Below, one piece after another: positions 1 to 60,369 of a DNA stretch of 60,369 nt. The stretch covers positions 1 to 60,369 of the forward strand of contig JAUVLU010000012.1 in the NCBI GenBank assembly GCA_030600585.1, read 5' to 3'. Position 1 is the stretch's first letter. Every line of letters begins with the position of its first letter. Under the pieces are notes generated by a model. It saw nothing but the letters and a program-made list of their open reading frames with translations. It was not told the DNA's origin and made no database searches. This DNA comes from Candidatus Cloacimonadota bacterium (GTDB lineage: Bacteria; Cloacimonadota; Cloacimonadia; Cloacimonadales; TCS61). A program made the position numbers and the translations under genes.

Positions 1-103
1 CGTTCTTCTTAGTATCCAAACTGCTACAATTCGGACAGCGTTTTTTTTCTTTATACTCATGACACGAGTAAATTCTATCATAACTTCTTTTGTCAATTAA
101 CAT
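1..103 (-). CDS. Partial ORF at window edge, zinc-ribbon protein (possible transposase N-terminus)
   Basis: An open frame starts with ATG at 103 (minus) and runs off the left edge after 34 codons. A GGAAGG stretch lies just upstream as a possible ribosome binding site. The visible residues contain C-x8-C-P-N-C followed by S-S-L-D-T-K-K-N. That layout resembles the N-terminal zinc ribbon of IS1/IS1595-type transposases (CPxC...TKKNG). The fragment is too short to assign a family, and it could be another small zinc-ribbon protein. The 80 bases between it and the next gene look non-coding and hold a T-rich tract. Confidence 0.35.
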   Translation of the reverse strand, partial: MLIDKRSYDRIYSCHEYKEKKRCPNCSSLDTKKN

Positions 104-184
104 TATGTGCCTTCCCAGACACAGTTAAGTTAACACTCCCATTTTTTTTATTTTTTTCTTTGTGTCCTTCGTGGCTGAATTCTT

Positions 185-1339
185 TTAGAATCCAGTCTGC
201 AGCCTGACAATAAGTTTCCCTGCTTCTTCTGATTCGTTATCGGGAACAGTTACAGGAAATTCATAATCGAATTTAAGTTTTGTGTGTTCTTCATCTAATC
301 CGAAAGTAATGCCGACAGTGAAATAGTTAGAAACAAAATCATCACATAAGATTTCATCATCTATAAATGTTGCCGAATTATCCCAGTAAAAAGCATCTAC
401 ATCGGAAGCTTTATTCCACGATTGATACATTATATAAGGTTGGATATAAGGAATTGTTTCGCCGTTCGTTTTTATCGTGTACGCTCCTTCGATATAAAAT
501 GCATTCATTTCAAGCTCATCAGCAGGTTTGATTGTTTCTGGAACTTTGCTTCCTGTGAATCCCTTTCCTTCATAATATTCTCCGCGAAGGAAAATATTGT
601 TGAAATCAAAATCAGCTCCGAAACCCATTCTATGACCTTCCTCATAAATAGGTTTGCTTGTAACAGAATCGACTTTTCCAAAGTCCTGTTTGATTAGATT
701 ATAATATCCGCCTACCGACAAACCCGGTAAAGGAGTTCGGAAGATCAAACCGATATTCCTATCATATTCCGTATCAAAAGACATTTCTTGCGGTCCGTTT
801 AAAATCCCTACCTGTGTTTCAAACCCCATCGTTTCCGTAAAATCATAATCTGCTTCAAAAATAAGACCGGTTGGATGACATTGATTTTTGAAAGCACCGA
901 GAGAATACGGTTTTTCTGCTGTGAGGACTCCGACGCATTCATCGTGCATTTCAAATCCCCGCATAATATGTCCTTTCATAAAACCGATTTTCATAAACTC
1001 ATAAGGTTTATAAAAGAGACCGGCTTCCATAAGCAAAATATTGATTCCAAGTCCGCCAGAGCAGGTTGCCATTCCGACTTCCATATTGTACTCAATTTTT
1101 TCATTGAACAAACCCTCGGCTTCAATTGTTGCACTTCTCACAGTAAATTTGTTTACAGGAACCGCATAAATCGTATTCTCAAAATTTCCAGCGTATGATG
1201 AATCCTGAACAACATCGTTATCTCCAAAATACGATTCTGCCTGAATAACAATATTTGTATGAATTTCGGGCAGTTCAAATTCTGCAAACAAGATAGTCTG
1301 CAAAATCAATACTAATGTGACCATTGTTAATAACTTCAT
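185..1339 (-). CDS. Outer-membrane beta-barrel protein (porin-like)
   Basis: A 384-aa protein with a clear N-terminal signal peptide (about residues 1-19, ending ...TILFAEF). It has alternating amphipathic strands with many G-x-x-F/Y turns and a C-terminal phenylalanine (LQTGF), the hallmark of barrels inserted by the BAM machinery. No ligand-specific motif is recognised; phosphate-selective or general porin-like families are the nearest structural analogy. ATG is preceded by a GGAGAAAAAAT ribosome binding site. An almost perfect TTGAGA-N5-TCTCAA palindrome lies 30 bases upstream of the start, and the same motif precedes the fur operon. Iron- or metal-regulated expression is therefore likely (inference), and metal or metal-complex entry is a plausible role. 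Confidence 0.75.
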   Translation of the reverse strand: MKLLTMVTLVLILQTILFAEFELPEIHTNIVIQAESYFGDNDVVQDSSYAGNFENTIYAVPVNKFTVRSATIEAEGLFNEKIEYNMEVGMATCSGGLGINILLMEAGLFYKPYEFMKIGFMKGHIMRGFEMHDECVGVLTAEKPYSLGAFKNQCHPTGLIFEADYDFTETMGFETQVGILNGPQEMSFDTEYDRNIGLIFRTPLPGLSVGGYYNLIKQDFGKVDSVTSKPIYEEGHRMGFGADFDFNNIFLRGEYYEGKGFTGSKVPETIKPADELEMNAFYIEGAYTIKTNGETIPYIQPYIMYQSWNKASDVDAFYWDNSATFIDDEILCDDFVSNYFTVGITFGLDEEHTKLKFDYEFPVTVPDNESEEAGKLIVRLQTGF

Positions 1340-1368
1340 AATTTTTTCTCCTTTTTATTTTTTTGCTA

Positions 1369-1385
1369 TTGAGACGCATTCTCAA
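1369..1385. promoter_or_regulatory. Putative Fur-family operator upstream of the barrel protein
   Basis: TTGAGACGCATTCTCAA is a palindrome with 6-bp arms and a 5-bp centre. Read on the minus strand it is TTGAGAATGCGTCTCAA, differing at only two central positions from the site upstream of fur. Position: 30 bases before the porin-like start codon. The shape is that of Fur/PerR-type operators (GAGAAT-ATTCTC cores); binding by the Fur encoded in this window is inference. Confidence 0.6.
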
Positions 1386-1418
1386 CGAGTGAATAAAAAA
1401 ATTTAACTCAAATACTCA

Positions 1419-1991
1419 TTACGATTTCTTATTTTGTTCCTTTGATAAAACTACAGTTCTGCTCATAATTATCTTTGGTTCGTTGATTATTTGGAATCCG
1501 ATTTTGTGAACGGAATCGACCATCTCTTCAAATTTTTTTTGGGAAATATGGTGTTTGGGTTCAGCAATGAATAAAACTCCGGAAGGTTTCAGAAGAGCGT
1601 AGATTTGTTTAAAAAAAACAAGAGCATCCGGTGTTTCGTGGACCATCCAGAAGGCAAGAGCAAAATCAAGTTTTTCATTGATACCTATTTTATCTGCAGA
1701 ACACTGATGTGTTTCGATAATATCGGCAACATTTGCTTTCCCGGCTCTTTTCATCAATCTGTCCAACATTCCTTTTTGCAGATCGACAGAATAGACCTTT
1801 CCTTTCTTTCCTACAATTTGTGCCAGACCAATAGAGAAGCAGCCGAGTCCACAGCCGAGATCCATCACGGTCATTCCTTCTCGAACATATTCTTTGAACA
1901 TTTTCTTCGGGTTATGGATGAGCTTTCTCAACGGATTATCAAAAGTATAAGCCATCCAAACCGGACAGACACGACCGTTATTTTTTTTCAT
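1419..1991 (-). CDS. Class I SAM-dependent methyltransferase
   Basis: A 190-aa protein. Glycine-rich motif I, V-M-D-L-G-C-G-L-G at about residues 42-50, binds S-adenosylmethionine. An acidic end of strand 2 follows (V-Y-S-V-D-L at about 68-73), and E-P-K-H lies near 143 after the Rossmann core. It matches the small Methyltransf_11/25 type rather than RNA- or DNA-specific enzymes; the substrate cannot be read from the sequence. The N-terminus carries R-V-C-P-V-W-M-A-Y-T-F-D-N-P, typical of a broad uncharacterised bacterial clade. It lies between two genes with Fur-like sites but has no such site itself, so co-regulation is uncertain. Confidence 0.75.
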   Translation of the reverse strand: MKKNNGRVCPVWMAYTFDNPLRKLIHNPKKMFKEYVREGMTVMDLGCGLGCFSIGLAQIVGKKGKVYSVDLQKGMLDRLMKRAGKANVADIIETHQCSADKIGINEKLDFALAFWMVHETPDALVFFKQIYALLKPSGVLFIAEPKHHISQKKFEEMVDSVHKIGFQIINEPKIIMSRTVVLSKEQNKKS

Positions 1992-2043
1992 TATGATTCC
2001 CTTTTTTTAGCAACGAACAAAACTAACAATACGAACATTTTTT

Positions 2044-2114
2044 GCCACTAAGAACACAAAGCAACGCTAAGAATATTGTTTTTTATCTTAGTGCTTCTTA
2101 GTGAACTTCGTGGC
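2044..2114. repeat. Imperfect inverted repeat of the 'gccac-aag-cac-aag' type
   Basis: Arms at 2044-2061 (GCCACTAAGAACACAAAG) and 2097-2114 (CTTAGTGAACTTCGTGGC) match at about 14 of 18 positions when one is reverse-complemented. Similar phrases, built from short CACAGA/GCCACGA units, recur near 160-180, 43320-43430 and 56950-56990. This looks like a dispersed intergenic repeat, not a gene; function unknown. Confidence 0.55.
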
Positions 2115-2129
2115 TAATTACTTCTTTTC

Positions 2130-2762
2130 TTAAATAGAATACGGACCCGGAATCAATCTCCAGCCCCAAATATATTCCAACACACTCCAGGCTGTCAGCA
2201 AGCCGAAATACGACCAAAACATCACTGAGTCAATTTGCTTACTTTTTCTGACTTTATAAATTGAAAGTCCTGTTAAGATCAAAAAAATCCCACACATTAT
2301 ATAAGTTGTGAAATGAGTTCGGGAAAGTACTTCATATTGGAAGATCATAATATAATGCATACTCCAGATAAGCAGGAAACTCGAAAGTGAGAATTGAACA
2401 GAAATTGGTAAATGCTTTCTTAAATTCAGGAATAGAAAGATCGCTAAAACCAAAATAGGCAGGAAATTCCAATGTGCAATTTCTATGGTTGCATCTTTGA
2501 TATACAGATCGGCATTTTCCAGAAACTCTCCGAAAAATCCCCAGAGAGAAACCCCGCTGACGATCGCTAAGAGATTACTCAAAAAAATATTATTACCGAC
2601 TTGATGTGATTTTACAAATGCAAAAATCCCGAAAATCAATAATAATAAACCTGCAAAAAGATAGGGAATGTTTCCCGCTCGATTCGTGAAAACCAATGTC
2701 GTATAAGTAATCCCGAAAAATCCTAAAGTCGATAAGACTGTTTTTAATCCGATGTTTTTCAT
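2130..2762 (-). CDS. Polytopic inner-membrane protein of unknown function
   Basis: About 210 aa with roughly six or seven hydrophobic segments (for example FGITYTTLVFTNR, ILVLAIFLFLNL, YFGLLTAWSVLEYIWGW). I do not recognise the family and see no catalytic motif. A GTG start at 2801 would add 13 residues. ATG at 2762 is preferred because AAAGAGG stands about 8 bases before it and the protein then begins directly with a hydrophilic-to-membrane transition. Its own promoter region lies after the feoB terminator and holds a Fur-like operator (2821-2837), so it is probably a separate, metal-regulated unit. A role in iron physiology is inferred from context only. Confidence 0.65.
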   Translation of the reverse strand: MKNIGLKTVLSTLGFFGITYTTLVFTNRAGNIPYLFAGLLLLIFGIFAFVKSHQVGNNIFLSNLLAIVSGVSLWGFFGEFLENADLYIKDATIEIAHWNFLPILVLAIFLFLNLRKHLPISVQFSLSSFLLIWSMHYIMIFQYEVLSRTHFTTYIMCGIFLILTGLSIYKVRKSKQIDSVMFWSYFGLLTAWSVLEYIWGWRLIPGPYSI

Positions 2763-2820
2763 ACTTTTTTCCTCTTTTAATTTTTTTATTGAACTTGACA
2801 CCGTCTACCTCTATATGATT

Positions 2821-2837
2821 ATGCGAATCATTCTCAA
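2821..2837. promoter_or_regulatory. Putative Fur-family operator upstream of the membrane protein
   Basis: On the minus strand the site reads TTGAGAATGATTCGCAT. The left arm TTGAGAATGA is identical to that at the fur promoter; the right arm has two mismatches from TCTCAA. It lies 59 bases before the preferred ATG at 2762 and just beyond the feoB terminator. It is weaker than the other two sites. Confidence 0.5.
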
Positions 2838-2851
2838 TGATAGATTATAAG

Positions 2852-2875
2852 AAAAGGCTGTTCCGAAAAACAGCC
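2852..2875 (-). terminator. Rho-independent terminator after feoB
   Basis: On the minus strand GGCTGTT pairs with AACAGCC (7 bp, 6-base loop), followed by TTTTCTTAT. It lies directly downstream of the feoB stop codon, so the fur-feoA-feoB transcript probably ends here. Confidence 0.7.
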
Positions 2876-2882
2876 ATTATTT

Positions 2883-4598
2883 CTAAATAAATATATTCAT
2901 AATTCCACCGACAAGCAAAGTAGCAAAAATCATTATTGCCGATGATTTGAGCATATCTTTTACGCCAAGCTCTTTTAGCAGAACTGTAAAAGTTGCAATA
3001 CACGGGAAATACATTGTAAGCACAACCGATGCGATCACGAGCTGTCCCATAGTCATATTAAGCGGACTCAGCATTCCAATAGCAACATCTTTACGCAGAA
3101 AGCCGACGATAAGTGCACCAACCGCCTCTTTCGGTAATCCCAGAATTCCAGTAATGATCGGTGCAGTTAGTTTACCGATGAAATCTATAATATGAAGAGC
3201 ATAAAGTATATTCATAAACAGCACACCGAGCAGCATAAATGGAATTGCCTCTTTTATGAAAGACAAAATCCGCATCCAGAGTTTCTTCATTAATACTTTA
3301 AAACTTGGAAGTCGATAAGGCGGGATCTCAACAAATATTTCGGGGCTTTCACCCTTCATTATCTTATTCAGAAAGAATCCCAGCAAAACCCAGACGATAA
3401 ATAAAGTTCCAAAAACCAACGATAAAGCAAATGCTCCGTGTTTTCCCACTAAGCCGACCACCATTGCTAATTGCGCAAAACAGGGAACAGCAATAGCCAT
3501 CATCGTGGAAGCAATAAATCTTTCACGTTTCGTTTCTAAAATTCTTGTTGCCATTGCTCCGGGAACATTACAGCCAAGTCCCAAAAGCATTGGAACAATT
3601 GCCAGTCCGTGTATTCCTAATTTGTGCATCATATTATCCACAAGAACGCCGAGACGCGGAAGATAACCGGAATCTTCCAGAAAACTCAGTATAAAATAAA
3701 ATCCAATTATATACGGCAAAACCATACCGATCGGAACAAAAAATCCTGTTGTGAGAAAGCCGAGTGATTCTACAAAGTCTATTTCGCCATCTACCAACTT
3801 GCCGATAACAATATTATGTAAGACTCCACCGCTTCCAAGCAGTGCAGAAAGTTTCATCATTACCGGAGCCCATAAATTATTGAACAATGGTTCCATTACG
3901 TAGGCAATGAGGGATTCTCCAATGTATCTGATAATGGAGAATGCAGCGGATAAAATTATTAATGCAATTGGAATTCCCCAGAAATGATGAATAGAAGCAT
4001 CTCCCAATCTCTCTGCAAAAGTGTGATGACGGTGTTTTAATTCTTGAACTTCCTCGATTATTTTTCCAATTGCTTTCCATTTATCTTTGAAGCTGAACGA
4101 ACTGAGCTTCGCTTTATCAAAATGGGAAACAAGATGTTTAATGCCCTCACCGGTAATTCCTGTAGTTGGAACAACCGGAACGCCAAGAATCTTTTCCAAT
4201 TTTTCAACATCGATATCTATGCCTGTATGTTTGGTTTCATCCCACATATTCAGGCAGATGACAAGTGGAATTTTTTTCTTGATAAGTTCCATTGTGAGTG
4301 ACAAATTTCTTTCCAGATTGGTAGAGTCGATCACATTAACGAAAATATTTCCGTCTTCTTCATTAAAATTATTGATCATTTCAGCAGCTACCTGCTCTGC
4401 TTTGGAAACTGGAGATAATGTATAAGTTCCGGGAATATCCAAAATTTCGGCTTTCTCGGTGCCGATTCGCATTATACCTTTTGTGTATTCTACTGTTGTT
4501 CCCGAATAATTGGAAGCAACTACATGCACTCCAGTGAGACGAGAAAAAATAACGCTTTTACCAACATTGGGATTTCCAACTAATAATATCTTTTTCAT
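2883..4598 (-). CDS. feoB: Ferrous iron transporter FeoB
   Basis: A 571-aa inner-membrane GTPase permease for Fe(II). The N-terminal G domain has G1 GNPNVGKS (8-15), G3 DIPGTY (55-60) and G4 NMWDE (about 117). It is followed by a short helical linker and then the membrane domain with two Gate/nucleoside-recognition modules, including the family hallmark LGCNVPGAMATR and a run of helices to the C-terminus. It is shorter than the ~770-aa E. coli protein, mainly because the middle and C-terminal regions are compact; nothing looks truncated. It lies 4 bases after feoA on the same strand and ends at a hairpin terminator. Confidence 0.96.
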   Translation of the reverse strand: MKKILLVGNPNVGKSVIFSRLTGVHVVASNYSGTTVEYTKGIMRIGTEKAEILDIPGTYTLSPVSKAEQVAAEMINNFNEEDGNIFVNVIDSTNLERNLSLTMELIKKKIPLVICLNMWDETKHTGIDIDVEKLEKILGVPVVPTTGITGEGIKHLVSHFDKAKLSSFSFKDKWKAIGKIIEEVQELKHRHHTFAERLGDASIHHFWGIPIALIILSAAFSIIRYIGESLIAYVMEPLFNNLWAPVMMKLSALLGSGGVLHNIVIGKLVDGEIDFVESLGFLTTGFFVPIGMVLPYIIGFYFILSFLEDSGYLPRLGVLVDNMMHKLGIHGLAIVPMLLGLGCNVPGAMATRILETKRERFIASTMMAIAVPCFAQLAMVVGLVGKHGAFALSLVFGTLFIVWVLLGFFLNKIMKGESPEIFVEIPPYRLPSFKVLMKKLWMRILSFIKEAIPFMLLGVLFMNILYALHIIDFIGKLTAPIITGILGLPKEAVGALIVGFLRKDVAIGMLSPLNMTMGQLVIASVVLTMYFPCIATFTVLLKELGVKDMLKSSAIMIFATLLVGGIMNIFI

Positions 4599-4602
4599 AT
4601 CG

Positions 4603-4893
4603 TTACTCTACTATAATCTTATTAGCCATTCTATGACCGATAGCTATCTGGGTTTGACCGACTTTTACAGTAACCGGACCACGCATCATTTGAGATGATA
4701 CTTTGATTATTTGAACACCTTGCCTGATGCCGAGTGATTCTGCTTTGTTGATGAAATGTCTTCCACCGATAATATCTTTTATCTTAGCTGGTTCACCGTT
4801 TTTGAGATCATGAATGGTTTTTTGATCTCTAAGATCATGGAGATGATGACGATTGCGAGGACTTTGTACTTTATTAAATAATCTGTGTTTCAT
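4603..4893 (-). CDS. feoA: FeoA-family iron transport accessory protein
   Basis: A 96-aa protein. Residues about 28-96 form the SH3-like FeoA fold: L-x-x-G-E-P-A-K-I-K-D-I-I-G-G at the start, E-S-L-G-I-R-Q-G in the middle and G-Q-T-Q-I-A-I-G-H-R-M-A near the end. The first ~25 residues (rich in H, R, N and K) are an extension not usual in FeoA. It acts as the cytosolic partner of FeoB. It sits between fur (3-base gap) and feoB (4-base gap), so the three genes are one operon. Confidence 0.9.
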   Translation of the reverse strand: MKHRLFNKVQSPRNRHHLHDLRDQKTIHDLKNGEPAKIKDIIGGRHFINKAESLGIRQGVQIIKVSSQMMRGPVTVKVGQTQIAIGHRMANKIIVE

Positions 4894-4896
4894 AAT

Positions 4897-5334
4897 TTAT
4901 TCCTTATTTTTTTTACAATTTTTGCATAATCCGCGTGCACCGAGATTATATTCGGAAATTTTAAACCCTTTGGCTTCTGCCAGTTTATCAATGAGATTTG
5001 CTACTTCATTAAAACCGGATTCAATTATTTTACCGCAATTTATGCAAATAAAGTGAAGATGATTTTCATGACCGTAAGTATGTTCGTAAATATCTTTTGA
5101 TTCACAACGAAGAGATTGCTTTATAAGTCCGGATTCAACTAAAAGCGGCACTGTACGATAGATCGTGGCGCGGGAGACATTTTTATGTTTCTTCTTGATC
5201 TGTTCATAAAGGTCATCAACATTAAAATGGTCGTGATTTTCGAATACAGCTTCCATAATAATAAGGCGCGGCTTGGTTAGTTTCAGATTTTTTGATCGTA
5301 AAAATTTCCGATAAAGTTCTTTTTCCTTTTTCAT
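4897..5334 (-). CDS. fur: Fur-family metalloregulator
   Basis: A 145-aa protein. The N-terminal winged helix (about 10-85) has L-T-K-P-R and S-R-A-T-I-Y-R-T-V. The C-terminal dimer domain holds the metal-binding cluster H-x-H-F-I-C-I-N-C-G and a second C-K-N-C pair near the end, giving the CxxC/CxxC structural zinc site. Fur, PerR and Zur are not separable with certainty by eye; the operon with feoAB favours iron sensing (Fur). It is the first gene of the operon, with GGGAGAAT before the ATG. A palindromic operator upstream suggests autoregulation. Confidence 0.92.
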   Translation of the reverse strand: MKKEKELYRKFLRSKNLKLTKPRLIIMEAVFENHDHFNVDDLYEQIKKKHKNVSRATIYRTVPLLVESGLIKQSLRCESKDIYEHTYGHENHLHFICINCGKIIESGFNEVANLIDKLAEAKGFKISEYNLGARGLCKNCKKNKE

Positions 5335-5362
5335 AATATTCTCCCTTAATTAATCAAGACGC

Positions 5363-5416
5363 ATACAAAATTAAGAGAATGAATTAGTCAAGAACTTTAT
5401 TGAGAATGAATCTCAA
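5363..5416 (-). promoter_or_regulatory. Candidate fur-feoAB promoter with Fur-like operator
   Basis: The palindrome TTGAGAATGAATCTCAA (5400-5416) has 6-bp arms. A second half copy, GAGAATGAAT (5375-5384), lies 27 bases closer to the gene in the same plus-strand orientation. A possible minus-strand -35 TTGACT (5386-5391) and a weak -10 TTGTAT (5363-5368) are 17 bases apart, and the half copy falls in the spacer. This fits metal-dependent autorepression. The promoter boxes are tentative; the operator is the stronger part of the call. Confidence 0.5.
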
Positions 5417-5433
5417 AATCACCTAATTGGACA

Positions 5434-5457
5434 TCAAATTTCAAATCCGGCGGTTTT
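5434..5457. repeat. 24-bp direct repeat, left copy
   Basis: Twenty-four bases are identical to 14766-14789, in the same orientation. The right copy is the 3' end of the TIR-like gene. The left copy can be read on the minus strand as the same residues K-T-A-G-F-E-I-stop, at the end of a short orphan open stretch. It marks the left boundary of a 9.3-kb accessory segment. Confidence 0.7.
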
Positions 5458-5567
5458 GTTTCCTTCTTTTTCCATGACATCAATATAAGAAACCGCAGGA
5501 AGAAAAATTGTCATCCTGCCTGCCAAACCATAGTAGCACGAAGGCTGGAGCCCCGAAAATCGGGGAA

Positions 5568-6121
5568 GGATAATTCACCGCAAAGATTTATGCGCAGTGG
5601 CGTACGCTAAGTACGCAAAGAAAGACAACTGATGAAAAATCTGTCTTTCTGAACCCCATCCCCAACCATTCCCCTTAAACTAATGGAAAGGGAGTAAAAA
5701 AAACTGTCTTTCTGAGGTATCTTTTTGCCTTACCCACGAAGAATCTCTTGGAAGAACCCTCAGCTTTACTCCTCGTAAACAATCGCCTGAGATCACACTC
5801 AACAACTAAGCCCTTGTACTATTTAACCTTTTTCAATTGACACCTAACTTATCTTTTACCAAATTCGGTTTTGATTTTAATAATTAATTTGCAACATTGG
5901 AATTTAGGAGAGAAAACTTGAGATTTATACAAAAGATTTTTGGACATAAAAATTTAAATGATAGTTAAAATAAAGAGAAAAATGAAAGTTAATCTAAATG
6001 AGATACTTGTCCGTCCTCTGGCGGATCCGCGACATTTATCTGCCTGTGGAAGATTTGTCGTATATAACACCAAATTAGGGGGTGTTCGCGACAAAGTTGT
6101 CGTGAACACATACATTATACA
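5568..6121 (+). repeat. Dispersed repeat, copy A (inverted relative to 33804-34590)
   Basis: This otherwise gene-free stretch between fur and the beta-helix gene is a composite repeat. In order it contains a 'cgcaaag...gctaag' phrase, an 'aaccccatccccaacc' phrase, about 100 bases ending in the 'cacctaac' phrase, and a terminal part. The terminal part has CGACAAAGTTGTCG and AACACC/GGTGTT hairpins. Copy B has the same blocks in the opposite orientation but with two insertions. The end block contains a 60-codon open frame (5958-6137, ending at the next gene's ribosome binding site) that is also open in copy B. The two amino-acid changes examined (P/T, L/S) do not look selected, so I treat it as repeat DNA. 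A CCCCGA-AAA-TCGGGG hairpin lies just outside at 5551-5565. Confidence 0.8.
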
Positions 6122-6138
6122 CCATTTAGGAGAATAGA

Positions 6139-9100
6139 ATGAAAATTATATTAATTTTTTTATTGTTGGTCTTTCTTTCTCAATTATCAGCAATAATAAT
6201 AAACATACCAGCTGACTACCCAACCATTCAAATTGGAATCAATGTAGCAGCTGATGGTGATACTGTTCTTGTACAACCTGGAACTTATGTGGAAAATATT
6301 ATTTATAATGGACATAATGTTAATGTTGCATCACTATTTTTAATAACACAAGATACAACTTATATTTCACAGACAATTATTGATGGGAATAATGAAGATT
6401 GTGTAGTTAGATTTGAAGATGGAGAAGATTCGACAGCAGTTTTATGCGGTTTTACAATCCAAAATGGTTTGGGGCAAGAAATGAATGAAGAAATTGGTGG
6501 TGGAATTAATTGTGAGAATTCCAGCCCTAAGATTATGTATAACAAGATCATTAATAATGTTGGTGATCCTGGTGGAGGAATTGGATGTGAACAATCTGAT
6601 GCAATTATTGAGGGAAATTATATCCATAATAATCATGCTGAGAGTTCTTGGATGACTAACCGCGGAGGAGGAATTTCCTGTATTGCATCAGATCCTATTA
6701 TTAGAAATAATACAATCTCCAACAATTCATTAAACTGGGGAAATGGAGGGGGAATCTATTGTTCAAACTCCAATCCGCTCATAGAAAACTGTACAATTTC
6801 AGGAAATGAAAACAATAGTTATCTTGCTGGTGCAGGTATTTACTGTATTGGATCAACACCAACAATAATTAATGTTTCTATATCTAATAATTCCGGTGAA
6901 TTAGGTGGTGGTATTTATATCCATAACTCAGGTCCAATTTTAGAAAATGTAACTATCTCTAATAATTTTGCATATCAAGGAGGTGGAATCTATATAGAAG
7001 AAAGCTCAAATCCGATATTTAATCTTAATAATCGATGTAATATTTATGGAAACAATTCATTTAATAACATAGGCGTTGATTTATATATCAATAGTAATTT
7101 AATTACAAATGTAGCTGTAGATACGTTTTCTGTATTATATCCAAATAATTATTATTCTTTCTCTGAAGGAACTATAAATTACGACATTTTAAATTGCAAT
7201 ACAATTCAAATAGAAGATAATGTTTTCGTATCTTCACAAGGAAACAACAATAACAGTGGATTATCGTGGGATGACTCTTTTAATACACTAACTTATGCTA
7301 TTAGTCGAATTCGTGCTGACAGCTTACATCACCACACTATTTTTCTTGCAGACGACACTTTCAGTTTTTCTGCAAATGATGAGCAGTTTCCAATATACGG
7401 ATTAAGTTACCTTGATATCGCAGGAACAAGCTGTGAAACTACAATTTTAGATGCAGAAACTGAAAATGAAATCCTGAGATTTATTGATGTAACAAACTCA
7501 AATATAAGCAATTGTAAACTTACTAATGGATTTGTTGGTTGTACATATTTAGTGAATTCGGAAGTAAACTTTGATAATATGAAAATAACAAACAATGAAA
7601 CTTATTTAAATGGCGGAGCAATCTATGCGGCAAACTCTAATTCAACTATAAATAATTGCGTAATAGAATCAAATATGACTAATCATCGTGGAAGTGTATA
7701 TTTTACGGACGGTAATCTTGAGATTTCTAATACAAGTATTTTTAATAATTTTTCTGAAAAAGGAGCTGGATTATATTGTAGTAACGCAAATTTAGAATTA
7801 TATAATGTTCCTTTCTACAATAATGTAGCATCAGAGATGGGAGGTGGAATATATTTGAATAACTGTAATTCATTGTTCAGTAATGTTTCAATTCATAATA
7901 ATTCATCAAATCAGTTTGGAGGAGGAATATATTGTATCGAATCTACAATTTCCTTTGATGAAGATAATAGATGTAGTTTATATGATAATGAAATTGATCT
8001 TAGAAGCTATGGCAAAGAAATTTATGCTGAACAATGTGAAACTATGAATGTATTTCTAGATACGTTTACGGTGTCAAATCCATCAGATTATTATGCATCT
8101 CCACTAAGTATATTTAACTTTGATATTCTTAATAACACACAAGGAGAACTGATAAATTCGGACTTTTATGTTTCTATAACAGGGGATGATACAAACAATG
8201 GTACTTCTGCAGATGATCCATTACAAACGTTATCATGCGCTTTATCCAAAATTTACGCTGATAGTTTGAATCAGAATACTATACATTTATCTTCGGGTGT
8301 ATTCAGCTATGAAACCACGGGTGAGATTTTTCCAGTTGAATGGTGCAGTTTTGTTAACTTGGAAGGTTATGATGACGGCTCAACGGTTTTACAAAGCAAT
8401 GACCAGGACGGAGTATTAGTATTTCATAATGTTAGTGATGCAATAATCAGCAATGTTTCAATTTCTAATGAATATCCGGAATATGCTGCAGGAATAACTA
8501 TGCAATACTCCAGTCCGGTTCTTAAAAATATATCAGTTTCCGGCATTGCCGGACATGGTATCGGATGTAGTGATTTCTCAAATCCTATCCTGTATAACGT
8601 TTTACTCTATGACAACATTTACGGTTTCGGTTGTTCGTATTCATCAGAACCCTTTGTGATCAATTCTTTGATTTTTGATAACAACAGCAGAGGAATAACT
8701 AGTCACTATGATTCCAATCCGACAATTGTAAATACTACTATAGTCAATAACGTCTTTCCTATCTATATTCGCGATTCAAATGCAAATTTTCATAATTGTA
8801 TTTTATTCAATGATCATATTTATGAGATCGATGCTTTTCAAAACAGTTCAGTAACAATTTCTTATTGTGATATTGAAGGCGGAATTGATGCAGTTCACGT
8901 TTGGGTAAGTAGTATTCTTTTTTGGCTAGATGGCAATATTGATGAATATCCGCTATTTGCAGGAACTGGTGTTCATCCATTTATTCTTTTAGAATCATCA
9001 CCTTGTATAGATACTGGAACTCCCGAAACAACAGGTTTAAATCTTCCTCCTTGGGATTTAATCAACAACGAAAGAATCTGGGATGGAGATGAAAATGGTA

Positions 9101-9468
9101 TTGCTGTTATTGATATGGGAGCTTACGAATATGGAGCTCCTCCATACATAGTTGGAATAGAAGAGCCAATAATTCCCAATTCACAAGCTCTGATTAACTA
9201 TCTTGGTAGCTACCCCAATCCATTTAACCCATTCACCACAATTAAATTCTCAATCCAAAATGATTCTAAAGTTGATATTTCGGTTTTTAACATAAAAGGA
9301 CAAAAAATTAAAACTCTAATTCAAAATGAATTAATTAAAGGTGATCATTCAATAATCTGGAATGGTGATGATGAAACTGGAAAATTGGTTAGTTCTGGCG
9401 TTTATCTGTACAAATTAAATGTTAATGGTAAAACTGAAGCAGTGAAAAAATGTTTACTTCTGAAATGA
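6139..9468 (+). CDS. Secreted right-handed beta-helix protein with C-terminal sorting domain
   Basis: 1109 aa. A signal peptide (about 1-18) is followed by three parallel beta-helix modules. Each starts with a DUF1565/NosD-like opener: P-A-D-Y-P-T-I-Q...A-D-G-D-T-V near residue 25, then V-F-V-S-S-Q-G-N-N-N-N-S-G near 370, then F-Y-V-S-I-T-G-D-D-T-N-N-G near 675. The many N-x-x-I-x-x-N-x-A-x-x-G-G-G-I-Y rungs are typical of pectate-lyase-like or polymorphic outer-membrane repeats. The final ~85 residues, from Y-P-N-P-F-N-P near 1025, form the FlgD-like/type IX-type sorting domain ending in K-K-C-L-L-L-K. It is probably cell-surface attached or secreted; no lyase active site is evident. AGGAGAATAG precedes the ATG and lies in the end of repeat A. 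Confidence 0.88.
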   Translation: MKIILIFLLLVFLSQLSAIIINIPADYPTIQIGINVAADGDTVLVQPGTYVENIIYNGHNVNVASLFLITQDTTYISQTIIDGNNEDCVVRFEDGEDSTAVLCGFTIQNGLGQEMNEEIGGGINCENSSPKIMYNKIINNVGDPGGGIGCEQSDAIIEGNYIHNNHAESSWMTNRGGGISCIASDPIIRNNTISNNSLNWGNGGGIYCSNSNPLIENCTISGNENNSYLAGAGIYCIGSTPTIINVSISNNSGELGGGIYIHNSGPILENVTISNNFAYQGGGIYIEESSNPIFNLNNRCNIYGNNSFNNIGVDLYINSNLITNVAVDTFSVLYPNNYYSFSEGTINYDILNCNTIQIEDNVFVSSQGNNNNSGLSWDDSFNTLTYAISRIRADSLHHHTIFLADDTFSFSANDEQFPIYGLSYLDIAGTSCETTILDAETENEILRFIDVTNSNISNCKLTNGFVGCTYLVNSEVNFDNMKITNNETYLNGGAIYAANSNSTINNCVIESNMTNHRGSVYFTDGNLEISNTSIFNNFSEKGAGLYCSNANLELYNVPFYNNVASEMGGGIYLNNCNSLFSNVSIHNNSSNQFGGGIYCIESTISFDEDNRCSLYDNEIDLRSYGKEIYAEQCETMNVFLDTFTVSNPSDYYASPLSIFNFDILNNTQGELINSDFYVSITGDDTNNGTSADDPLQTLSCALSKIYADSLNQNTIHLSSGVFSYETTGEIFPVEWCSFVNLEGYDDGSTVLQSNDQDGVLVFHNVSDAIISNVSISNEYPEYAAGITMQYSSPVLKNISVSGIAGHGIGCSDFSNPILYNVLLYDNIYGFGCSYSSEPFVINSLIFDNNSRGITSHYDSNPTIVNTTIVNNVFPIYIRDSNANFHNCILFNDHIYEIDAFQNSSVTISYCDIEGGIDAVHVWVSSILFWLDGNIDEYPLFAGTGVHPFILLESSPCIDTGTPETTGLNLPPWDLINNERIWDGDENGIAVIDMGAYEYGAPPYIVGIEEPIIPNSQALINYLGSYPNPFNPFTTIKFSIQNDSKVDISVFNIKGQKIKTLIQNELIKGDHSIIWNGDDETGKLVSSGVYLYKLNVNGKTEAVKKCLLLK

Positions 9469-9480
9469 AGAGAATGCTGC

Positions 9481-9549
9481 TAACACACAACTCCACAGCC
9501 AAGCAAGAAGAAAAGCAAGAAGAGCGTGGCAGCTGCCAACCATTATACC
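9481..9549. repeat. Bulged hairpin before the DUF4384/caspase module (site alpha)
   Basis: CTCCAC (9491-9496) pairs with GTGG-c-AG (9526-9532) around one unpaired C; the loop carries the octamer GCAAGAAG twice. The right flank TTATACC (9543-9549) is the complement of GGTATAA found at the left of site beta (14615). Alpha and beta align over about 65 bases and flank exactly the two-gene module. This is reminiscent of a recombination site with an extrahelical base, but R-box matches are partial and no integrase is present. Confidence 0.5.
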
Positions 9550-9567
9550 TTATTAAGGAGTAGGAAA

Positions 9568-11058
9568 ATGAGATTTAAACTTTTTATTTTTTTTATATTC
9601 ATGATAGTTTTTCTATATTCAACACCAAAATGGTATGAAGAAAGTTATCCGGATAGTTCTTTCATTATTGGAAAAGGATGTGCTGAGATTGGAATTAATG
9701 CAATTGGGAATGCGAAAAATACAGCTATTAAAGATATTTCGCAAATAATATCATGTAGTATATCAGGTAAAATAATAAACCGTTCAATTGAGATAAACAC
9801 TGAAAAAACTGTTAAATCGACAGATTATTTTCTCAGCGAAACCAAAATCTCTACTAACCTTAAGATAATGAATTATAGAATTCTTAATTCACAAGAAGAA
9901 AATGGTTTATATTATATAATGATTGGTATCCAAATATCTGAATTAAAAGAACTATATAAATTCAATATAATTAAAGCAATTGATACGATTTCTTCTAATT
10001 TTGCTGCTGCTGAATTATCTAAAATATCAAATTCGAATTATGCAGTAAAGTTATATGAAAAATGTGCTCATACTCTAAGTACACTTTCAGATGAAATAAA
10101 AATTTATGTTTCATTTAATAATTGGTATAATGATATTGATTGTAATTCATTACCGGATATAAATTATATTGATAGACAACTTCTATTACTAACAGAAAGA
10201 ATTATTAAATCTCCATCTGTAATTGCCACTGAATTATTATCCTCGATCAACATAAATTCAAATCCAGATAAAACATTCTATGTTTTTCCATTTGAATATG
10301 AAAATACCAATTTTGTTTCTGAACTTAGTATTATAATGTCTGAACTAATCTCAAATGAAATTATTCAATCTACCGGTTGGAGAAAATCAAAAAAATCCGA
10401 TAATGTTTTTAGAGGTAAGATACTGGAATCAACAAACGGAATTTATATTTTTTTATCCTATTCTGATCCAAATTATAATGATAGTAATCAAATCTATATA
10501 AATGAAAAAAGTTGCAATAAAATAGGTTGGGATAAAATCAAACCTGTAAATTATAAAAATGCCCTACAGAATAAATTAACATTGTTAAATGCAATCCAGA
10601 CTGATAGCAAATTAAAAGTTGAATTGCAGACCGAAAAAATGTATAATGGACCTGTTATTTATTATATTGGTGATGAGCCCAAGCTTTATGTAAAAGCAAA
10701 TAAAGCTTGTTTTTTACGGCTAATATATATTTTCTCAGATAATATAAAAACTCTGCTGATTGATAATTATCCAATTTCAAACGAAATGGTTAATCAATGG
10801 ATACAACTTCCTTTTGAGTTTGAAGTAAGTGAACCTTGTGGTATTGAAGAAATTCTATTACAAGCTTCAACGGAAAAAATGCCATCTATTCAATATACAA
10901 AAATGCAATTAGATGGAGGTTACATTAATATTTTAAGTGACAATATTGAAAAAGAGATTGTAAAGACAAGGGGATTGAAGATTAAAAATCCTAAAAAAGA
11001 AATAACTGAGAGAAGTTATCAGTGGACTATATTTTTAAAGGAGTTAAATAATGAATAG
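9568..11058 (+). CDS. Exported LPP20-like plus DUF4384 protein
   Basis: About 496 aa from ATG 9568, chosen because TTAAGGAGTAGGAAA precedes it; an upstream in-frame start would add 14 residues and lacks a ribosome binding site. An N-terminal signal or anchor segment (about 1-20) is followed by P-K-W-Y-E-E-S-Y-P and I-G-K-G-x-A-E-I-G...A-x-x-x-A-x-x-D-I-S-Q-I-I, the LPP20 lipoprotein-type fold. The C-terminal part (about 355-455) has Y-x-I-G-D-E-P-K-L-Y-V-K-A-N-K-A-C-F-L-R-L-I-Y and L-x-I-D-N-Y-P-I, matching DUF4384. DUF4384 proteins are known partners of caspase-type proteases. The gene overlaps the next one by 8 bases, so the two are translated together. Biochemical role unknown. Confidence 0.75.
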   Translation: MRFKLFIFFIFMIVFLYSTPKWYEESYPDSSFIIGKGCAEIGINAIGNAKNTAIKDISQIISCSISGKIINRSIEINTEKTVKSTDYFLSETKISTNLKIMNYRILNSQEENGLYYIMIGIQISELKELYKFNIIKAIDTISSNFAAAELSKISNSNYAVKLYEKCAHTLSTLSDEIKIYVSFNNWYNDIDCNSLPDINYIDRQLLLLTERIIKSPSVIATELLSSININSNPDKTFYVFPFEYENTNFVSELSIIMSELISNEIIQSTGWRKSKKSDNVFRGKILESTNGIYIFLSYSDPNYNDSNQIYINEKSCNKIGWDKIKPVNYKNALQNKLTLLNAIQTDSKLKVELQTEKMYNGPVIYYIGDEPKLYVKANKACFLRLIYIFSDNIKTLLIDNYPISNEMVNQWIQLPFEFEVSEPCGIEEILLQASTEKMPSIQYTKMQLDGGYINILSDNIEKEIVKTRGLKIKNPKKEITERSYQWTIFLKELNNE

Positions 11059-14000
11059 TAAATTAATTTTTTCTCTTATATTTGCATTGTTTATTTGCAG
11101 AATAGCAGCTAATGATGTTAAATTAAGGATTGATTCTGGTGGTCATAGTGATATAATTAGAGATATAGTAGTTACAAAAGATAGTAAGTATGTAATTTCT
11201 GCTTCAGATGACAAAACTATCCGTGTTTGGGATATTGAAAGGAAAAAAGAAGAAAGAAAAATACTAAGTAATATTGGCAAAGGTGATAAAGGGAAAATAT
11301 ATACTATAGCTTTATCAAATGATGATAGGTTATTAGCTTCTGGTGGATATGATGGATTAATAAATTTATTTGATTTCAATAGTGGGAAAATGTTATACAG
11401 CATGTCATCAAATGAATACAAGTCAAAAGACTATATTCCATGGTATATTCCTAAAAGACAAAGAGAATTAAGGTTAAATCCAGCAAACTATTCTACTCTA
11501 GATTTGTCATTTAGTGCTGATGACAAATATTTGGTTAGTGCTCATTCAGATAATTACATCAGAATTTGGAATACTGATTCACACTCATTATCCAGTAAAG
11601 TACATCTTAAAAATTGCATTGTATATATTACTCAAACTTTTCAAAAAGATAATAAACAATATATAGTTTCAGGTGGCTCGGATGAAAAATTATATTTAAT
11701 TGATTTAAAAAAGGGGGAAAAAATAAAACGATTTGACGCAGAATTCTCGATTCACTCTACTGCTGTAAGTGATTCTTATATTGCAGCAAGTAGCAAGGAT
11801 TCAAAAAAAATATTAATTTTTGATTTGGAATTAAACTATATAAAAACAATAATATCAAAAACAATTCCTTCTGGATTAGCCTTTTCGCCCGATAATAATT
11901 ACCTTTTAACCGGAACAAAAAAGCAACCTAGAAAATGCAGCGTTTACGATTGTAATAATAATTTTGATTTGATTAATTCTTATAATGTGGATAATTCCGT
12001 ATTTGCAGTATCTTTCCTTGATAATGATACTGCAATTATTGGGGGTGGAACAAATTTTAAAATTATCGGATACAATATTTTTTCAAATGAAAATGAATTT
12101 GAGTTTTGCGGGAAAGGACAAAATCTATTTTCTGCAGGTTTGAAAGATAATAAAATATATTTTGGACACAAATTTACAAAAAAACAAGGTAAAAGTAAGT
12201 TAACTAAATATTTTGATTTAAAAGATTTTAAAATTGTAGATTTGGAAGAAAATATTGACCCGCTCTTGTTAAATTATCCAAAAACCGAACAAGGGATATA
12301 TCATATTGAAAGAGAATCCGATTTTCTTTCAGATAAATTAATTGTATTTGAGAGAGATAGTAAGATTGGTGAAATTATTTTTGATAAAAGCAATGGGATA
12401 AAACACAAAGTTTATGGTTTCACTCAGAATAACAAAATAATTACTTGTAGCTCGAATGGAATTATTAATGGTTATGACATTTATGGTAGAAAAATTGGTG
12501 ATTTTATTGGAGTTACAGGAACAATATGGTCAATGGCAATTGATGGAGATTATATGGTTACTGCTAGTTCCGATAATATTATTCGTTTATGGAATATTAC
12601 TGAAATCGATAAAGTTAAAACAGAAGGCAATTTTGATCGATATGAAAATAGAAAAATTTATCCAACTTTAAGCTTTTTCATTTCAAAAGATGATGAATGG
12701 GTAGCTTGGAATCAAAGAGGATATTATGATGCAAGCCTAAAAGGAGATAGATTCATTGGTTATTATATAAATAAAGGAATTAATTCAGAAGCTCAATTTC
12801 TAACAATTAACAAATTCCAAAAATCTCATTATAATCCGTATATTATTAGAGAATTAACCATTGGATTGAGTAATTCAAGTTTAAGTTTTGAAAATGATTT
12901 AAGCAATATTGCGGAGATAATTAATAAATTACCACCCGAAATAGAGTTAGTAAGTCCAATAAAGAGAAAATATAAGACAAAAAAGGATAGTGTAACTGTT
13001 CAATTTTATGTACATTATAATGATGAGAAAAATGATACAGAAATAAACATTCTTCTAAATGAACGTCCGATTAATTGCAATTTTACAATCCTAAAAAAGA
13101 GAAAGAACTATAATCTTGTAGAAGTAAATATACCGTTATTTGAGAAAAATAACATAATAAGTATCAGTGCAAATAATTTGTATGCTATTAGTAATTCAAT
13201 AAATCTTTCAATTGATAAAAAGAAAATAAATGAATTGCCGCCTACACTGGTTTTTAAACAACCTGAGACATCAATCACTAATATTGAAGGTAATAAAATT
13301 CATTTAGATTTTTATGTAGTACCTCAACCGGAATTAACTATTACAGAAATTGATATTTTTATTAATAATCAAAAATATCCAAAAAAAATAAATTGGGAAG
13401 AAATTGGGAATAAAATTTTTGTTAAACAAAATATTAAGCTAAAAGAATCTACAAATGAAATTAAGATAATTGCTCACGGAAGTAACTCCAAAATTTCTGA
13501 AAGAAGTTTTAAAATTATCAGAAACATTACAGAAGATATTACCGAAAGTCCATTACCTCCGATTATTAAAATGAATTACCCAACATCTGATCAGGTTACA
13601 ACTTCGGAGAAAGAAATTACACTTGATTTTGATATAGTACCTCAAACAAAAAAAGGGATTCCAAAAATTTCAATTATTCATAATTCATCTAAATTAAAAG
13701 AAAGAGGGATTATGATAAAAAAAACTTATGATGATTATATTCATTATGAACACAAAATATCCCTATTTGAAGGTAATAATCTAATAAAACTAATTGCATT
13801 TGAAAATGATAATATAAAATCCGAATTTACCATAATTATAACAAAAATTAATAAAATGGACGAACTTTATAAGCCCGATTTATATATTTTATCTGTCGGT
13901 GTAACTGATTATTTAGATGATGATTTAGATTTAAATTATGCTGCTGAAGACGCAAAAAGCATATCTGAAACTTTTAATTCTCAAAAATATGGTCTTTATA

Positions 14001-14608
14001 ATAATGTTAATTCTAAAGTACTTATAGATGATTTTGCAACTAAAGATAACGTTCTTGACGGTTTAGATTTCCTAATGAATGAAGCCACTCAAAGAGATGT
14101 TGTAATCATATTTTTAGCAGGACATGGTGTTAATGATATCAGTGGAAATTTTTATTTTTTATGCCATGATACAGATATTTCGAAATTAAGAAGAACAGGA
14201 TTGAAATGGTCTGAATTCGAAGATGTTGTAATCAATTTACCCTCAAAAGCTATTCTTTTAGTAGATGCTTGCCATTCCGGAAATATTATGGGTTCAAAAA
14301 GAGATATTGATATTAACGGAGCTATAAAAAGTTTAATGGTTGCTGGTACTGGACAAGTGATTATGACAGCAACAACTGGGAATTCATATTCTTACGAAGA
14401 AGATAAATGGAAACATGGCGCTTTTACGAAATCTTTAATTGATGGTTTTAATGGGCAAGCTGATTATGATGATGATAAGATTATCTCAATAAAAGAAATT
14501 GATCTTTTTGTAACTAAAAACGTAAAAAAATTAACTAAAGGCAAACAAAAGCCAACTACAATTATTCCTGAATCAATGCCGGATTTTCCTATTTATTTAA
14601 AGAAATGA
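11051..14608 (+). CDS. Exported WD40-repeat caspase-family (C14) protease
   Basis: 1185 aa with a signal peptide (about 1-20, ...IFALFICRIAAN). WD40 repeats follow: for example residues about 29-62 ending I-R-V-W-D-I, 78-109 ending L-F-D-F, 148-176 ending I-R-I-W-N-T, and a later one near 490-516 ending I-R-L-W-N-I. Three Ig-like segments (about 630-930), each opened by a P-x-I/L motif, come next. The C-terminal caspase domain starts near 940 (L-Y-I-L-S-V-G-V-T-D-Y). His1025 in L-A-G-H-G-V and Cys1074 in V-D-A-C-H-S-G give an intact catalytic dyad. The signal peptide implies action outside the cytoplasm, unlike most bacterial defence caspases. The start overlaps the LPP20/DUF4384 stop and has GGAG 8 bases upstream. 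Confidence 0.88.
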   Translation: MNSKLIFSLIFALFICRIAANDVKLRIDSGGHSDIIRDIVVTKDSKYVISASDDKTIRVWDIERKKEERKILSNIGKGDKGKIYTIALSNDDRLLASGGYDGLINLFDFNSGKMLYSMSSNEYKSKDYIPWYIPKRQRELRLNPANYSTLDLSFSADDKYLVSAHSDNYIRIWNTDSHSLSSKVHLKNCIVYITQTFQKDNKQYIVSGGSDEKLYLIDLKKGEKIKRFDAEFSIHSTAVSDSYIAASSKDSKKILIFDLELNYIKTIISKTIPSGLAFSPDNNYLLTGTKKQPRKCSVYDCNNNFDLINSYNVDNSVFAVSFLDNDTAIIGGGTNFKIIGYNIFSNENEFEFCGKGQNLFSAGLKDNKIYFGHKFTKKQGKSKLTKYFDLKDFKIVDLEENIDPLLLNYPKTEQGIYHIERESDFLSDKLIVFERDSKIGEIIFDKSNGIKHKVYGFTQNNKIITCSSNGIINGYDIYGRKIGDFIGVTGTIWSMAIDGDYMVTASSDNIIRLWNITEIDKVKTEGNFDRYENRKIYPTLSFFISKDDEWVAWNQRGYYDASLKGDRFIGYYINKGINSEAQFLTINKFQKSHYNPYIIRELTIGLSNSSLSFENDLSNIAEIINKLPPEIELVSPIKRKYKTKKDSVTVQFYVHYNDEKNDTEINILLNERPINCNFTILKKRKNYNLVEVNIPLFEKNNIISISANNLYAISNSINLSIDKKKINELPPTLVFKQPETSITNIEGNKIHLDFYVVPQPELTITEIDIFINNQKYPKKINWEEIGNKIFVKQNIKLKESTNEIKIIAHGSNSKISERSFKIIRNITEDITESPLPPIIKMNYPTSDQVTTSEKEITLDFDIVPQTKKGIPKISIIHNSSKLKERGIMIKKTYDDYIHYEHKISLFEGNNLIKLIAFENDNIKSEFTIIITKINKMDELYKPDLYILSVGVTDYLDDDLDLNYAAEDAKSISETFNSQKYGLYNNVNSKVLIDDFATKDNVLDGLDFLMNEATQRDVVIIFLAGHGVNDISGNFYFLCHDTDISKLRRTGLKWSEFEDVVINLPSKAILLVDACHSGNIMGSKRDIDINGAIKSLMVAGTGQVIMTATTGNSYSYEEDKWKHGAFTKSLIDGFNGQADYDDDKIISIKEIDLFVTKNVKKLTKGKQKPTTIIPESMPDFPIYLKK

Positions 14609-14614
14609 AAACAA

Positions 14615-14680
14615 GGTATAACATAAGCCTCCACACTCAGATTGAAAGAAAAGCAAGAAGAACGTGGCAGGCTCCCAACA
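14615..14680. repeat. Bulged hairpin after the caspase gene (site beta)
   Basis: AGCCTCCAC (14626-14634) pairs with GTGG-c-AGGCT (14664-14673), a 9-bp stem interrupted by a single unpaired C. The left flank is GGTATAAC (14615-14622). It aligns with the hairpin at 9481-9549, including GAAAAGCAAGAAGA and CGTGGCAG. The two sites bracket the LPP20/DUF4384 and caspase genes. Confidence 0.5.
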
Positions 14681-14765
14681 ACATCTTGCTCAAAGTCAAT
14701 CAAAATAAATATTTTAATGAGATAATTTTGATCTTTTCTAACATAAAAAGATTCGGAAGTATGAG

Positions 14766-14789
14766 TCAAATTTCAAATCCGGCGGTTTT
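14766..14789. repeat. 24-bp direct repeat, right copy (3' end of TIR-like gene)
   Basis: Identical to 5434-5457 in the same orientation and includes the stop codon and last seven codons of the TIR-like gene. The arrangement (gene 3' end plus a displaced copy of that 3' end 9.3 kb away) is the geometry left by integration at a gene end. Confidence 0.7.
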
Positions 14790-15569
14790 TAACTCCTCAA
14801 AAACCTGCTCCCGCCATTTTCCGGATTTATCAATTTTTATATACTCAAAACCGTGATAATCTTCCGGTATTTGCAGATCATTGGTATATAAACCGCAAAC
14901 TTTTTCTCTACCAAACAATCCCACAAATATTCCTAATTCTAAAATAACATTCTGGTCTGCACGGAATTTTAAATTATCGGGTTGAATACCACCGACATTA
15001 TCCGGCGTGAGTAAAACTATTGCGAATTTCACTTCCGATCTGGTTAATATCTCTTCTATCAGTGTTTTTCCGCCTGCTATGAATTCCTGAAGCACGATAG
15101 GTTCAAGACCTAATTCAGTAATGAAATTTATAACCATAGTTTTAGTAGAGCAATTTGTTCCATGAACAAAAAACAACCTCTTGCTGTTATCTCTTTTGCC
15201 TGTTCTATCTTGAATTTTGAATATTCCCAGACTTAACTTTATGGAATTCAGTTTATCTAATTTATCTTGAATATCAATATTAAGTTTGGCTGTTTTCTCA
15301 GAAAGTTTAAGATCGGAAACAAATATCCTGCCGATAGACCAACCGGATGATGAGTAATCTTTGGCTACTTTATTGTTCTTAAAGATAAGTTTTAACAGCT
15401 CATAATTCTCACTATTCCAAACCTTGAATTTTTTTTCCGCAGTCTTCCACTGTTGTATATTCTTGATCTTAAGTTTAAGCAGAGCTTCACCTTTTAGTAT
15501 CTTATCTTCGATGAGATCATCTGCTTTTTCAGGTGGAATATTCAATATAAAAAGTTTTTTATCTACCAT
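14766..15569 (-). CDS. TIR-like predicted nucleotide-binding protein (COG4271/PF10137 type)
   Basis: 267 aa. The C-terminal half (about 130-267) has the TIR-like signature: R-L-F-F-V-H-G-T-N (131-139), a variable helix, F-A-I-V-L-L-T-P-D-N-V-G-G (182-194), and R-A-D-Q-N-V-I-L-E-L-G (203-213). Glu211 is at the position of the catalytic glutamate of NADase TIR domains. I-P-E-D-Y-H-G-F-E-Y-I and a closing amphipathic helix follow. The family supplies NAD-cleaving effectors in CBASS, Pycsar and short-Argonaute-like defence. The first ~125 residues are a separate lysine-rich domain that I do not recognise; it could be the sensor. No cyclase, STING or Argonaute gene is adjacent. Confidence 0.8.
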   Translation of the reverse strand: MVDKKLFILNIPPEKADDLIEDKILKGEALLKLKIKNIQQWKTAEKKFKVWNSENYELLKLIFKNNKVAKDYSSSGWSIGRIFVSDLKLSEKTAKLNIDIQDKLDKLNSIKLSLGIFKIQDRTGKRDNSKRLFFVHGTNCSTKTMVINFITELGLEPIVLQEFIAGGKTLIEEILTRSEVKFAIVLLTPDNVGGIQPDNLKFRADQNVILELGIFVGLFGREKVCGLYTNDLQIPEDYHGFEYIKIDKSGKWREQVFEELKTAGFEI

Positions 15570-15617
15570 TTATTCCTCCTTGCCGAATAAATTCGATCAT
15601 TGGCGTTTAACTACGAC

Positions 15618-15650
15618 AAAAAAAATAGGATGAGAGAAGTTCCCATCCTA
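15618..15650 (-). terminator. Rho-independent terminator of the cca-helical protein unit
   Basis: On the minus strand TAGGATG pairs with CATCCTA (7 bp, 11-base loop) followed by eight T. It lies after the 132-aa helical gene and before the TIR-like gene, so the TIR-like gene is probably transcribed separately. Confidence 0.7.
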
Positions 15651-15681
15651 ATTATAATAACATGATAAGTAAACTTGTGTG

Positions 15682-16080
15682 CTATTCTTCTTTTTCAGGT
15701 TCTTCTTTTTCAGGTGTTGCTGTGTCCTTTTTGTGATTACTGATCACCTCTTTAGTTCCGTCCACGATCCCGGAAAAAACATCTTTAACAAAGTTAGCAA
15801 CTTTAGGTGTATGTTCTTTGAAACTATCATAGATAGTGATCGAAGCTTTTTTTACAAATTCCTCTGTTGGCGGCTTAGCTTTTTCAAAACCTTCTTTAGC
15901 ACCTTCCAGAGCTTCTTTTGCCAGTTTCTGAGCTTTTTCCTTATTGTCCAAATCCTCAGCTTTAATGGTCGAAATTATTTCTTTAGTCACATTTTCAACT
16001 GCTATTATAACGTCTTCACCAGCGTGAGCAGCTTTTACTACAGCGTCTTGAACGGTTTTACTTACATTTTTTTCTTTCAT
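15682..16080 (-). CDS. Small charged alpha-helical protein of unknown function
   Basis: 132 aa, no signal peptide or membrane segment. It is almost entirely predicted amphipathic helix with A/K/E-rich repeats (E-K-A-Q-K-L-A-K-E-A-L-E-G-A-K-E-G-F-E-K-A) and an acidic P-E-K-E-E tail. The composition resembles phasin-like or apolipoprotein-like helical proteins; a DUF6781-type assignment is possible but unproven. Its ATG overlaps the end of cca by four bases (ATGA), so translation is coupled. It is followed by a terminator. Confidence 0.6.
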   Translation of the reverse strand: MKEKNVSKTVQDAVVKAAHAGEDVIIAVENVTKEIISTIKAEDLDNKEKAQKLAKEALEGAKEGFEKAKPPTEEFVKKASITIYDSFKEHTPKVANFVKDVFSGIVDGTKEVISNHKKDTATPEKEEPEKEE

Positions 16081-17426
16081 AATTCCTCCTCAAGTTTTAT
16101 TGCATTTAAAATTTTAACTTTATCCCAAAACGGATGTTGCAGCCATATTTCGTGAGCTTGGTCTAATAATTTCCCGATGTTTTGTCCTTCACCCATTTCA
16201 AAATGTAACATAATATCCCTTCCGGTTACTGGCAACTTTTTTTCTTTTATTTTTTTTAAATTGGAAGTTATTCGCTTTTTTAAGTTAGGAATCTGGCTTG
16301 GAAGGCAGTAGGCTTTTGCATGGGAAATATTGTCGGCGTGTATAAGTGAGAGCAACGATTCCAGTTCAGAATTCATTTGGATGATCAGGCGGCGCACAGC
16401 AGTATCAGAAAACCCATCGAGCGTATCGCCAAAAGCTTTCAAACGCATATGATTTTTTATAAGTTTAGAAACTTTTGTAATTATTTCTTTTGGGAATTTA
16501 AGATCGTGCAATATTTTTCGAGCACGTTTTGCTCCGGCTATTTCGTGCCGGTAGAAATGAATTCCCTTATTATCTTCTGTTTTGGTTTGCGGTTTGGAAA
16601 TATCATGCAGAAGAGCAGAAAGACGTAATACAATATCGGAAGGAGTGTTTTGTAGAACTTGAAGTGTATGTCCGAGCATATCTTTATCATGATATCTATT
16701 TTGCTGTGCACCATCCAAAAGGACTAATTCAGGAATAACATATTGCATAATACCGGAATGCACCAACATTCTAATCCCATCAGCAGGAGCAGGAGATAAA
16801 AGGATCTTAATAAGTTCATCCCTTATTCTTTCACGGGAAATATGTTGCAGCATCTGCGCATTCCGAATGATGCTGCTTATGGTATTATCTTCAATTGAAA
16901 ACTTTAGCTGCACAGCAAAACGGACAGCGCGCAACATCCTGAGAGGATCTTCTGTAAAGATGATATCCGGCTTGGAAGTGGCACGAATTGTTTTAACTTT
17001 GATATCGGCAATTCCCTTGCCTGTAATATCCCGGATCTTGCCATTCATTACATTCATAATTAGTGAATTAACAGTGAAATCACGACGGTAGATATCTTCG
17101 GTAATAGTGCCTTGAACAATATCCGGTTTACGACTTTTATGACGATATGATTCTTTTCGTGCCATAACAAACTCGATCTTATTTCCTGAAATGATCACCT
17201 GCGCTGTACCAAACCGCTGAAATATTACCGGACGTGAAGATATTCCCTTTTTATATAATAATTGTGCCAGATTGATGCCTCCCGCTGGAAGTGAGACGAC
17301 TATATCCAGATCATTACTCTCTTTTCCCATAACTTTATCGCGTACAAATCCGCCTGCAATAAAAGTATTATTTTCAAATTCTGTTCCGCGAATCGCTTTA
17401 GCGATAATTACAATTATATCATTCAT
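16077..17426 (-). CDS. cca: CCA tRNA nucleotidyltransferase (class II, with HD domain)
   Basis: 449 aa. The head domain has G-G-F-V-R-D (25-30) and the catalytic D-L-D-I-V-V. R-R-D-F-T-V-N-S-L follows near 117, then E-D-P-L-R-M-L-R-A-V-R-F near 164, which is characteristic of poly(A) polymerase/CCA enzymes. A C-terminal HD phosphohydrolase-like domain carries L-L-H-D-I-S-K-P. The protein adds or repairs the 3' CCA of tRNAs (or, in some lineages, only part of it: A-adding versus CC-adding). Only one such gene is visible here, so I assume the full activity. It lies six bases after rsmE on the same strand. Confidence 0.93.
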   Translation of the reverse strand: MNDIIVIIAKAIRGTEFENNTFIAGGFVRDKVMGKESNDLDIVVSLPAGGINLAQLLYKKGISSRPVIFQRFGTAQVIISGNKIEFVMARKESYRHKSRKPDIVQGTITEDIYRRDFTVNSLIMNVMNGKIRDITGKGIADIKVKTIRATSKPDIIFTEDPLRMLRAVRFAVQLKFSIEDNTISSIIRNAQMLQHISRERIRDELIKILLSPAPADGIRMLVHSGIMQYVIPELVLLDGAQQNRYHDKDMLGHTLQVLQNTPSDIVLRLSALLHDISKPQTKTEDNKGIHFYRHEIAGAKRARKILHDLKFPKEIITKVSKLIKNHMRLKAFGDTLDGFSDTAVRRLIIQMNSELESLLSLIHADNISHAKAYCLPSQIPNLKKRITSNLKKIKEKKLPVTGRDIMLHFEMGEGQNIGKLLDQAHEIWLQHPFWDKVKILNAIKLEEEL

Positions 17427-17432
17427 ATTTCT

Positions 17433-18164
17433 TTAATAATATTCAGGATCATTATGCAGGAAGTATCCTGTTAATTGCGAAACACTTGCAATCGCAGCTG
17501 TTTCTGCTCTTAAAATATGATTTCCTAATGTGAAAGTTGCAATATTTTTATTTTGTAAATACTCAATTTCTCCTTTATCAAATCCGCCTTCAGGTCCGAT
17601 TATTATGCAGATCGATTTTTCCTCTAAATTTGCAGCGATCTCATTAAGTGTTCGATGTTTTCCAATTTCCAGAGCTGCTACAGGAACATATTTCCCCATT
17701 TCCTCTATTAATCCGGATAAAGATCGTACTTCACGGATTTGCGGCAAGAAGGCATTATCACACTGTTTCATAGCAGCAATTGCAACTTTATTGAATTTTT
17801 CCACAGTATTCATGGAAGGCTTTCGTACAGTTCTCTCTGTTGTAATAGGAAAAAAATCTTTCACGCCAAGTTCTGTTAATTTCTCAATGATCATATTATC
17901 ATGTTTGTTCTTTAAAAGCGGGAAAGCAACTGCAATTTGTGGTTGTGATTTTTGCATCGTTACCATTTTATTTACAGACACTGTTAATTCTTTCTTTTTT
18001 ATGCTGTCTATAATACCTTCTGCCAGCAATCCTTTCCCGTTAGATAAAATTACTTCATCTCCTTCTTTTCGACGGAAAACATGACAAATATGATGATGTT
18101 CGCTTCCGCTTATCAAGATAAGATCATCGTTTATATTCATATTTGGTGCATAAAAACACGGCAT
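17433..18164 (-). CDS. rsmE: 16S rRNA m3U1498 methyltransferase RsmE
   Basis: 243 aa SPOUT-class enzyme. An N-terminal PUA-like domain (about 1-75, with H-H-I-C-H-V-F-R) is followed by the trefoil-knot methyltransferase. The C-terminal knot signature is present: I-I-I-G-P-E-G-G-F-D-K-G-E, then L-G-x-x-I-L-R-A-E-T-A-A. It methylates U1498 of 16S rRNA. It is the first gene of a minus-strand group with cca and the 132-aa protein; the ATG has AGGAGAATTT upstream. Confidence 0.95.
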   Translation of the reverse strand: MPCFYAPNMNINDDLILISGSEHHHICHVFRRKEGDEVILSNGKGLLAEGIIDSIKKKELTVSVNKMVTMQKSQPQIAVAFPLLKNKHDNMIIEKLTELGVKDFFPITTERTVRKPSMNTVEKFNKVAIAAMKQCDNAFLPQIREVRSLSGLIEEMGKYVPVAALEIGKHRTLNEIAANLEEKSICIIIGPEGGFDKGEIEYLQNKNIATFTLGNHILRAETAAIASVSQLTGYFLHNDPEYY

Positions 18165-18340
18165 AAATTCTCCTATTCAAATAATTAAATTCTCCATTTG
18201 ATAAAATTGAATCTTACATTTTATGTCAAACAAAGTATTTATATTAATATAAGCAAACATAAAATATTATTATAATTCTGAATCATTAAAATATTTTTTT
18301 ATTGCCAAAAAAAATGAAGTAATTTTTATCACATAGAAGT

Positions 18341-18390
18341 GCTATATAAAAAAGAACTTGTAAAAAAACATGGAATATTTTTTATATAGC
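18341..18390. promoter_or_regulatory. 13-bp perfect inverted repeat upstream of the SPOR gene
   Basis: GCTATATAAAAAA (18341-18353) is repeated in inverted form at 18378-18390, with 24 bases between. It lies in the divergent gap between rsmE (minus) and the SPOR gene (plus), about 70 bases before the latter. It could be an operator, a stem in the leader or a terminator-like structure. The rest of the 295-base gap is AT-rich with no ORF. Confidence 0.45.
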
Positions 18391-18459
18391 AATGATTTAT
18401 ATAATTAGTTGAAACATTAATAAATTGTGAAATGTTGATATATTTATGAGGATTAAAAT

Positions 18460-19866
18460 ATGAGAAATGTACTACCGCTAATTGTTATAATAATCGCTGT
18501 AGTAGCTTTAATTATCGTAGTTGGATTTGTAATTGGAACCATAACACATAAGATGAAAAACGATTCGGAAGAGGAGATCACTGAACAGCAGGTTATTGAA
18601 GTAGAAACCACAGATTCGCTTTTACCCGTATTTGAAGAATTATTCTCTCTTCAGATAATGGCCAGTAGTAAATATGACAATATAAAGCATCTTCAAGATA
18701 AGTTAAAACAGGCAAATTATGAATCAGAGATTTCTAAATTAATGAGAGATGGTACAATAATTTACCGTTTACGGCTTACCGGTTTATACAACGAGGATGA
18801 TGCTATAGGATTGGGTGAAGAATTAAAAAAGAAATATGCCTCAATTAACGGCTATTGGTTAGAAGAACAAAAAACAATAACCGCATCAACCGATAGAGTA
18901 GAAGAAAAAATCAAACAGAAAGAAGTTTCCAAAAAAGAACCTGTAAAACCGAAATATGAAAAAAAGATAGAGATAACTAAGAAAGAAATTGATTTCGATA
19001 AAGAGTGTGAAGTGCAGCTGCTTGCCAGTAGTAATTATGCCAAAGTTGAACAGATAAAAACGGATCTGGAGCGAAAAGGATACAAAACCAAGATACTTAC
19101 ACTTACAAAAGGGGAAAATATAATTTATCGTCTACGATTGCGTGGACTTTATAGTGAAACAGAAGGAAACAAGTTGGGAAATAAAATCGTGAAACTTCCA
19201 TTAGGTATCTCTTCTTTCTGGTTAGATGAAATTAAAAATGGGAAAAGTGTCGGTCAGATCGGAACGACTATAGCTAAAACTACCAAAACTACTGTACTTC
19301 CTTCGAGTGGTGATTATGATATTCAAATTCTGGCTAATACAAAAAGAAATTTAGTTGAAGAAAAGAAAAATATTTTAGAGAAAGCCGGTTATCCAGCTAA
19401 AATAACAACTACAACAAAGAATGGAACTACATATTACCGACTTCGACTGGCAAATTCCTATTCACAATCCGAGGCAAAAAAAGTAGGAGATAAACTGAAG
19501 AAAGATGTACGGTTTGTTTCAGATTATTGGATCGTACCGAAATCAGTGGCTCAAGCTTCTGTGCCAAAATTTGCAAAGAAGAATGCTAAAGTTCAGGATG
19601 AATCGCTTACTGAACCGATCCAGTATCCCATGAATCCCAAATATCAATCCCAAAATAAAAAGCAACAGAAAACGATGACTTGTGTAGCTAATGATATTAA
19701 TATTCGTATCGGTCCCGGAACATATTATGCAGTTGATCCGATTGGAAAATTAATGAAGGGCGTTACTGTATTTGTGGTTGATGAAAAAAACGACTGGATA
19801 AAATTCACAATTACACCCAACGATGAATCATGGTCAGGCTGGGTGAATAAAAAGTATTTAAAATAA
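18460..19866 (+). CDS. Membrane-anchored protein with three SPOR domains and an SH3b domain
   Basis: 468 aa. A single N-terminal membrane helix (about 5-27) leaves the rest periplasmic. Three SPOR repeats lie at about 60-135, 182-256 and 285-358; each has F/Y-x-x-Q-I/L-x-A-S/N and a conserved Y-R-L-R-L block. A bacterial SH3 domain follows at 405-468 (N-I-R-I-G-P-G...G-W-V-N-K-K-Y-L-K). SPOR domains bind denuded glycan strands of septal peptidoglycan, and SH3b domains bind wall peptides, so a role in division or wall remodelling is expected. It stands alone on the plus strand after a divergent gap. Confidence 0.88.
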   Translation: MRNVLPLIVIIIAVVALIIVVGFVIGTITHKMKNDSEEEITEQQVIEVETTDSLLPVFEELFSLQIMASSKYDNIKHLQDKLKQANYESEISKLMRDGTIIYRLRLTGLYNEDDAIGLGEELKKKYASINGYWLEEQKTITASTDRVEEKIKQKEVSKKEPVKPKYEKKIEITKKEIDFDKECEVQLLASSNYAKVEQIKTDLERKGYKTKILTLTKGENIIYRLRLRGLYSETEGNKLGNKIVKLPLGISSFWLDEIKNGKSVGQIGTTIAKTTKTTVLPSSGDYDIQILANTKRNLVEEKKNILEKAGYPAKITTTTKNGTTYYRLRLANSYSQSEAKKVGDKLKKDVRFVSDYWIVPKSVAQASVPKFAKKNAKVQDESLTEPIQYPMNPKYQSQNKKQQKTMTCVANDINIRIGPGTYYAVDPIGKLMKGVTVFVVDEKNDWIKFTITPNDESWSGWVNKKYLK

Positions 19867-19887
19867 AAACATAATTTACGGAACCAA

Positions 19888-20149
19888 TTGAAAAAACATA
19901 ATGGTAGATTAGTAGTTGAAGGAATTTATAATTATTGTGATCGTTGGTGCGAGAGATGTACTTATACTTCTCGTTGCCTGAACTATGCCATTGATCAAGA
20001 AAAATTCGGCGATATGAAAGAGAAGGATATTACCACAACGGGAAAAATCTATTTCACAAATATTGTATTTATTAGAACGAATAAAAGACATTGCTGAAAA
20101 GAGTTTCCCTGAAGCACGTTCTTTTATCCGTCCCGGATTTGATGAATAA
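19888..20149 (+). pseudogene. Frameshifted small cysteine-rich protein gene
   Basis: The first frame (TTG start at 19888) gives 69 codons with C-D-R-W-C-E-R-C-T-Y-T-S-R-C, a four-cysteine motif of a conserved bacterial hypothetical family. It then loses coherence. In the +1 frame an uninterrupted stretch reads S-I-S-Q-I-L-Y-L-L-E-R-I-K-D-I and continues to a plausible C-terminus S-F-I-R-P-G-F-D-E at 20149. Together the two frames look like one protein of about 85 aa split by a frameshift or small deletion between about 20020 and 20070. A sequencing error is possible. The 3' end abuts the left 65-bp repeat. Confidence 0.55.
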
Positions 20150-20156
20150 TTGTTCT

Positions 20157-20221
20157 GACCAAAATGCACGCAAATGCAGAATAGTCGTGACTTTTTTGCA
20201 AAGTGTTGCAGAATAGTCGAA
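20157..20221. repeat. 65-bp direct repeat, left copy, flanking the DUF4143 ATPase gene
   Basis: Aligns without gaps to 21344-21408 with 57 of 65 bases identical. Each copy contains two related sub-units (ATGCAGAATAGTCG and TTGCAGAATAGTCG in this copy). It ends two bases before the ATPase stop codon. Confidence 0.85.
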
Positions 20222-20222
20222 G

Positions 20223-21356
20223 TCAAACAGTAAGTTCCTTAAGAAAATTCTCCGGTTTTTTTACGGTAATATTTTTTTGTAATCTTTCTTTCCTTAGATA
20301 TCGTACTACTTGAGTTGCAGGTATATCATATTTTTGATGAAAATAATAAAGATCTTTGTTTATCGAAGTATCTGATGTTTTTGCTTCAATCAACATAATC
20401 GGCTCATCATTAATAGTTAAACAGAAATCTACCTCTTTTTTCTCTTTCGTCCTTATATAGTGAAGCACTACTTCCTCACCGGTTGTATCAGTTAAATGAA
20501 GAGAATGTTTTAATAGTGATACAGCTATATAATTTTCATATTTTACTCCAGTATCACCTTTAACCATACCTGTATCATAGAAGTATAATTTTGGTTCTTT
20601 TTTTAATGAGCGGGCAATATTTTTAGAAAATGGAGTTACACGAAATATAATATATAAAGATTCTAAAATTTGAATATATTTTTTTATTGTATTTGGTGCT
20701 TTATCAATATCTTCTGCTAATGACTTATATGAAATTGGGGAAGCAACTCTTTTTTTGAGCAATTCTACAAGCACTTGCATGGCTTTTAACTCTTGTATAT
20801 TTTCAAAATCCAGAATATCATCTCTAATTAAGTTATCTGAATAGAGTTTTCGCCAACGTGAAACTTCCTCTGAATTTTCTGCTAATAACGTTTCAGGGAA
20901 ACCACCACGCTCAATAAGATGATCCAATGTGAACTTATTATCGATGAGAGATTCTTTGTAGCTGAATGGGAGAAGATGATGAATAAAATATCTGCCGGCT
21001 AAAGAATCACCACCTTGTCTGAATGTATCCAATCTGGCACTTCCGGTAACAAGAATATGCAATCCCTCAGGTTTGTTATCGAAAACTCCTTTTAAATAAT
21101 TCTTCCACTTCGGCATTTTATGGATCTCATCAAAAATAAGTAGATCAATATTTGGTAACCAGCTTTCATCTTTGATCATCTCACAATCTTTTGAACTATC
21201 ATAATTCAAATAAAGAGGATTCTTGTAATTTTTACAAATTTCTTTTGCTAACCACGTTTTTCCAACTTGTCTGGGACCAACCAAAAATACCATTTTCTTT
21301 TTCAAATCTCGTTCAATAAATTCTCTTTGTATTCTTTTCATGCGACCAAAATGCAA
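20223..21356 (-). CDS. AAA+ ATPase with C-terminal DUF4143
   Basis: 377 aa (372 if the second ATG at 21341 is used; neither has a clear ribosome binding site). The N-terminal AAA_14 domain has Walker A G-P-R-Q-V-G-K-T near 26-33, Walker B L-L-I-F-D-E-I-H near 75-82, and sensor L-V-T-G-S-A-R. The C-terminal DUF4143 has an endonuclease-like fold with V-D-F and I-E-A-K (about 315-330). The family is abundant, laterally mobile and functionally unclear; toxin/antitoxin and defence-like roles have been suggested. It is exactly bracketed by 65-bp direct repeats: the start lies in or beside the right copy, and the stop lies directly beyond the left copy. Confidence 0.9.
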   Translation of the reverse strand: MHFGRMKRIQREFIERDLKKKMVFLVGPRQVGKTWLAKEICKNYKNPLYLNYDSSKDCEMIKDESWLPNIDLLIFDEIHKMPKWKNYLKGVFDNKPEGLHILVTGSARLDTFRQGGDSLAGRYFIHHLLPFSYKESLIDNKFTLDHLIERGGFPETLLAENSEEVSRWRKLYSDNLIRDDILDFENIQELKAMQVLVELLKKRVASPISYKSLAEDIDKAPNTIKKYIQILESLYIIFRVTPFSKNIARSLKKEPKLYFYDTGMVKGDTGVKYENYIAVSLLKHSLHLTDTTGEEVVLHYIRTKEKKEVDFCLTINDEPIMLIEAKTSDTSINKDLYYFHQKYDIPATQVVRYLRKERLQKNITVKKPENFLKELTV

Positions 21357-21408
21357 GCAGATGCATAATAGTCAAGACTTTTTTGCAAAGCGATGCAGAA
21401 AAGTCGAA
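21344..21408. repeat. 65-bp direct repeat, right copy, flanking the DUF4143 ATPase gene
   Basis: Same orientation as 20157-20221, offset 1187 bases, 8 mismatches. It overlaps the first possible start codon and so probably also supplies the promoter of the ATPase gene. Confidence 0.85.
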
Positions 21409-21440
21409 ATTTTAGATTCTTATTTTGAGTTGGAAGTGAT

Positions 21441-21793
21441 GCATCGGCTTGAGTAACAAACGATGCTGAAATTCTCTTGCTTGTCTAACGGTGCATCGGC
21501 TTGAGTAACAAACGATGCTTGTTATAAACCGTTCCAAAGGTTTTCAACCGTTTGGAAGGTCACATTGAAAATAACCCTAAAAAAGTTTACCTGCCTTTGG
21601 CATGGTTTCTTTCAATGGTAACTTACAATTGATTCTTTCAGGGGATGTATGTTTTACCTTATATGTGCGATTCTCGTTCCCAAAGCCCTCTTTGGGAACG
21701 CAATGAATGGCAAAACCATTGTTTTGCAAAGCAACCCAATCAGTAAAACGTAGTTTCGGATATTATACGTTCCCAATCAGGGGATTGGGAACG
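21441..21793. repeat. Cluster of REP-like hairpins
   Basis: Two identical 26-base hairpins with arms GCATCG/CGATGC lie at 21441-21466 and 21493-21518. Two further 11-bp-stem hairpins lie at 21675-21700 (CGTTCCCAAAG/CTTTGGGAACG) and 21768-21793 (CGTTCCCAATC/GATTGGGAACG). The latter are oriented as a pair around about 70 bases with CATTG/CAATG phrases. The first hairpin type recurs in degenerate form near 57034-57062. The ~500 bases from 21409 to 21906 hold no gene. Such hairpins are typical of REP-like elements moved by REP-associated transposases. Confidence 0.7.
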
Positions 21794-21906
21794 AGACCGA
21801 ACATTTTCGTATATTTTGTGTGTTTCGCTGGAGCGACATACAATAAACCTTGAAAGTGCTAAGCAGGAAGAAATTTTGGAGGAAACCTTTTCAAGGTTGT
21901 TGTTAT

Positions 21907-23811
21907 CTATTTCTTCTCCTGTTCAATATAGCAGAGAATATCACCTTTAGAAACAGAGTCACCAGCTTTACGATTAATATTTTTAATAACACCATCACAC
22001 GGAGCACCCAGATTATTGAACATTTTCATTGCTTCTAATACAACTATGGTATCTCCGGCTTTTACTTTATTGCCGACCTTTTTCTTATATTCAATTATCA
22101 TTCCTGGCATAGGAGCGCATAAATTGCCGGTATCATCTCCAACAGCGATTTCTTCTTTTTTCTTAACAGCGGTTACCATTTGTCTTGCGTTTGGATCTGC
22201 AACTTCTACATTGAAATGTTCACCATCTACATAAACATCAAAAGCTCTTGTGTTGGCAGGTCTCACTTTTTTAGTTGTGAGTTCACCGGAAAGTGCTTTT
22301 TTAACAAGTTCCTGTTCTTTTTGCACATCGTCCAATGTTTTAGATTTTACGTCATCAGGAACATCTTCCAGTCCGTATTTCCAATTGAGGAATCTTTTTC
22401 CTGTAACAGGATAAAGTGCGCAGAGTATCTCATCATCAATGTTTTTTGCCAGACCTTTAACTTCTGCTTTAACTTTTGGAAATTCCGGTTCAAGTGTATC
22501 GCCCGGTCTTTTCGTGATTGGAGTTTCACCTCGAGGATAACCTTTCAATGCTTTCTTTTGCACATTTTTATCGATTGGAAGAGTTGTCTTTCCATACAAT
22601 CCAAAGCAAAGATCTTTCACCTGTTCGGTGATATTGGAATATGCTTCATCTTTATCGAACAGCACGTTATTCACTGTTTGAATACCGATAATTTGGCTTG
22701 TTGGAGTAACCAGCGGAACCTGTCCGAGTTCTTTTCGAACTTTTGGAAGTGTTTCAAATACTTCATCGAGTTTATCGAGCGCATCCATTTGACGAAGTTG
22801 ATTTACCAGGTTGGAAAGCATTCCGCCCGGAGTTTGATGGAGTATCACATTTGTATCGATTATCGCATTTTTTGTGTCATCGAGTAAATGTTTGTATTTT
22901 GGAATCACCTTCTCCATTTCCTTATCGATCTCAGCGAGCTTCTTTATATCCAGTCCGGTATCGCGGTTAGTTCCCAAAAACGAGATCACAAGCGGTTCTA
23001 CTGCAGGATGAGAAGTTCTGTATGCATAAGGTGCCATACATGTATCGATGATATCCACGCCGGCTTCGATAGCCTTGAAAAGAGTGAGATCAGCCATTCC
23101 GGAAGTGAAATGAGTATGAAGATGGAGAGGAATATCCGTCTGCTCTTTGAGTGCTTTTACAAGATTGTATGCATCATAAGGAGCGATGAGTCCTGCCATA
23201 TCCTTAATGCAGATCGTATCGGCACCAAGTTCTTCCAACTGTTTTGCTTTCTGTAAATAATAATCCAGATTGTAGGTTTTACCACCCATTCTGGGTTCGG
23301 TGAGAGAATAGCAGATCGTACCTTGAAAATGTTTTTTATTCTTCTTGATCACCTTTACAACAGTTTGGAAATTACGGAAATCATTAAGCGCATCGAATAC
23401 GCGGAAAATATCGATTCCATTATCGCAGGCACGCTGGACAAAAGCTTCTACAACATCGTCAGCATAATTTCTATAACCCACAACATTCTGTCCGCGAAGC
23501 AACATGGAAAAAGGTGTTTTCGTCATATATTTTCTAAGAGTTTTAATTCTTTCCCATGGATCTTCATTAAGGAAACGGTGCATTACATCAAAAGTTGCGC
23601 CGCCCCACATTTCCACTGAATAGAATCCAATTTCATCCATCATTTTTGCAACCGGTATCATATCCTCGGTTCTGCCGCGAGTTGCAAAAAGACTTTGATG
23701 TCCATCTCGAAGACTTACATCCTGGATCTTGATCGGATTTGCTGCTTTTGGACGTGCAGGATCATAATTTATCTTTGTCATTTCCAAAACGCCGTGTTTA
23801 TCAAATTTCAT
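21907..23811 (-). CDS. oadA: Biotin-dependent carboxyltransferase, OadA/PycB type (5S plus biotin carrier)
   Basis: 634 aa. The HMGL-like TIM barrel (about 20-300) has S-L-R-D-G-H-Q-S, the carbamylated-lysine motif C-I-K-D-M-A-G near 205, and metal ligands in H-L-H-T-H. A conserved carboxylase domain follows. The C-terminal biotinyl domain has E-A-M-K-M with biotin Lys596. It transfers a carboxyl group between pyruvate/oxaloacetate and biotin. The partner MmdA-like gene lies upstream on the same strand and no OadB membrane decarboxylase is present. A methylmalonyl-CoA:pyruvate transcarboxylase (propionate route) is therefore more likely than a sodium pump, though PycB of a two-subunit pyruvate carboxylase is an alternative. 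GGAGG precedes the ATG. Confidence 0.9.
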   Translation of the reverse strand: MKFDKHGVLEMTKINYDPARPKAANPIKIQDVSLRDGHQSLFATRGRTEDMIPVAKMMDEIGFYSVEMWGGATFDVMHRFLNEDPWERIKTLRKYMTKTPFSMLLRGQNVVGYRNYADDVVEAFVQRACDNGIDIFRVFDALNDFRNFQTVVKVIKKNKKHFQGTICYSLTEPRMGGKTYNLDYYLQKAKQLEELGADTICIKDMAGLIAPYDAYNLVKALKEQTDIPLHLHTHFTSGMADLTLFKAIEAGVDIIDTCMAPYAYRTSHPAVEPLVISFLGTNRDTGLDIKKLAEIDKEMEKVIPKYKHLLDDTKNAIIDTNVILHQTPGGMLSNLVNQLRQMDALDKLDEVFETLPKVRKELGQVPLVTPTSQIIGIQTVNNVLFDKDEAYSNITEQVKDLCFGLYGKTTLPIDKNVQKKALKGYPRGETPITKRPGDTLEPEFPKVKAEVKGLAKNIDDEILCALYPVTGKRFLNWKYGLEDVPDDVKSKTLDDVQKEQELVKKALSGELTTKKVRPANTRAFDVYVDGEHFNVEVADPNARQMVTAVKKKEEIAVGDDTGNLCAPMPGMIIEYKKKVGNKVKAGDTIVVLEAMKMFNNLGAPCDGVIKNINRKAGDSVSKGDILCYIEQEKK

Positions 23812-23854
23812 TTATTTCCTCCGTAAATGAATAAGTGCAAAAGCGAGAACATGC

Positions 23855-24202
23855 TTAAGCGATTTTACTTTTCATGTATTTTATAAAATTTAAATGTTTT
23901 CTTCTTAATTTTTCAATATTTTCAACAATATCAGAATCTTCTATGTATCCTAACCTTTCAGCGATAATAATCTGTGTTTCAAGTTCAGCAAGTGAAACAA
24001 GACTTATATAAAGAAAGCGGATATATTCTTTAATGGAGTTTCTTGCTGCTCCTTCGGCTATATTAGAAGGATGAGAAACTGCAGCTCTTTGCATTTGAGA
24101 GATCAAACCAAACTTTTCTGATTCTGGAAACGAATTAGTAATTTTATAGATTTTCTCTACAAGCTCAATTCCTAATTTCCAAATATCCAGATCTTTATGC
24201 AT
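23855..24202 (-). CDS. Four-helix-bundle protein (S23/IVP family)
   Basis: 115 aa. L-D-I-W-K-L-G at the start, F-G-L-I-S-Q-M-Q-R-A-A-V-S-H-P-S-N-I-A-E-G-A-A-R in the centre and F-L-Y-I-S-L-V-S-L-A-E-L-E-T are the hallmarks of the four-helix bundle family. These proteins are often encoded in 23S rRNA intervening sequences but are also widespread as free genes. The fold is related to the Avd accessory protein of diversity-generating retroelements; no reverse transcriptase is nearby. It lies between the two carboxyltransferase genes on the same strand and looks like a later insertion into that operon. Function unknown. Confidence 0.85.
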   Translation of the reverse strand: MHKDLDIWKLGIELVEKIYKITNSFPESEKFGLISQMQRAAVSHPSNIAEGAARNSIKEYIRFLYISLVSLAELETQIIIAERLGYIEDSDIVENIEKLRRKHLNFIKYMKSKIA

Positions 24203-24278
24203 CTTAATTCCCCTTATTCCCTTCTTCTATTCTTCGCTTACACACTTACACTCTTCTTCGCTTATACTCTTATTCGCG

Positions 24279-24449
24279 TTACCGCGTAAGTCCTCTACGC
24301 TGAACCATCATTCTATTTTGCATGATGATCTCACGTCCGGATAATGCCCAATTATTATCAGGCTTGGAATTTTCTTCATCTTCCTGTTCTTGCAGATAAT
24401 ATAGAATTCCCATTATTGCAGCTTTCAGTTTCTTTTGTTTATCTTTCAA
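24279..24449 (-). CDS. Conserved 56-aa protein of the carboxyltransferase operon
   Basis: TTG start at 24449 with AGGAG seven bases upstream; 56 codons to TAA at 24279. An amphipathic helix (K-L-K-A-A-I-M-G-I-L-Y-Y-L-Q-E) is followed by an acidic linker and then W-A-L-S-G-R-E-I-I-M-Q-N-R-M-M-V-Q-R-R. A helix plus a W-x-x-x-G-R-x-x-x-M-x-x-R tail is, to my recollection, the form of small proteins encoded beside biotin-dependent carboxylase/decarboxylase subunits in anaerobes. It may play a small-subunit (gamma/epsilon-like) assembly role; this is inference. The codon structure, ribosome binding site and operon position support a real gene. Confidence 0.6.
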   Translation of the reverse strand: MKDKQKKLKAAIMGILYYLQEQEDEENSKPDNNWALSGREIIMQNRMMVQRRGLTR

Positions 24450-24620
24450 AAAATTCTCCTAAACGATATCAGGGTCAAGATCAAGGTCGAGGTCAAGATT
24501 GAAATTTTCATTATTCTTTTCCTCTTATTTATTTCTTTTTCCTTTATCATTCATAATCCCATATTCGATAATGGATATTCATTTTTTTCAGATCATAAAA
24601 CATCTTTGGAAAAAGAATAT

Positions 24621-26177
24621 CTAAACAGGAATATTCCCATGTTTTTTAGGCGGAAGTGCTTCCTTCTTGGTAACCATTGTTTCCAATGCATCGATCAGAC
24701 GAAGCCTGGTTTCACTCGGTCGGATAACAGCATCCAAATAACCGCGTTCCGCTGCAATATAAGGTGTATTGAAAGCAGTTTCATATTCTTTGATAAGTTC
24801 TTGTCGTTTTGCTTCCGGATCGTCGGCAGCTTTCATTTGCTTACGATATGAACTGACAATATTGACTGCTCCCTGAGCACCCATAACGGCTATTTCTGCA
24901 CTTGGCCAGGCAAACAGCATATCAGCTCCAAGATGTATGGAACTCATCGCAATATATGCACCACCATAACTTTTCTTGGTTGTAACTGTAAGTTTGGGAA
25001 CTGTCGCTTCCGAATAACTCCACAAAAGTTTAGCTCCGTGACGGATCACTCCATTCCATTCCTGATCACAACCCGGTAGATATCCGGGAACATCGACAAA
25101 TGTAATTATTGGGAAATTGAATGCATCACAAAATCTTATGAAGCGCGATATCTTATCAGACGCATTAATATCCAAACATCCAGCAAGGAACATTGGCTGA
25201 TTAGCGATAATTCCTACCGGTCTGCCATTCATCCTGGCAAAACCGATAATAGCATTTTGAGCATAATACTCGTGCGGTTCAAAAAATTCGCCATTATCCA
25301 CAACAGATTGAATTACTGTTTTCATATCATATCCGGCTTTTGAATTATCCGGAATTATCGTATCGAGTTCTGGGCACAATCTTGCGGGATCATCACCATT
25401 ATTGTATTTTGGCGGGTCTTCCATATTATTATTGGGAAGATAACTTAAAAGCACCTTAACTTGATGGATAGCGTCTTCATCATCTTTACCGGCGAAATGA
25501 GATACACCGCTTTTACTGTTGTGAGTCATCGCTCCGCCCAGTTCTTCAAAAGTTGTTTTCTCGCCCGTAACCGTTTCGATCACGCTTGGTCCTGTTATGA
25601 ACATATAACTTTTTTTATCGACCATAAAAATGAAATCCGTCATGGCGGGTGAGTAAACAGCACCGCCGGCGCAAGGTCCCATAATTATAGAAATCTGAGG
25701 AATAACACCGGAAGCTCTGGAATTGCGGAAGAAAATATCTCCGTAACCTTTTAGCGAATCAATTCCTTCTTCAACTCGTGCTCCACCGGAATCATTAATT
25801 CCCACGATCGGAACACCTGCTTTCATTGCAAGATCCATAACTTTTGTTATTTTAGCGGCATGCTTTTCTCCTAAAGAACCGCCGCGTGAAGTGAAATCCT
25901 GCGAATAAGCAAAGACAGGTCTGCCATTCACTTTTCCATGACCGGTGATCACGCCGTCAGAGGAAATTTCTACCTTCTCCATTCCGAAGTTGGTAGATCT
26001 GTGTTTTACGAACATATCAATTTCGCGGAAGGTGCCTTCATCAAAAAGAAGATCGAGTCTTTCACGAGCGGTTAATTTGCCTTTTGCATGCTGTTTCTCG
26101 ATTCTGGCTTGTCCGCCCATCTCTTTTATCTTTGCTTCTCTCTTCTTCAAATTTTCTAATTTTTCGGAAACTTTCAT
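24621..26177 (-). CDS. mmdA: Acyl-CoA carboxyltransferase (methylmalonyl-CoA decarboxylase alpha / transcarboxylase 12S)
   Basis: About 518 aa from ATG 26177, chosen because AGGAG lies six bases upstream (an in-frame start at 26204 adds nine residues). Two crotonase-like carboxyltransferase halves are present. G-K-L-T-A-R-E-R-L-D-L-L-F-D-E-G-T-F is near the start, G-x-C-A-G-G-A-V-Y-S-P-A-M-T-D-F lies in the first half, and S-K-Y/S-Y-G-G-A-Y-I-A-M and the G-A-x-G-A-V-N-I motif lie in the second. The substrate is propionyl-/methylmalonyl-CoA. With the OadA-type subunit downstream it would form a transcarboxylase moving CO2 from methylmalonyl-CoA to pyruvate. The 171 bases to the small protein hold a TTGACC-like hexamer repeat and no convincing gene. 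Confidence 0.92.
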   Translation of the reverse strand: MKVSEKLENLKKREAKIKEMGGQARIEKQHAKGKLTARERLDLLFDEGTFREIDMFVKHRSTNFGMEKVEISSDGVITGHGKVNGRPVFAYSQDFTSRGGSLGEKHAAKITKVMDLAMKAGVPIVGINDSGGARVEEGIDSLKGYGDIFFRNSRASGVIPQISIIMGPCAGGAVYSPAMTDFIFMVDKKSYMFITGPSVIETVTGEKTTFEELGGAMTHNSKSGVSHFAGKDDEDAIHQVKVLLSYLPNNNMEDPPKYNNGDDPARLCPELDTIIPDNSKAGYDMKTVIQSVVDNGEFFEPHEYYAQNAIIGFARMNGRPVGIIANQPMFLAGCLDINASDKISRFIRFCDAFNFPIITFVDVPGYLPGCDQEWNGVIRHGAKLLWSYSEATVPKLTVTTKKSYGGAYIAMSSIHLGADMLFAWPSAEIAVMGAQGAVNIVSSYRKQMKAADDPEAKRQELIKEYETAFNTPYIAAERGYLDAVIRPSETRLRLIDALETMVTKKEALPPKKHGNIPV

Positions 26178-26267
26178 TTCATCTCCTAAGCTATGTTTTC
26201 TCAATATTCCAATTATTTTAATCTTTGGGAAAAAAATTAATTTTAACGTTGAGTGTAAAGAAATTTC

Positions 26268-27509
26268 TTAGTTATTTATAATACGTGGAACGGTAATTCC
26301 GGCATTTAGAATCAGACTTATCTTTGCATCTTTGCCTTTGAGGATTATCGCTTCATTTACAGCTTTTTGAAGTGACGGGAAATTCCGAATGAAAATATTT
26401 TCCAATACATCATCTTCGATCTCGCTAACGAACCATAACTTATTATTCTGCATGAAAGAGACAAATTTAGCTGCTTTATGATAACCTAATTTATAATTCT
26501 TTTCTACTTTTTGGAAGACCATTTCAGGCGATTTGCAGGAAGCCATCAGTTCATAAAAAGCATTGTTGCCGATTCCTTCATTGCAACTTGAAACCAGAAT
26601 GAATATTCCATTTTCCTTCAAGATAGATTTGCAGTTCTCCAGTCCTTTTTGTGATTGATACAGATTCCTATTTAATGGCGGCTGATTTATTGCAATAACA
26701 ATATCTGCCTTTTCTTTTACTTCCGGTGCGAAAACTTCGATGACTTTTTCAGAAGCATTTTTCAGGGTGGAATGGATATTCCCGCTGGCTGCATAAAATA
26801 CTTTCTCGTTGGTATCGAGAACTGTAAGAATGCAGTATGTTTCGGTTGTGATCATCATCGCAGCTTCTTTCATATCTTCGTGAACGGGATTACCATCTAA
26901 TTCCAAAATTGTCGCTTTATCCTTCAGAGCAAGTGAATGGTTTTGTTCAATCGATTCATAAGCGGCGATACCGGGAAGAAAGCTCTTTCGTCCTCCTGTG
27001 AAACCTGCAAAATAGTGTGGCTCAACTGAGCTTATTACGATTATGCCGTCAGATTTGGTAACTTCAGAATTTATTTTTACCGTAGTTCCACGAGTGGTTT
27101 TTCCAAAATAGGTCATCTCATCATTTTGTGAGTCGTGACAGAAAATTCTATCTTTAAATTCATTATAATATTTTCCGAAAATTCTATCGAATTCTATTTT
27201 GGTGGGTTGCCGATGAGTGCCAAGAGCGACTATGAATTTGAAGTTTTTGTTTTTGATCTGATCGTAAATAGCAGAAATAATTATTTGTGTGGGCGTGTTT
27301 CGTGAGCCGTCATTCACGATGATGAGGATGTTTTCTTTATTATGTAAAAATGTTTTCAGATCAGGTGAATCAATTGGATTTTGCAATGATTTCCGTATCA
27401 GTTTTTCCTGATCGAAAACTGCAACTTTTTTGGGTTTAATGATCTCAACCGGATTATGCGGAATTTTTAGATCGATCTGTTTGCCGGCTATTGATATTTT
27501 ATAATTCAT
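26268..27509 (-). CDS. LarA-family nickel-pincer racemase/epimerase homologue
   Basis: 413 aa, DUF2088/lactate racemase fold. Cofactor ligands are present: Lys175 in G-G-R-K-S-F-L-P-G, His165 in E-P-H-Y-F-A-G-F, His191 in E-Q-N-H-S-L-A. His99 lies in G-T-H-R and D-G-S-R-N-T-P at 67-73. Offsets to the Lactobacillus enzyme (K184, H174, H200, H108) are a constant nine residues, so the active site looks intact. Homologues act on lactate, malate, phenyllactate or sugars' 2-hydroxy acids; the substrate is not predictable here. The larB, larC and larE cofactor genes are not in this window. Confidence 0.88.
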   Translation of the reverse strand: MNYKISIAGKQIDLKIPHNPVEIIKPKKVAVFDQEKLIRKSLQNPIDSPDLKTFLHNKENILIIVNDGSRNTPTQIIISAIYDQIKNKNFKFIVALGTHRQPTKIEFDRIFGKYYNEFKDRIFCHDSQNDEMTYFGKTTRGTTVKINSEVTKSDGIIVISSVEPHYFAGFTGGRKSFLPGIAAYESIEQNHSLALKDKATILELDGNPVHEDMKEAAMMITTETYCILTVLDTNEKVFYAASGNIHSTLKNASEKVIEVFAPEVKEKADIVIAINQPPLNRNLYQSQKGLENCKSILKENGIFILVSSCNEGIGNNAFYELMASCKSPEMVFQKVEKNYKLGYHKAAKFVSFMQNNKLWFVSEIEDDVLENIFIRNFPSLQKAVNEAIILKGKDAKISLILNAGITVPRIINN

Positions 27510-27633
27510 AATTTCAAAAACTTGAACGTGATTTGGTTGTCAATTATTTGTTTGGAGGTGCTTGGTATAATATCGTTTCCAAGTCTGATTTTGAAAATAT
27601 GTGTTTAAAAAGCCTTTTTTTTTCAGTAATAAA

Positions 27634-27660
27634 ACAGCCGCTAAAAAATTTAGCGGCTGT
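27634..27660 (-). terminator. Rho-independent terminator of the heparinase-like gene
   Basis: A perfect 12-bp stem (ACAGCCGCTAAA / TTTAGCGGCTGT) with a 3-base loop is followed on the minus strand by TTTTATT. It lies 16 bases after the 1551-aa gene's stop. Confidence 0.85.
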
Positions 27661-27675
27661 CGTTGAATTACAAAG

Positions 27676-30600
27676 CTATTTAAGCATTAAGCATTTCTTC
27701 ACTGAGTAGTCTTTACCATTAACATTCAATTTATACAAATAAACACCGGAAGCTACTGATCTGTTGTTATCATTTCTACCATTCCAGAGAACTTGATGAA
27801 TACCTTTTACCAAACTTTCATTTACAAGTGTTTTAACTTTTTGACCTTTGATGTTGTAAATTGAAAGATTGACTTTGCTTTCATCTAAAATTGAAAATGA
27901 GATCATTGTAGTAGGATTAAATGGATTAGGGTAATTTTTATGGAGAATCGCTTTTGAGATTTCGGGAGAATAAATACCCCCTTCAGTTATCTGACCTTCT
28001 AGTAAACCCCATAATTCAACTTCTCTTTCTTCTGCTTGTTTAACGCTACTCAATGCATTATCCGAATTTTGGAAAGTGACATTTGCTCTATTACCACCGG
28101 AAGATGCTTCCATATAAGTGTAAACTATATCAAGTTGCGTAAATACTGAATCGATAAATGTAAGGTTTTCATCGAGAAGAAACTCATATTCAGTGATAGC
28201 ATCCTGATAATTGCCAAGCAGTCTATTACAAAAGATTTTATCCAGTTTTGCTGCTTCTGCAAGATCTGTTTGTGTGTAATCAATTTGAAGCTGATCATAA
28301 TACAGCAGAAGCTCAGCATATTCTATTTCTGTTTCCGAACAATTGATTAAACGACTTACTGACCATAATGCTTCAATACCATCTGGATCTTCATCAATAC
28401 TTTGAGTGTATTTAGTTTTGGCAGTAATTAGGTCGCCGTTTGATTCTGCTAGCAATCCCTCTTCAAATAAACTTCCGCCACTCCAAGGATTGTAACCAAC
28501 ATTTGGACTTTGAGAAATCGGAGTAAAATCAATTAGCCAATTTAAAGGATAGAATGAATTACTTATTGCTAATTCATTAGTAGTTCCCCACCAATTCTCA
28601 CTACAACGATAATCACGAGGTTCTATATCCATATTGTAAATTGAATGACCATTTCCAAAAATAATGTCATTTTCGTTTCTATCAACAATTGGGTAAGAAG
28701 AACCACTAATTTTTATTTCAGGATAATCATTTGAATTGTAATAGGTACTACTTATTGATGAGCCAACAATAACAGGATTGGAACCACGATTTGCCATAAT
28801 ACCAACATATTTGTTGGAAAATATTGTATCTGTCTCTACATAAGCGGAAGCATTATAGAACCAAAGCCCATAATTGTTATTGGTTATCAGATTGTTTTTA
28901 ATCGATGAACGATACATTAGAATATGTGAATCTTTAATGAGTATACCATAACCACAATTATTTATGATAGAGTGATTAATTTGATAACCTGTTGGATTAT
29001 CAAGATAGATACCGCCACTGTTATCAAGAAATTCGCAATATTCAATATCAACATAACCATTATTATATAATGGGAATTGAGCATTAAGGAATTTACAAAA
29101 TTTCATATTTGCATTACCATCATTTGTAATCTCTATTTTATTCCAATTAGTACTGGAATATTTATCGAAGATTATATTGTTTTCAGCAGTTCCCAAGGCA
29201 GTGAGGTCACCATCAACTATCAAATGAAAGTTTGAATATAGTTGTGGTTGAGAACCTGGAAGAAAAACAATCTCAGTGCCGAATGGAACAGGGATTTCAT
29301 TCTTTAAGACAATATCTCCTGTGCCAAATTGTGTTACTCCTTGAATAGTAATTCCATCAAAAACACCTTGATAAATGGTAAGCTCTGATGTAAGTAGATT
29401 ATCACTAGCTAAATCCGAATAACCATAATTTACATAGAAATAATTATCATCATAAGCAAGACTTTCAATATTATTTCCAATTGTTCCTCGTTCTTGTGGA
29501 GTTGTGTCACCAGAAGAATAGTAGTGAGTTTTAGAAATCAAATCTTCAGGGAGAACACCACATCGTAATATTTTATACTTAGGATTGGGGATAGGTAATG
29601 GTATTGGACTAGTAAAACTCATTAAAGTTGTTATTTCCAGTTCACCACTCTCTGACCATTCTGCGATGACTTCTTCAGAGTCGTAATCGGAATCGAAAAC
29701 AACTACATCAACAAAATCTGTGCCGGACATATCTCGAACTTCGAGAAAATTATCAGAATTGAGAATTAATTTTTTTAAGTCTGTGAAAATATTATTTGCT
29801 TCAACTAACAAAAAAGATGTATCTGTAACAAATCTTATATCACCATAATTAACATTACTCGCATCCGAAACAGCAGCATAGCAATTATAACCAGTATTTA
29901 AAGAATACTTAACAGCATAAGTGGCACCTGCCTGTGATATTTGCTCAATTGGGGTTGTATCATTTTCTGAAGGAAATAGTAAAGTGAGGAATTGTTCATC
30001 CTCATCTGTACTTGTTTTTGTGCGCATACATTTGTGCATCCATTGTGGTGGTAAAATATAACCATCCCAAGTTCTACCATAATATAATCCCTGCGGTAAT
30101 GTGTCACGAATTGAATATTCAGAAATCCCATTACTACCCATTGCACCATGAAGAAAAACATCATTCTCAAAATGAGTATATGTAAATTGTCCGTTATCAT
30201 TAGAAGGATCATTAATATTATCAGGATTATTCGGAAACTCGATATTATTATTTGGAACTGGATACAGAGCAAAATGCAACTGATTCATGAAGTCATTTTC
30301 TATTGAATGATCAGAACTTGTTAATTCATCATAAATAATGAAATATGGGATTTCTGATTCTAAATCAATTGAATAAAAATTTCGCTTAACATTAATTTCA
30401 TCATTTACTAATTCAGGAGGATAATGACTCTGTGGATGATCATAATCAAGTTCAATCTGAAGATGTGTTATGCTGTTGTTAGAAATTAAATAATTTTTAT
30501 GAGCGGGATTTAACGGTATGACATCGTTAAAATCACCTGCATCTCCGATAGGCTCAAAACGATTAAATTTGAATTTGATATGATTTGGGTTATTATCTTC

Positions 30601-32331
30601 TGGGTCATTCCATTCATCGAGACTAGTAAATAAATCTCTATAATCGCCGTTTAGCTCGTTTTCTTCAATAAGATTAAAATTTGAAGAAGAGTATGCATTG
30701 TAATACTCATCATATGGATTAACCATAATTACATTGTGAGCATATGGAGAAGCTAACCATTCTTTCCCAAGATAATAGCTATACCAACTCGGTCTATAAC
30801 CAGGATCAATTAACAACTGCTTATCTTTATAATAGAGTATAAAACTTGATTGATCAGAATGTTCGTGGCCAGAATTTCCAACAGAATTTTCGTGATTTAC
30901 GTATAGTACAGGATAATCCTGATAATCATTATAAGTTTGGATTGGTCTTCGGAAAATTGTTAACTCTTCATTTGAAAAATTACCATTTGTTAGATGTTCA
31001 GGTGTACTACAATTTCCAGCTAATATTCTGCTTGTATCATATTGATAAACATAGAATTTATTTGTGTTCCAGCCGGTTGTATAGTAATTAGCATAACCAG
31101 TATGCGATTTATAGTTGTTTACTAACCATTTTATGTGATTTCGAGAATCTGTATCATTAACAGGAGATTGATAATAATATGTAATACACTCAGAAAATAT
31201 TTTACGGGGTTTGTAAAGATATCCAAGAGGATTTGAAGCCCCTGTCCTTACGTATGTTTCGTGAACATCATCAAACGGCACATTTGCCATTGAAGGTGAT
31301 ATCAGATCAAGACTATTTACATATATATCACGCACTCTATCATCTTCAAACCAGTTATTATTATCGGGAATATTTGAGAAATCAAATGTAAGTCTTTTGC
31401 GTGCTGTAAAAAACTTAGCTAATCCTTCAAATGTATATTCTGTATAACTAATACCTTCATTATAAGTTCCGCTGTTAGATGTCATAAATTCAATAAAGCC
31501 ATTTTTACCACCTGGTAAAGAACGAACGAATAAATCATTTTCTGCTGTTTCGATAAATTCCTCATTACCCAAAACACAACCTGCATAACCAAGTGCACCG
31601 GCAAGACGAATTCTACCATTATGATATGATGTACACAACTGTGGAGGATAATCTGGATTTGTGCATTGAGCATAACCGCCACTAAAGTTTGATTCACTTA
31701 ATAATTCATTTGCCCAACCGGCAAGTTCTTCGAGTTTATTGTGTAAGTCAGTTTGGTTTTGAACATTGTAATACCACAAATTATCAACTATGTTAGCTAT
31801 ACTGTTTAACATAGAACTATAACTTAGACAGTCTCCCCAAGAACCATCAGAGTATTCACCATCTTCCCAAATCCCATTACCGTCAATATCTTGACCAAAA
31901 ACAGATTCTTCACCAACATAATCACTGAATAATTTAAGATAGTTATTGTGAGTGGAATAAGGATTAAAAATCAAATGATCCTGTACATTATCTAAATATT
32001 CTTGAGCAACATCATCATCAATATCAACAGCAAGTGCACCGATTAGAGAATTTTTAGAATATGTATAAGCCCAATTAATCGGATCATAAGTTGCCCTATT
32101 CTCCCTATATTCATTCTCACCTTCATAGCGGGTTGTAGGATTCGGATTTGCAGATTGCATCCATTTATCCCAATAGAACCTCATTATCTCATCGTGACCG
32201 CTATCATAATCAATCGCATCATACAAATTACTAAACAAGGTTGCATCCATTGTTTTGGTTTCGTCAAGATAGCTTCCCATTAGGCTGCTTACTATAAGCA
32301 GAACACTAATCAAACATAATCCTTTTTTCAT
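27676..32331 (-). CDS. Secreted heparinase II/III-like protein with beta-helix and sorting domain
   Basis: 1551 aa. The signal peptide (about 1-19) is followed by an all-helical toroid region (about 25-450). A heparinase II/III-like domain comes next, with H-E-H-S-D-Q-S-S-F near 490 and L-L-I-D-P-G-Y just after, the usual core of polysaccharide lyases. A parallel beta-helix lies at about 1010-1240 with many single-residue turns. A TPR-like helical stretch (about 1290-1420) precedes the Y-P-N-P-F-N-P FlgD-like/type IX-type sorting domain (about 1465-1551). It probably degrades uronate-containing polysaccharide at the cell surface. It ends at a strong terminator, and the next gene upstream (16 bases away) is another sorted protein. 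Confidence 0.88.
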   Translation of the reverse strand: MKKGLCLISVLLIVSSLMGSYLDETKTMDATLFSNLYDAIDYDSGHDEIMRFYWDKWMQSANPNPTTRYEGENEYRENRATYDPINWAYTYSKNSLIGALAVDIDDDVAQEYLDNVQDHLIFNPYSTHNNYLKLFSDYVGEESVFGQDIDGNGIWEDGEYSDGSWGDCLSYSSMLNSIANIVDNLWYYNVQNQTDLHNKLEELAGWANELLSESNFSGGYAQCTNPDYPPQLCTSYHNGRIRLAGALGYAGCVLGNEEFIETAENDLFVRSLPGGKNGFIEFMTSNSGTYNEGISYTEYTFEGLAKFFTARKRLTFDFSNIPDNNNWFEDDRVRDIYVNSLDLISPSMANVPFDDVHETYVRTGASNPLGYLYKPRKIFSECITYYYQSPVNDTDSRNHIKWLVNNYKSHTGYANYYTTGWNTNKFYVYQYDTSRILAGNCSTPEHLTNGNFSNEELTIFRRPIQTYNDYQDYPVLYVNHENSVGNSGHEHSDQSSFILYYKDKQLLIDPGYRPSWYSYYLGKEWLASPYAHNVIMVNPYDEYYNAYSSSNFNLIEENELNGDYRDLFTSLDEWNDPEDNNPNHIKFKFNRFEPIGDAGDFNDVIPLNPAHKNYLISNNSITHLQIELDYDHPQSHYPPELVNDEINVKRNFYSIDLESEIPYFIIYDELTSSDHSIENDFMNQLHFALYPVPNNNIEFPNNPDNINDPSNDNGQFTYTHFENDVFLHGAMGSNGISEYSIRDTLPQGLYYGRTWDGYILPPQWMHKCMRTKTSTDEDEQFLTLLFPSENDTTPIEQISQAGATYAVKYSLNTGYNCYAAVSDASNVNYGDIRFVTDTSFLLVEANNIFTDLKKLILNSDNFLEVRDMSGTDFVDVVVFDSDYDSEEVIAEWSESGELEITTLMSFTSPIPLPIPNPKYKILRCGVLPEDLISKTHYYSSGDTTPQERGTIGNNIESLAYDDNYFYVNYGYSDLASDNLLTSELTIYQGVFDGITIQGVTQFGTGDIVLKNEIPVPFGTEIVFLPGSQPQLYSNFHLIVDGDLTALGTAENNIIFDKYSSTNWNKIEITNDGNANMKFCKFLNAQFPLYNNGYVDIEYCEFLDNSGGIYLDNPTGYQINHSIINNCGYGILIKDSHILMYRSSIKNNLITNNNYGLWFYNASAYVETDTIFSNKYVGIMANRGSNPVIVGSSISSTYYNSNDYPEIKISGSSYPIVDRNENDIIFGNGHSIYNMDIEPRDYRCSENWWGTTNELAISNSFYPLNWLIDFTPISQSPNVGYNPWSGGSLFEEGLLAESNGDLITAKTKYTQSIDEDPDGIEALWSVSRLINCSETEIEYAELLLYYDQLQIDYTQTDLAEAAKLDKIFCNRLLGNYQDAITEYEFLLDENLTFIDSVFTQLDIVYTYMEASSGGNRANVTFQNSDNALSSVKQAEEREVELWGLLEGQITEGGIYSPEISKAILHKNYPNPFNPTTMISFSILDESKVNLSIYNIKGQKVKTLVNESLVKGIHQVLWNGRNDNNRSVASGVYLYKLNVNGKDYSVKKCLMLK

Positions 32332-32346
32332 CTTACTTTCCTCCTT

Positions 32347-33729
32347 TTATTTTAATAAGACTATTTTTTTTGAATCTATAATTTTGTTGTTTACTTGTAA
32401 TTGAGTAAAATAAATACCAGATGACAGATTTACTGCTTGCCAATGTATTGTATGTTTACCGCTATTAATAACACCTTTTTCAATTAAAGAAACAAGTTGT
32501 CCTTTGATATTAAATATTTTTAATTTAATTTCACTATTTTTTTCTAAATTAAAAGAAAAATTGATTGATGGATTGAAGGGGTTTGGATAGGCGTTTAAAG
32601 TTGTTTTTGAAACATCGATTAAATTTACATCTGCATCTGTTCCATCAGGATTAAGCTTGATTAAAGCTACACGAGACGATGGATAATATGATGCTACAAT
32701 AATATGTTCGGATGATGTTATCTTGACAGCTTTATCTCCACTACCAGTATAATATGGTAGACTATTCGTCCATTCGATATTATAATCACTATCAAATTTT
32801 CGAAGACTATGATTTATTTCAAGATCACCAAATATAGAAACTATCGAATTATCACTTGATTTTGCAAATGATCTAAAACCATATCCGCAATTTTCCAATC
32901 CCATTTCTAACCAAATTGTGTTACCTTCTGAATCAAGTTTCCATAGAAAACCGGAAAATCCTTCAAAGTAACCACCAACAATTATATTTCCTTCATATGT
33001 TTCTACAACAGTTTTTCCTCTATCATCTTCGGATGTTTCATCTAAAATTCTTGTCCAGAGAGAGTCTCCATTAGCATCTGTTTTAATTACTAAAACAGCA
33101 TTTTCAGTTTCAATATCTTCTACATAACCGGTTAATAAATAACCACCATCAGTAGATTGTATAACAGATTTTATGTTTCCCCATTCGTAATTTTCAAATT
33201 CAAAAAATTTTTGCCATATAATTTCACCATAGTCATTTATTTTTGCTATCATTGCATTTGGATAACTAATACCAGATATAATAATTTCATCATCAATATT
33301 TTTATCAATTGAATTTATACAAATATCAGCTAATAAACATACCCATTCTCTATTTCCATTTGTATCTCTTTTTATTAATGCAGTTCCATTTATATAATGA
33401 TATGAAGCTGAAATTATTCCTCCATCTTCGGTTTCCACAAATGCTCTTGAATCATTTTCCGGTTGAAAACTAACAGTGTCTTTTTTTGCCCAAATCAAAT
33501 TACCTTCGCTGTCGGTTTTAATCACAAAACCCCAGCCCATTGCAATTTCTTGGTCTATACAAGTACCGTTTACAGCAAAACCTCCATCAGAACATACAAT
33601 AACATCTTCAACACTGAAAATAGCTTCGTAAAACGGATCGTATATTTGCAGCCAAGTGTCTTGTGCCGTAAGATGAAACGTAAAAATTAAAAACCAACCT
33701 GTAAAAAACAAAAATAATTTTCGATTCAT
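32347..33729 (-). CDS. Secreted beta-propeller-type repeat protein with sorting domain
   Basis: About 460 aa from ATG 33729 (TGGAGGATACA upstream; a TTG at 33741 adds four). After the signal peptide (about 1-22) come six to seven repeats of the form D-G-G-[YF]-x-[VI]-x-G-...-[A]-x-[VIL]-x-K-x-[DN]-x-x-G-[ND]-x-x-W. This is the delta-60/PQQ-like pattern common in FCB-group surface proteins. The last ~85 residues, from N-A-Y-P-N-P-F-N-P, are the same sorting domain as in the other two secreted proteins. It forms an operon with the heparinase-like gene (16-base gap). Ligand unknown. Confidence 0.82.
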   Translation of the reverse strand: MNRKLFLFFTGWFLIFTFHLTAQDTWLQIYDPFYEAIFSVEDVIVCSDGGFAVNGTCIDQEIAMGWGFVIKTDSEGNLIWAKKDTVSFQPENDSRAFVETEDGGIISASYHYINGTALIKRDTNGNREWVCLLADICINSIDKNIDDEIIISGISYPNAMIAKINDYGEIIWQKFFEFENYEWGNIKSVIQSTDGGYLLTGYVEDIETENAVLVIKTDANGDSLWTRILDETSEDDRGKTVVETYEGNIIVGGYFEGFSGFLWKLDSEGNTIWLEMGLENCGYGFRSFAKSSDNSIVSIFGDLEINHSLRKFDSDYNIEWTNSLPYYTGSGDKAVKITSSEHIIVASYYPSSRVALIKLNPDGTDADVNLIDVSKTTLNAYPNPFNPSINFSFNLEKNSEIKLKIFNIKGQLVSLIEKGVINSGKHTIHWQAVNLSSGIYFTQLQVNNKIIDSKKIVLLK

Positions 33730-33803
33730 TGTATCCTCCAATCACTTTTTAAACCTTGTTTAGTACTCAAACTTTTAAAATCAATCTTTTTAATTCTCTG
33801 ATG

Positions 33804-34590
33804 CGATATAATGTGTGTGTCCCCGTCAATTTTGTCGCGAACACCCCCTGATTTGGTGTTATATACGACAAATCTTCCACAGGCAGATAAATGTCGCGTA
33901 TCCGCCAGAGGACGGACAAGTATCTCATTTAGATTAACTTTCATTTTTCTCTTTATTTTGACTATCATTTAAATTCTTATGTCCAAAAATCTTTTGTATA
34001 AATCTCAAGTTTTCTCTCCTAAATTCCAATGTTGCAAATTAATTATTAAGATCAAAACCGAATTTGATAAAATGATAGTTAGGTGTCAATTGAAAAAGGT
34101 TAAATAGTACAAGGGCTTAGTTGTTGAGTGTGATCTCAGACAATTGTTTACGAGGAGTAAAGTTGAGGGTTCTTCCAAGAGATTCTTCCGTCTACTCCGG
34201 CAGTTGCCGGATACGCCGCGACGAGTCGTCGAATGTCTATGTAGGTTTTTATCAGCTTTAGGCTGACAAGCCTCAGACTGTGTCCGGCTTTTGACGGAAA
34301 GACAGTTTTTTTTTACTCCCTTCCCATTAGTTTAAGGGGAAGGGTTGGGGATGGGGTTCAGAAAGACAGATTTTTTCATTCTCAAATCGTAAATCGTTAA
34401 TCAATTCTTTCTGCGGCATCTTATGATCCTTCTCTTTATTCCACCGGGTTCAGTCGTGGGGATGCATTGACACCGAATAAAAATATTATACTAACCCCCT
34501 TTAATTCCCCCTTACAAAGGGGGACAAAAAAACGACAATATTTTTTTCAGCAGTTGTCTTTCTTTGCGTACTTAGCGTCTTTGCGGTGAA
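33804..34590 (-). repeat. Dispersed repeat, copy B (inverted relative to 5568-6121)
   Basis: Read on the minus strand it has the same blocks as copy A in the same order. Two insertions are present: one of about 110 bases carrying CCGGCAGTTGCCGG-type and AGGCT-TGTC-AGCCT hairpins (about 34190-34300), and one of about 160 bases carrying a CCCCCTTACAAAGGGGG hairpin (about 34380-34550). The first part contains an 80-codon open frame (33726-33968) that I treat as repeat-derived. It lies just upstream of the secreted repeat-protein gene, as copy A lies just upstream of the beta-helix gene. No other gene is seen in this 860-base gap. Confidence 0.8.
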
Positions 34591-35922
34591 TTATCCGCTA
34601 ATATTTAATTCATTTATCAAAATAGAAGGAGCACCATTACTGCTCATATCAAATTTGAAATTATCAGCAATCGCTTCTACTCCGCTTAACATTTGCAAAA
34701 AATTCCCGCTTACTGTGAACGGTTTGAGAGAATGCTGACGTTTGCCATTTTCCCATAAGAATCCTTGAGCACCGAGTGAAAAATCACCGGAGATAGGATT
34801 TGCGCCGGAATGCATTCCCTGCAGACTCACGATCTCGATGATCTTATCATGCTTTGTAAACAGGTCGGCTTCTTTGTGCTCACCTGCTTCAATGAGGAAG
34901 TTCGATGTGCTGATATTAAGAGTCCCTTTATAGCCGCGCGACCCATTACCGGTTGACTTTACGCCATCTTTCCTTGCTGTGATAGTATTATGAAGATAAG
35001 TTTTGAGAACTCCGTTTTCAATTAAGACAGTTCTTTCAGTCGGATAACCTTCATTATCAAATGCTGAAGTAGAAAAACCGTCGGGATGTAAACCATCATC
35101 GATAATAGTAACTTTATTATTAGCTATTTTTTGTCCAATTTTTCCCTTTAGAAGAGATCTCCCTTCTTGAACTGATTTTGCATTGAAAATGCCGGAGAAA
35201 GTTGCAAGCATTGCTGCCATCATTTCGTTATTGAAAACAACTGCGGATTTCCCTGTTTCTGCCGGTTTACTATTGAGCAGATCAGTACTTTTCTTCACGC
35301 TTTCTTCTGCCATTTTTTTTGCATTGAATTCGCCAAAATTTCTTGTAATGTGGAATTCTATTCCCATTCGTTTATCATCTTTTTCTTCTGATAATGCTCC
35401 AACATAAGCATAAGCATAATTCTGAGTATCTTCTCTATCCAAACCTTTGCTGTTAGCAACTCTGCTATAGCTTTTACCATCACCAAAAACTGCGAATGGA
35501 ACATTGAAAACACGCTTATCAGTTTCTTTGGCATATTTTTCCAGATCTTTTGCAAGTTGGATCTTTTCAAGTACATCGACCTTATCCAGTTCTTTTGAAT
35601 AAACATTTGGGCTGTCTGTGTTTTCAGGATATTTTTCCATGATAACAACATCGTCATCTTCGGTATATTCGGCATTTTCGATTGCTTCATCTACAATATT
35701 CTTAAATGTTTCTTCATCAAATTTTTCAGTGTAAGCATAACCGACCTTTCCATTTTTAATTACACGCACACCAATTCCTTTTGAATCGGAATAATTGAAT
35801 GATTCAACATTTTGTTTATTTATTTTAACAGAAAATGAGTTACCTGCTGAGAGCAGAATTTCTGTTTCGTCTGTTTTATCTTTCGCATAGGTAAATATTG
35901 TTTGAAATTCTTTGTTATACAT
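34591..35922 (-). CDS. tldE: TldE/PmbA-family metalloprotease subunit
   Basis: About 443 aa from ATG 35922 (GGGGAGGAGCAGAT upstream; an in-frame start at 35949 adds nine residues and overlaps tldD). It is the non-catalytic partner fold, with S-K-G-I-G-V-R-V-I-K-N-G-K-V-G-Y near 40 and G-A-N-P-I-S-G-D-F-S-L-G-A-Q-G-F-L-W-E-N-G near the end. No HExxxH is present, as expected for TldE/PmbA. Together with TldD it degrades unfolded peptides and matures some ribosomal peptides (for example microcin B17 in E. coli). It lies immediately after tldD; the stop codon touches repeat B. Confidence 0.9.
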   Translation of the reverse strand: MYNKEFQTIFTYAKDKTDETEILLSAGNSFSVKINKQNVESFNYSDSKGIGVRVIKNGKVGYAYTEKFDEETFKNIVDEAIENAEYTEDDDVVIMEKYPENTDSPNVYSKELDKVDVLEKIQLAKDLEKYAKETDKRVFNVPFAVFGDGKSYSRVANSKGLDREDTQNYAYAYVGALSEEKDDKRMGIEFHITRNFGEFNAKKMAEESVKKSTDLLNSKPAETGKSAVVFNNEMMAAMLATFSGIFNAKSVQEGRSLLKGKIGQKIANNKVTIIDDGLHPDGFSTSAFDNEGYPTERTVLIENGVLKTYLHNTITARKDGVKSTGNGSRGYKGTLNISTSNFLIEAGEHKEADLFTKHDKIIEIVSLQGMHSGANPISGDFSLGAQGFLWENGKRQHSLKPFTVSGNFLQMLSGVEAIADNFKFDMSSNGAPSILINELNISG

Positions 35923-35935
35923 ATCTGCTCCTCCC

Positions 35936-37318
35936 CTAATTTCTTCCACCGACGATTATTTCGTCGATCTTTATAGCCGGCTGCCCTACATTTGTTGGAA
36001 TGCTTCCACTTGATGAGCCGCACATACCCTGAGCCATTTCCATATTATTTGATATCATACTTATTTTCAACAGAGCATCCGCACCGTTTCCAATTAGTGT
36101 TGCACCACGAACAGGTTCGGCAATTTTTCCATTTCTTATTATATATCCTTCACCTACTGCAAAGTTGAAATTACCGGTTCCAGGGCTTACAGAACCGCCA
36201 CCCATTTTAGCAGCATATATTCCTTCATCAATAGATGCGATCATATCGTCGAACTTATCATTCCCATTAGCGATATAAGTATTTCTCATTCTACTTGTAG
36301 GAGCAAATTTATAGGATTGCCTTCTTCCACTTCCGGTTCTGGCATATCCGGTTTTAAGGCTTCCCATTTTATCTACCATATAAGATTTTAAAATACCGTT
36401 TTCGATGAGAACAGTTTTTTGTGTTTCCATTCCCTCGTCATCGATATTCTCGCTTCCCCACTCGTTTGGCATTGTTCCGTCATCAATTGCAGTAAGCCCT
36501 TTATAAGCAATCTGCTCTCCCATCTTTCCAGCAAATACAGAAGCACCTTTTGCAACTGCCGTAGTTTCTAAAGAATGTCCGCAAGCTTCGTGAAATATAA
36601 CTCCACCAAAGCCGTTATCTATAACAACCGGGAATTTACCGCTTGGTGCGTAATCTGCATTCAGCATCGTTACAGCAACTCTGGCTGTATCTTTTCCAAG
36701 TTTTACCGGATCGATCGTTTTGAAGAATTCATATCCTGCAAATCTGCCGGGACCTTCTCCTCCAACTTGCTTTTCCGTTCCATTGGAAGCGATCGAGGAT
36801 ACATAAACCCTGGAATAATTTCTGTCATCCTCTACCAAAAGTCCTTCGCTATTTGCTATCATTACATGCTGGTTCTTCTCTATAAACCGAATATCAACCT
36901 GACTAATCTGATCGCTATATCCGCGAGAAGCCTCATTTATTTTGCGAATAAGATCTATTTTGTCTTTTTTCGCTATTTTATTATTTGGAATTTCAATCGG
37001 ATGAATGTTTGTAATTTCTTTTTTTGTCAGATCGATAGAAGCTATGATGTTACCACCTCTAGCTGCTTTGCTTACTGCATCGGCAGCCGTTAGAAGTGCT
37101 TCTTCACTTAGATCATTTGTGTAGGCATAGATCGCAGTATGACCATAAAAAACTCTTACGCCTGCGCCGTAATCGTTACCAACAATATTTTGTTTTGTTT
37201 TGTTATCGTTGAATGCTATTGATGAATTGAATGTACTCTCTACAAACAACTCTGCAAAATCTGCACCATTTGAAAGTGCTTTATCTATCACTTTCTCGAT
37301 GATGTTCCTATTTAACAT
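35936..37318 (-). CDS. tldD: TldD-family metalloprotease, catalytic subunit
   Basis: 460 aa. The zinc site H-E-A-C-G-H is at 243-248, with the third ligand expected near the C-terminus around C-G-S-S-S-G. G-R-R-Q-S-Y-K-F-A-P-T-S-R-M-R-N-T-Y and G-G-G-S-V-S-P-G-T-G-N-F-N-F are diagnostic. It forms a heterodimer with TldE; the two genes overlap in sequence space by about 14 bases if the longer tldE start is used, otherwise the gap is 13 bases. The role is peptide proteolysis/maturation. No ribosomal peptide precursor is obvious nearby. Confidence 0.93.
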   Translation of the reverse strand: MLNRNIIEKVIDKALSNGADFAELFVESTFNSSIAFNDNKTKQNIVGNDYGAGVRVFYGHTAIYAYTNDLSEEALLTAADAVSKAARGGNIIASIDLTKKEITNIHPIEIPNNKIAKKDKIDLIRKINEASRGYSDQISQVDIRFIEKNQHVMIANSEGLLVEDDRNYSRVYVSSIASNGTEKQVGGEGPGRFAGYEFFKTIDPVKLGKDTARVAVTMLNADYAPSGKFPVVIDNGFGGVIFHEACGHSLETTAVAKGASVFAGKMGEQIAYKGLTAIDDGTMPNEWGSENIDDEGMETQKTVLIENGILKSYMVDKMGSLKTGYARTGSGRRQSYKFAPTSRMRNTYIANGNDKFDDMIASIDEGIYAAKMGGGSVSPGTGNFNFAVGEGYIIRNGKIAEPVRGATLIGNGADALLKISMISNNMEMAQGMCGSSSGSIPTNVGQPAIKIDEIIVGGRN

Positions 37319-37514
37319 ATTGCCCCCTGAATTTTTTTATTGTAATTTAAAAATTTAAAATCAGCTATTATGTCAAGTGCTTTCAAATTATAATTTCAAA
37401 TTATAATTGATTTAGCTTTATGGATTTAAAATCGAATCATCATTTAATTTGACAGATTCGGCTTTGAGCAAAAATTGACTACTAAATTTAGAGAGATAAA
37501 AGGTAATATAATTT

Positions 37515-38834
37515 ATGAGAAAAAGCATTGTTGCAATAGTCGGCAGACCTAATGTAGGAAAATCAACTCTTTTTAACAGGATATGCCGTAAGCGTAGTGC
37601 TATAGTAGATTTTGAAGAAGGGGTAACCCGTGACAGAAAGTATGAAGAAGCGGAATGGAGCGGTCATAATTTTGTTGTAGTTGATACCGGCGGAATAATT
37701 CCAAAATCAAATAACAGTATAGATAAAGCAGTAAAATTCCAGGCAGAGGTCGCTATCGAAGAGGCTGATTTCATCCTGTTCATTGTCGATACAAAAACCG
37801 GCACAACTGCTATCGATATGGAAGTTGCCAAGATATTATCACCCCACCGGGAAAAAGTTATGCTTGTTGCAAATAAAGCAGATAATGAAAAAGATGAGCT
37901 TGAAATTTACGATTTTATGCAGCTTGGATTTGGAGAGCCTTTCCCAATAGCTGCAATTCACGGACGTAATACCGGTAATTTTCTGGATGAAGTTGTAAAA
38001 AATATCGATACACTTTCAACCAAAGATATCGTAGAAGAAGACGTTATCAAAGTTGCTATCGTTGGTAAACCGAATGTAGGTAAATCATCGATAATTAACC
38101 GGTTATCCGGAAAAGAAGACAGCATTGTAACAGATATTCCCGGTACAACCCGCGATTCCATCGACCTTAATTTGAATTATAAAAATAAGAAAATCACATT
38201 TATTGATACAGCCGGATTAAGACGCAAGAAACGAATTAAATACGGTGTGGAATATTTTAGCACAATGCGTACAATTGAGAGTATTAATCGTGCGGATATA
38301 GTACTCTTAATTCTTGATGCTAACGATGAAATATCAACTCAGGATCAGAGAATAGCTTCCTATGCTGCCAGAAATTACAAAGAGATAATCATAGTTTATA
38401 ATAAATGGGATCTTATCGAAAAAGACAACTCAACTATCGGAAAATTTATAGGAAAATTAAAAACTGAGATGAAGTTTGTTGAATTCGCTCCGGTCATTTT
38501 TATTTCTGCTCTCACAGGACAGCGCGCACATAAAATTTTTGAATTACTTCTTGAAGTCGATGAAGAAAGCAAGAAGCGAATACCGACAGGACAGCTTAAC
38601 AAATTCCTACAGAAGGTAACAGCCAAATTCCCACCGGCTCATTCCAGCGGAAAACATTCTATGATCTATTATTGTTCACAGGTTAAAATACAACCGCCAA
38701 CATTCGTATTCTTCTGTAATAATGCCAAGTTGATAACCACACATTATAAAAGATATTTAAACAATCAACTTCGTGAGGAATTCAAATTCAGCGGAACTAC
38801 AATTAAAACAATTTTTAGAAGTAGAGATAAATAG
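37515..38834 (+). CDS. der: Ribosome assembly GTPase Der (EngA)
   Basis: 439 aa with two G domains in tandem. The first has G-R-P-N-V-G-K-S (10-17), D-T-G-G and N-K-A-D. The second has G-K-P-N-V-G-K-S near 182, D-T-A-G and N-K-W-D. A C-terminal KH-like domain follows. Der is required for 50S subunit maturation. It is the first gene of a long plus-strand run; AAAAGGT lies about ten bases before the ATG. The 196-base divergent gap to tldD holds no ORF. Confidence 0.97.
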   Translation: MRKSIVAIVGRPNVGKSTLFNRICRKRSAIVDFEEGVTRDRKYEEAEWSGHNFVVVDTGGIIPKSNNSIDKAVKFQAEVAIEEADFILFIVDTKTGTTAIDMEVAKILSPHREKVMLVANKADNEKDELEIYDFMQLGFGEPFPIAAIHGRNTGNFLDEVVKNIDTLSTKDIVEEDVIKVAIVGKPNVGKSSIINRLSGKEDSIVTDIPGTTRDSIDLNLNYKNKKITFIDTAGLRRKKRIKYGVEYFSTMRTIESINRADIVLLILDANDEISTQDQRIASYAARNYKEIIIVYNKWDLIEKDNSTIGKFIGKLKTEMKFVEFAPVIFISALTGQRAHKIFELLLEVDEESKKRIPTGQLNKFLQKVTAKFPPAHSSGKHSMIYYCSQVKIQPPTFVFFCNNAKLITTHYKRYLNNQLREEFKFSGTTIKTIFRSRDK

Positions 38835-38842
38835 GGATTAAT

Positions 38843-39460
38843 ATGATAAATATTATAATTACACTTTTTGCTGCATATATTCTGGGCAGTTTACCAACAA
38901 GTTATATCATGGGCAAACTTATTAAGGGAATTGATATTCGAGATTTCGGCAGCGGGAATGTAGGCGCTACAAATGCTTTACGTGTCCTCGGCACAAAAGT
39001 TGGGATATTCACCCTGATAATTGATATCGGCAAAGGATTCTTGGCTGTGAATATTGCCAGATTCATCATCCAACAACCATCCGACCTTATCATAATTGCA
39101 ACCGGGTTATTCGCAATACTGGGTCATATATTTACAATCTTCCTAAAATTCAAGGGTGGTAAAGGAGTGGCAACATCGGCAGGTGTTTTCATTGCAATTG
39201 TTCCCATTCCCATCGCAATAGCATTATTTGTGTTCGTTGTTACTGTTTGGCTTAGTAAATATGTCTCTCTTGGTTCGATATTAGCAGCTTTTACGCTGTT
39301 CATATCCGAATTAATAATAAATGTAAAGAGTTCATTTGCAGAGCTGGAAATCCTGATTTTCATATTTATTATCGTTTTATTCATTATCATCCGGCATAAA
39401 GCTAATATTAAGCGTCTTATAAATGGAAATGAAAACAAGATCAGCTTTATTAATAAATAA
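38843..39460 (+). CDS. plsY: Glycerol-3-phosphate acyltransferase PlsY
   Basis: 205-aa polytopic membrane protein (5 hydrophobic segments). The three PlsY signatures are present: G-S-L-P-T-S-Y (about 16-22), D-F-G-S-G-N-V-G-A-T-N (33-43), and F-K-G-G-K-G-V-A-T-S-A-G (about 102-113). It acylates glycerol-3-phosphate with acyl-phosphate in phospholipid synthesis (a PlsX partner is not in the window). Eight bases after der. Confidence 0.95.
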   Translation: MINIIITLFAAYILGSLPTSYIMGKLIKGIDIRDFGSGNVGATNALRVLGTKVGIFTLIIDIGKGFLAVNIARFIIQQPSDLIIIATGLFAILGHIFTIFLKFKGGKGVATSAGVFIAIVPIPIAIALFVFVVTVWLSKYVSLGSILAAFTLFISELIINVKSSFAELEILIFIFIIVLFIIIRHKANIKRLINGNENKISFINK

Positions 39461-39473
39461 ATCGGAGCAATAA

Positions 39474-40835
39474 ATGTGCGGAATCATCGGTATTTTTGGA
39501 AGTGAAAATGCAGCCAATATGGCAACTTTAGGTCTTTTTGCCGAGCAGCATCGCGGGCAGGAAAGCTGCGGAATGGCTGTGAATAACGGGACAACGATCA
39601 AGTTGCGCAAAAAAATGGGATTGGTTAAAGATGTTTTCACTCCCGAGAAGATCAATAATTTGAAAGGCAATATCGCTATCGGGCATGTTCGTTATCCTAC
39701 TCGCGGAGCTTCTGCAGTTTACAATTCCCAACCGCATATTGTAGAAACTCTATCAGGTCCTTCCTATGCCCTATCGAGTAACGGAGACATTATTAATTAT
39801 CGTGAGATAAGAAGCTGGTTAGAAGAACAAGGTGTCTATTTTGCCAGCAATAATGATGGAGAGTTAATTCTTAAATATGTTGTTTATCATGTTGAACGTG
39901 AAGACTATACAGTTCCTGATGCAATATTAAAATTGATGAAAAATGTGAAAGGATCTTTTTCTACTGTGCTTGCAACTAAAACGGAAATGTTTCTTTTCCG
40001 TGACGCTTATGGTCTTCGTCCGATGAGCTACGGTAAAACAAAAGACGGTGCAGTTGTAGTTGCATCAGAAAGCTGCGCTTTAGATATTCTATATATGGAT
40101 TGGATAAAAGAGGTTAAACCGGCAGAAATAATCGTTGTTAATAATGATGGGATAACCAATATCGAAAACAATCCAAATGACTTTCGTGCCACAAAGACCA
40201 ATAAACACTGTATCTTTGAGCATATATATTTTTCACGACCGGATAGTGTGATCTTTGAAGAAAATGTATTTGAGGTAAGAGAAAAGATCGGAGCAATAAT
40301 TGCGGAAAATGATGATATAGATCCTGATGTAGTTGTGCCGGTTCCCGATTCATCGAACTTCATTGCTCTCGGCTATGCAAAATATAAGAACAAGCCTTAC
40401 GAAATGGGTTTGATCCGAAATCATTATGTAGGGAGAACTTTCATCAAGCCGGAACAGACAATACGGGATGAAAGTGTTTATCAGAAATTCAATCCGCTTC
40501 CCAATTTCTTCAAAGGTAAAGTTGTAACACTTATCGATGATTCCATTGTGCGTGGAACTACACTTCGTAAAATAGTTAAGCTTGTAAGAAAAGCAGGCGC
40601 AAAAGAGATCCATCTTCGTATCGGTTCACCAGCTATTAAAAACTCTTGTTATTACGGTATCGATACACCCACGCGGAAGGAGTTAATTGCAAACAGTAAA
40701 TCTGTGGATGAGATCAGAGAATATATCGGCTCAGATTCTCTAAAATATCTTTCTATGGAACAATTAGAGAAAGCTGTAGCAAAACCTGAAAATTTCTGCT
40801 ACGCATGCTTTAATGGGAGTTATCCGGTAAAATGA
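39474..40835 (+). CDS. purF: Amidophosphoribosyltransferase
   Basis: 453 aa. The sequence begins M-C-G-I-I-G, so Cys2 becomes the N-terminal nucleophile of the glutaminase without a propeptide. The class II glutaminase signature Q-H-R-G-Q-E-S-C-G lies near 28. The C-terminal phosphoribosyltransferase domain has T-L-I-D-D-S-I-V-R-G-T-T. It catalyses the first committed step of purine synthesis. No [4Fe-4S] cluster cysteine set is obvious beyond C-Y-A-C-F near the C-terminus. Its stop overlaps the next gene by four bases. Confidence 0.95.
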   Translation: MCGIIGIFGSENAANMATLGLFAEQHRGQESCGMAVNNGTTIKLRKKMGLVKDVFTPEKINNLKGNIAIGHVRYPTRGASAVYNSQPHIVETLSGPSYALSSNGDIINYREIRSWLEEQGVYFASNNDGELILKYVVYHVEREDYTVPDAILKLMKNVKGSFSTVLATKTEMFLFRDAYGLRPMSYGKTKDGAVVVASESCALDILYMDWIKEVKPAEIIVVNNDGITNIENNPNDFRATKTNKHCIFEHIYFSRPDSVIFEENVFEVREKIGAIIAENDDIDPDVVVPVPDSSNFIALGYAKYKNKPYEMGLIRNHYVGRTFIKPEQTIRDESVYQKFNPLPNFFKGKVVTLIDDSIVRGTTLRKIVKLVRKAGAKEIHLRIGSPAIKNSCYYGIDTPTRKELIANSKSVDEIREYIGSDSLKYLSMEQLEKAVAKPENFCYACFNGSYPVK

Positions 40836-41305
40836 AAAACAAATTAAAAACATGGGAAGAAATCACAGATGTTATTAAGGAACTTAAATCTCAAAATAAG
40901 AAGATTGTTTTCACCAATGGTTGTTTCGATATACTTCATTCAGGTCATGTTCAATACCTTGCTGAAGCTAAAGAATTAGGTGATGTTCTCATCCTCGGTT
41001 TAAATAGTGATCGCTCTGTAAAAAGGCTAAAAGGGAATGAGCGTCCTATCAATAATGAAAGAGAAAGAGCAACTGTATTATCTGCACTTTGCTCTGTTTC
41101 TTATATTGTTATTTTTGAAGAAGATACGCCATACATGTTAATTAATCACATTAAGCCGGATATTCTTGTTAAAGGTGGTGACTGGAAACCCGAAGAGATA
41201 GTCGGTTCCGATATTGTCAAATCATATAACGGAAAGGTTAAAAGCCTCTCATTTATTGCTGGGAAATCCACTACCGAAATTATAAATAAGATGAAAGAGA
41301 AATAG
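40832..41305 (+). CDS. RfaE domain II-type cytidylyltransferase
   Basis: 157 aa. Nucleotidyltransferase motif F-T-N-G-C-F-D-I-L-H-S-G-H (about 27-39) with the H-x-G-H active site, then G-L-N-S-D-R-S-V and V-K-G-G-D-W. This is the cytidylyltransferase half of HldE/RfaE, which makes ADP- or CDP-activated heptose for LPS. The kinase half is not present here. The ATG overlaps the purF stop (ATGA). Confidence 0.88.
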   Translation: MKNKLKTWEEITDVIKELKSQNKKIVFTNGCFDILHSGHVQYLAEAKELGDVLILGLNSDRSVKRLKGNERPINNERERATVLSALCSVSYIVIFEEDTPYMLINHIKPDILVKGGDWKPEEIVGSDIVKSYNGKVKSLSFIAGKSTTEIINKMKEK

Positions 41306-41309
41306 TATT

Positions 41310-41720
41310 ATGGAAAACCACGAAGATATTGCAGTTGTAAGAAAAGTTGAAAATAATTTTGTTCATGTAGAAGTTGAAAGAACAGTTTCCTGCAAAGGAT
41401 GTGCAGTTAGCGGTATATGCAATGCTAATGATAAAACAATACTGCATAAAATTAAAACTGATTTGAAGTTAAAGATCGGTGACAGAATTCAAATTAATAT
41501 AGAACCGTCTCTGCGTATATTTTCTTCTTTCGTAGTATTCATTATTCCAATACTTACAATGCTGGTATTCTATTTAACAAGTAAATATTTATTTACACTA
41601 AATGAGGATATTTCAATTGTAATTTCGCTGTTCGGTTTATTGTTAAGTGGTTTATTCATATACATAATAGATAAAATATTCGCAAATAAATTAAGTTTTA
41701 AGATAATTAAAAAACTTTAG
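41310..41720 (+). CDS. RseC/MucC-family membrane protein
   Basis: 136 aa. An N-terminal cytoplasmic domain carries C-K-G-C-A-V-S-G-I-C, the cysteine cluster of RseC/SoxR-reducing-complex family proteins. Two membrane helices follow (about 71-90 and 100-118). In E. coli RseC modulates sigma-E signalling; in other bacteria its relatives work with Rnf-type complexes. Function here is open. Five bases after the cytidylyltransferase. Confidence 0.75.
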   Translation: MENHEDIAVVRKVENNFVHVEVERTVSCKGCAVSGICNANDKTILHKIKTDLKLKIGDRIQINIEPSLRIFSSFVVFIIPILTMLVFYLTSKYLFTLNEDISIVISLFGLLLSGLFIYIIDKIFANKLSFKIIKKL

Positions 41721-41738
41721 TATTAATAGAGGTAAATA

Positions 41739-42095
41739 ATGAAAATTCATTTACATGAAATGGTTTTTTACGGTTATCATGGTGTTCATCCCGAAGAGAG
41801 AACATTAGGGCAGAGGTTTATCGTTAATTTTTCTTATGAAACCGAAAAGACAAATGATAAACAGATCAAACACCTTGAGGATACAGTTGATTACACTAAA
41901 GTTTATGCAATAATTAAACACACTTTGGAAGAACGTGAATTTTATCTTTTGGAAGTTTGCGCAAATACCATTCTCGATTCAATTTTAGAATCATTCCCAT
42001 CTATCATTTACGCTAATGTTAAGATCAAAAAACCTTCTGTTCCAATAAATGGTTCACTTGGCTCTGTAGAAGTGGAAATGGAAAGAAAGCGATAA
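41739..42095 (+). CDS. folB: Dihydroneopterin aldolase
   Basis: 118 aa. F-Y-G-Y-H-G-V-H-P-E-E (about 10-20), L-G-Q-R-F near 23 and D-T-V-D-Y-T-K near 47 are typical of FolB. The Lys in V-K-I-K-K-P near the C-terminus matches the catalytic region. It cleaves dihydroneopterin in folate synthesis; folK follows directly. Confidence 0.93.
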   Translation: MKIHLHEMVFYGYHGVHPEERTLGQRFIVNFSYETEKTNDKQIKHLEDTVDYTKVYAIIKHTLEEREFYLLEVCANTILDSILESFPSIIYANVKIKKPSVPINGSLGSVEVEMERKR

Positions 42096-42104
42096 AGGAA
42101 GTTA

Positions 42105-42560
42105 ATGTACTGCTATCTTGGTCTTGGCTCAAATCTGGGAGATAAACTTGAATTTATCACAAAAGCAATCAAACAAATATCCCGTTTGAAGAGCGTTGAA
42201 ATAACGAGAACCAGTTCATTGATCACAACAGCCCCTTATGGTAAAACTGATCAACCCGATTTTCTTAACTGTGTTATCGAACTCGATACAGACTTGATGC
42301 CGGAAGATCTTTTAAATAAGTGTCTTCATATAGAAAATCAGCTTGGTCGTATCAGGAAGGAGAAATGGGGACCACGAACGATAGATATTGATATTTTATT
42401 ATATGAAGATAAGATCATTAACAGCGATATGCTGGTTCTTCCCCATCCTCAATTGCATAAACGTGAATTTGTATTAACTTCACTTAATGAATTATGCCCG
42501 GATCTTGTTCATCCGATATTAAATAAGAAAATTAAAGATATTTTTATGGAGCTTAAATGA
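42105..42560 (+). CDS. folK: HPPK, 6-hydroxymethyl-dihydropterin pyrophosphokinase
   Basis: 151 aa. L-G-L-G-S-N-L-G-D at the N-terminus and W-G-P-R-T-I-D-I-D-I-L-L-Y near 90-103 are HPPK signatures; catalytic Asp pair and P-H-P lie as expected. It follows folB in the folate pathway; its last four bases overlap the next start. Confidence 0.95.
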   Translation: MYCYLGLGSNLGDKLEFITKAIKQISRLKSVEITRTSSLITTAPYGKTDQPDFLNCVIELDTDLMPEDLLNKCLHIENQLGRIRKEKWGPRTIDIDILLYEDKIINSDMLVLPHPQLHKREFVLTSLNELCPDLVHPILNKKIKDIFMELK

Positions 42561-43312
42561 AGAAAACTGCTGCAATAATTCTTGCTGCCGGTAAAGGCAC
42601 CCGCATGAAATCGGATAAACCGAAAGTAATATTTGAATTAGCAGGAAAGCCAATGATAAACCGCGTTGTAGAAACTGCGAATAAGATCAATAGTGATTTG
42701 ATCGCAATTGTTGTGGGCTATAAAAAAGAACAGGTTATCGCTATTGTTCCCCAAGATGATAATATTAAATTCGTAGAGCAAGTTCAGCAAAACGGAACAG
42801 GGCACGCTGTTATGGTTACAGAAAATATATTTAAAGATTATGATGGAGATATTTTTATTCTTTGTGGTGATGTTCCTCTTCTCAGATATGAAACTCTGGA
42901 AAAAATGCAGAGTCATCATCACGAGCATAATGCTTCCTGTACTGTTCTCACAGCCGTTATGGATGACGCTCTTCGGTATGGACGGATAGTACGCAACTCA
43001 GATGGCAGTGTACAAAGAATTGTAGAATTCAAAGATGCAGCAGAAGAAGAAAAAGAGATCAATGAAATTAATACAGGAATCTATTGCTTCGATGCAAAAG
43101 ATCTTTTTACAGCTTTGCAAAGCATCGATAACAATAATAATCAGAATGAATTTTATCTAACCGATACACTTGAAATTCTGAATAATGAGAATAAACTTGT
43201 TACTTCCGTTTTACTCGATGACATGGTAGAAGCATCCGGTGTAAATTCCAAAGAGCAATTAGCAGATTTGGAAATTGAATTTCTGAGTAGAAGAGAACAT
43301 TTTGAAAATTGA
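42557..43312 (+). CDS. glmU: GlmU-type N-acetylglucosamine-1-phosphate uridyltransferase, N-terminal domain only
   Basis: 251 aa. L-A-A-G-K-G-T-R-M-K-S (about 9-19) and K-P-K-V are nucleotidyltransferase signatures. C-G-D-V-P-L-L, E-I-N-T-G-I-Y and N-E-F-Y-L-T-D follow. It supplies UDP-GlcNAc for wall and LPS. The left-handed helix acetyltransferase domain of bifunctional GlmU (~200 more residues) is absent, so the enzyme is either uridyltransferase-only or relies on a separate acetyltransferase. A stop followed by repeat-like spacer ends the reading frame. Confidence 0.85.
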   Translation: MKKTAAIILAAGKGTRMKSDKPKVIFELAGKPMINRVVETANKINSDLIAIVVGYKKEQVIAIVPQDDNIKFVEQVQQNGTGHAVMVTENIFKDYDGDIFILCGDVPLLRYETLEKMQSHHHEHNASCTVLTAVMDDALRYGRIVRNSDGSVQRIVEFKDAAEEEKEINEINTGIYCFDAKDLFTALQSIDNNNNQNEFYLTDTLEILNNENKLVTSVLLDDMVEASGVNSKEQLADLEIEFLSRREHFEN

Positions 43313-43319
43313 GATATTT

Positions 43320-43430
43320 GCCACGAGACGGACACAGACTAAAAAAAAGTCAGCAGGAATCTGTGGTAAAGAAATTAGTGAATATTAGTGTAAATACGCC
43401 TAAGGCGTACAAGTTCGTGGTTTAAAAAGG
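43320..43430. repeat. Intergenic repeat spacer between glmU and the HIT gene
   Basis: About 125 non-coding bases with a degraded GCCACGAGACGGACACAG phrase related to 2044-2114, and a TACGCC-TAA-GGCGTA hairpin (43395-43409) related to those at 58070 and 58191. It probably marks a breakpoint in the gene run. Confidence 0.5.
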
Positions 43431-43439
43431 GAGCATAAT

Positions 43440-43937
43440 ATGAGTGATATTTTATATTCACCTTGGCGATTGCAGTATATTTTATCTAATAAAGATAAGG
43501 AATGTATTTTCTGTATAAAGCCATCGGAAAATAACGATGAAAAGCATTTGATACTCTATCGGAGCGAATTTTGTTTTGTTATCATGAATGTTTACCCATA
43601 CAATAACGGTCACCTGATGGTAGTTCCAAATAAACATGTTCCAAATTTGAATGGGCTGAACAAAGAAGAGATCACCGACCTTTTTGTGACTGTGCAATTA
43701 TGCGAAAAGATAATAAAAGAAGTTTATTCTCCTGATGGAATGAATATTGGGTTAAATCTTGGTAAAGCTGCCGGAGCCGGTATTGATGAACATCTTCATG
43801 TACATGTAGTTCCACGCTGGAGCGGTGATGTGAATTTCATGTCTGCAATCGGTGGAACCAGAGTTATCCCTGAATCATTTGAACTCGTTTACTCTAAACT
43901 TAAAGAACAGTTTGACAATGAGAAAACCGAAAAATAA
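43440..43937 (+). CDS. HIT-family nucleotide hydrolase/phosphorylase (Ap4A-type)
   Basis: 165 aa. C-I-F-C near 20 is a possible zinc pair; N-G-H-L-M-V-V-P follows near 58. The histidine triad is H-L-H-V-H-V-V-P near 122. It is of the bacterial Fhit/Ap4A-phosphorylase-like clade, hydrolysing dinucleoside polyphosphates or AMP conjugates. AAAAGGGAG lies upstream. Its end overlaps the next start. Confidence 0.9.
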   Translation: MSDILYSPWRLQYILSNKDKECIFCIKPSENNDEKHLILYRSEFCFVIMNVYPYNNGHLMVVPNKHVPNLNGLNKEEITDLFVTVQLCEKIIKEVYSPDGMNIGLNLGKAAGAGIDEHLHVHVVPRWSGDVNFMSAIGGTRVIPESFELVYSKLKEQFDNEKTEK

Positions 43938-44367
43938 TTTGTCTCGCATAGATAAACGTGCTTTACTAATAGCAGTTACGGTATTATTACTCATTAGTGC
44001 AGCATCTTATTTTTTGTTCTTTAATGAAAAAGTTAGTGATAATATTGAAGACGAAGTTATTGAAATCACTTCCCTGAAATTATCCATTTTAAATGGATGT
44101 GGAGTTCACGGTGCAGCCGGCGAAGTTAAAGACAACATTATAAATAAGAATTTTGAAAACGTTGATATAATTTCTTGTGAAAACGTGAAGAGCAATAAAT
44201 TTATCTACGGTAAATCGATTATAGTAGTAAAAAAGAAAGATGAAAATAAGCTTAAATATTTAATGAAAATAACTGGAATCTCACGAAGAATTTATACTTT
44301 GGATGATAATACGATAGAAGATTTTCAAATAATTCTTGGTAGAGATTACAGAACATATTTTAAATAG
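43918..44367 (+). CDS. LytR C-terminal-domain membrane protein
   Basis: About 149 aa from ATG 43918, which overlaps the HIT stop; an in-frame start at 43852 would add 22 residues lying inside HIT. One N-terminal membrane helix (about 15-33). The C-terminal LytR_C fold has L-S-I-L-N-G-C-G-V-H-G-A-A and a G-R-D-Y-R-T-Y-F end. These domains sit in the periplasm and bind wall or cell-surface polymers. Not the catalytic LytR-CpsA-Psr enzyme. Confidence 0.75.
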   Translation: MRKPKNNLSRIDKRALLIAVTVLLLISAASYFLFFNEKVSDNIEDEVIEITSLKLSILNGCGVHGAAGEVKDNIINKNFENVDIISCENVKSNKFIYGKSIIVVKKKDENKLKYLMKITGISRRIYTLDDNTIEDFQIILGRDYRTYFK

Positions 44368-44373
44368 GAGATT

Positions 44374-44724
44374 ATGGAACAGAAACAAGCAATTGCCAAT
44401 ATTATTAATTGGATGGAAGAGAAAAAAGCTGTGCAGATCAAGCATATCGATGTAACTGGAGAAACTGATTTCACAGATCATTTGATCATCTGCAGCGGAA
44501 CTGCAGATTTACATAACAAAGCCATTGCGGAAAATATTATTCAAAATGCAAAAGAGAATGGGATGGAAATACTCTCTACCGAAGGTAAAAATTTCAGTAC
44601 CTGGATATTGATAGATTTTGGTGATATAATTGTTCACATTTTTAGTCAGGACAAACGAGAGTATTATAAGATTGAAGATCTTTATGTTGTTAATTCCAGA
44701 ACGAAAAAGGAAATTAAAGAATAA
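44374..44724 (+). CDS. rsfS: Ribosome silencing factor RsfS
   Basis: 116 aa. T-D-H-L-I-I-C-S-G (about 33-41), W-I-L-I-D-F-G-D-I-I-V-H-I-F and Y-Y-K-I-E-D-L-Y are hallmarks. It binds L14 of the 50S subunit and blocks subunit joining under starvation. Six bases after the LytR_C gene and seven before argS. Confidence 0.95.
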   Translation: MEQKQAIANIINWMEEKKAVQIKHIDVTGETDFTDHLIICSGTADLHNKAIAENIIQNAKENGMEILSTEGKNFSTWILIDFGDIIVHIFSQDKREYYKIEDLYVVNSRTKKEIKE

Positions 44725-44730
44725 TAAATT

Positions 44731-46380
44731 ATGAAGACAAAAATATATAATGATATAATAAAATCACTAAAAAAAATAGATCTCAATTGTAATGAGGATT
44801 TTACAGTTGAAATCCCAAATGTTGCCGAGCATGGTGATTTTTCCAGTAATGTTGCGCTGATAAATGCAAAAACCCTTAAAGTTAAGCCTCGTGATCTTGC
44901 CCGGAAAATTGCAAATGATCTTTCTAAAAAGAGAGACTACAAATCAATCGAGATCGCCGGACCTGGCTTCCTTAATTTTAAATTAGCAAATTCTCTTTAT
45001 TATAAAGAACTTAAAAAAATATTAAAAGCACAATATAATTATGGCTCATCCAATTACGGACACAGAAAAAAGGTTATTATTGAATTCATAAGCGCAAATC
45101 CTACAGGTCCATTGAATATTGTTAGTGTTCGTGCCGGAGCATATGGAGATACTCTCTTCCGTATTATGAAACATATAGGCTTCGAACCATTCAGTGAATT
45201 TTATATTAATGATGCTGGAAATCAAGTCGATATTTTTGCTGAATCAATTGAGATCAGATACCGTGAATTACATGGACACTGTGTGGAAGAATTTCCATTT
45301 GAAGCATATCATGGAGAATATATCAAAGATCTTGCGGCTGAATTGAATACGATTGAAGGAACAAAACTATTTCACATGACCGAAGAGGATCGGCTTGAGC
45401 GAATGAAAAATTTTGCATTAGATGCGATCCATAAAATGCAGGTTTCCAGCTTGAATCGATTTGATGTGCAGTTTGACAACTGGATGTCTGAGAAAAAGCT
45501 GCGTTTAGAAGGAATTCTGGAAGAAGCTTTAAGTTACCTTGCAGAAGCCGGTTGTACTTATGAAAAAGATGATGCCGTTTTCTTCTCTTCAACCAAATTC
45601 GGTGATGAAAAAGATCGTGTACTCATCAAGGCTGATGGAAATCCAACCTATCTTGTTCCCGATATTGCCTATCATCTTACAAAATATAATCGTGGCTTCG
45701 ATATTATTATCGATGTTCTGGGACCAGATCATCACGGTCATGTTTCAAAACTTCGTGCTGCAATTAAAGCTTTGGAACTGGATGATTCCAAATTGGAAGT
45801 TGTTTTTCTGCAGCATATCAACCTTTTGGAAGATGGCGAGGTCGTTAAGATGTCAAAACGAACAGGTAAGATCGTAACAATGGATGACCTGTTGAATGAA
45901 GTTGGAAAAGATGCAGCCCGATATTTCTTTATTAATAGAAAGCCATCCGCTCATCTGGATTTTGATCTGGAACTTGCAAAGAAAAAATCAAGTGAAAATC
46001 CTGTTTTCTACTGTCAATATGCTTATGCAAGAATTAACAGCATTCTAAAAAAGGCAAAAAAAGCAAAATTAACATTGAAGAAATTCGATGAAAAAAACCT
46101 GAATAAATTAGATAATATTGATGAGATAAATCTTATTAAGAAGATGATGGATCTTTCATCTGTACTCAATCTTTGTGCCGATAATAGAGAGCCGCACAGA
46201 TTGGCTGGCTATGTACATGAACTGGCGGGAATGTTCCATAAATATTATGCTAAATATAAAATTATCGATGAAGAAAACACTGATTTGAGCATGGCAAGAT
46301 TGTACTTGATCAGTGCTATTCAAATTGTAATCTCCATTTCACTGGATTTGATGGGTATTTCCTCACCCAAAAAAATGTGA
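44731..46380 (+). CDS. argS: Arginyl-tRNA synthetase with non-canonical HIGH region
   Basis: 549 aa. An N-terminal add-on domain (about 1-85) is followed by the class I catalytic core. F-I-S-A-N-P-T-G-P-L (119-128) normally leads into H-V-G-H, but here residues 129-132 are N-I-V-S. K-M-S-K-R, a KMSKS variant, lies near 373-377. Y-I-N-D-A-G-N-Q is intact. The C-terminal DALR anticodon-binding domain has Q-Y-A-Y-A-R near 425. The rest is well conserved, so I take it as functional; similar HIGH substitutions exist in some ArgS clades as far as I recall. Confidence 0.93.
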   Translation: MKTKIYNDIIKSLKKIDLNCNEDFTVEIPNVAEHGDFSSNVALINAKTLKVKPRDLARKIANDLSKKRDYKSIEIAGPGFLNFKLANSLYYKELKKILKAQYNYGSSNYGHRKKVIIEFISANPTGPLNIVSVRAGAYGDTLFRIMKHIGFEPFSEFYINDAGNQVDIFAESIEIRYRELHGHCVEEFPFEAYHGEYIKDLAAELNTIEGTKLFHMTEEDRLERMKNFALDAIHKMQVSSLNRFDVQFDNWMSEKKLRLEGILEEALSYLAEAGCTYEKDDAVFFSSTKFGDEKDRVLIKADGNPTYLVPDIAYHLTKYNRGFDIIIDVLGPDHHGHVSKLRAAIKALELDDSKLEVVFLQHINLLEDGEVVKMSKRTGKIVTMDDLLNEVGKDAARYFFINRKPSAHLDFDLELAKKKSSENPVFYCQYAYARINSILKKAKKAKLTLKKFDEKNLNKLDNIDEINLIKKMMDLSSVLNLCADNREPHRLAGYVHELAGMFHKYYAKYKIIDEENTDLSMARLYLISAIQIVISISLDLMGISSPKKM

Positions 46381-46392
46381 ATTTTCTACTGA

Positions 46393-46893
46393 ATGAAAAA
46401 GATAGTTATCCTGTCTGATAGTCACAAAAATCAAGAAACAATAAGAAACGTCTTTCAAAATGAAAAAGAATATACTCATATTTTTCATTTAGGAGATGAT
46501 TACGAGGATTTGGACAACAACTTTGATATTACAAACAACATCAAATTGATCAGGGTTCCCGGCATTTATCATTCTTGTTATTTAAATGGAAAACTTCCTG
46601 CAATCCAGGAAATTGAAATTGAGAGCTGGAGATTTGCTTTAGTTCACAGACTCGAAGATCTCCTGAAAACAAATATTCCCGCAGATATTTACCTATACGG
46701 TCATACTCACCATTCCAATTATGATCATATCGAGAATAAACATTTTATTAACCCGGGACATTTGAGAAAAAGAACAGACCGTGGGCAGAAAGCTTCCTAC
46801 GTAGTTATGACCGTTGATGAAAACAGTATAGATATTCAGTTTAAGCATCTCGATGGAAAAGTTTTTAAACATAAACATATAAATAAGTTTTAA
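46393..46893 (+). CDS. YfcE/MJ0936-type metallophosphoesterase
   Basis: 166 aa. L-S-D-S-H (8-12), H-L-G-D-D (about 36-40) and G-H-T-H-H (about 103-107) give the calcineurin-like two-metal site; N-P-G-H follows. It is a small phosphodiesterase/phosphatase of unknown natural substrate. A weak ribosome binding site suggests coupling to argS, 12 bases upstream. Confidence 0.85.
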   Translation: MKKIVILSDSHKNQETIRNVFQNEKEYTHIFHLGDDYEDLDNNFDITNNIKLIRVPGIYHSCYLNGKLPAIQEIEIESWRFALVHRLEDLLKTNIPADIYLYGHTHHSNYDHIENKHFINPGHLRKRTDRGQKASYVVMTVDENSIDIQFKHLDGKVFKHKHINKF

Positions 46894-46913
46894 CGATATT
46901 TTTTGGAGGATAA

Positions 46914-47900
46914 ATGAAAATTGAAGAAATTAATCAAAAAGTAATGGAAAAAAGTGAGTTGATCGATAAGATAACACAAGAAACAGAAAAAGTTATCGTA
47001 GGTCAGAAATACATGATAAAACGGCTTCTTGTCGGACTTCTTGCAGATGGGCATATTTTACTTGAAGGTGTTCCGGGACTTGCAAAAACACTTGCCGTGA
47101 GCACATTGGCAAATACGATCCACTCTACTTTTAAGCGTATCCAATTCACTCCTGATCTATTACCGGCTGATCTAACGGGAACTCTTATTTATAATCAGAA
47201 AACCGGTGAATTTGTTGCAAAGAAGGGTCCGGTTTTTGCTAACTTCATACTTGCGGATGAGATAAACCGTGCTCCGGCAAAAGTGCAATCAGCTTTGTTG
47301 GAATCGATGCAGGAAAGACAGGTAACCATTGGTGATGAAACTTATCCTCTGCCAAAACCATTTCTGGTGATGGCAACTCAGAATCCATTGGAACAGGAAG
47401 GAACATATCCGCTTCCTGAAGCTCAAATTGACCGTTTCATGCTTAAACTTATCATCAATTATCCAACTCGCGAAGAGGAAAAACTCATTCTGGATAAAAT
47501 GGTTCGAAAAGATGTAATTAAGGTTAAATCTGTTGTTAAACCGAAAGATATAATGGAAATGAGAGATTTGATCAAAGATATTTATATGGAAGATAAAATT
47601 AAGGAGTATATTCTTGATCTGGTTTTTGCAACTCGTGAACCAAATAAATTTAAAAACTTGAGTGATCTTTCCGATCTTATCGATTGCGGAGCTTCTCCGC
47701 GAGCTACGATCTATCTTGCACAGGCAGCAAAAGCTCATGCCTTCCTCGAACACCGTGGTTATGTAACTCCCGATGATATTAAAGCTATTGGAAAAGACAT
47801 CTTAAGGCACAGAATTATTCTTACTTATGAAGCTGAAGCAGAACAGATAACACAGGAAGATATTGTAACCAGATTATTCGATGAGATCGAAGTGCCATAA
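46914..47900 (+). CDS. MoxR-type AAA+ ATPase
   Basis: 328 aa. Walker A G-V-P-G-L-A-K-T near 55, Walker B F-I-L-A-D-E-I-N-R-A-P near 117, and the MoxR-specific Q-N-P-L-E-Q-E-G-T-Y-P-L-P-E-A-Q-x-D-R-F. MoxR ATPases act as chaperones of VWA-domain partners. It opens the operon with DUF58, BatA and BatB genes. Confidence 0.95.
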   Translation: MKIEEINQKVMEKSELIDKITQETEKVIVGQKYMIKRLLVGLLADGHILLEGVPGLAKTLAVSTLANTIHSTFKRIQFTPDLLPADLTGTLIYNQKTGEFVAKKGPVFANFILADEINRAPAKVQSALLESMQERQVTIGDETYPLPKPFLVMATQNPLEQEGTYPLPEAQIDRFMLKLIINYPTREEEKLILDKMVRKDVIKVKSVVKPKDIMEMRDLIKDIYMEDKIKEYILDLVFATREPNKFKNLSDLSDLIDCGASPRATIYLAQAAKAHAFLEHRGYVTPDDIKAIGKDILRHRIILTYEAEAEQITQEDIVTRLFDEIEVP

Positions 47901-47953
47901 GATATTTAAGATTTAATATTGAAAATTGAAGATTTAATCTATAATAGGATAAA

Positions 47954-48838
47954 ATGGAAACATCAGATATAATCAAGAAAGTCCGAAAAATTGAGATCAC
48001 GACCAGAAATCTGGTTTCCGATCTTTTTTCCGGTGAATATCACAGTTTATTCAAAGGACAAGGTTTGGAATTTTCGGAGGTCCGGGAATATCAAAGTGGC
48101 GATAGTTTCCGACAGATAGACTGGAATGTAACGGCACGTCATGGATTCCCATACATAAAAAAGTTTGAGGAAACACGTGAACTTAATGTCATGTTCCTCA
48201 TCGACGGCAGTGCTTCTACCCTATTTGGAACAAAAGGCTATCTGAAATCTGAATTCATCACCGAAGTTACAGCAGTGCTTTCTTTCTCCGCTTTATCCAA
48301 CAATGATAAAGTTGGACTCCTGCTTTTTACAGATGAAGTTGAAAAATACATTCCTCCCACAAAAGGAAAAAAATCAGCACTCAGGATCTTGCGTGATATT
48401 CTTTATTTTGAACCAAAGAAAAGTGGAACAAATATTAAAAATGCAGTAGAATACATTTACCGTCTCATCAAAAAGCGCAGCATTATCTTTGTTATCTCCG
48501 ATTTTCTTGATACAGATTATTTGGATAGTTTAAAAATTCTCGCTAAAAAACATGATGTAATCGCTTTAAAAATTAGGGATAATGCAGAATATGAAATGTC
48601 AAATGCAGGATTACTTCATCTTCAAGACCCTGAATCGGGAAAAACATTTACCATAAATTCTTCCAACCCTAAATTAAGAGAAAAATATAAGAATGCAATT
48701 ATTAAGCAGGAAACCGAACTAAACGAGCAATTCAGAAAAATGAAGATCGATCTTGTTACATTAAGAACTGATAAACCTTACGCTCCGGAACTTATGAAAT
48801 TCTTTAAGTTCCGTATTAGAATGAAGAATCAGAGGTAA
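47954..48838 (+). CDS. DUF58-domain protein
   Basis: 294 aa. L-V-S-D-L-F-S-G-E-Y-H-S near 20, R-E-Y-Q-S-G-D-S-x-R-Q-I-D-W-N-x-T-A-R near 43-61 is the DUF58 core. A VWA-like stretch follows (L-I-D-G-S-A-S). It is a usual partner of MoxR and Bat proteins, with no membrane helix. Role unproven; lies 53 bases after moxR. Confidence 0.9.
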   Translation: METSDIIKKVRKIEITTRNLVSDLFSGEYHSLFKGQGLEFSEVREYQSGDSFRQIDWNVTARHGFPYIKKFEETRELNVMFLIDGSASTLFGTKGYLKSEFITEVTAVLSFSALSNNDKVGLLLFTDEVEKYIPPTKGKKSALRILRDILYFEPKKSGTNIKNAVEYIYRLIKKRSIIFVISDFLDTDYLDSLKILAKKHDVIALKIRDNAEYEMSNAGLLHLQDPESGKTFTINSSNPKLREKYKNAIIKQETELNEQFRKMKIDLVTLRTDKPYAPELMKFFKFRIRMKNQR

Positions 48839-48861
48839 CACAAACATTTTGTTTGTGAATT

Positions 48862-49797
48862 ATGATGAGAAATTATAAATTAGAAATTAAAAAGATCGCA
48901 GTATTGGCAGCATTATTAATTCCATTTTCAATTTTTTCTGCTGAATTAGAATATAACTTAGAAAAACCGCAGAAACTCTTTGTGGGCACTCCATTCAAAT
49001 TGCATGTAAATATATCTTCAGCACTTTCCGACAGCATCTTCTCAACACAAAATGATACTCTCGATATTTTTATTTTAAAAAATATTGAATCGACCGAAGA
49101 GATAACTGATGAAACTAAAACAACATTATTGAATTTCACATACCAACCTTTCGATACAGGTGAATTTACTTTCCCCGAACTTGAATTTGCAGTCAAAACT
49201 ACCGATAGTTTACAAATTCTCAAAACAAAAAAATTTATTTTGAATATTGAATCTGTTATCACCGACAGCACCGAAAGCATAAAAGATATTGCTGCTCCAC
49301 TGGCAGTACATTTTAAATTCCTTGATTACTTCATCCCGTTATTGATCATTACTTTTATCATTTTTGCAATAAGGTATTTACTCAAATTATTGAAGAAAAC
49401 CAAGAAAGATTTCTCTGAACCTGAAATCATCGATGACAGACCGGCTTATATTATTGCTCTTGAATTGCTGGATATTTTAAAGAAAGATGATTTGCTTATT
49501 AAAGGTGATTTCCTAAATTTCTATTTCAGGATTTCACTAATTTTACGCCTCTTTATTGAACTGCATTATAAGATAAATTCTGTTGAGATGACAACGAGTG
49601 AAATTCGTGCAAATCTAATATTGGATGATTATTCAGAAAAATCTGAAATCCTCAAATTTCTCATGCGGGCAGATATGATAAAATTTGCTAAAGCAATTCC
49701 CGAAAATTCCGATTCAAAAACAGCGTTGACATGGTTGGAGAAATATCTAATATCTTTTAAAGAATCAAACGAGACAGAGGAGACAGATAATGCTTGA
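48862..49797 (+). CDS. Bat-operon membrane protein (BatD-like short form)
   Basis: 311 aa. A signal-like segment (about 10-28) is followed by a periplasmic beta-domain of about 125 residues with a L-F-V-G-T-P-F-K-L-H-V motif resembling the BatD/BACON-like fold. A membrane helix (about 155-173) and a cytoplasmic helical tail follow, the last resembling DUF4381-type ends. It overlaps batA by 8 bases. I call it BatD-like from position and architecture only. Confidence 0.65.
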   Translation: MMRNYKLEIKKIAVLAALLIPFSIFSAELEYNLEKPQKLFVGTPFKLHVNISSALSDSIFSTQNDTLDIFILKNIESTEEITDETKTTLLNFTYQPFDTGEFTFPELEFAVKTTDSLQILKTKKFILNIESVITDSTESIKDIAAPLAVHFKFLDYFIPLLIITFIIFAIRYLLKLLKKTKKDFSEPEIIDDRPAYIIALELLDILKKDDLLIKGDFLNFYFRISLILRLFIELHYKINSVEMTTSEIRANLILDDYSEKSEILKFLMRADMIKFAKAIPENSDSKTALTWLEKYLISFKESNETEETDNA

Positions 49798-50779
49798 ATA
49801 TGTTAATCCAAAATGGTTCTGGGCTCTTCTGATAATCATACCGTATCTGTTATATGAATTCTTAATACTTCGCAGAAAAAAGGTCAGATTGATCCACAGT
49901 CGAATCGATCTGATCCGTTCAATCGCCGGCAGAAGCAGTTTGCTTCAGTATATTCCCATAATCATCAGAACACTCACGATCGTGCTTCTCATCCTTGCTT
50001 TAGCACGACCTCGCCTTGCACATAAGAAACAGCAGATCACCGGCAAGGGTATTGACATTATGCTGGCTATCGATGTAAGTGGAAGTATGAAAGCTGTTGA
50101 TTTTAAACCAACTAACAGACTGGAAGCTGCAAAAAAAGTTGCTATAAATTTTATTGAACACCGTAGAAATGATCGAATTGGACTTATTGTATTTTCGGAA
50201 AATGCTTTTACACAATGTCCGCTCACACTCGATTATAATATTCTCATGTCAATAATGGATAATGTATCGATCGATGAAGATGCGAGTGGAACAGCTATTG
50301 GAATGGGACTTGCCACAGCAGTAGCCCGTCTAAAAGATTCCGAAGCTAAATCTAAAGTTATAATCCTCATTACCGACGGAAGGAATAATGCCGGTGAGAT
50401 CGAGCCAATAGATGCTGCCGGACTTGCCTCTACTTTCGATGTAAAAGTATATCCTGTTGGAGTTGGCAAAAAGGGACTTGTAGATTATCCTGTGCAAACT
50501 GCACTGGGAATTCGTTACCAGAAAGTAAATATCGAAATCGATATGGATTCACTTGATAAAATTGCGGAAATAACCGGAACTAAACACGCAAGACTGGCTA
50601 CAAATACTGATGAGCTATCTGCCATCATGGAATATATTGATGAAATGGAAAAAACAGAATTGAAGATAAATGATTATTATATTTATCAGGAATTATTCTG
50701 GAGATATTTATTCGCTGCATTCATTTTAATGCTGTTGGAATTTATATTCAGAATTATAATTAGAAAGGAAATTCCTTAA
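49790..50779 (+). CDS. batA: BatA: membrane VWA-domain protein
   Basis: 329 aa. Membrane helices near 10-28 and 55-72 are followed by a VWA domain with MIDAS D95-V-S97-G-S99 and the T-D-G motif (residues about 186-188). A final helix lies near the C-terminus (about 300-322). It belongs to the Bacteroides-aerotolerance set; in this class MoxR and BatA/B partners affect oxidative-stress and envelope fitness. Confidence 0.9.
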   Translation: MLEYVNPKWFWALLIIIPYLLYEFLILRRKKVRLIHSRIDLIRSIAGRSSLLQYIPIIIRTLTIVLLILALARPRLAHKKQQITGKGIDIMLAIDVSGSMKAVDFKPTNRLEAAKKVAINFIEHRRNDRIGLIVFSENAFTQCPLTLDYNILMSIMDNVSIDEDASGTAIGMGLATAVARLKDSEAKSKVIILITDGRNNAGEIEPIDAAGLASTFDVKVYPVGVGKKGLVDYPVQTALGIRYQKVNIEIDMDSLDKIAEITGTKHARLATNTDELSAIMEYIDEMEKTELKINDYYIYQELFWRYLFAAFILMLLEFIFRIIIRKEIP

Positions 50780-50790
50780 GGGAGGGAAAA

Positions 50791-52443
50791 ATGAAAAAGA
50801 TCTTTCTGCCAATTTTATTAGTACTATTTTTAGTTAGTTTAAATGCTGTTGAATCTAAAATCACTTCTGTAACAGTTTATTCAGATCGAGCCCAGATCAC
50901 ACGTTCTTTAACAACCTATCTCACAAAAGGTGAACATAAGATACTATTTGATGAACTTCCACAAAGCATTGAGCAGAACAGCATCCAGGCAAACGGAAAG
51001 GGAAATGCCATTTTACGTGATGTAACTTTTAAAACTGAGCAATTTGCACAAATCACAGATGAAACGAAAAAAACTTTAATTGATAAACAACAAGAACTCA
51101 CAGATAGACTTAATGAATTTAGAAATATTACAGCACAAGCTACAGATGAGAAAAGAGTTGTAAAAAGTATCTTTACTAAACTTACAAGTACAACCGAAAA
51201 AACTGAGAAAGTTGAATTGGATCCTGAGAAATGGATCAAGATGGTTGAATTTTACCGTTCCAAACATGAAACTCTTGATAAAGAGATACGTGATACTGAT
51301 AAATTGATTAGAAACGTTAATGCAGAAATGGATAAAGTAGTACGTGAGTTACGCAAATTGGGACAACAAGCTTACAAATATAAGAATATGGTTGAAGTTC
51401 TGGTTGATGTACAAAAAGAAGGAAATCTTAAGCTCGATCTTTCCTATATTGTTTACGGTCCTTCCTGGACGCCAATTTATGATCTTAGAGTTGACTCTCA
51501 AGAAAAGACCATGAACCTTACTTACAAAAGTAATATATTTCAAACTACAGGTGAAGACTGGAATAATGTTGACCTTAAACTCTCCACTGCAAAACCGAAT
51601 ATGAGTGCCCAACCACCTGAGTTGAATCCTCATTATATTTCTATTTACAGACCGCAGCTAACAATGAAGGATTTAGAGGATGTCATTGCATTACCTGCTG
51701 CTGCAAGTAGGAGTAATAAAATGGCTTATGCTATTGAAGGAATGTCTGTTGAACAAAGTTTTGATGCATATGAAACAGTAGATATTGCTTATTCTGAATC
51801 TACTGTTGAATCCGGTGCAACTTCTGTTGTATTTGATATTGATGGCAGTAACACAATAAAGAGTGATAATGAACCACATCTGGTTACAATCACAATCCAG
51901 GAATTCGCGGCTGGCTTCCGATATTCTACAATTCCCAAACATTCACAATATGCATATCTAAAAGCAAAAGTTAAAAATGATTCTGACTATCCATTCCTGC
52001 CCGGAGATACAAATGTTTTCTTGGATAACAACTTCGTTGCAAACTCTTATTTGGAAGCAGTCGCTCCAACAGAAGAGTTTTGGACGTTTCTCGGTGTTGA
52101 CGAATCAATAAAAGTAGAATACAAATTTGTAAAAAAATTCGATGAGACAGGTGGTCTTTTTATTGAGAAAAATAAAAAGATATTTGAATATCTCATTAAG
52201 ATAACTAACAATAAAAAAACACAGGAAGAAATTGTTGTTTGGGATCAACTGCCCATTTCACAAAATGAAAAAATTAAAGTTAAATTAATTGAGCCAACCT
52301 ACAAAGAAGATACGGAAATCTTGAAGATCAATGAGCATAAATATATTGAATGGTTCTTTGAACCAAAACCGGGTGAAGAGATAGAGATACCATTTAAATA
52401 TTCTATTGAATACCCTCTCGGCACGCAGATAGATGGACTTTAA
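50791..52443 (+). CDS. DUF4139-domain (MuiA-like) secreted protein
   Basis: 550 aa with a signal peptide (about 1-18). DUF4140 N-terminal domain (V-T-V-Y-S-D-R-A-Q-I-T-R near 27-38), coiled-coil (about 85-200), and C-terminal DUF4139 with L-x-Y-x-V-Y-G-P-S-W-T-P-x-Y-D-L-R and D-x-W-x-x-V-x-L-x-L-S-T-A-x-P. Family members include MuiA. It sits inside the bat operon between batA and batB, which is not the usual order. Confidence 0.88.
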   Translation: MKKIFLPILLVLFLVSLNAVESKITSVTVYSDRAQITRSLTTYLTKGEHKILFDELPQSIEQNSIQANGKGNAILRDVTFKTEQFAQITDETKKTLIDKQQELTDRLNEFRNITAQATDEKRVVKSIFTKLTSTTEKTEKVELDPEKWIKMVEFYRSKHETLDKEIRDTDKLIRNVNAEMDKVVRELRKLGQQAYKYKNMVEVLVDVQKEGNLKLDLSYIVYGPSWTPIYDLRVDSQEKTMNLTYKSNIFQTTGEDWNNVDLKLSTAKPNMSAQPPELNPHYISIYRPQLTMKDLEDVIALPAAASRSNKMAYAIEGMSVEQSFDAYETVDIAYSESTVESGATSVVFDIDGSNTIKSDNEPHLVTITIQEFAAGFRYSTIPKHSQYAYLKAKVKNDSDYPFLPGDTNVFLDNNFVANSYLEAVAPTEEFWTFLGVDESIKVEYKFVKKFDETGGLFIEKNKKIFEYLIKITNNKKTQEEIVVWDQLPISQNEKIKVKLIEPTYKEDTEILKINEHKYIEWFFEPKPGEEIEIPFKYSIEYPLGTQIDGL

Positions 52444-52465
52444 GAAACATTTGGAGTGTAAATAG

Positions 52466-53479
52466 ATGCATTGTGGAAATCCATATTTGTTGTTTCTGAT
52501 ATTACTGATCCCGATATTTTTCATTTATATTGGAATGGCTAAACATCAGCGCAAAAAGAATTTTTCTAAATTCGCAGAAGTTAAATTTTATGATTTCTTT
52601 ATGCAGCAATTTTCCGGCTTCCACTGGTCACTCAAGAATTTCATATTTGTTTTTGCTTTTCTCTTTATAATAATTGCTCTTGCTCGCCCGCGTTGGGATA
52701 AAGAAGTTCAGATAATTAAGAAAGAAGGAATTGATATCGTAGTTGCAATTGATGTTTCCAAAAGTATGGATGCGACGGATATTCAGCCCAGCAGGATCGA
52801 GAGAGCTAAAGATCAAATCTCACTCTTCATCGATCAATTAAAGGGTGATAGAATCGCTATCGTTGCCTTTGCCGGCAGAAGCTTTGTGCAATGCCCACTC
52901 ACAAACGATTACGATGCTGCCAAGCTGTTCCTGAACTTACTTGATACGGAGACAGTTCCTTCTTACGGGACAAATATCGGTGAAGCAATTTCCAACTCAT
53001 TAGAACTTTTTGGCGAAAAAGAAAAGCATAAAGTTATCATCGTGGTAAGCGATGGAGAAGATCTGGAAGAAAATGCAGCTAAAATTGCTGAAGAAGCCGG
53101 AAAACAAAATGCCATCATTTACACTCTTGGTATCGGCTCACCGGAAGGAAGTACAATTCCAATTAAAAACAGAGATGGTGATGTAGTTTACGCCAAAGAT
53201 GATAAAGGTGATATTGTTTTCACAAAACTTGATATAACCACTTTAACGCAGATCGCTAAAAAGGGAAACGGACGCTTCTTCCCCATCACACCTCAGCAAT
53301 CAGAAATCTATGAGATCATGAAAAATATTAATTCTTTTGAGAAAAAGAAATTTGATTCTAAAGAATATGTTAGATACAAAGAACAATATAAATATTTCGT
53401 TATCGCAGCCTTGATCCTGCTTCTCATAGAATCTCTCATCATCTATAAAAAGAAAACGAAATTCAAACGGGTATTGTAA
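52466..53479 (+). CDS. batB: BatB: membrane VWA-domain protein
   Basis: 337 aa. Helices at about 8-24 and 57-72, VWA domain with MIDAS D96-V-S98-K-S100, second S-D-G-E motif near 193, and a C-terminal helix at about 312-330. Paralogue of BatA. It ends in TAATG shared with batC. Confidence 0.9.
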   Translation: MHCGNPYLLFLILLIPIFFIYIGMAKHQRKKNFSKFAEVKFYDFFMQQFSGFHWSLKNFIFVFAFLFIIIALARPRWDKEVQIIKKEGIDIVVAIDVSKSMDATDIQPSRIERAKDQISLFIDQLKGDRIAIVAFAGRSFVQCPLTNDYDAAKLFLNLLDTETVPSYGTNIGEAISNSLELFGEKEKHKVIIVVSDGEDLEENAAKIAEEAGKQNAIIYTLGIGSPEGSTIPIKNRDGDVVYAKDDKGDIVFTKLDITTLTQIAKKGNGRFFPITPQQSEIYEIMKNINSFEKKKFDSKEYVRYKEQYKYFVIAALILLLIESLIIYKKKTKFKRVL

Positions 53480-54234
53480 TGAAAGCAAAATTACCAATTT
53501 TATTAATCTTGTTATTATCTTTCAGCACTTTGTTTTCTGACGTTGTAAATTATGACAAAGTTATCAGAAATTTAAGAGGTGTAAAATCTTACAATAAGGA
53601 AGATTTTGAAAATTCCGAAGATAATTTTAAGCGTAATGCAATTAAATATCCTAAAGATGCCAGGTTACATTTTAACCAGGCAAATGCTGAGGTTAAAAAT
53701 GGCTTATTGGAAGAAGCTGAACAGAATTACAAACTTGCCTTAAATAACGAAAAATTCAAAGATAGATCAAAAGCTTTGCAAAATCTTGGGAATGTAAAAT
53801 TCCTGCAGAAGGATTACAAAAACGCTATTAAGAATTATCGTGATGCACTGGTTGAGGATCCCGGTAACATCGATGCACGCTACAACTACGAACTTGCAGC
53901 CAGAATGCTGCAGCGTCAGCAAGAACAAAAACAACAACAAGAGCAAAACAAAGATAATCAAGACGAAAAAGACGAAGAAAAAGAAAAACAGGAACAAAAA
54001 CAAAAGCAACAGCAAGACGACAAACAAGATGATCAAAAGAAAAACGAACAGCAAAAACAAGACGAGCAAAAACAAGATGAAAAGCAGAAATCTCAAGAAC
54101 AGAAACTAAAAGAACAAAAGAAAGAAGATGCAGAAAAAATGCTCAAAGCTCTTTTACAGAAAGAAAAAGAAGAGATGAAAAAAGAGAAAGAAAAAATGAA
54201 TGTTGACAGAACAAAAACCGGAAAGTACTGGTAG
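53479..54234 (+). CDS. batC: BatC: TPR protein with low-complexity tail
   Basis: 251 aa. Signal peptide (about 1-20), then two or three TPR units (Y-N-K-E-D-F-E... to about 140), then a long Q/K/E/D-rich tail (about 145-251) that is disordered or coiled. TPR proteins follow BatB in the standard operon. Its start codon overlaps the batB stop by one base. Confidence 0.85.
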   Translation: MKAKLPILLILLLSFSTLFSDVVNYDKVIRNLRGVKSYNKEDFENSEDNFKRNAIKYPKDARLHFNQANAEVKNGLLEEAEQNYKLALNNEKFKDRSKALQNLGNVKFLQKDYKNAIKNYRDALVEDPGNIDARYNYELAARMLQRQQEQKQQQEQNKDNQDEKDEEKEKQEQKQKQQQDDKQDDQKKNEQQKQDEQKQDEKQKSQEQKLKEQKKEDAEKMLKALLQKEKEEMKKEKEKMNVDRTKTGKYW

Positions 54235-54253
54235 TCTGAATTAAAATTGGAAT

Positions 54254-54357
54254 ATTGTATTTGATTTCTAATTCCGCTTAGCTCCCATTTGTAAGGGGAG
54301 ATTTATAAGCTTTTAGCTTATTTAGAGGAGTTTTTAAAAACAAAAATCAAATACAAT
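54254..54357. mobile_element. MITE-like element inside the bat operon
   Basis: Perfect 14-bp terminal inverted repeats (ATTGTATTTGATTT at 54254-54267 and its complement at 54344-54357) enclose 76 bases that contain a CTCC-GGGGAG and an AAGCT-TTT-AGCTT hairpin. No ORF. The element fills most of the 145-base batC-batD gap. The hairpin could also act as an attenuator in the operon. Confidence 0.55.
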
Positions 54358-54379
54358 TATAAATTCCTTAAAGGATAAA

Positions 54380-56155
54380 ATGAAGAAAATAATTTTTGTA
54401 TTAGGTTTACTTTTAACCGTTCAATTTCTACTCTCGCAAGAGATAGAGGTGGAATCTTATGTTGATAAAACCAAGATCGGGATTTCTGATCTAATTAAAT
54501 ATACAATTGAGATATCCGGTGAAAAAGTTGGTAATATTTCAACACCCAGATTACCAAAAATAGAGAACTTTGAAAACCTCGGTTCATCCACCTCTTCCTC
54601 GTCTTCCTATTCTATTGTTAATGGGAAAATGACTTCTAAAGCTACAAAAAGTTTTACTTATTCTTTGCGTCCAAAAAAAATTGGTAATCATCTCATTCCG
54701 CCAATTACGATAAAGATCAAACATAAATCATTTACAACAGACCCAATTCACATAAAAGTTTCGGAAGGAACTACACAACCAGCTCCGCCTACTTCATCAT
54801 CATTTACCCAGCAATCAAATTCATCTTTAGACCTGAGCGATAACCTATTTTTAATTGCGGATATCAGTAAAAAAAATGTTTTTGAAGAAGAGCCGATAAT
54901 TGTGGAATATAAACTTTATTCCAGATATGATATTGCCAATCTTGCGTTTGCGGGAGATACTAATTTCGAAGGCTTTTGGAAGGAAGATGTTTTCAAACCC
55001 GAAAGTATAAACTTCAAACGCGAAACATATAATGGTATAATGTATAATGTCATGCTGATGCGCTCTGTTGCGTTATTTCCTACCAAAAGCGGAAAACTTA
55101 ATATTCCTTCATTAGATCTGAACGTTGACATACGAACTCAATCTCACAGTTTTTTCGATTTCGGAACTACAAAAAGATATAATATCAAGAATAAACCTGC
55201 AGCAATTAACGTCCGTCCAATTCCACAAAACAATAAACCCAGCTCATATTCAAATGCAGTTGGGAAATTCAAGCTTTCCAGTAATATCAGTCAAACCAAA
55301 CTGAACGTTGGCGATTCATTTACCTACACGATCACAATAAGCGGAACAGGGAATTTGAAACAATTTGATATTCCAAAATTAAAGGAAGTGAATAATCTAA
55401 GATTTTTAGATCCTGAAATTACAACAAATATTAACAAGAATAAGATATCAGGTAAAAAAACAATTAAATATCTCATTATAGCTCAGGAAAAGGGGAACTA
55501 CACACTGCCGGCAGTTCCATTCACATTTTTCGATACTTCATCCGGCAGCTACAAAACATTGCAGACCAAGCCTTATCAATTGGAGGTTGGAGAAGGAAGT
55601 TTGACCTTTATTGCCAGCAGTTCTGCACAATCTATCGTTAGCAAAGAAGGTTCGGATATTGGCTTTATTATCACAGACGGTGTGCTTACTTCAAAGAGCA
55701 TCTATTATGATAAATTTTTTTACTGGTTTATCTGGTTTATTATTCTACTTCTCATTCCTGCCTCAGTTTTGTATTCCAATGAGAGAATTAAACTTAAAGG
55801 TAATATTGATTACATCCGCCAGAAGAAAGCAAATAAAATATTAAAAAAATACATGAAAGAAGCAAGCGCTTTTGCTGCACAGGATGATCCCGGATTTTAT
55901 GCAGCAGCACAATTGGGCTTAAGCAGTTATTTGGCTGATAAACTAAAAGAACCGCGCGGGAGTTCCACCGAAGATATCATTTCTAAAATGAAATTGAGAA
56001 GTATCCCTGAAGACCTTTTAGAAAAAATAAAGACACTCTTTAATACCTGTGATCAGGCACGATTTATGCCGGGCGGATTTTCCAAAGAAAGAATTGAAAC
56101 GGATTTTCAACTGATAAAAGAAACGATCAATGAGATCATGAAGTGTAAATTTTAA
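54380..56155 (+). CDS. batD: BatD-family protein
   Basis: 591 aa. Signal peptide (about 1-19), then an oxygen-tolerance (BatD) domain with Q-E-I-E-V-E-S-Y-V-D-K-T-K-I-G and repeated beta-sandwich domains to about 440. A membrane helix follows (about 450-468), then a cytoplasmic tail with helical bundle. The S-T-S-S-S-S-S-Y-S motif near 75 is the family's serine run. It ends near batE (19-base gap). Confidence 0.88.
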   Translation: MKKIIFVLGLLLTVQFLLSQEIEVESYVDKTKIGISDLIKYTIEISGEKVGNISTPRLPKIENFENLGSSTSSSSSYSIVNGKMTSKATKSFTYSLRPKKIGNHLIPPITIKIKHKSFTTDPIHIKVSEGTTQPAPPTSSSFTQQSNSSLDLSDNLFLIADISKKNVFEEEPIIVEYKLYSRYDIANLAFAGDTNFEGFWKEDVFKPESINFKRETYNGIMYNVMLMRSVALFPTKSGKLNIPSLDLNVDIRTQSHSFFDFGTTKRYNIKNKPAAINVRPIPQNNKPSSYSNAVGKFKLSSNISQTKLNVGDSFTYTITISGTGNLKQFDIPKLKEVNNLRFLDPEITTNINKNKISGKKTIKYLIIAQEKGNYTLPAVPFTFFDTSSGSYKTLQTKPYQLEVGEGSLTFIASSSAQSIVSKEGSDIGFIITDGVLTSKSIYYDKFFYWFIWFIILLLIPASVLYSNERIKLKGNIDYIRQKKANKILKKYMKEASAFAAQDDPGFYAAAQLGLSSYLADKLKEPRGSSTEDIISKMKLRSIPEDLLEKIKTLFNTCDQARFMPGGFSKERIETDFQLIKETINEIMKCKF

Positions 56156-56174
56156 TAAAGCGGGTTAAAGAATT

Positions 56175-56936
56175 ATGAAAAAAACTGTATTTATATTTGT
56201 ATTATCGCTTGTAATTATTAGTATTTTTGCAAACCAGACAGAGATAATATTCGAAGAAGCAATTAATTCATATCATGATAAAGATTATCAAACAGCTTTA
56301 GAAAATTTTAGTCTTATTGAGAATGAAGGTATAATTAATGCAGATCTTTATTACAATATTGGAAACTGCTATTTCAGAATAAATGAAGTTGGTAGAGCTA
56401 TTCTCTATTTTAAGAAAGCATTAAAGGTGGAATCTGACCATAAAGCTGCCCGCAGAAATCTGGATTATGCTCTTACTTTTACCAAAGATAAACAAGACTC
56501 GGAAAATGAAAATGTGATTAGATCATTCTGGCAGAAGGCATTTGATGTTCTTTCCATTAATCTATTAGCAATCATCTCGCTTTTTATCTTCGTATTAATT
56601 ATCATGCTCATCTGTTTTATGATAATTCATTACAGAAATCGTGAGAAAACAGTTCCCATATTTATTACAACAGTTCTCATTTTTCTTTTTTTAGCATTTC
56701 TTATTATCAGTTTATTAAAATGGCAGGAATTTCATAAGACGGATGAAGCTGTTTTACTGAGCATTTCTGCTATCGGATATAGTGGACCTGGAGAAGATTT
56801 TACCCGTGTTTTCACAATTCATGAAGGAATGATATTCACCATAGAAAGAGATGAAGAGAACTGGAGTTTGATCAAACTGGAAAACGGACTGGGCGGCTGG
56901 ATAAAAAAGGATACTTATGTTAGAATTGAACTATAG
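56175..56936 (+). CDS. batE: BatE: TPR and SH3 membrane protein
   Basis: 253 aa. Signal-like helix (about 1-20), two TPR units (about 20-100, A-D-L-Y-Y-N-I-G-N-C-Y-F-R), two membrane helices near 120-150 and 155-175, and a C-terminal SH3-like domain (about 190-253) with Y-S-G-P-G-E-D-F and G-G-W-I-K-K. Completes the bat set. Confidence 0.88.
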   Translation: MKKTVFIFVLSLVIISIFANQTEIIFEEAINSYHDKDYQTALENFSLIENEGIINADLYYNIGNCYFRINEVGRAILYFKKALKVESDHKAARRNLDYALTFTKDKQDSENENVIRSFWQKAFDVLSINLLAIISLFIFVLIIMLICFMIIHYRNREKTVPIFITTVLIFLFLAFLIISLLKWQEFHKTDEAVLLSISAIGYSGPGEDFTRVFTIHEGMIFTIERDEENWSLIKLENGLGGWIKKDTYVRIEL

Positions 56937-57216
56937 AAAATAAGATTAAACACAGAGACACAAAGGCACAGAGGACACAGAAAACATCGGAGTTGAATGT
57001 CCAATGATAAAAGAAAAGGAAAACCTTGCGAATGATGCATCGGCTTTGTGAAGCAAAACGATGTTGGAATTCTCTTGCTCGCCTAATGGTTATAAACCTT
57101 CGCAATGGTTTAAATATTGCTAACACACCTCATGGCTAAAGCCGTACTCCTCTCACTTGTCTGGGCGTAGCGTCGCGAAGACTGAAGAGGAGAAAAAACA
57201 AAAGGATAATTTAATA
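56937..57216. repeat. Gene-free repeat spacer
   Basis: It contains the CACAGAGACACAAAGGCACAGAGG phrase family (56950-56980), a degenerate GCATCG/CGATG hairpin like 21441 (57034-57062), and a long hairpin with CTCCTCT/AGAGGAG arms (57147-57192). An upstream in-frame start of the M23 gene lies here but is unlikely to be used. Confidence 0.55.
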
Positions 57217-58059
57217 ATGAAGATATTACTACTCGCATTGCTCCTAACCATATCCATTCAACTGATTGCTAAAGATCTTATTACTTTACGTGGTAATCCA
57301 ATTCAAGGTGGAATTCTAATTTGCGAGATTGCTGAATCGGTAGAAAAAGTATTCCTCGATCATAAAGAAATACCAATCTTCGATAATACTGCCATATTAG
57401 GTTTTGATCGCGATGCAAAACTACGTCACATTTTAACTTTGGTAATGAAAAATGGTGAAATGGAAACGACTGAATTTTACCTGACAAAGCGGGAATATGA
57501 AACTCAAAGAATTGATAATATCCCGCCTGAGTATCTTGAAGATCCAACAGATCCGGATGTGATAAAAAGGATCGAACTTGAATATTCTACACTGCATGAG
57601 ATCCGAAAGAATATTTATAAAAACCAGTTTATTTATTTAGATGATTTTACGATCCCTGTAGAAAATGGAGATGTAACAGGAGTTTTTGGCAGTAACAGGA
57701 TATTGAACGGAATTACTGTTTCTCCTCATAACGGACTTGATATTGCTGCACCCAAGGGAACAGATATTTTTGCAATGACAAACGGCGTGGTAGCACTAAC
57801 AGGAAATTATTATTACAATGGCAAATTCGTGCTGCTGGATCATGGTGCCGGGTTAACCTCCATTTACATCCATATGAGTTCCATTAATGTAGAAGCAGGA
57901 GATTATATTCTAACAGGCGAAAAGATCGGTGAAGTAGGTTCTACCGGACGTTCAACCGGAAATCATCTACATTGGGGCGTTGGTTGGAAAGATAAACGAA
58001 TTGATCCTGAATTGTTACAAAATATAGATGATATATTTTTAAAGATCGGGATGAGATAA
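57217..58059 (+). CDS. M23-family (LytM-type) metallopeptidase
   Basis: About 280 aa from ATG 57217; an in-frame start at 57157 would add 20 residues before a clear signal peptide, so it is rejected. Signal peptide (about 1-19), beta-rich middle, then the LytM domain: G-V-F-G-S-N-R (about 167), zinc ligands in H-N-G-L-D (about 182-186) and H-L-H-W-G (about 249-253). It cleaves peptidoglycan cross-bridges or regulates amidases. Confidence 0.92.
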   Translation: MKILLLALLLTISIQLIAKDLITLRGNPIQGGILICEIAESVEKVFLDHKEIPIFDNTAILGFDRDAKLRHILTLVMKNGEMETTEFYLTKREYETQRIDNIPPEYLEDPTDPDVIKRIELEYSTLHEIRKNIYKNQFIYLDDFTIPVENGDVTGVFGSNRILNGITVSPHNGLDIAAPKGTDIFAMTNGVVALTGNYYYNGKFVLLDHGAGLTSIYIHMSSINVEAGDYILTGEKIGEVGSTGRSTGNHLHWGVGWKDKRIDPELLQNIDDIFLKIGMR

Positions 58060-58069
58060 CCCTCAATAA

Positions 58070-58304
58070 CCTACGCCTTCAGGCGTAGGAAAAAGACGAC
58101 CACACCAAAAAACACACGGCGTTTACGCCGTTTTAATATATTATATATTTTTCTAATATTATACTTTTTTGTTTCATTCATCCCCAATAACCTGCGCCTT
58201 TAGGCGTAGGTAAAGAAACTACACCACGATACACACGGCGTTTACACCGTTTTAATTCCCAAATGACTCCCTCTCCTGCAAAGCGAATTAGGAGAGGATT
58301 TGGG
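58070..58304. repeat. Duplicated hairpin units downstream of the M23 gene
   Basis: Two tandem units each hold two hairpins: CCTACGCC-TTCA-GGCGTAGG (58070-58089) plus ACGGCGT-TT-ACGCCGT (58116-58131), then CCTGCGCC-TTTA-GGCGTAGG (58191-58210) plus a degraded copy (58235-58250). A long 15-bp-stem hairpin (CCCAAAT...CCTCTCCT, arms at 58258-58277 and 58290-58304) follows. No ORF in the 340 bases between M23 and the next gene; the last hairpin is a possible terminator. Confidence 0.7.
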
Positions 58305-58399
58305 TGAGATAAACTAACCTAAAAAAACTATTAAAATTATTATTACCTTGCCAATAATAATATAAAATATACTTATAGCATAACTTAAAGGAGAGTCTT

Positions 58400-59779
58400 A
58401 TGAAAAACTTATTTATCGTCATTTTACTTTTTATCTCATTATGCCTGTGGGCACAAAATGTACCGCAAACAATCGACTACCAGGGCAGACTTGCCGATAG
58501 TGACGGCAACTACCTGAATAGTGTAGTCACAGTAGATTTTTTAATCTATGATGCAGAAACGGGCGGAACTTTACTTTGGACTGAGATACAGGATGTAAGC
58601 TGTGCAAATGGTGTTTTCCATGTGTTACTCGGCTCAACAGTTTCTTTCCCATCTACTCTCTTCGATGGTGCAGACAGTTGGCTGCAATTAATTGTAAGTG
58701 GAGAAACTCTTGATTCACGAACCAAAATTGCCAGCATACCATATGCTATTAAAGCAGAAACTGCATATACAGTAGAAGCACCTCTTAACCTCAGTGAAAA
58801 TGTCTCTAACCCAAATAGCGTTATTACGGGTGAAAATACTGGTTCAGGATATGGTGTTTATGGTAAACATTATATTACTGATAATTATGGTTACTTAGGC
58901 TCATCCGATTATGGTGTTTATGGTTATGGTAATTACAGTGGTGGATATTTTGAAGGGGATACTTATGGTGTTTACGGTACAGCTAGCGGTTATGGCGTTT
59001 ATGGTTTACACCCCAGTGGAAATTATGGTTATATAGCTTCATCCGATTATGGTGTTTTTGGTTCCTCAAGTGGAAATTTTGGTTACCTGGGAAGTTCAAG
59101 CTACGGTGTTTATGGTAATTCAATCAGCAACTGGGCAGGTTATTTTGATGGGAAAGTACATATTAGTGACATGGTGGGAATTGGGACAGATACACCAACC
59201 AGTAAATTAACAGTAGCAGGAACTATTGAATCTAATTCAGGTGGAGTTAAATTTCCTGATGGCACGGTACAAACAACAGCTGCAGCCACTTCAACACACT
59301 ACATTGGTGAGAGTTATGGTGGTGGCATAATATTTTGGTTAGATACTTCCGGACAGCACGGTTTAATAGCAGCCACAGCCGATCAAAGCACAGGAATAGG
59401 AATACAGTGGTATAATGAAAGTTTTACTACAACAAATGCAGTTAGAGATGGTATTGGTGCCGGAATGTACAATACAGAGCGAATAATAGCAAATCAAGGT
59501 GTCGGAAGTTATGCAGCCCAGTTATGTGCTAACTATCAAGGCGGTGAATATGGCGACTGGTATTTACCATCTAAATACGAGTTGGATTTGATGTACAATA
59601 ATATTGGACAAGGCAATTTATTGGGATTGGGAAACGTTGGCGGTTTTGCCAACAACATCTATTGGAGTTCTACCGAGTACAGTAACAACTACGCTTGGTT
59701 ACAGTATTTCGACTATGGTATCCAGAACTACACCAGTAAGGGCACCACAGCCTATGTTCGTGCTATTAGAGCTTTTTAA
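58400..59779 (+). CDS. Secreted stalk protein with YG-repeats and C-type-lectin-like C-terminal domain
   Basis: 459 aa. Signal peptide (about 1-19), an N-terminal domain conserved in the next gene (P-Q-T-I-D-Y-Q-G-R-L-A-D-S-D-G), then a G-Y-G-V-Y-G repeat stalk (about 150-250). A phage-tail-like G-I-G-T-D-T-P-T-S-K-L-T-V-A-G stretch (about 262-276) precedes a DUF1566/Lcl-type C-type-lectin fold (G-D-W-Y-L-P-S-K-Y-E-L; W-S-S-T-E; V-R-A-I-R-A-F). The last ~115 bases use AAC, TAC and ACC codons more than the AT-rich neighbours, a pattern seen in diversity-generating retroelement targets. AAGGAGAGTCTT precedes the ATG. Confidence 0.8.
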   Translation: MKNLFIVILLFISLCLWAQNVPQTIDYQGRLADSDGNYLNSVVTVDFLIYDAETGGTLLWTEIQDVSCANGVFHVLLGSTVSFPSTLFDGADSWLQLIVSGETLDSRTKIASIPYAIKAETAYTVEAPLNLSENVSNPNSVITGENTGSGYGVYGKHYITDNYGYLGSSDYGVYGYGNYSGGYFEGDTYGVYGTASGYGVYGLHPSGNYGYIASSDYGVFGSSSGNFGYLGSSSYGVYGNSISNWAGYFDGKVHISDMVGIGTDTPTSKLTVAGTIESNSGGVKFPDGTVQTTAAATSTHYIGESYGGGIIFWLDTSGQHGLIAATADQSTGIGIQWYNESFTTTNAVRDGIGAGMYNTERIIANQGVGSYAAQLCANYQGGEYGDWYLPSKYELDLMYNNIGQGNLLGLGNVGGFANNIYWSSTEYSNNYAWLQYFDYGIQNYTSKGTTAYVRAIRAF

Positions 59780-59811
59780 AATGAATGAAGGAATTAATCC
59801 GCCTACTCCGG

Positions 59812-59826
59812 CAACTGCCGGATACG
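59812..59826. repeat. Palindromic CCGGCA-TGCCGG element
   Basis: The core CCGGCAACTGCCGG with flanks CTACT and ATACGGCGCG matches 34196-34225 apart from the core being inverted and one base. It is a small dispersed palindrome directly before the second paralogue. Confidence 0.55.
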
Positions 59827-59846
59827 GCGCGATAAAGGAGAAAATT

Positions 59847-60245
59847 ATGAAAAACTTATTTATTATCATTTTATTTCTCATCTCAATGTGCCTTTGGGCA
59901 CAAAACGTACCACAAACAATAGACTACCAGGGCAGGCTTGCCGATAGTGACGGCAACTACCTTAACAGTGTAGTCACAGTTGATTTTTTAATTTATAATG
60001 CCGAGTTTGACGGCACCTTACTTTGGAGTGAAACACAGGACGTTTCCTGTGCTAATGGTATCTTCCATGTACAGCTCGGTTCATTGGTTACTTTCCCAAC
60101 CGATCTTTTTGATAATGCAGATCGCTGGCTGGAACTTGTTGTAAGTGGAGAGACACTTTCACCTCGCACAGCTATTGCCAGTGTTCCCTATTCTATTAAA
60201 GCAGAAACTGCATATACAGTAAAAGCACCCCCTCAACCTCAGTGA
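59847..60245 (+). CDS. Paralogue of the preceding secreted stalk protein, interrupted by a frameshift
   Basis: About 132 residues are readable from ATG 59847 (AAAGGAGAAAATT upstream) to an in-frame stop at 60243. The signal peptide and the N-terminal domain are near-identical to the first paralogue. The stop results from one extra C in a CCCCC run at 60228-60232 (the first copy has only CC-T-C-T). After the run the +1 frame continues to the window edge with the same G-Y-G-V-Y-G repeats. So the reading frame is either broken, phase-variable or mis-sequenced here. Confidence 0.7.
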   Translation: MKNLFIIILFLISMCLWAQNVPQTIDYQGRLADSDGNYLNSVVTVDFLIYNAEFDGTLLWSETQDVSCANGIFHVQLGSLVTFPTDLFDNADRWLELVVSGETLSPRTAIASVPYSIKAETAYTVKAPPQPQ

Positions 60246-60369
60246 AAATGTCTCTGACCCAAACAGCGTTATCAAGGGTGAAAATACAGGTACGGGTTAT
60301 GGTGTTTATGGTAAACATTATATTACTGACAATTATGGTTACTTAGGCTCAGATAATTTTGGTGTTTAT
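60233..60369 (+). pseudogene. Out-of-frame continuation of the paralogue, runs off the window
   Basis: The frame after the C run reads L-N-L-S-E-N-V-S-D-P-N-S and then G-Y-G-V-Y-G-K-H-Y-I-T-D-N-Y-G-Y, matching residues after about 130 of the first copy without any stop to 60369. Its end and any C-type-lectin domain lie outside the window. Confidence 0.65.

What the first reader, a model, noticed from the sequence alone, without database searches (positions are those of the whole stretch)
9568..14608. Exported LPP20/DUF4384 plus WD40-caspase two-gene module
Both proteins start with signal peptides, overlap by 8 bases and carry an intact caspase dyad (His1025, Cys1074). Known bacterial caspase-based immunity proteins are cytosolic. 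This one carries a WD40 receptor-like half and Ig-like domains on the outer side of the membrane and is paired with an LPP20/DUF4384 partner. It sits in an accessory segment beside a TIR-like protein. It may be an undescribed envelope-facing protease surveillance or execution system.
Basis: partly seen in the sequence, partly recalled or inferred. Interest (0 to 1): 0.72.

Follow-up and report, generated by a model that had tools for sequence, protein, structure and literature searches.

The report
Exported caspase–DUF4384 pair on cassette
A little-known bacterium (Candidatus Cloacimonadota) carries a two-gene unit that makes a caspase-like protease and a dedicated partner, both sent out of the cytoplasm; similar pairs recur across its phylum with different protease architectures, and this one sits on a movable gene cassette, which points to a regulated protease system in the cell envelope that I found described nowhere.

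Summary
ORF1 (9568-11058) and ORF2 (11051-14608) overlap by 8 bases; both have signal peptides. ORF1 folds as LPP20 + LpoB/TolB-like + DUF4384. ORF2 is WD40 + Ig-like + caspase with His1025/Cys1074. The genome is a Candidatus Cloacimonadota, genus Tenebribacter.

Homologues extend the finding. Across 125 genomes of the phylum, 11 of 19 ORF1-family hits have a caspase-fold gene within 6 kb, all on the same strand (0.23 expected); most of the rest lie at contig ends. The neighbour varies: WD40-caspase, caspase-FGE or TPR-CHAT. A second partner family (~290 aa, FlgT_N-like + DUF4384) sits on the same strand as a caspase gene within 4 genes at 24 of 27 loci, usually 6-12 bases away. Export is conserved.

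The TIR neighbour is a syntenic gene of the genus, present without the module. The module is accessory: 5.4-14.8 kb replaces deoB and a second gene, is bounded by 24-bp direct repeats, and ORF1+ORF2 form one integron-like cassette.

Best reading: a mobile, two-component extracytoplasmic protease with a dedicated envelope-facing regulator. Regulation, substrate and immune role are untested.

The parts
9568..11058 (+). ORF1: exported LPP20 + LpoB/TolB-N-like + DUF4384 protein (496 aa), the conserved partner
   Evidence: AlphaFold pLDDT 82; Foldseek Lpp20 5ok8, LpoB-C 4q6z, HP1454 4kzs; DUF4384 28.6 bits with frame neighbours
11051..14608 (+). ORF2: exported WD40 propeller + Ig-like + caspase (Peptidase_C14) protein, 1185 aa
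   Evidence: closest homologue 43% identical overall (L044)
14123..14125 (+). catalytic His1025 codon
   Evidence: LAGHGVN; nearly invariant in alignment A4
14270..14272 (+). catalytic Cys1074 codon
   Evidence: LVDACHSG; nearly invariant in alignment A4
9476..9546 (+). attC-like site after the beta-helix gene; its right end (TTATACCTT from 9543) starts the ORF1+ORF2 cassette
14611..14680 (+). attC-like site directly after ORF2; its left end (AAGGTATAA 14613-14621) is complementary to the cassette start; its right core is degenerate
9543..14680 (+). integron-like gene cassette carrying ORF1+ORF2
   Evidence: 9-nt complementarity of the two cassette ends, as in 5 of 6 other consecutive site pairs
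6139..9468 (+). neighbouring unit in the same accessory segment: beta-helix protein with a Por_Secre_tail/FlgD_ig-like C-terminus, followed by the first attC-like site
5434..5457 (+). 24-bp perfect direct repeat, left boundary of the accessory segment (copy of the TIR gene 3' end)
   Evidence: coincides with the end of synteny
14766..14789 (+). 24-bp perfect direct repeat, right boundary (native 3' end of the TIR gene)

Best explanation
ORF1 and ORF2 are the two halves of a regulated extracytoplasmic protease. ORF2 is exported by the Sec route and acts in the periplasm or beyond it; its WD40 and Ig-like parts bind a ligand or substrate and its caspase domain cuts proteins with the His1025/Cys1074 pair. 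ORF1, made of envelope-type domains (LPP20, LpoB/TolB-like, DUF4384), is the dedicated regulator or docking partner that holds the protease in check or activates it according to the state of the envelope. The partner is the constant element and the caspase-fold protease the interchangeable one. The unit spreads as a gene cassette. Shown: pairing, conserved export signals, intact catalytic pair, interchangeable protease, accessory cassette-like location. Inferred: exact compartment, protease activity, the direction of regulation, the substrate, and an envelope-remodelling or quality-control role.
For: Linkage of the ORF1 family to caspase-fold genes: 11 of 19 within 6 kb against 0.23 expected, all same strand. 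Own genome: its only caspase found by the Pfam genome search and its only CHAT protein each sit beside an ORF1 paralogue, and another caspase is paired with a short DUF4384 protein. Interchangeable partners: WD40-caspase, caspase-FGE, TPR-CHAT. Second partner family at 24 of 27 loci. Signal-peptide-like N-termini: 58/62 caspase-fold, 16/17 ORF1, 25/25 short partners, against 266/690 other genes. Fold of ORF1. DUF4384 also forms the outer part of two putative anti-sigma proteins encoded beside ECF sigma factors, fitting an envelope-sensing role.
Against: No biochemical evidence. ORF2's closest homologue (L044) stands alone without ORF1, as do many caspase-FGE proteins of another family, so the partner is not always needed or is encoded elsewhere. 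Two divergent ORF1 homologues and L064 have no caspase-fold gene nearby. The signal-peptide test was crude. Linkage was shown only within Cloacimonadota.
Confidence: 0.55

Rival explanations
1. Envelope-facing immune or cell-death executioner: the WD40/Ig (or FGE, TPR) part recognises phage, predator or rival contact at the envelope, and the freed caspase destroys envelope proteins, killing the cell or the attacker.
For: Caspase-fold effectors are widespread in known bacterial immunity; exchangeable recognition domains on a constant partner; cassette mobility and patchy distribution; some copies lie near a type I methyltransferase, an Uma2-type gene or a TIR gene.
Against: The TIR gene here belongs to the conserved flank; PADLOC gives only a partial 37-bit caspase match; some copies lie beside housekeeping genes such as a division cluster (my reading of L045/L046); short-partner pairs are partly syntenic between genera.
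Confidence: 0.2
2. Maturation or shaving protease for exported proteins with type IX-like C-terminal tails, in the manner of the clan CD proteases PorU and gingipain: the module cuts or attaches such cargo, for example the beta-helix protein encoded next to it.
For: The adjacent unit encodes a beta-helix protein with a Por_Secre_tail/FlgD_ig-like end; in G025 the caspase pair is likewise next to such a gene (L054); clan CD sortases of that pathway are established knowledge.
Against: Cargo genes of this kind are very abundant in these genomes, so adjacency is weak; ORF2 itself lacks such a tail; the caspase is family C14, not C25.
Confidence: 0.13
3. Secreted offensive protease aimed at competitors, with ORF1 as immunity or chaperone protein.
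For: Two-gene, cassette-borne, exported unit; constant partner with variable effector domains.
Against: No delivery domain found; the partner is the conserved part and the protease the variable one, the reverse of what a specific immunity protein would show; one partner gene lies between two different proteases (L048).
Confidence: 0.05
4. Chance adjacency of unrelated exported genes.
For: About 39% of all other genes sampled in these loci pass the signal-peptide test.
Against: P about 1e-17 for ORF1 linkage, all same strand; 21 of 27 short partners immediately adjacent. Related genomes are not independent, but several families and two partner families agree.
Confidence: 0.02

Closest known systems
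Bacterial metacaspases/orthocaspases (Peptidase_C14) with WD40, TPR or FGE domains (survey PMC3501461)
   Same: Same protease family, same accessory domains; 46 surveyed sequences have an N-terminal helix that may be a signal peptide
   Different: No conserved exported LPP20/DUF4384 partner gene is described there
Caspases with DUF4384 in the same protein (Cyanobacteria PMC7475262; Alphaproteobacteria PMC6426788)
   Same: Caspase and DUF4384 associated
   Different: Here DUF4384 is on a separate exported protein with LPP20/FlgT_N-like and, in ORF1, LpoB-like domains
EACC1-associated caspases (NCBIfam NF047832) and other cytosolic caspase/CHAT immunity
   Same: Caspase-fold effector with recognition part
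   Different: Score 87.6 below the cut-off of 140; exported; no nucleotide or STAND sensor seen
FlgT / Lpp20 / LpoB / HP1454 envelope proteins
   Same: Predicted fold of ORF1's domains
   Different: ORF1 has a DUF4384 domain, no lipobox, and a caspase partner
Integron gene cassettes
   Same: Imperfect palindrome with a bulged base after the ORF, complementary cassette ends, arrays of same-strand units
   Different: Core is mostly CATTA rather than GTTA; no integron integrase over cut-off in this genome; unusually large cassette (about 5.1 kb, two genes)

Membership tests
Bacterial metacaspase (Peptidase_C14, PF00656) | caspase domain above the curated cut-off | tested here: met
   63.5 bits vs 21.4
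Bacterial metacaspase (Peptidase_C14, PF00656) | intact His-Cys pair | tested here: met
   His1025, Cys1074
Bacterial metacaspase (Peptidase_C14, PF00656) | protease activity | not testable with these tools
   needs purified protein
LPP20/FlgT-like family (ORF1) | LPP20-type fold | tested here: met
   Foldseek 5ok8 probability 1.00, TM (target) 0.53-0.55
LPP20 lipoprotein | lipobox cysteine | tested here: not met
   no lipobox in ORF1; 1 of 17 family members passes the crude test
DUF4384 (PF14326) | score over curated cut-off | tested here: inconclusive
   25 of 27 bits on the protein; 28.6 with frame neighbours; ORF1-family homologues mostly 22-25
Known caspase-based anti-phage systems | match to a curated defence model over most of the protein | tested here: not met
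   PADLOC caspase model only 1-130 of 453, 37 bits; EACC1 caspase 87.6 < 140
Known caspase-based anti-phage systems | cytosolic location | tested here: not met
   signal-peptide-like N-termini conserved; heuristic only
Known caspase-based anti-phage systems | linked to defence genes | tested here: inconclusive
   TIR is a syntenic gene of the genus; a few defence-type genes near other copies
Integron gene cassette | attC-like palindrome with bulged base and covarying arms | tested here: met
   three pairs 36-37 of 48 vs 21-22 shuffled
Integron gene cassette | complementary cassette ends (R'/R'') | tested here: met
   9 nt in the window; 9-10 nt in 5 of 6 other arrays; control 4.6%
Integron gene cassette | GTTRRRY core | tested here: not met
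   GTTA at the expected place in only 2 of 48 copies; CATTA in most
Integron gene cassette | integron integrase in the genome | tested here: not met
   own best match 75 bits, cut-off 265; present in G015 and, broken, in G002; genome 97% complete

The most novel reading that the evidence does not exclude
A modular extracytoplasmic counterpart of caspase-based immunity: a constant LPP20/DUF4384 adaptor in the envelope licenses interchangeable caspase-fold proteases (WD40-caspase, caspase-FGE, TPR-CHAT) that sense attack or damage from outside the cytoplasm, with whole modules exchanged as integron-like cassettes across Cloacimonadota.
Probability: 0.22. Interest if true: 0.85.

Novelty: new variant of a known kind. 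Interest (0 to 1): 0.62.

Why it matters
Function is unknown for most bacterial caspase homologues, and attention has gone to cytosolic immunity proteins. [quoted passage not shown] Carriage on integron-like cassettes in an uncultured phylum suggests the modules are traded as adaptive units.

Tried and rejected
First genome-contig scan with ORF2 alone found nothing; the second, with the ORF1 alignment, gave named Cloacimonadota. Plasmids: no ORF1 or short-partner match, only distant caspases. Considered and rejected: TIR as part of the system; ORF1 as a lipoprotein (no lipobox); a simple terminator or REP reading of the repeat (strand bias 34/34 and matching cassette ends favour cassettes); that ORF1 and the short partner share both conserved cysteines (the profile alignment does not place the LPP20-domain cysteines together). 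Full-length ORF2 model too weak (pLDDT 62) to describe domain contacts. Rfam and tRNA scans of the window: nothing.

Full report
What is there. ORF1 (9568-11058, +) and ORF2 (11051-14608, +) are exactly as described, with an 8-base overlap. ORF2 has a WD40 half, Ig-like stretches and a caspase domain (Peptidase_C14 3e-17) with His1025 and Cys1074. ORF1 has a sub-threshold DUF4384. Its AlphaFold model (pLDDT 82) matches H. pylori Lpp20, the LpoB C-terminal domain and HP1454, with weaker Ig-like (complement) matches, so I read it as LPP20 + LpoB/TolB-N-like + DUF4384.

Organism.

Linkage. In all 125 held genomes of the phylum, 19 strong ORF1-family hits occur. Against all Peptidase_C14 and CHAT hits, 11 of 19 have one within 6 kb, always on the same strand; 0.23 expected, P about 1e-17 if independent (related genomes are not fully independent). 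Of the other eight, most are at contig ends; L064 and two divergent members are true exceptions, and L070 is followed by a WD40 protein cut by the contig end. In the window's own genome the only caspase found by the Pfam genome search and the only CHAT protein both sit beside ORF1 paralogues.

Interchangeable protease. The ORF1 family neighbours WD40-Ig-caspases (window, G001 with three in a row, G120), caspase-FGE proteins (G028, G027, G114, G105), TPR-CHAT (own contig C33), or both caspase-FGE and TPR-CHAT at once (G030). A second partner family, ~290 aa with FlgT_N-like and DUF4384 domains, directly follows other exported caspases: 24 of 27 loci within four genes and same strand, 21 immediately adjacent, typically 6-12 bases apart. 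The two partner families are related over the N-terminal domain (profile comparison probability 86%, E 5e-6). A third group (~459 aa, DUF4384-like end) accompanies caspase-FGE genes in another family of the order. The own genome therefore has at least three such modules.

Export. By a simple hydrophobicity rule, signal-peptide-like starts occur in 58/62 caspase-fold proteins, 16/17 ORF1 members (the exception is a fragment behind a stop codon) and 25/25 short partners, against 266/690 other genes. Both window proteins lack further membrane segments and a lipobox, so periplasm or beyond is likely; the exact compartment is inferred.

Site. In the congeners the order is fur - (359-aa gene) - deoB - TIR - small gene - CCA-adding enzyme, as far as their contigs reach, with TIR present in six of nine. 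In the window, 5.4-14.8 kb carries the beta-helix gene, ORF1 and ORF2 in place of deoB and its neighbour, and no deoB is found elsewhere in the genome. Homology to congeners stops at 5416-5430 and resumes at about 14766, exactly at a perfect 24-bp direct repeat (5434-5457 / 14766-14789). The TIR gene is thus a conserved flank, not a partner. In G105 and G104 (another genus) a different caspase + DUF4384 pair lies at the same site beside the CCA-adding enzyme gene.

Cassette. ORF1+ORF2 lie between two copies of a ~62-nt element (9476-9546, 14611-14680). The element is family-wide (23 of 40 genomes, reversed control zero). Of 41 copies read, all 34 with an upstream ORF follow it on the same strand, 26 within 60 nt. 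It has an attC-like stem with a bulged C and three covarying pairs. Consecutive copies have complementary cassette ends of 9-10 nt in 5 of 6 arrays, against 4.6% of control pairs. The window cassette starts TTATACCTT and ends AAGGTATAA. The G025 caspase pair (L054) is likewise bounded, with one mismatch, by TTACGTGAAA and TTTCACATAA. The core is CATTA rather than GTTA in most copies, and no integron integrase over cut-off is in this genome, so I call it integron-like.

Mechanism. A constant envelope-type partner beside variable caspase-fold proteases suggests regulator plus effector. DUF4384 also occurs on the outer side of two putative anti-sigma proteins encoded beside ECF sigma factors, and published caspases carry DUF4384 in the same chain (PMC7475262, PMC6426788). 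I therefore favour a regulated extracytoplasmic protease responding to envelope state; an immune executioner is the main rival. Activity, regulation and substrate are untested.

Known and new. WD40-, TPR- and FGE-containing metacaspases, some with N-terminal signal-like helices, and metacaspase operons were surveyed in 2012 (PMC3501461). In the open-access library searched, titles and abstracts returned show no paper that joins LPP20 proteins with bacterial caspases, and none holds both Cloacimonadota and caspase. The conserved exported pair, the exchange of the protease and the cassette carriage appear new, within the limits of that library.

Noticed in passing
window 9476-9546 and 14611-14680; L225-L230, L054: Family-wide integron-like cassette system in Cloacimonadota with attC-like sites whose core is CATTA; the cargo next to sites often ends in type IX-like tails (...VKKCLLLK).
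   Followed up: partly
G001:C93, G030:C341, G002:C3, G005:C5, G103:C337, G015:C75 and C89: Tandem pairs of tyrosine recombinases related to integron integrases but below the cut-off, recurring in the family, in G001:C93 upstream of two attC-like sites.
   Followed up: no
window 5434-5457 and 14766-14789: 24-bp perfect direct repeat at both synteny breakpoints; the left copy duplicates the 3' end of the TIR gene; the deoB (phosphopentomutase) gene of the congeners is missing from this genome.
   Followed up: partly
window 14766-15569; L165-L168, L172, L173, L179: CAP12/PCTIR-type TIR protein (PADLOC PDC-S35) conserved in synteny near the CCA-adding enzyme gene across the genus; also matches phage family phrog_16442.
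   Followed up: partly
L156 2712-4193; L157 3291-4802: ECF sigma factor genes each followed by a putative membrane anti-sigma protein whose outer part is DUF4384.
   Followed up: partly
L049 2077-2673; L073 9219-9758: IS200-like (Y1_Tnp) REP-type transposases lie between the caspase-FGE gene and the ORF1 homologue; a similar-looking ORF is at L118 8168-8707.
   Followed up: partly
L063 9635-12681 (G013:C39): Exported WD40-caspase gene split by an in-frame TAG between the signal-peptide part and the caspase part, its DUF4384 partner intact.
   Followed up: no
L045 7598-16761 (G001:C169): Three WD40/Ig-caspase genes in a row beside an ORF1 homologue, each with a very similar C-terminal half and a different N-terminal half, plus an 87-aa leftover of a fourth: looks like exchange of the recognition half.
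   Followed up: partly
L065: Public record titled Armatimonadota (CSMAG_2426) appears to be the same contig as in genome G030, which the genome collection places in the window's Cloacimonadota family: likely mislabelled.
   Followed up: no
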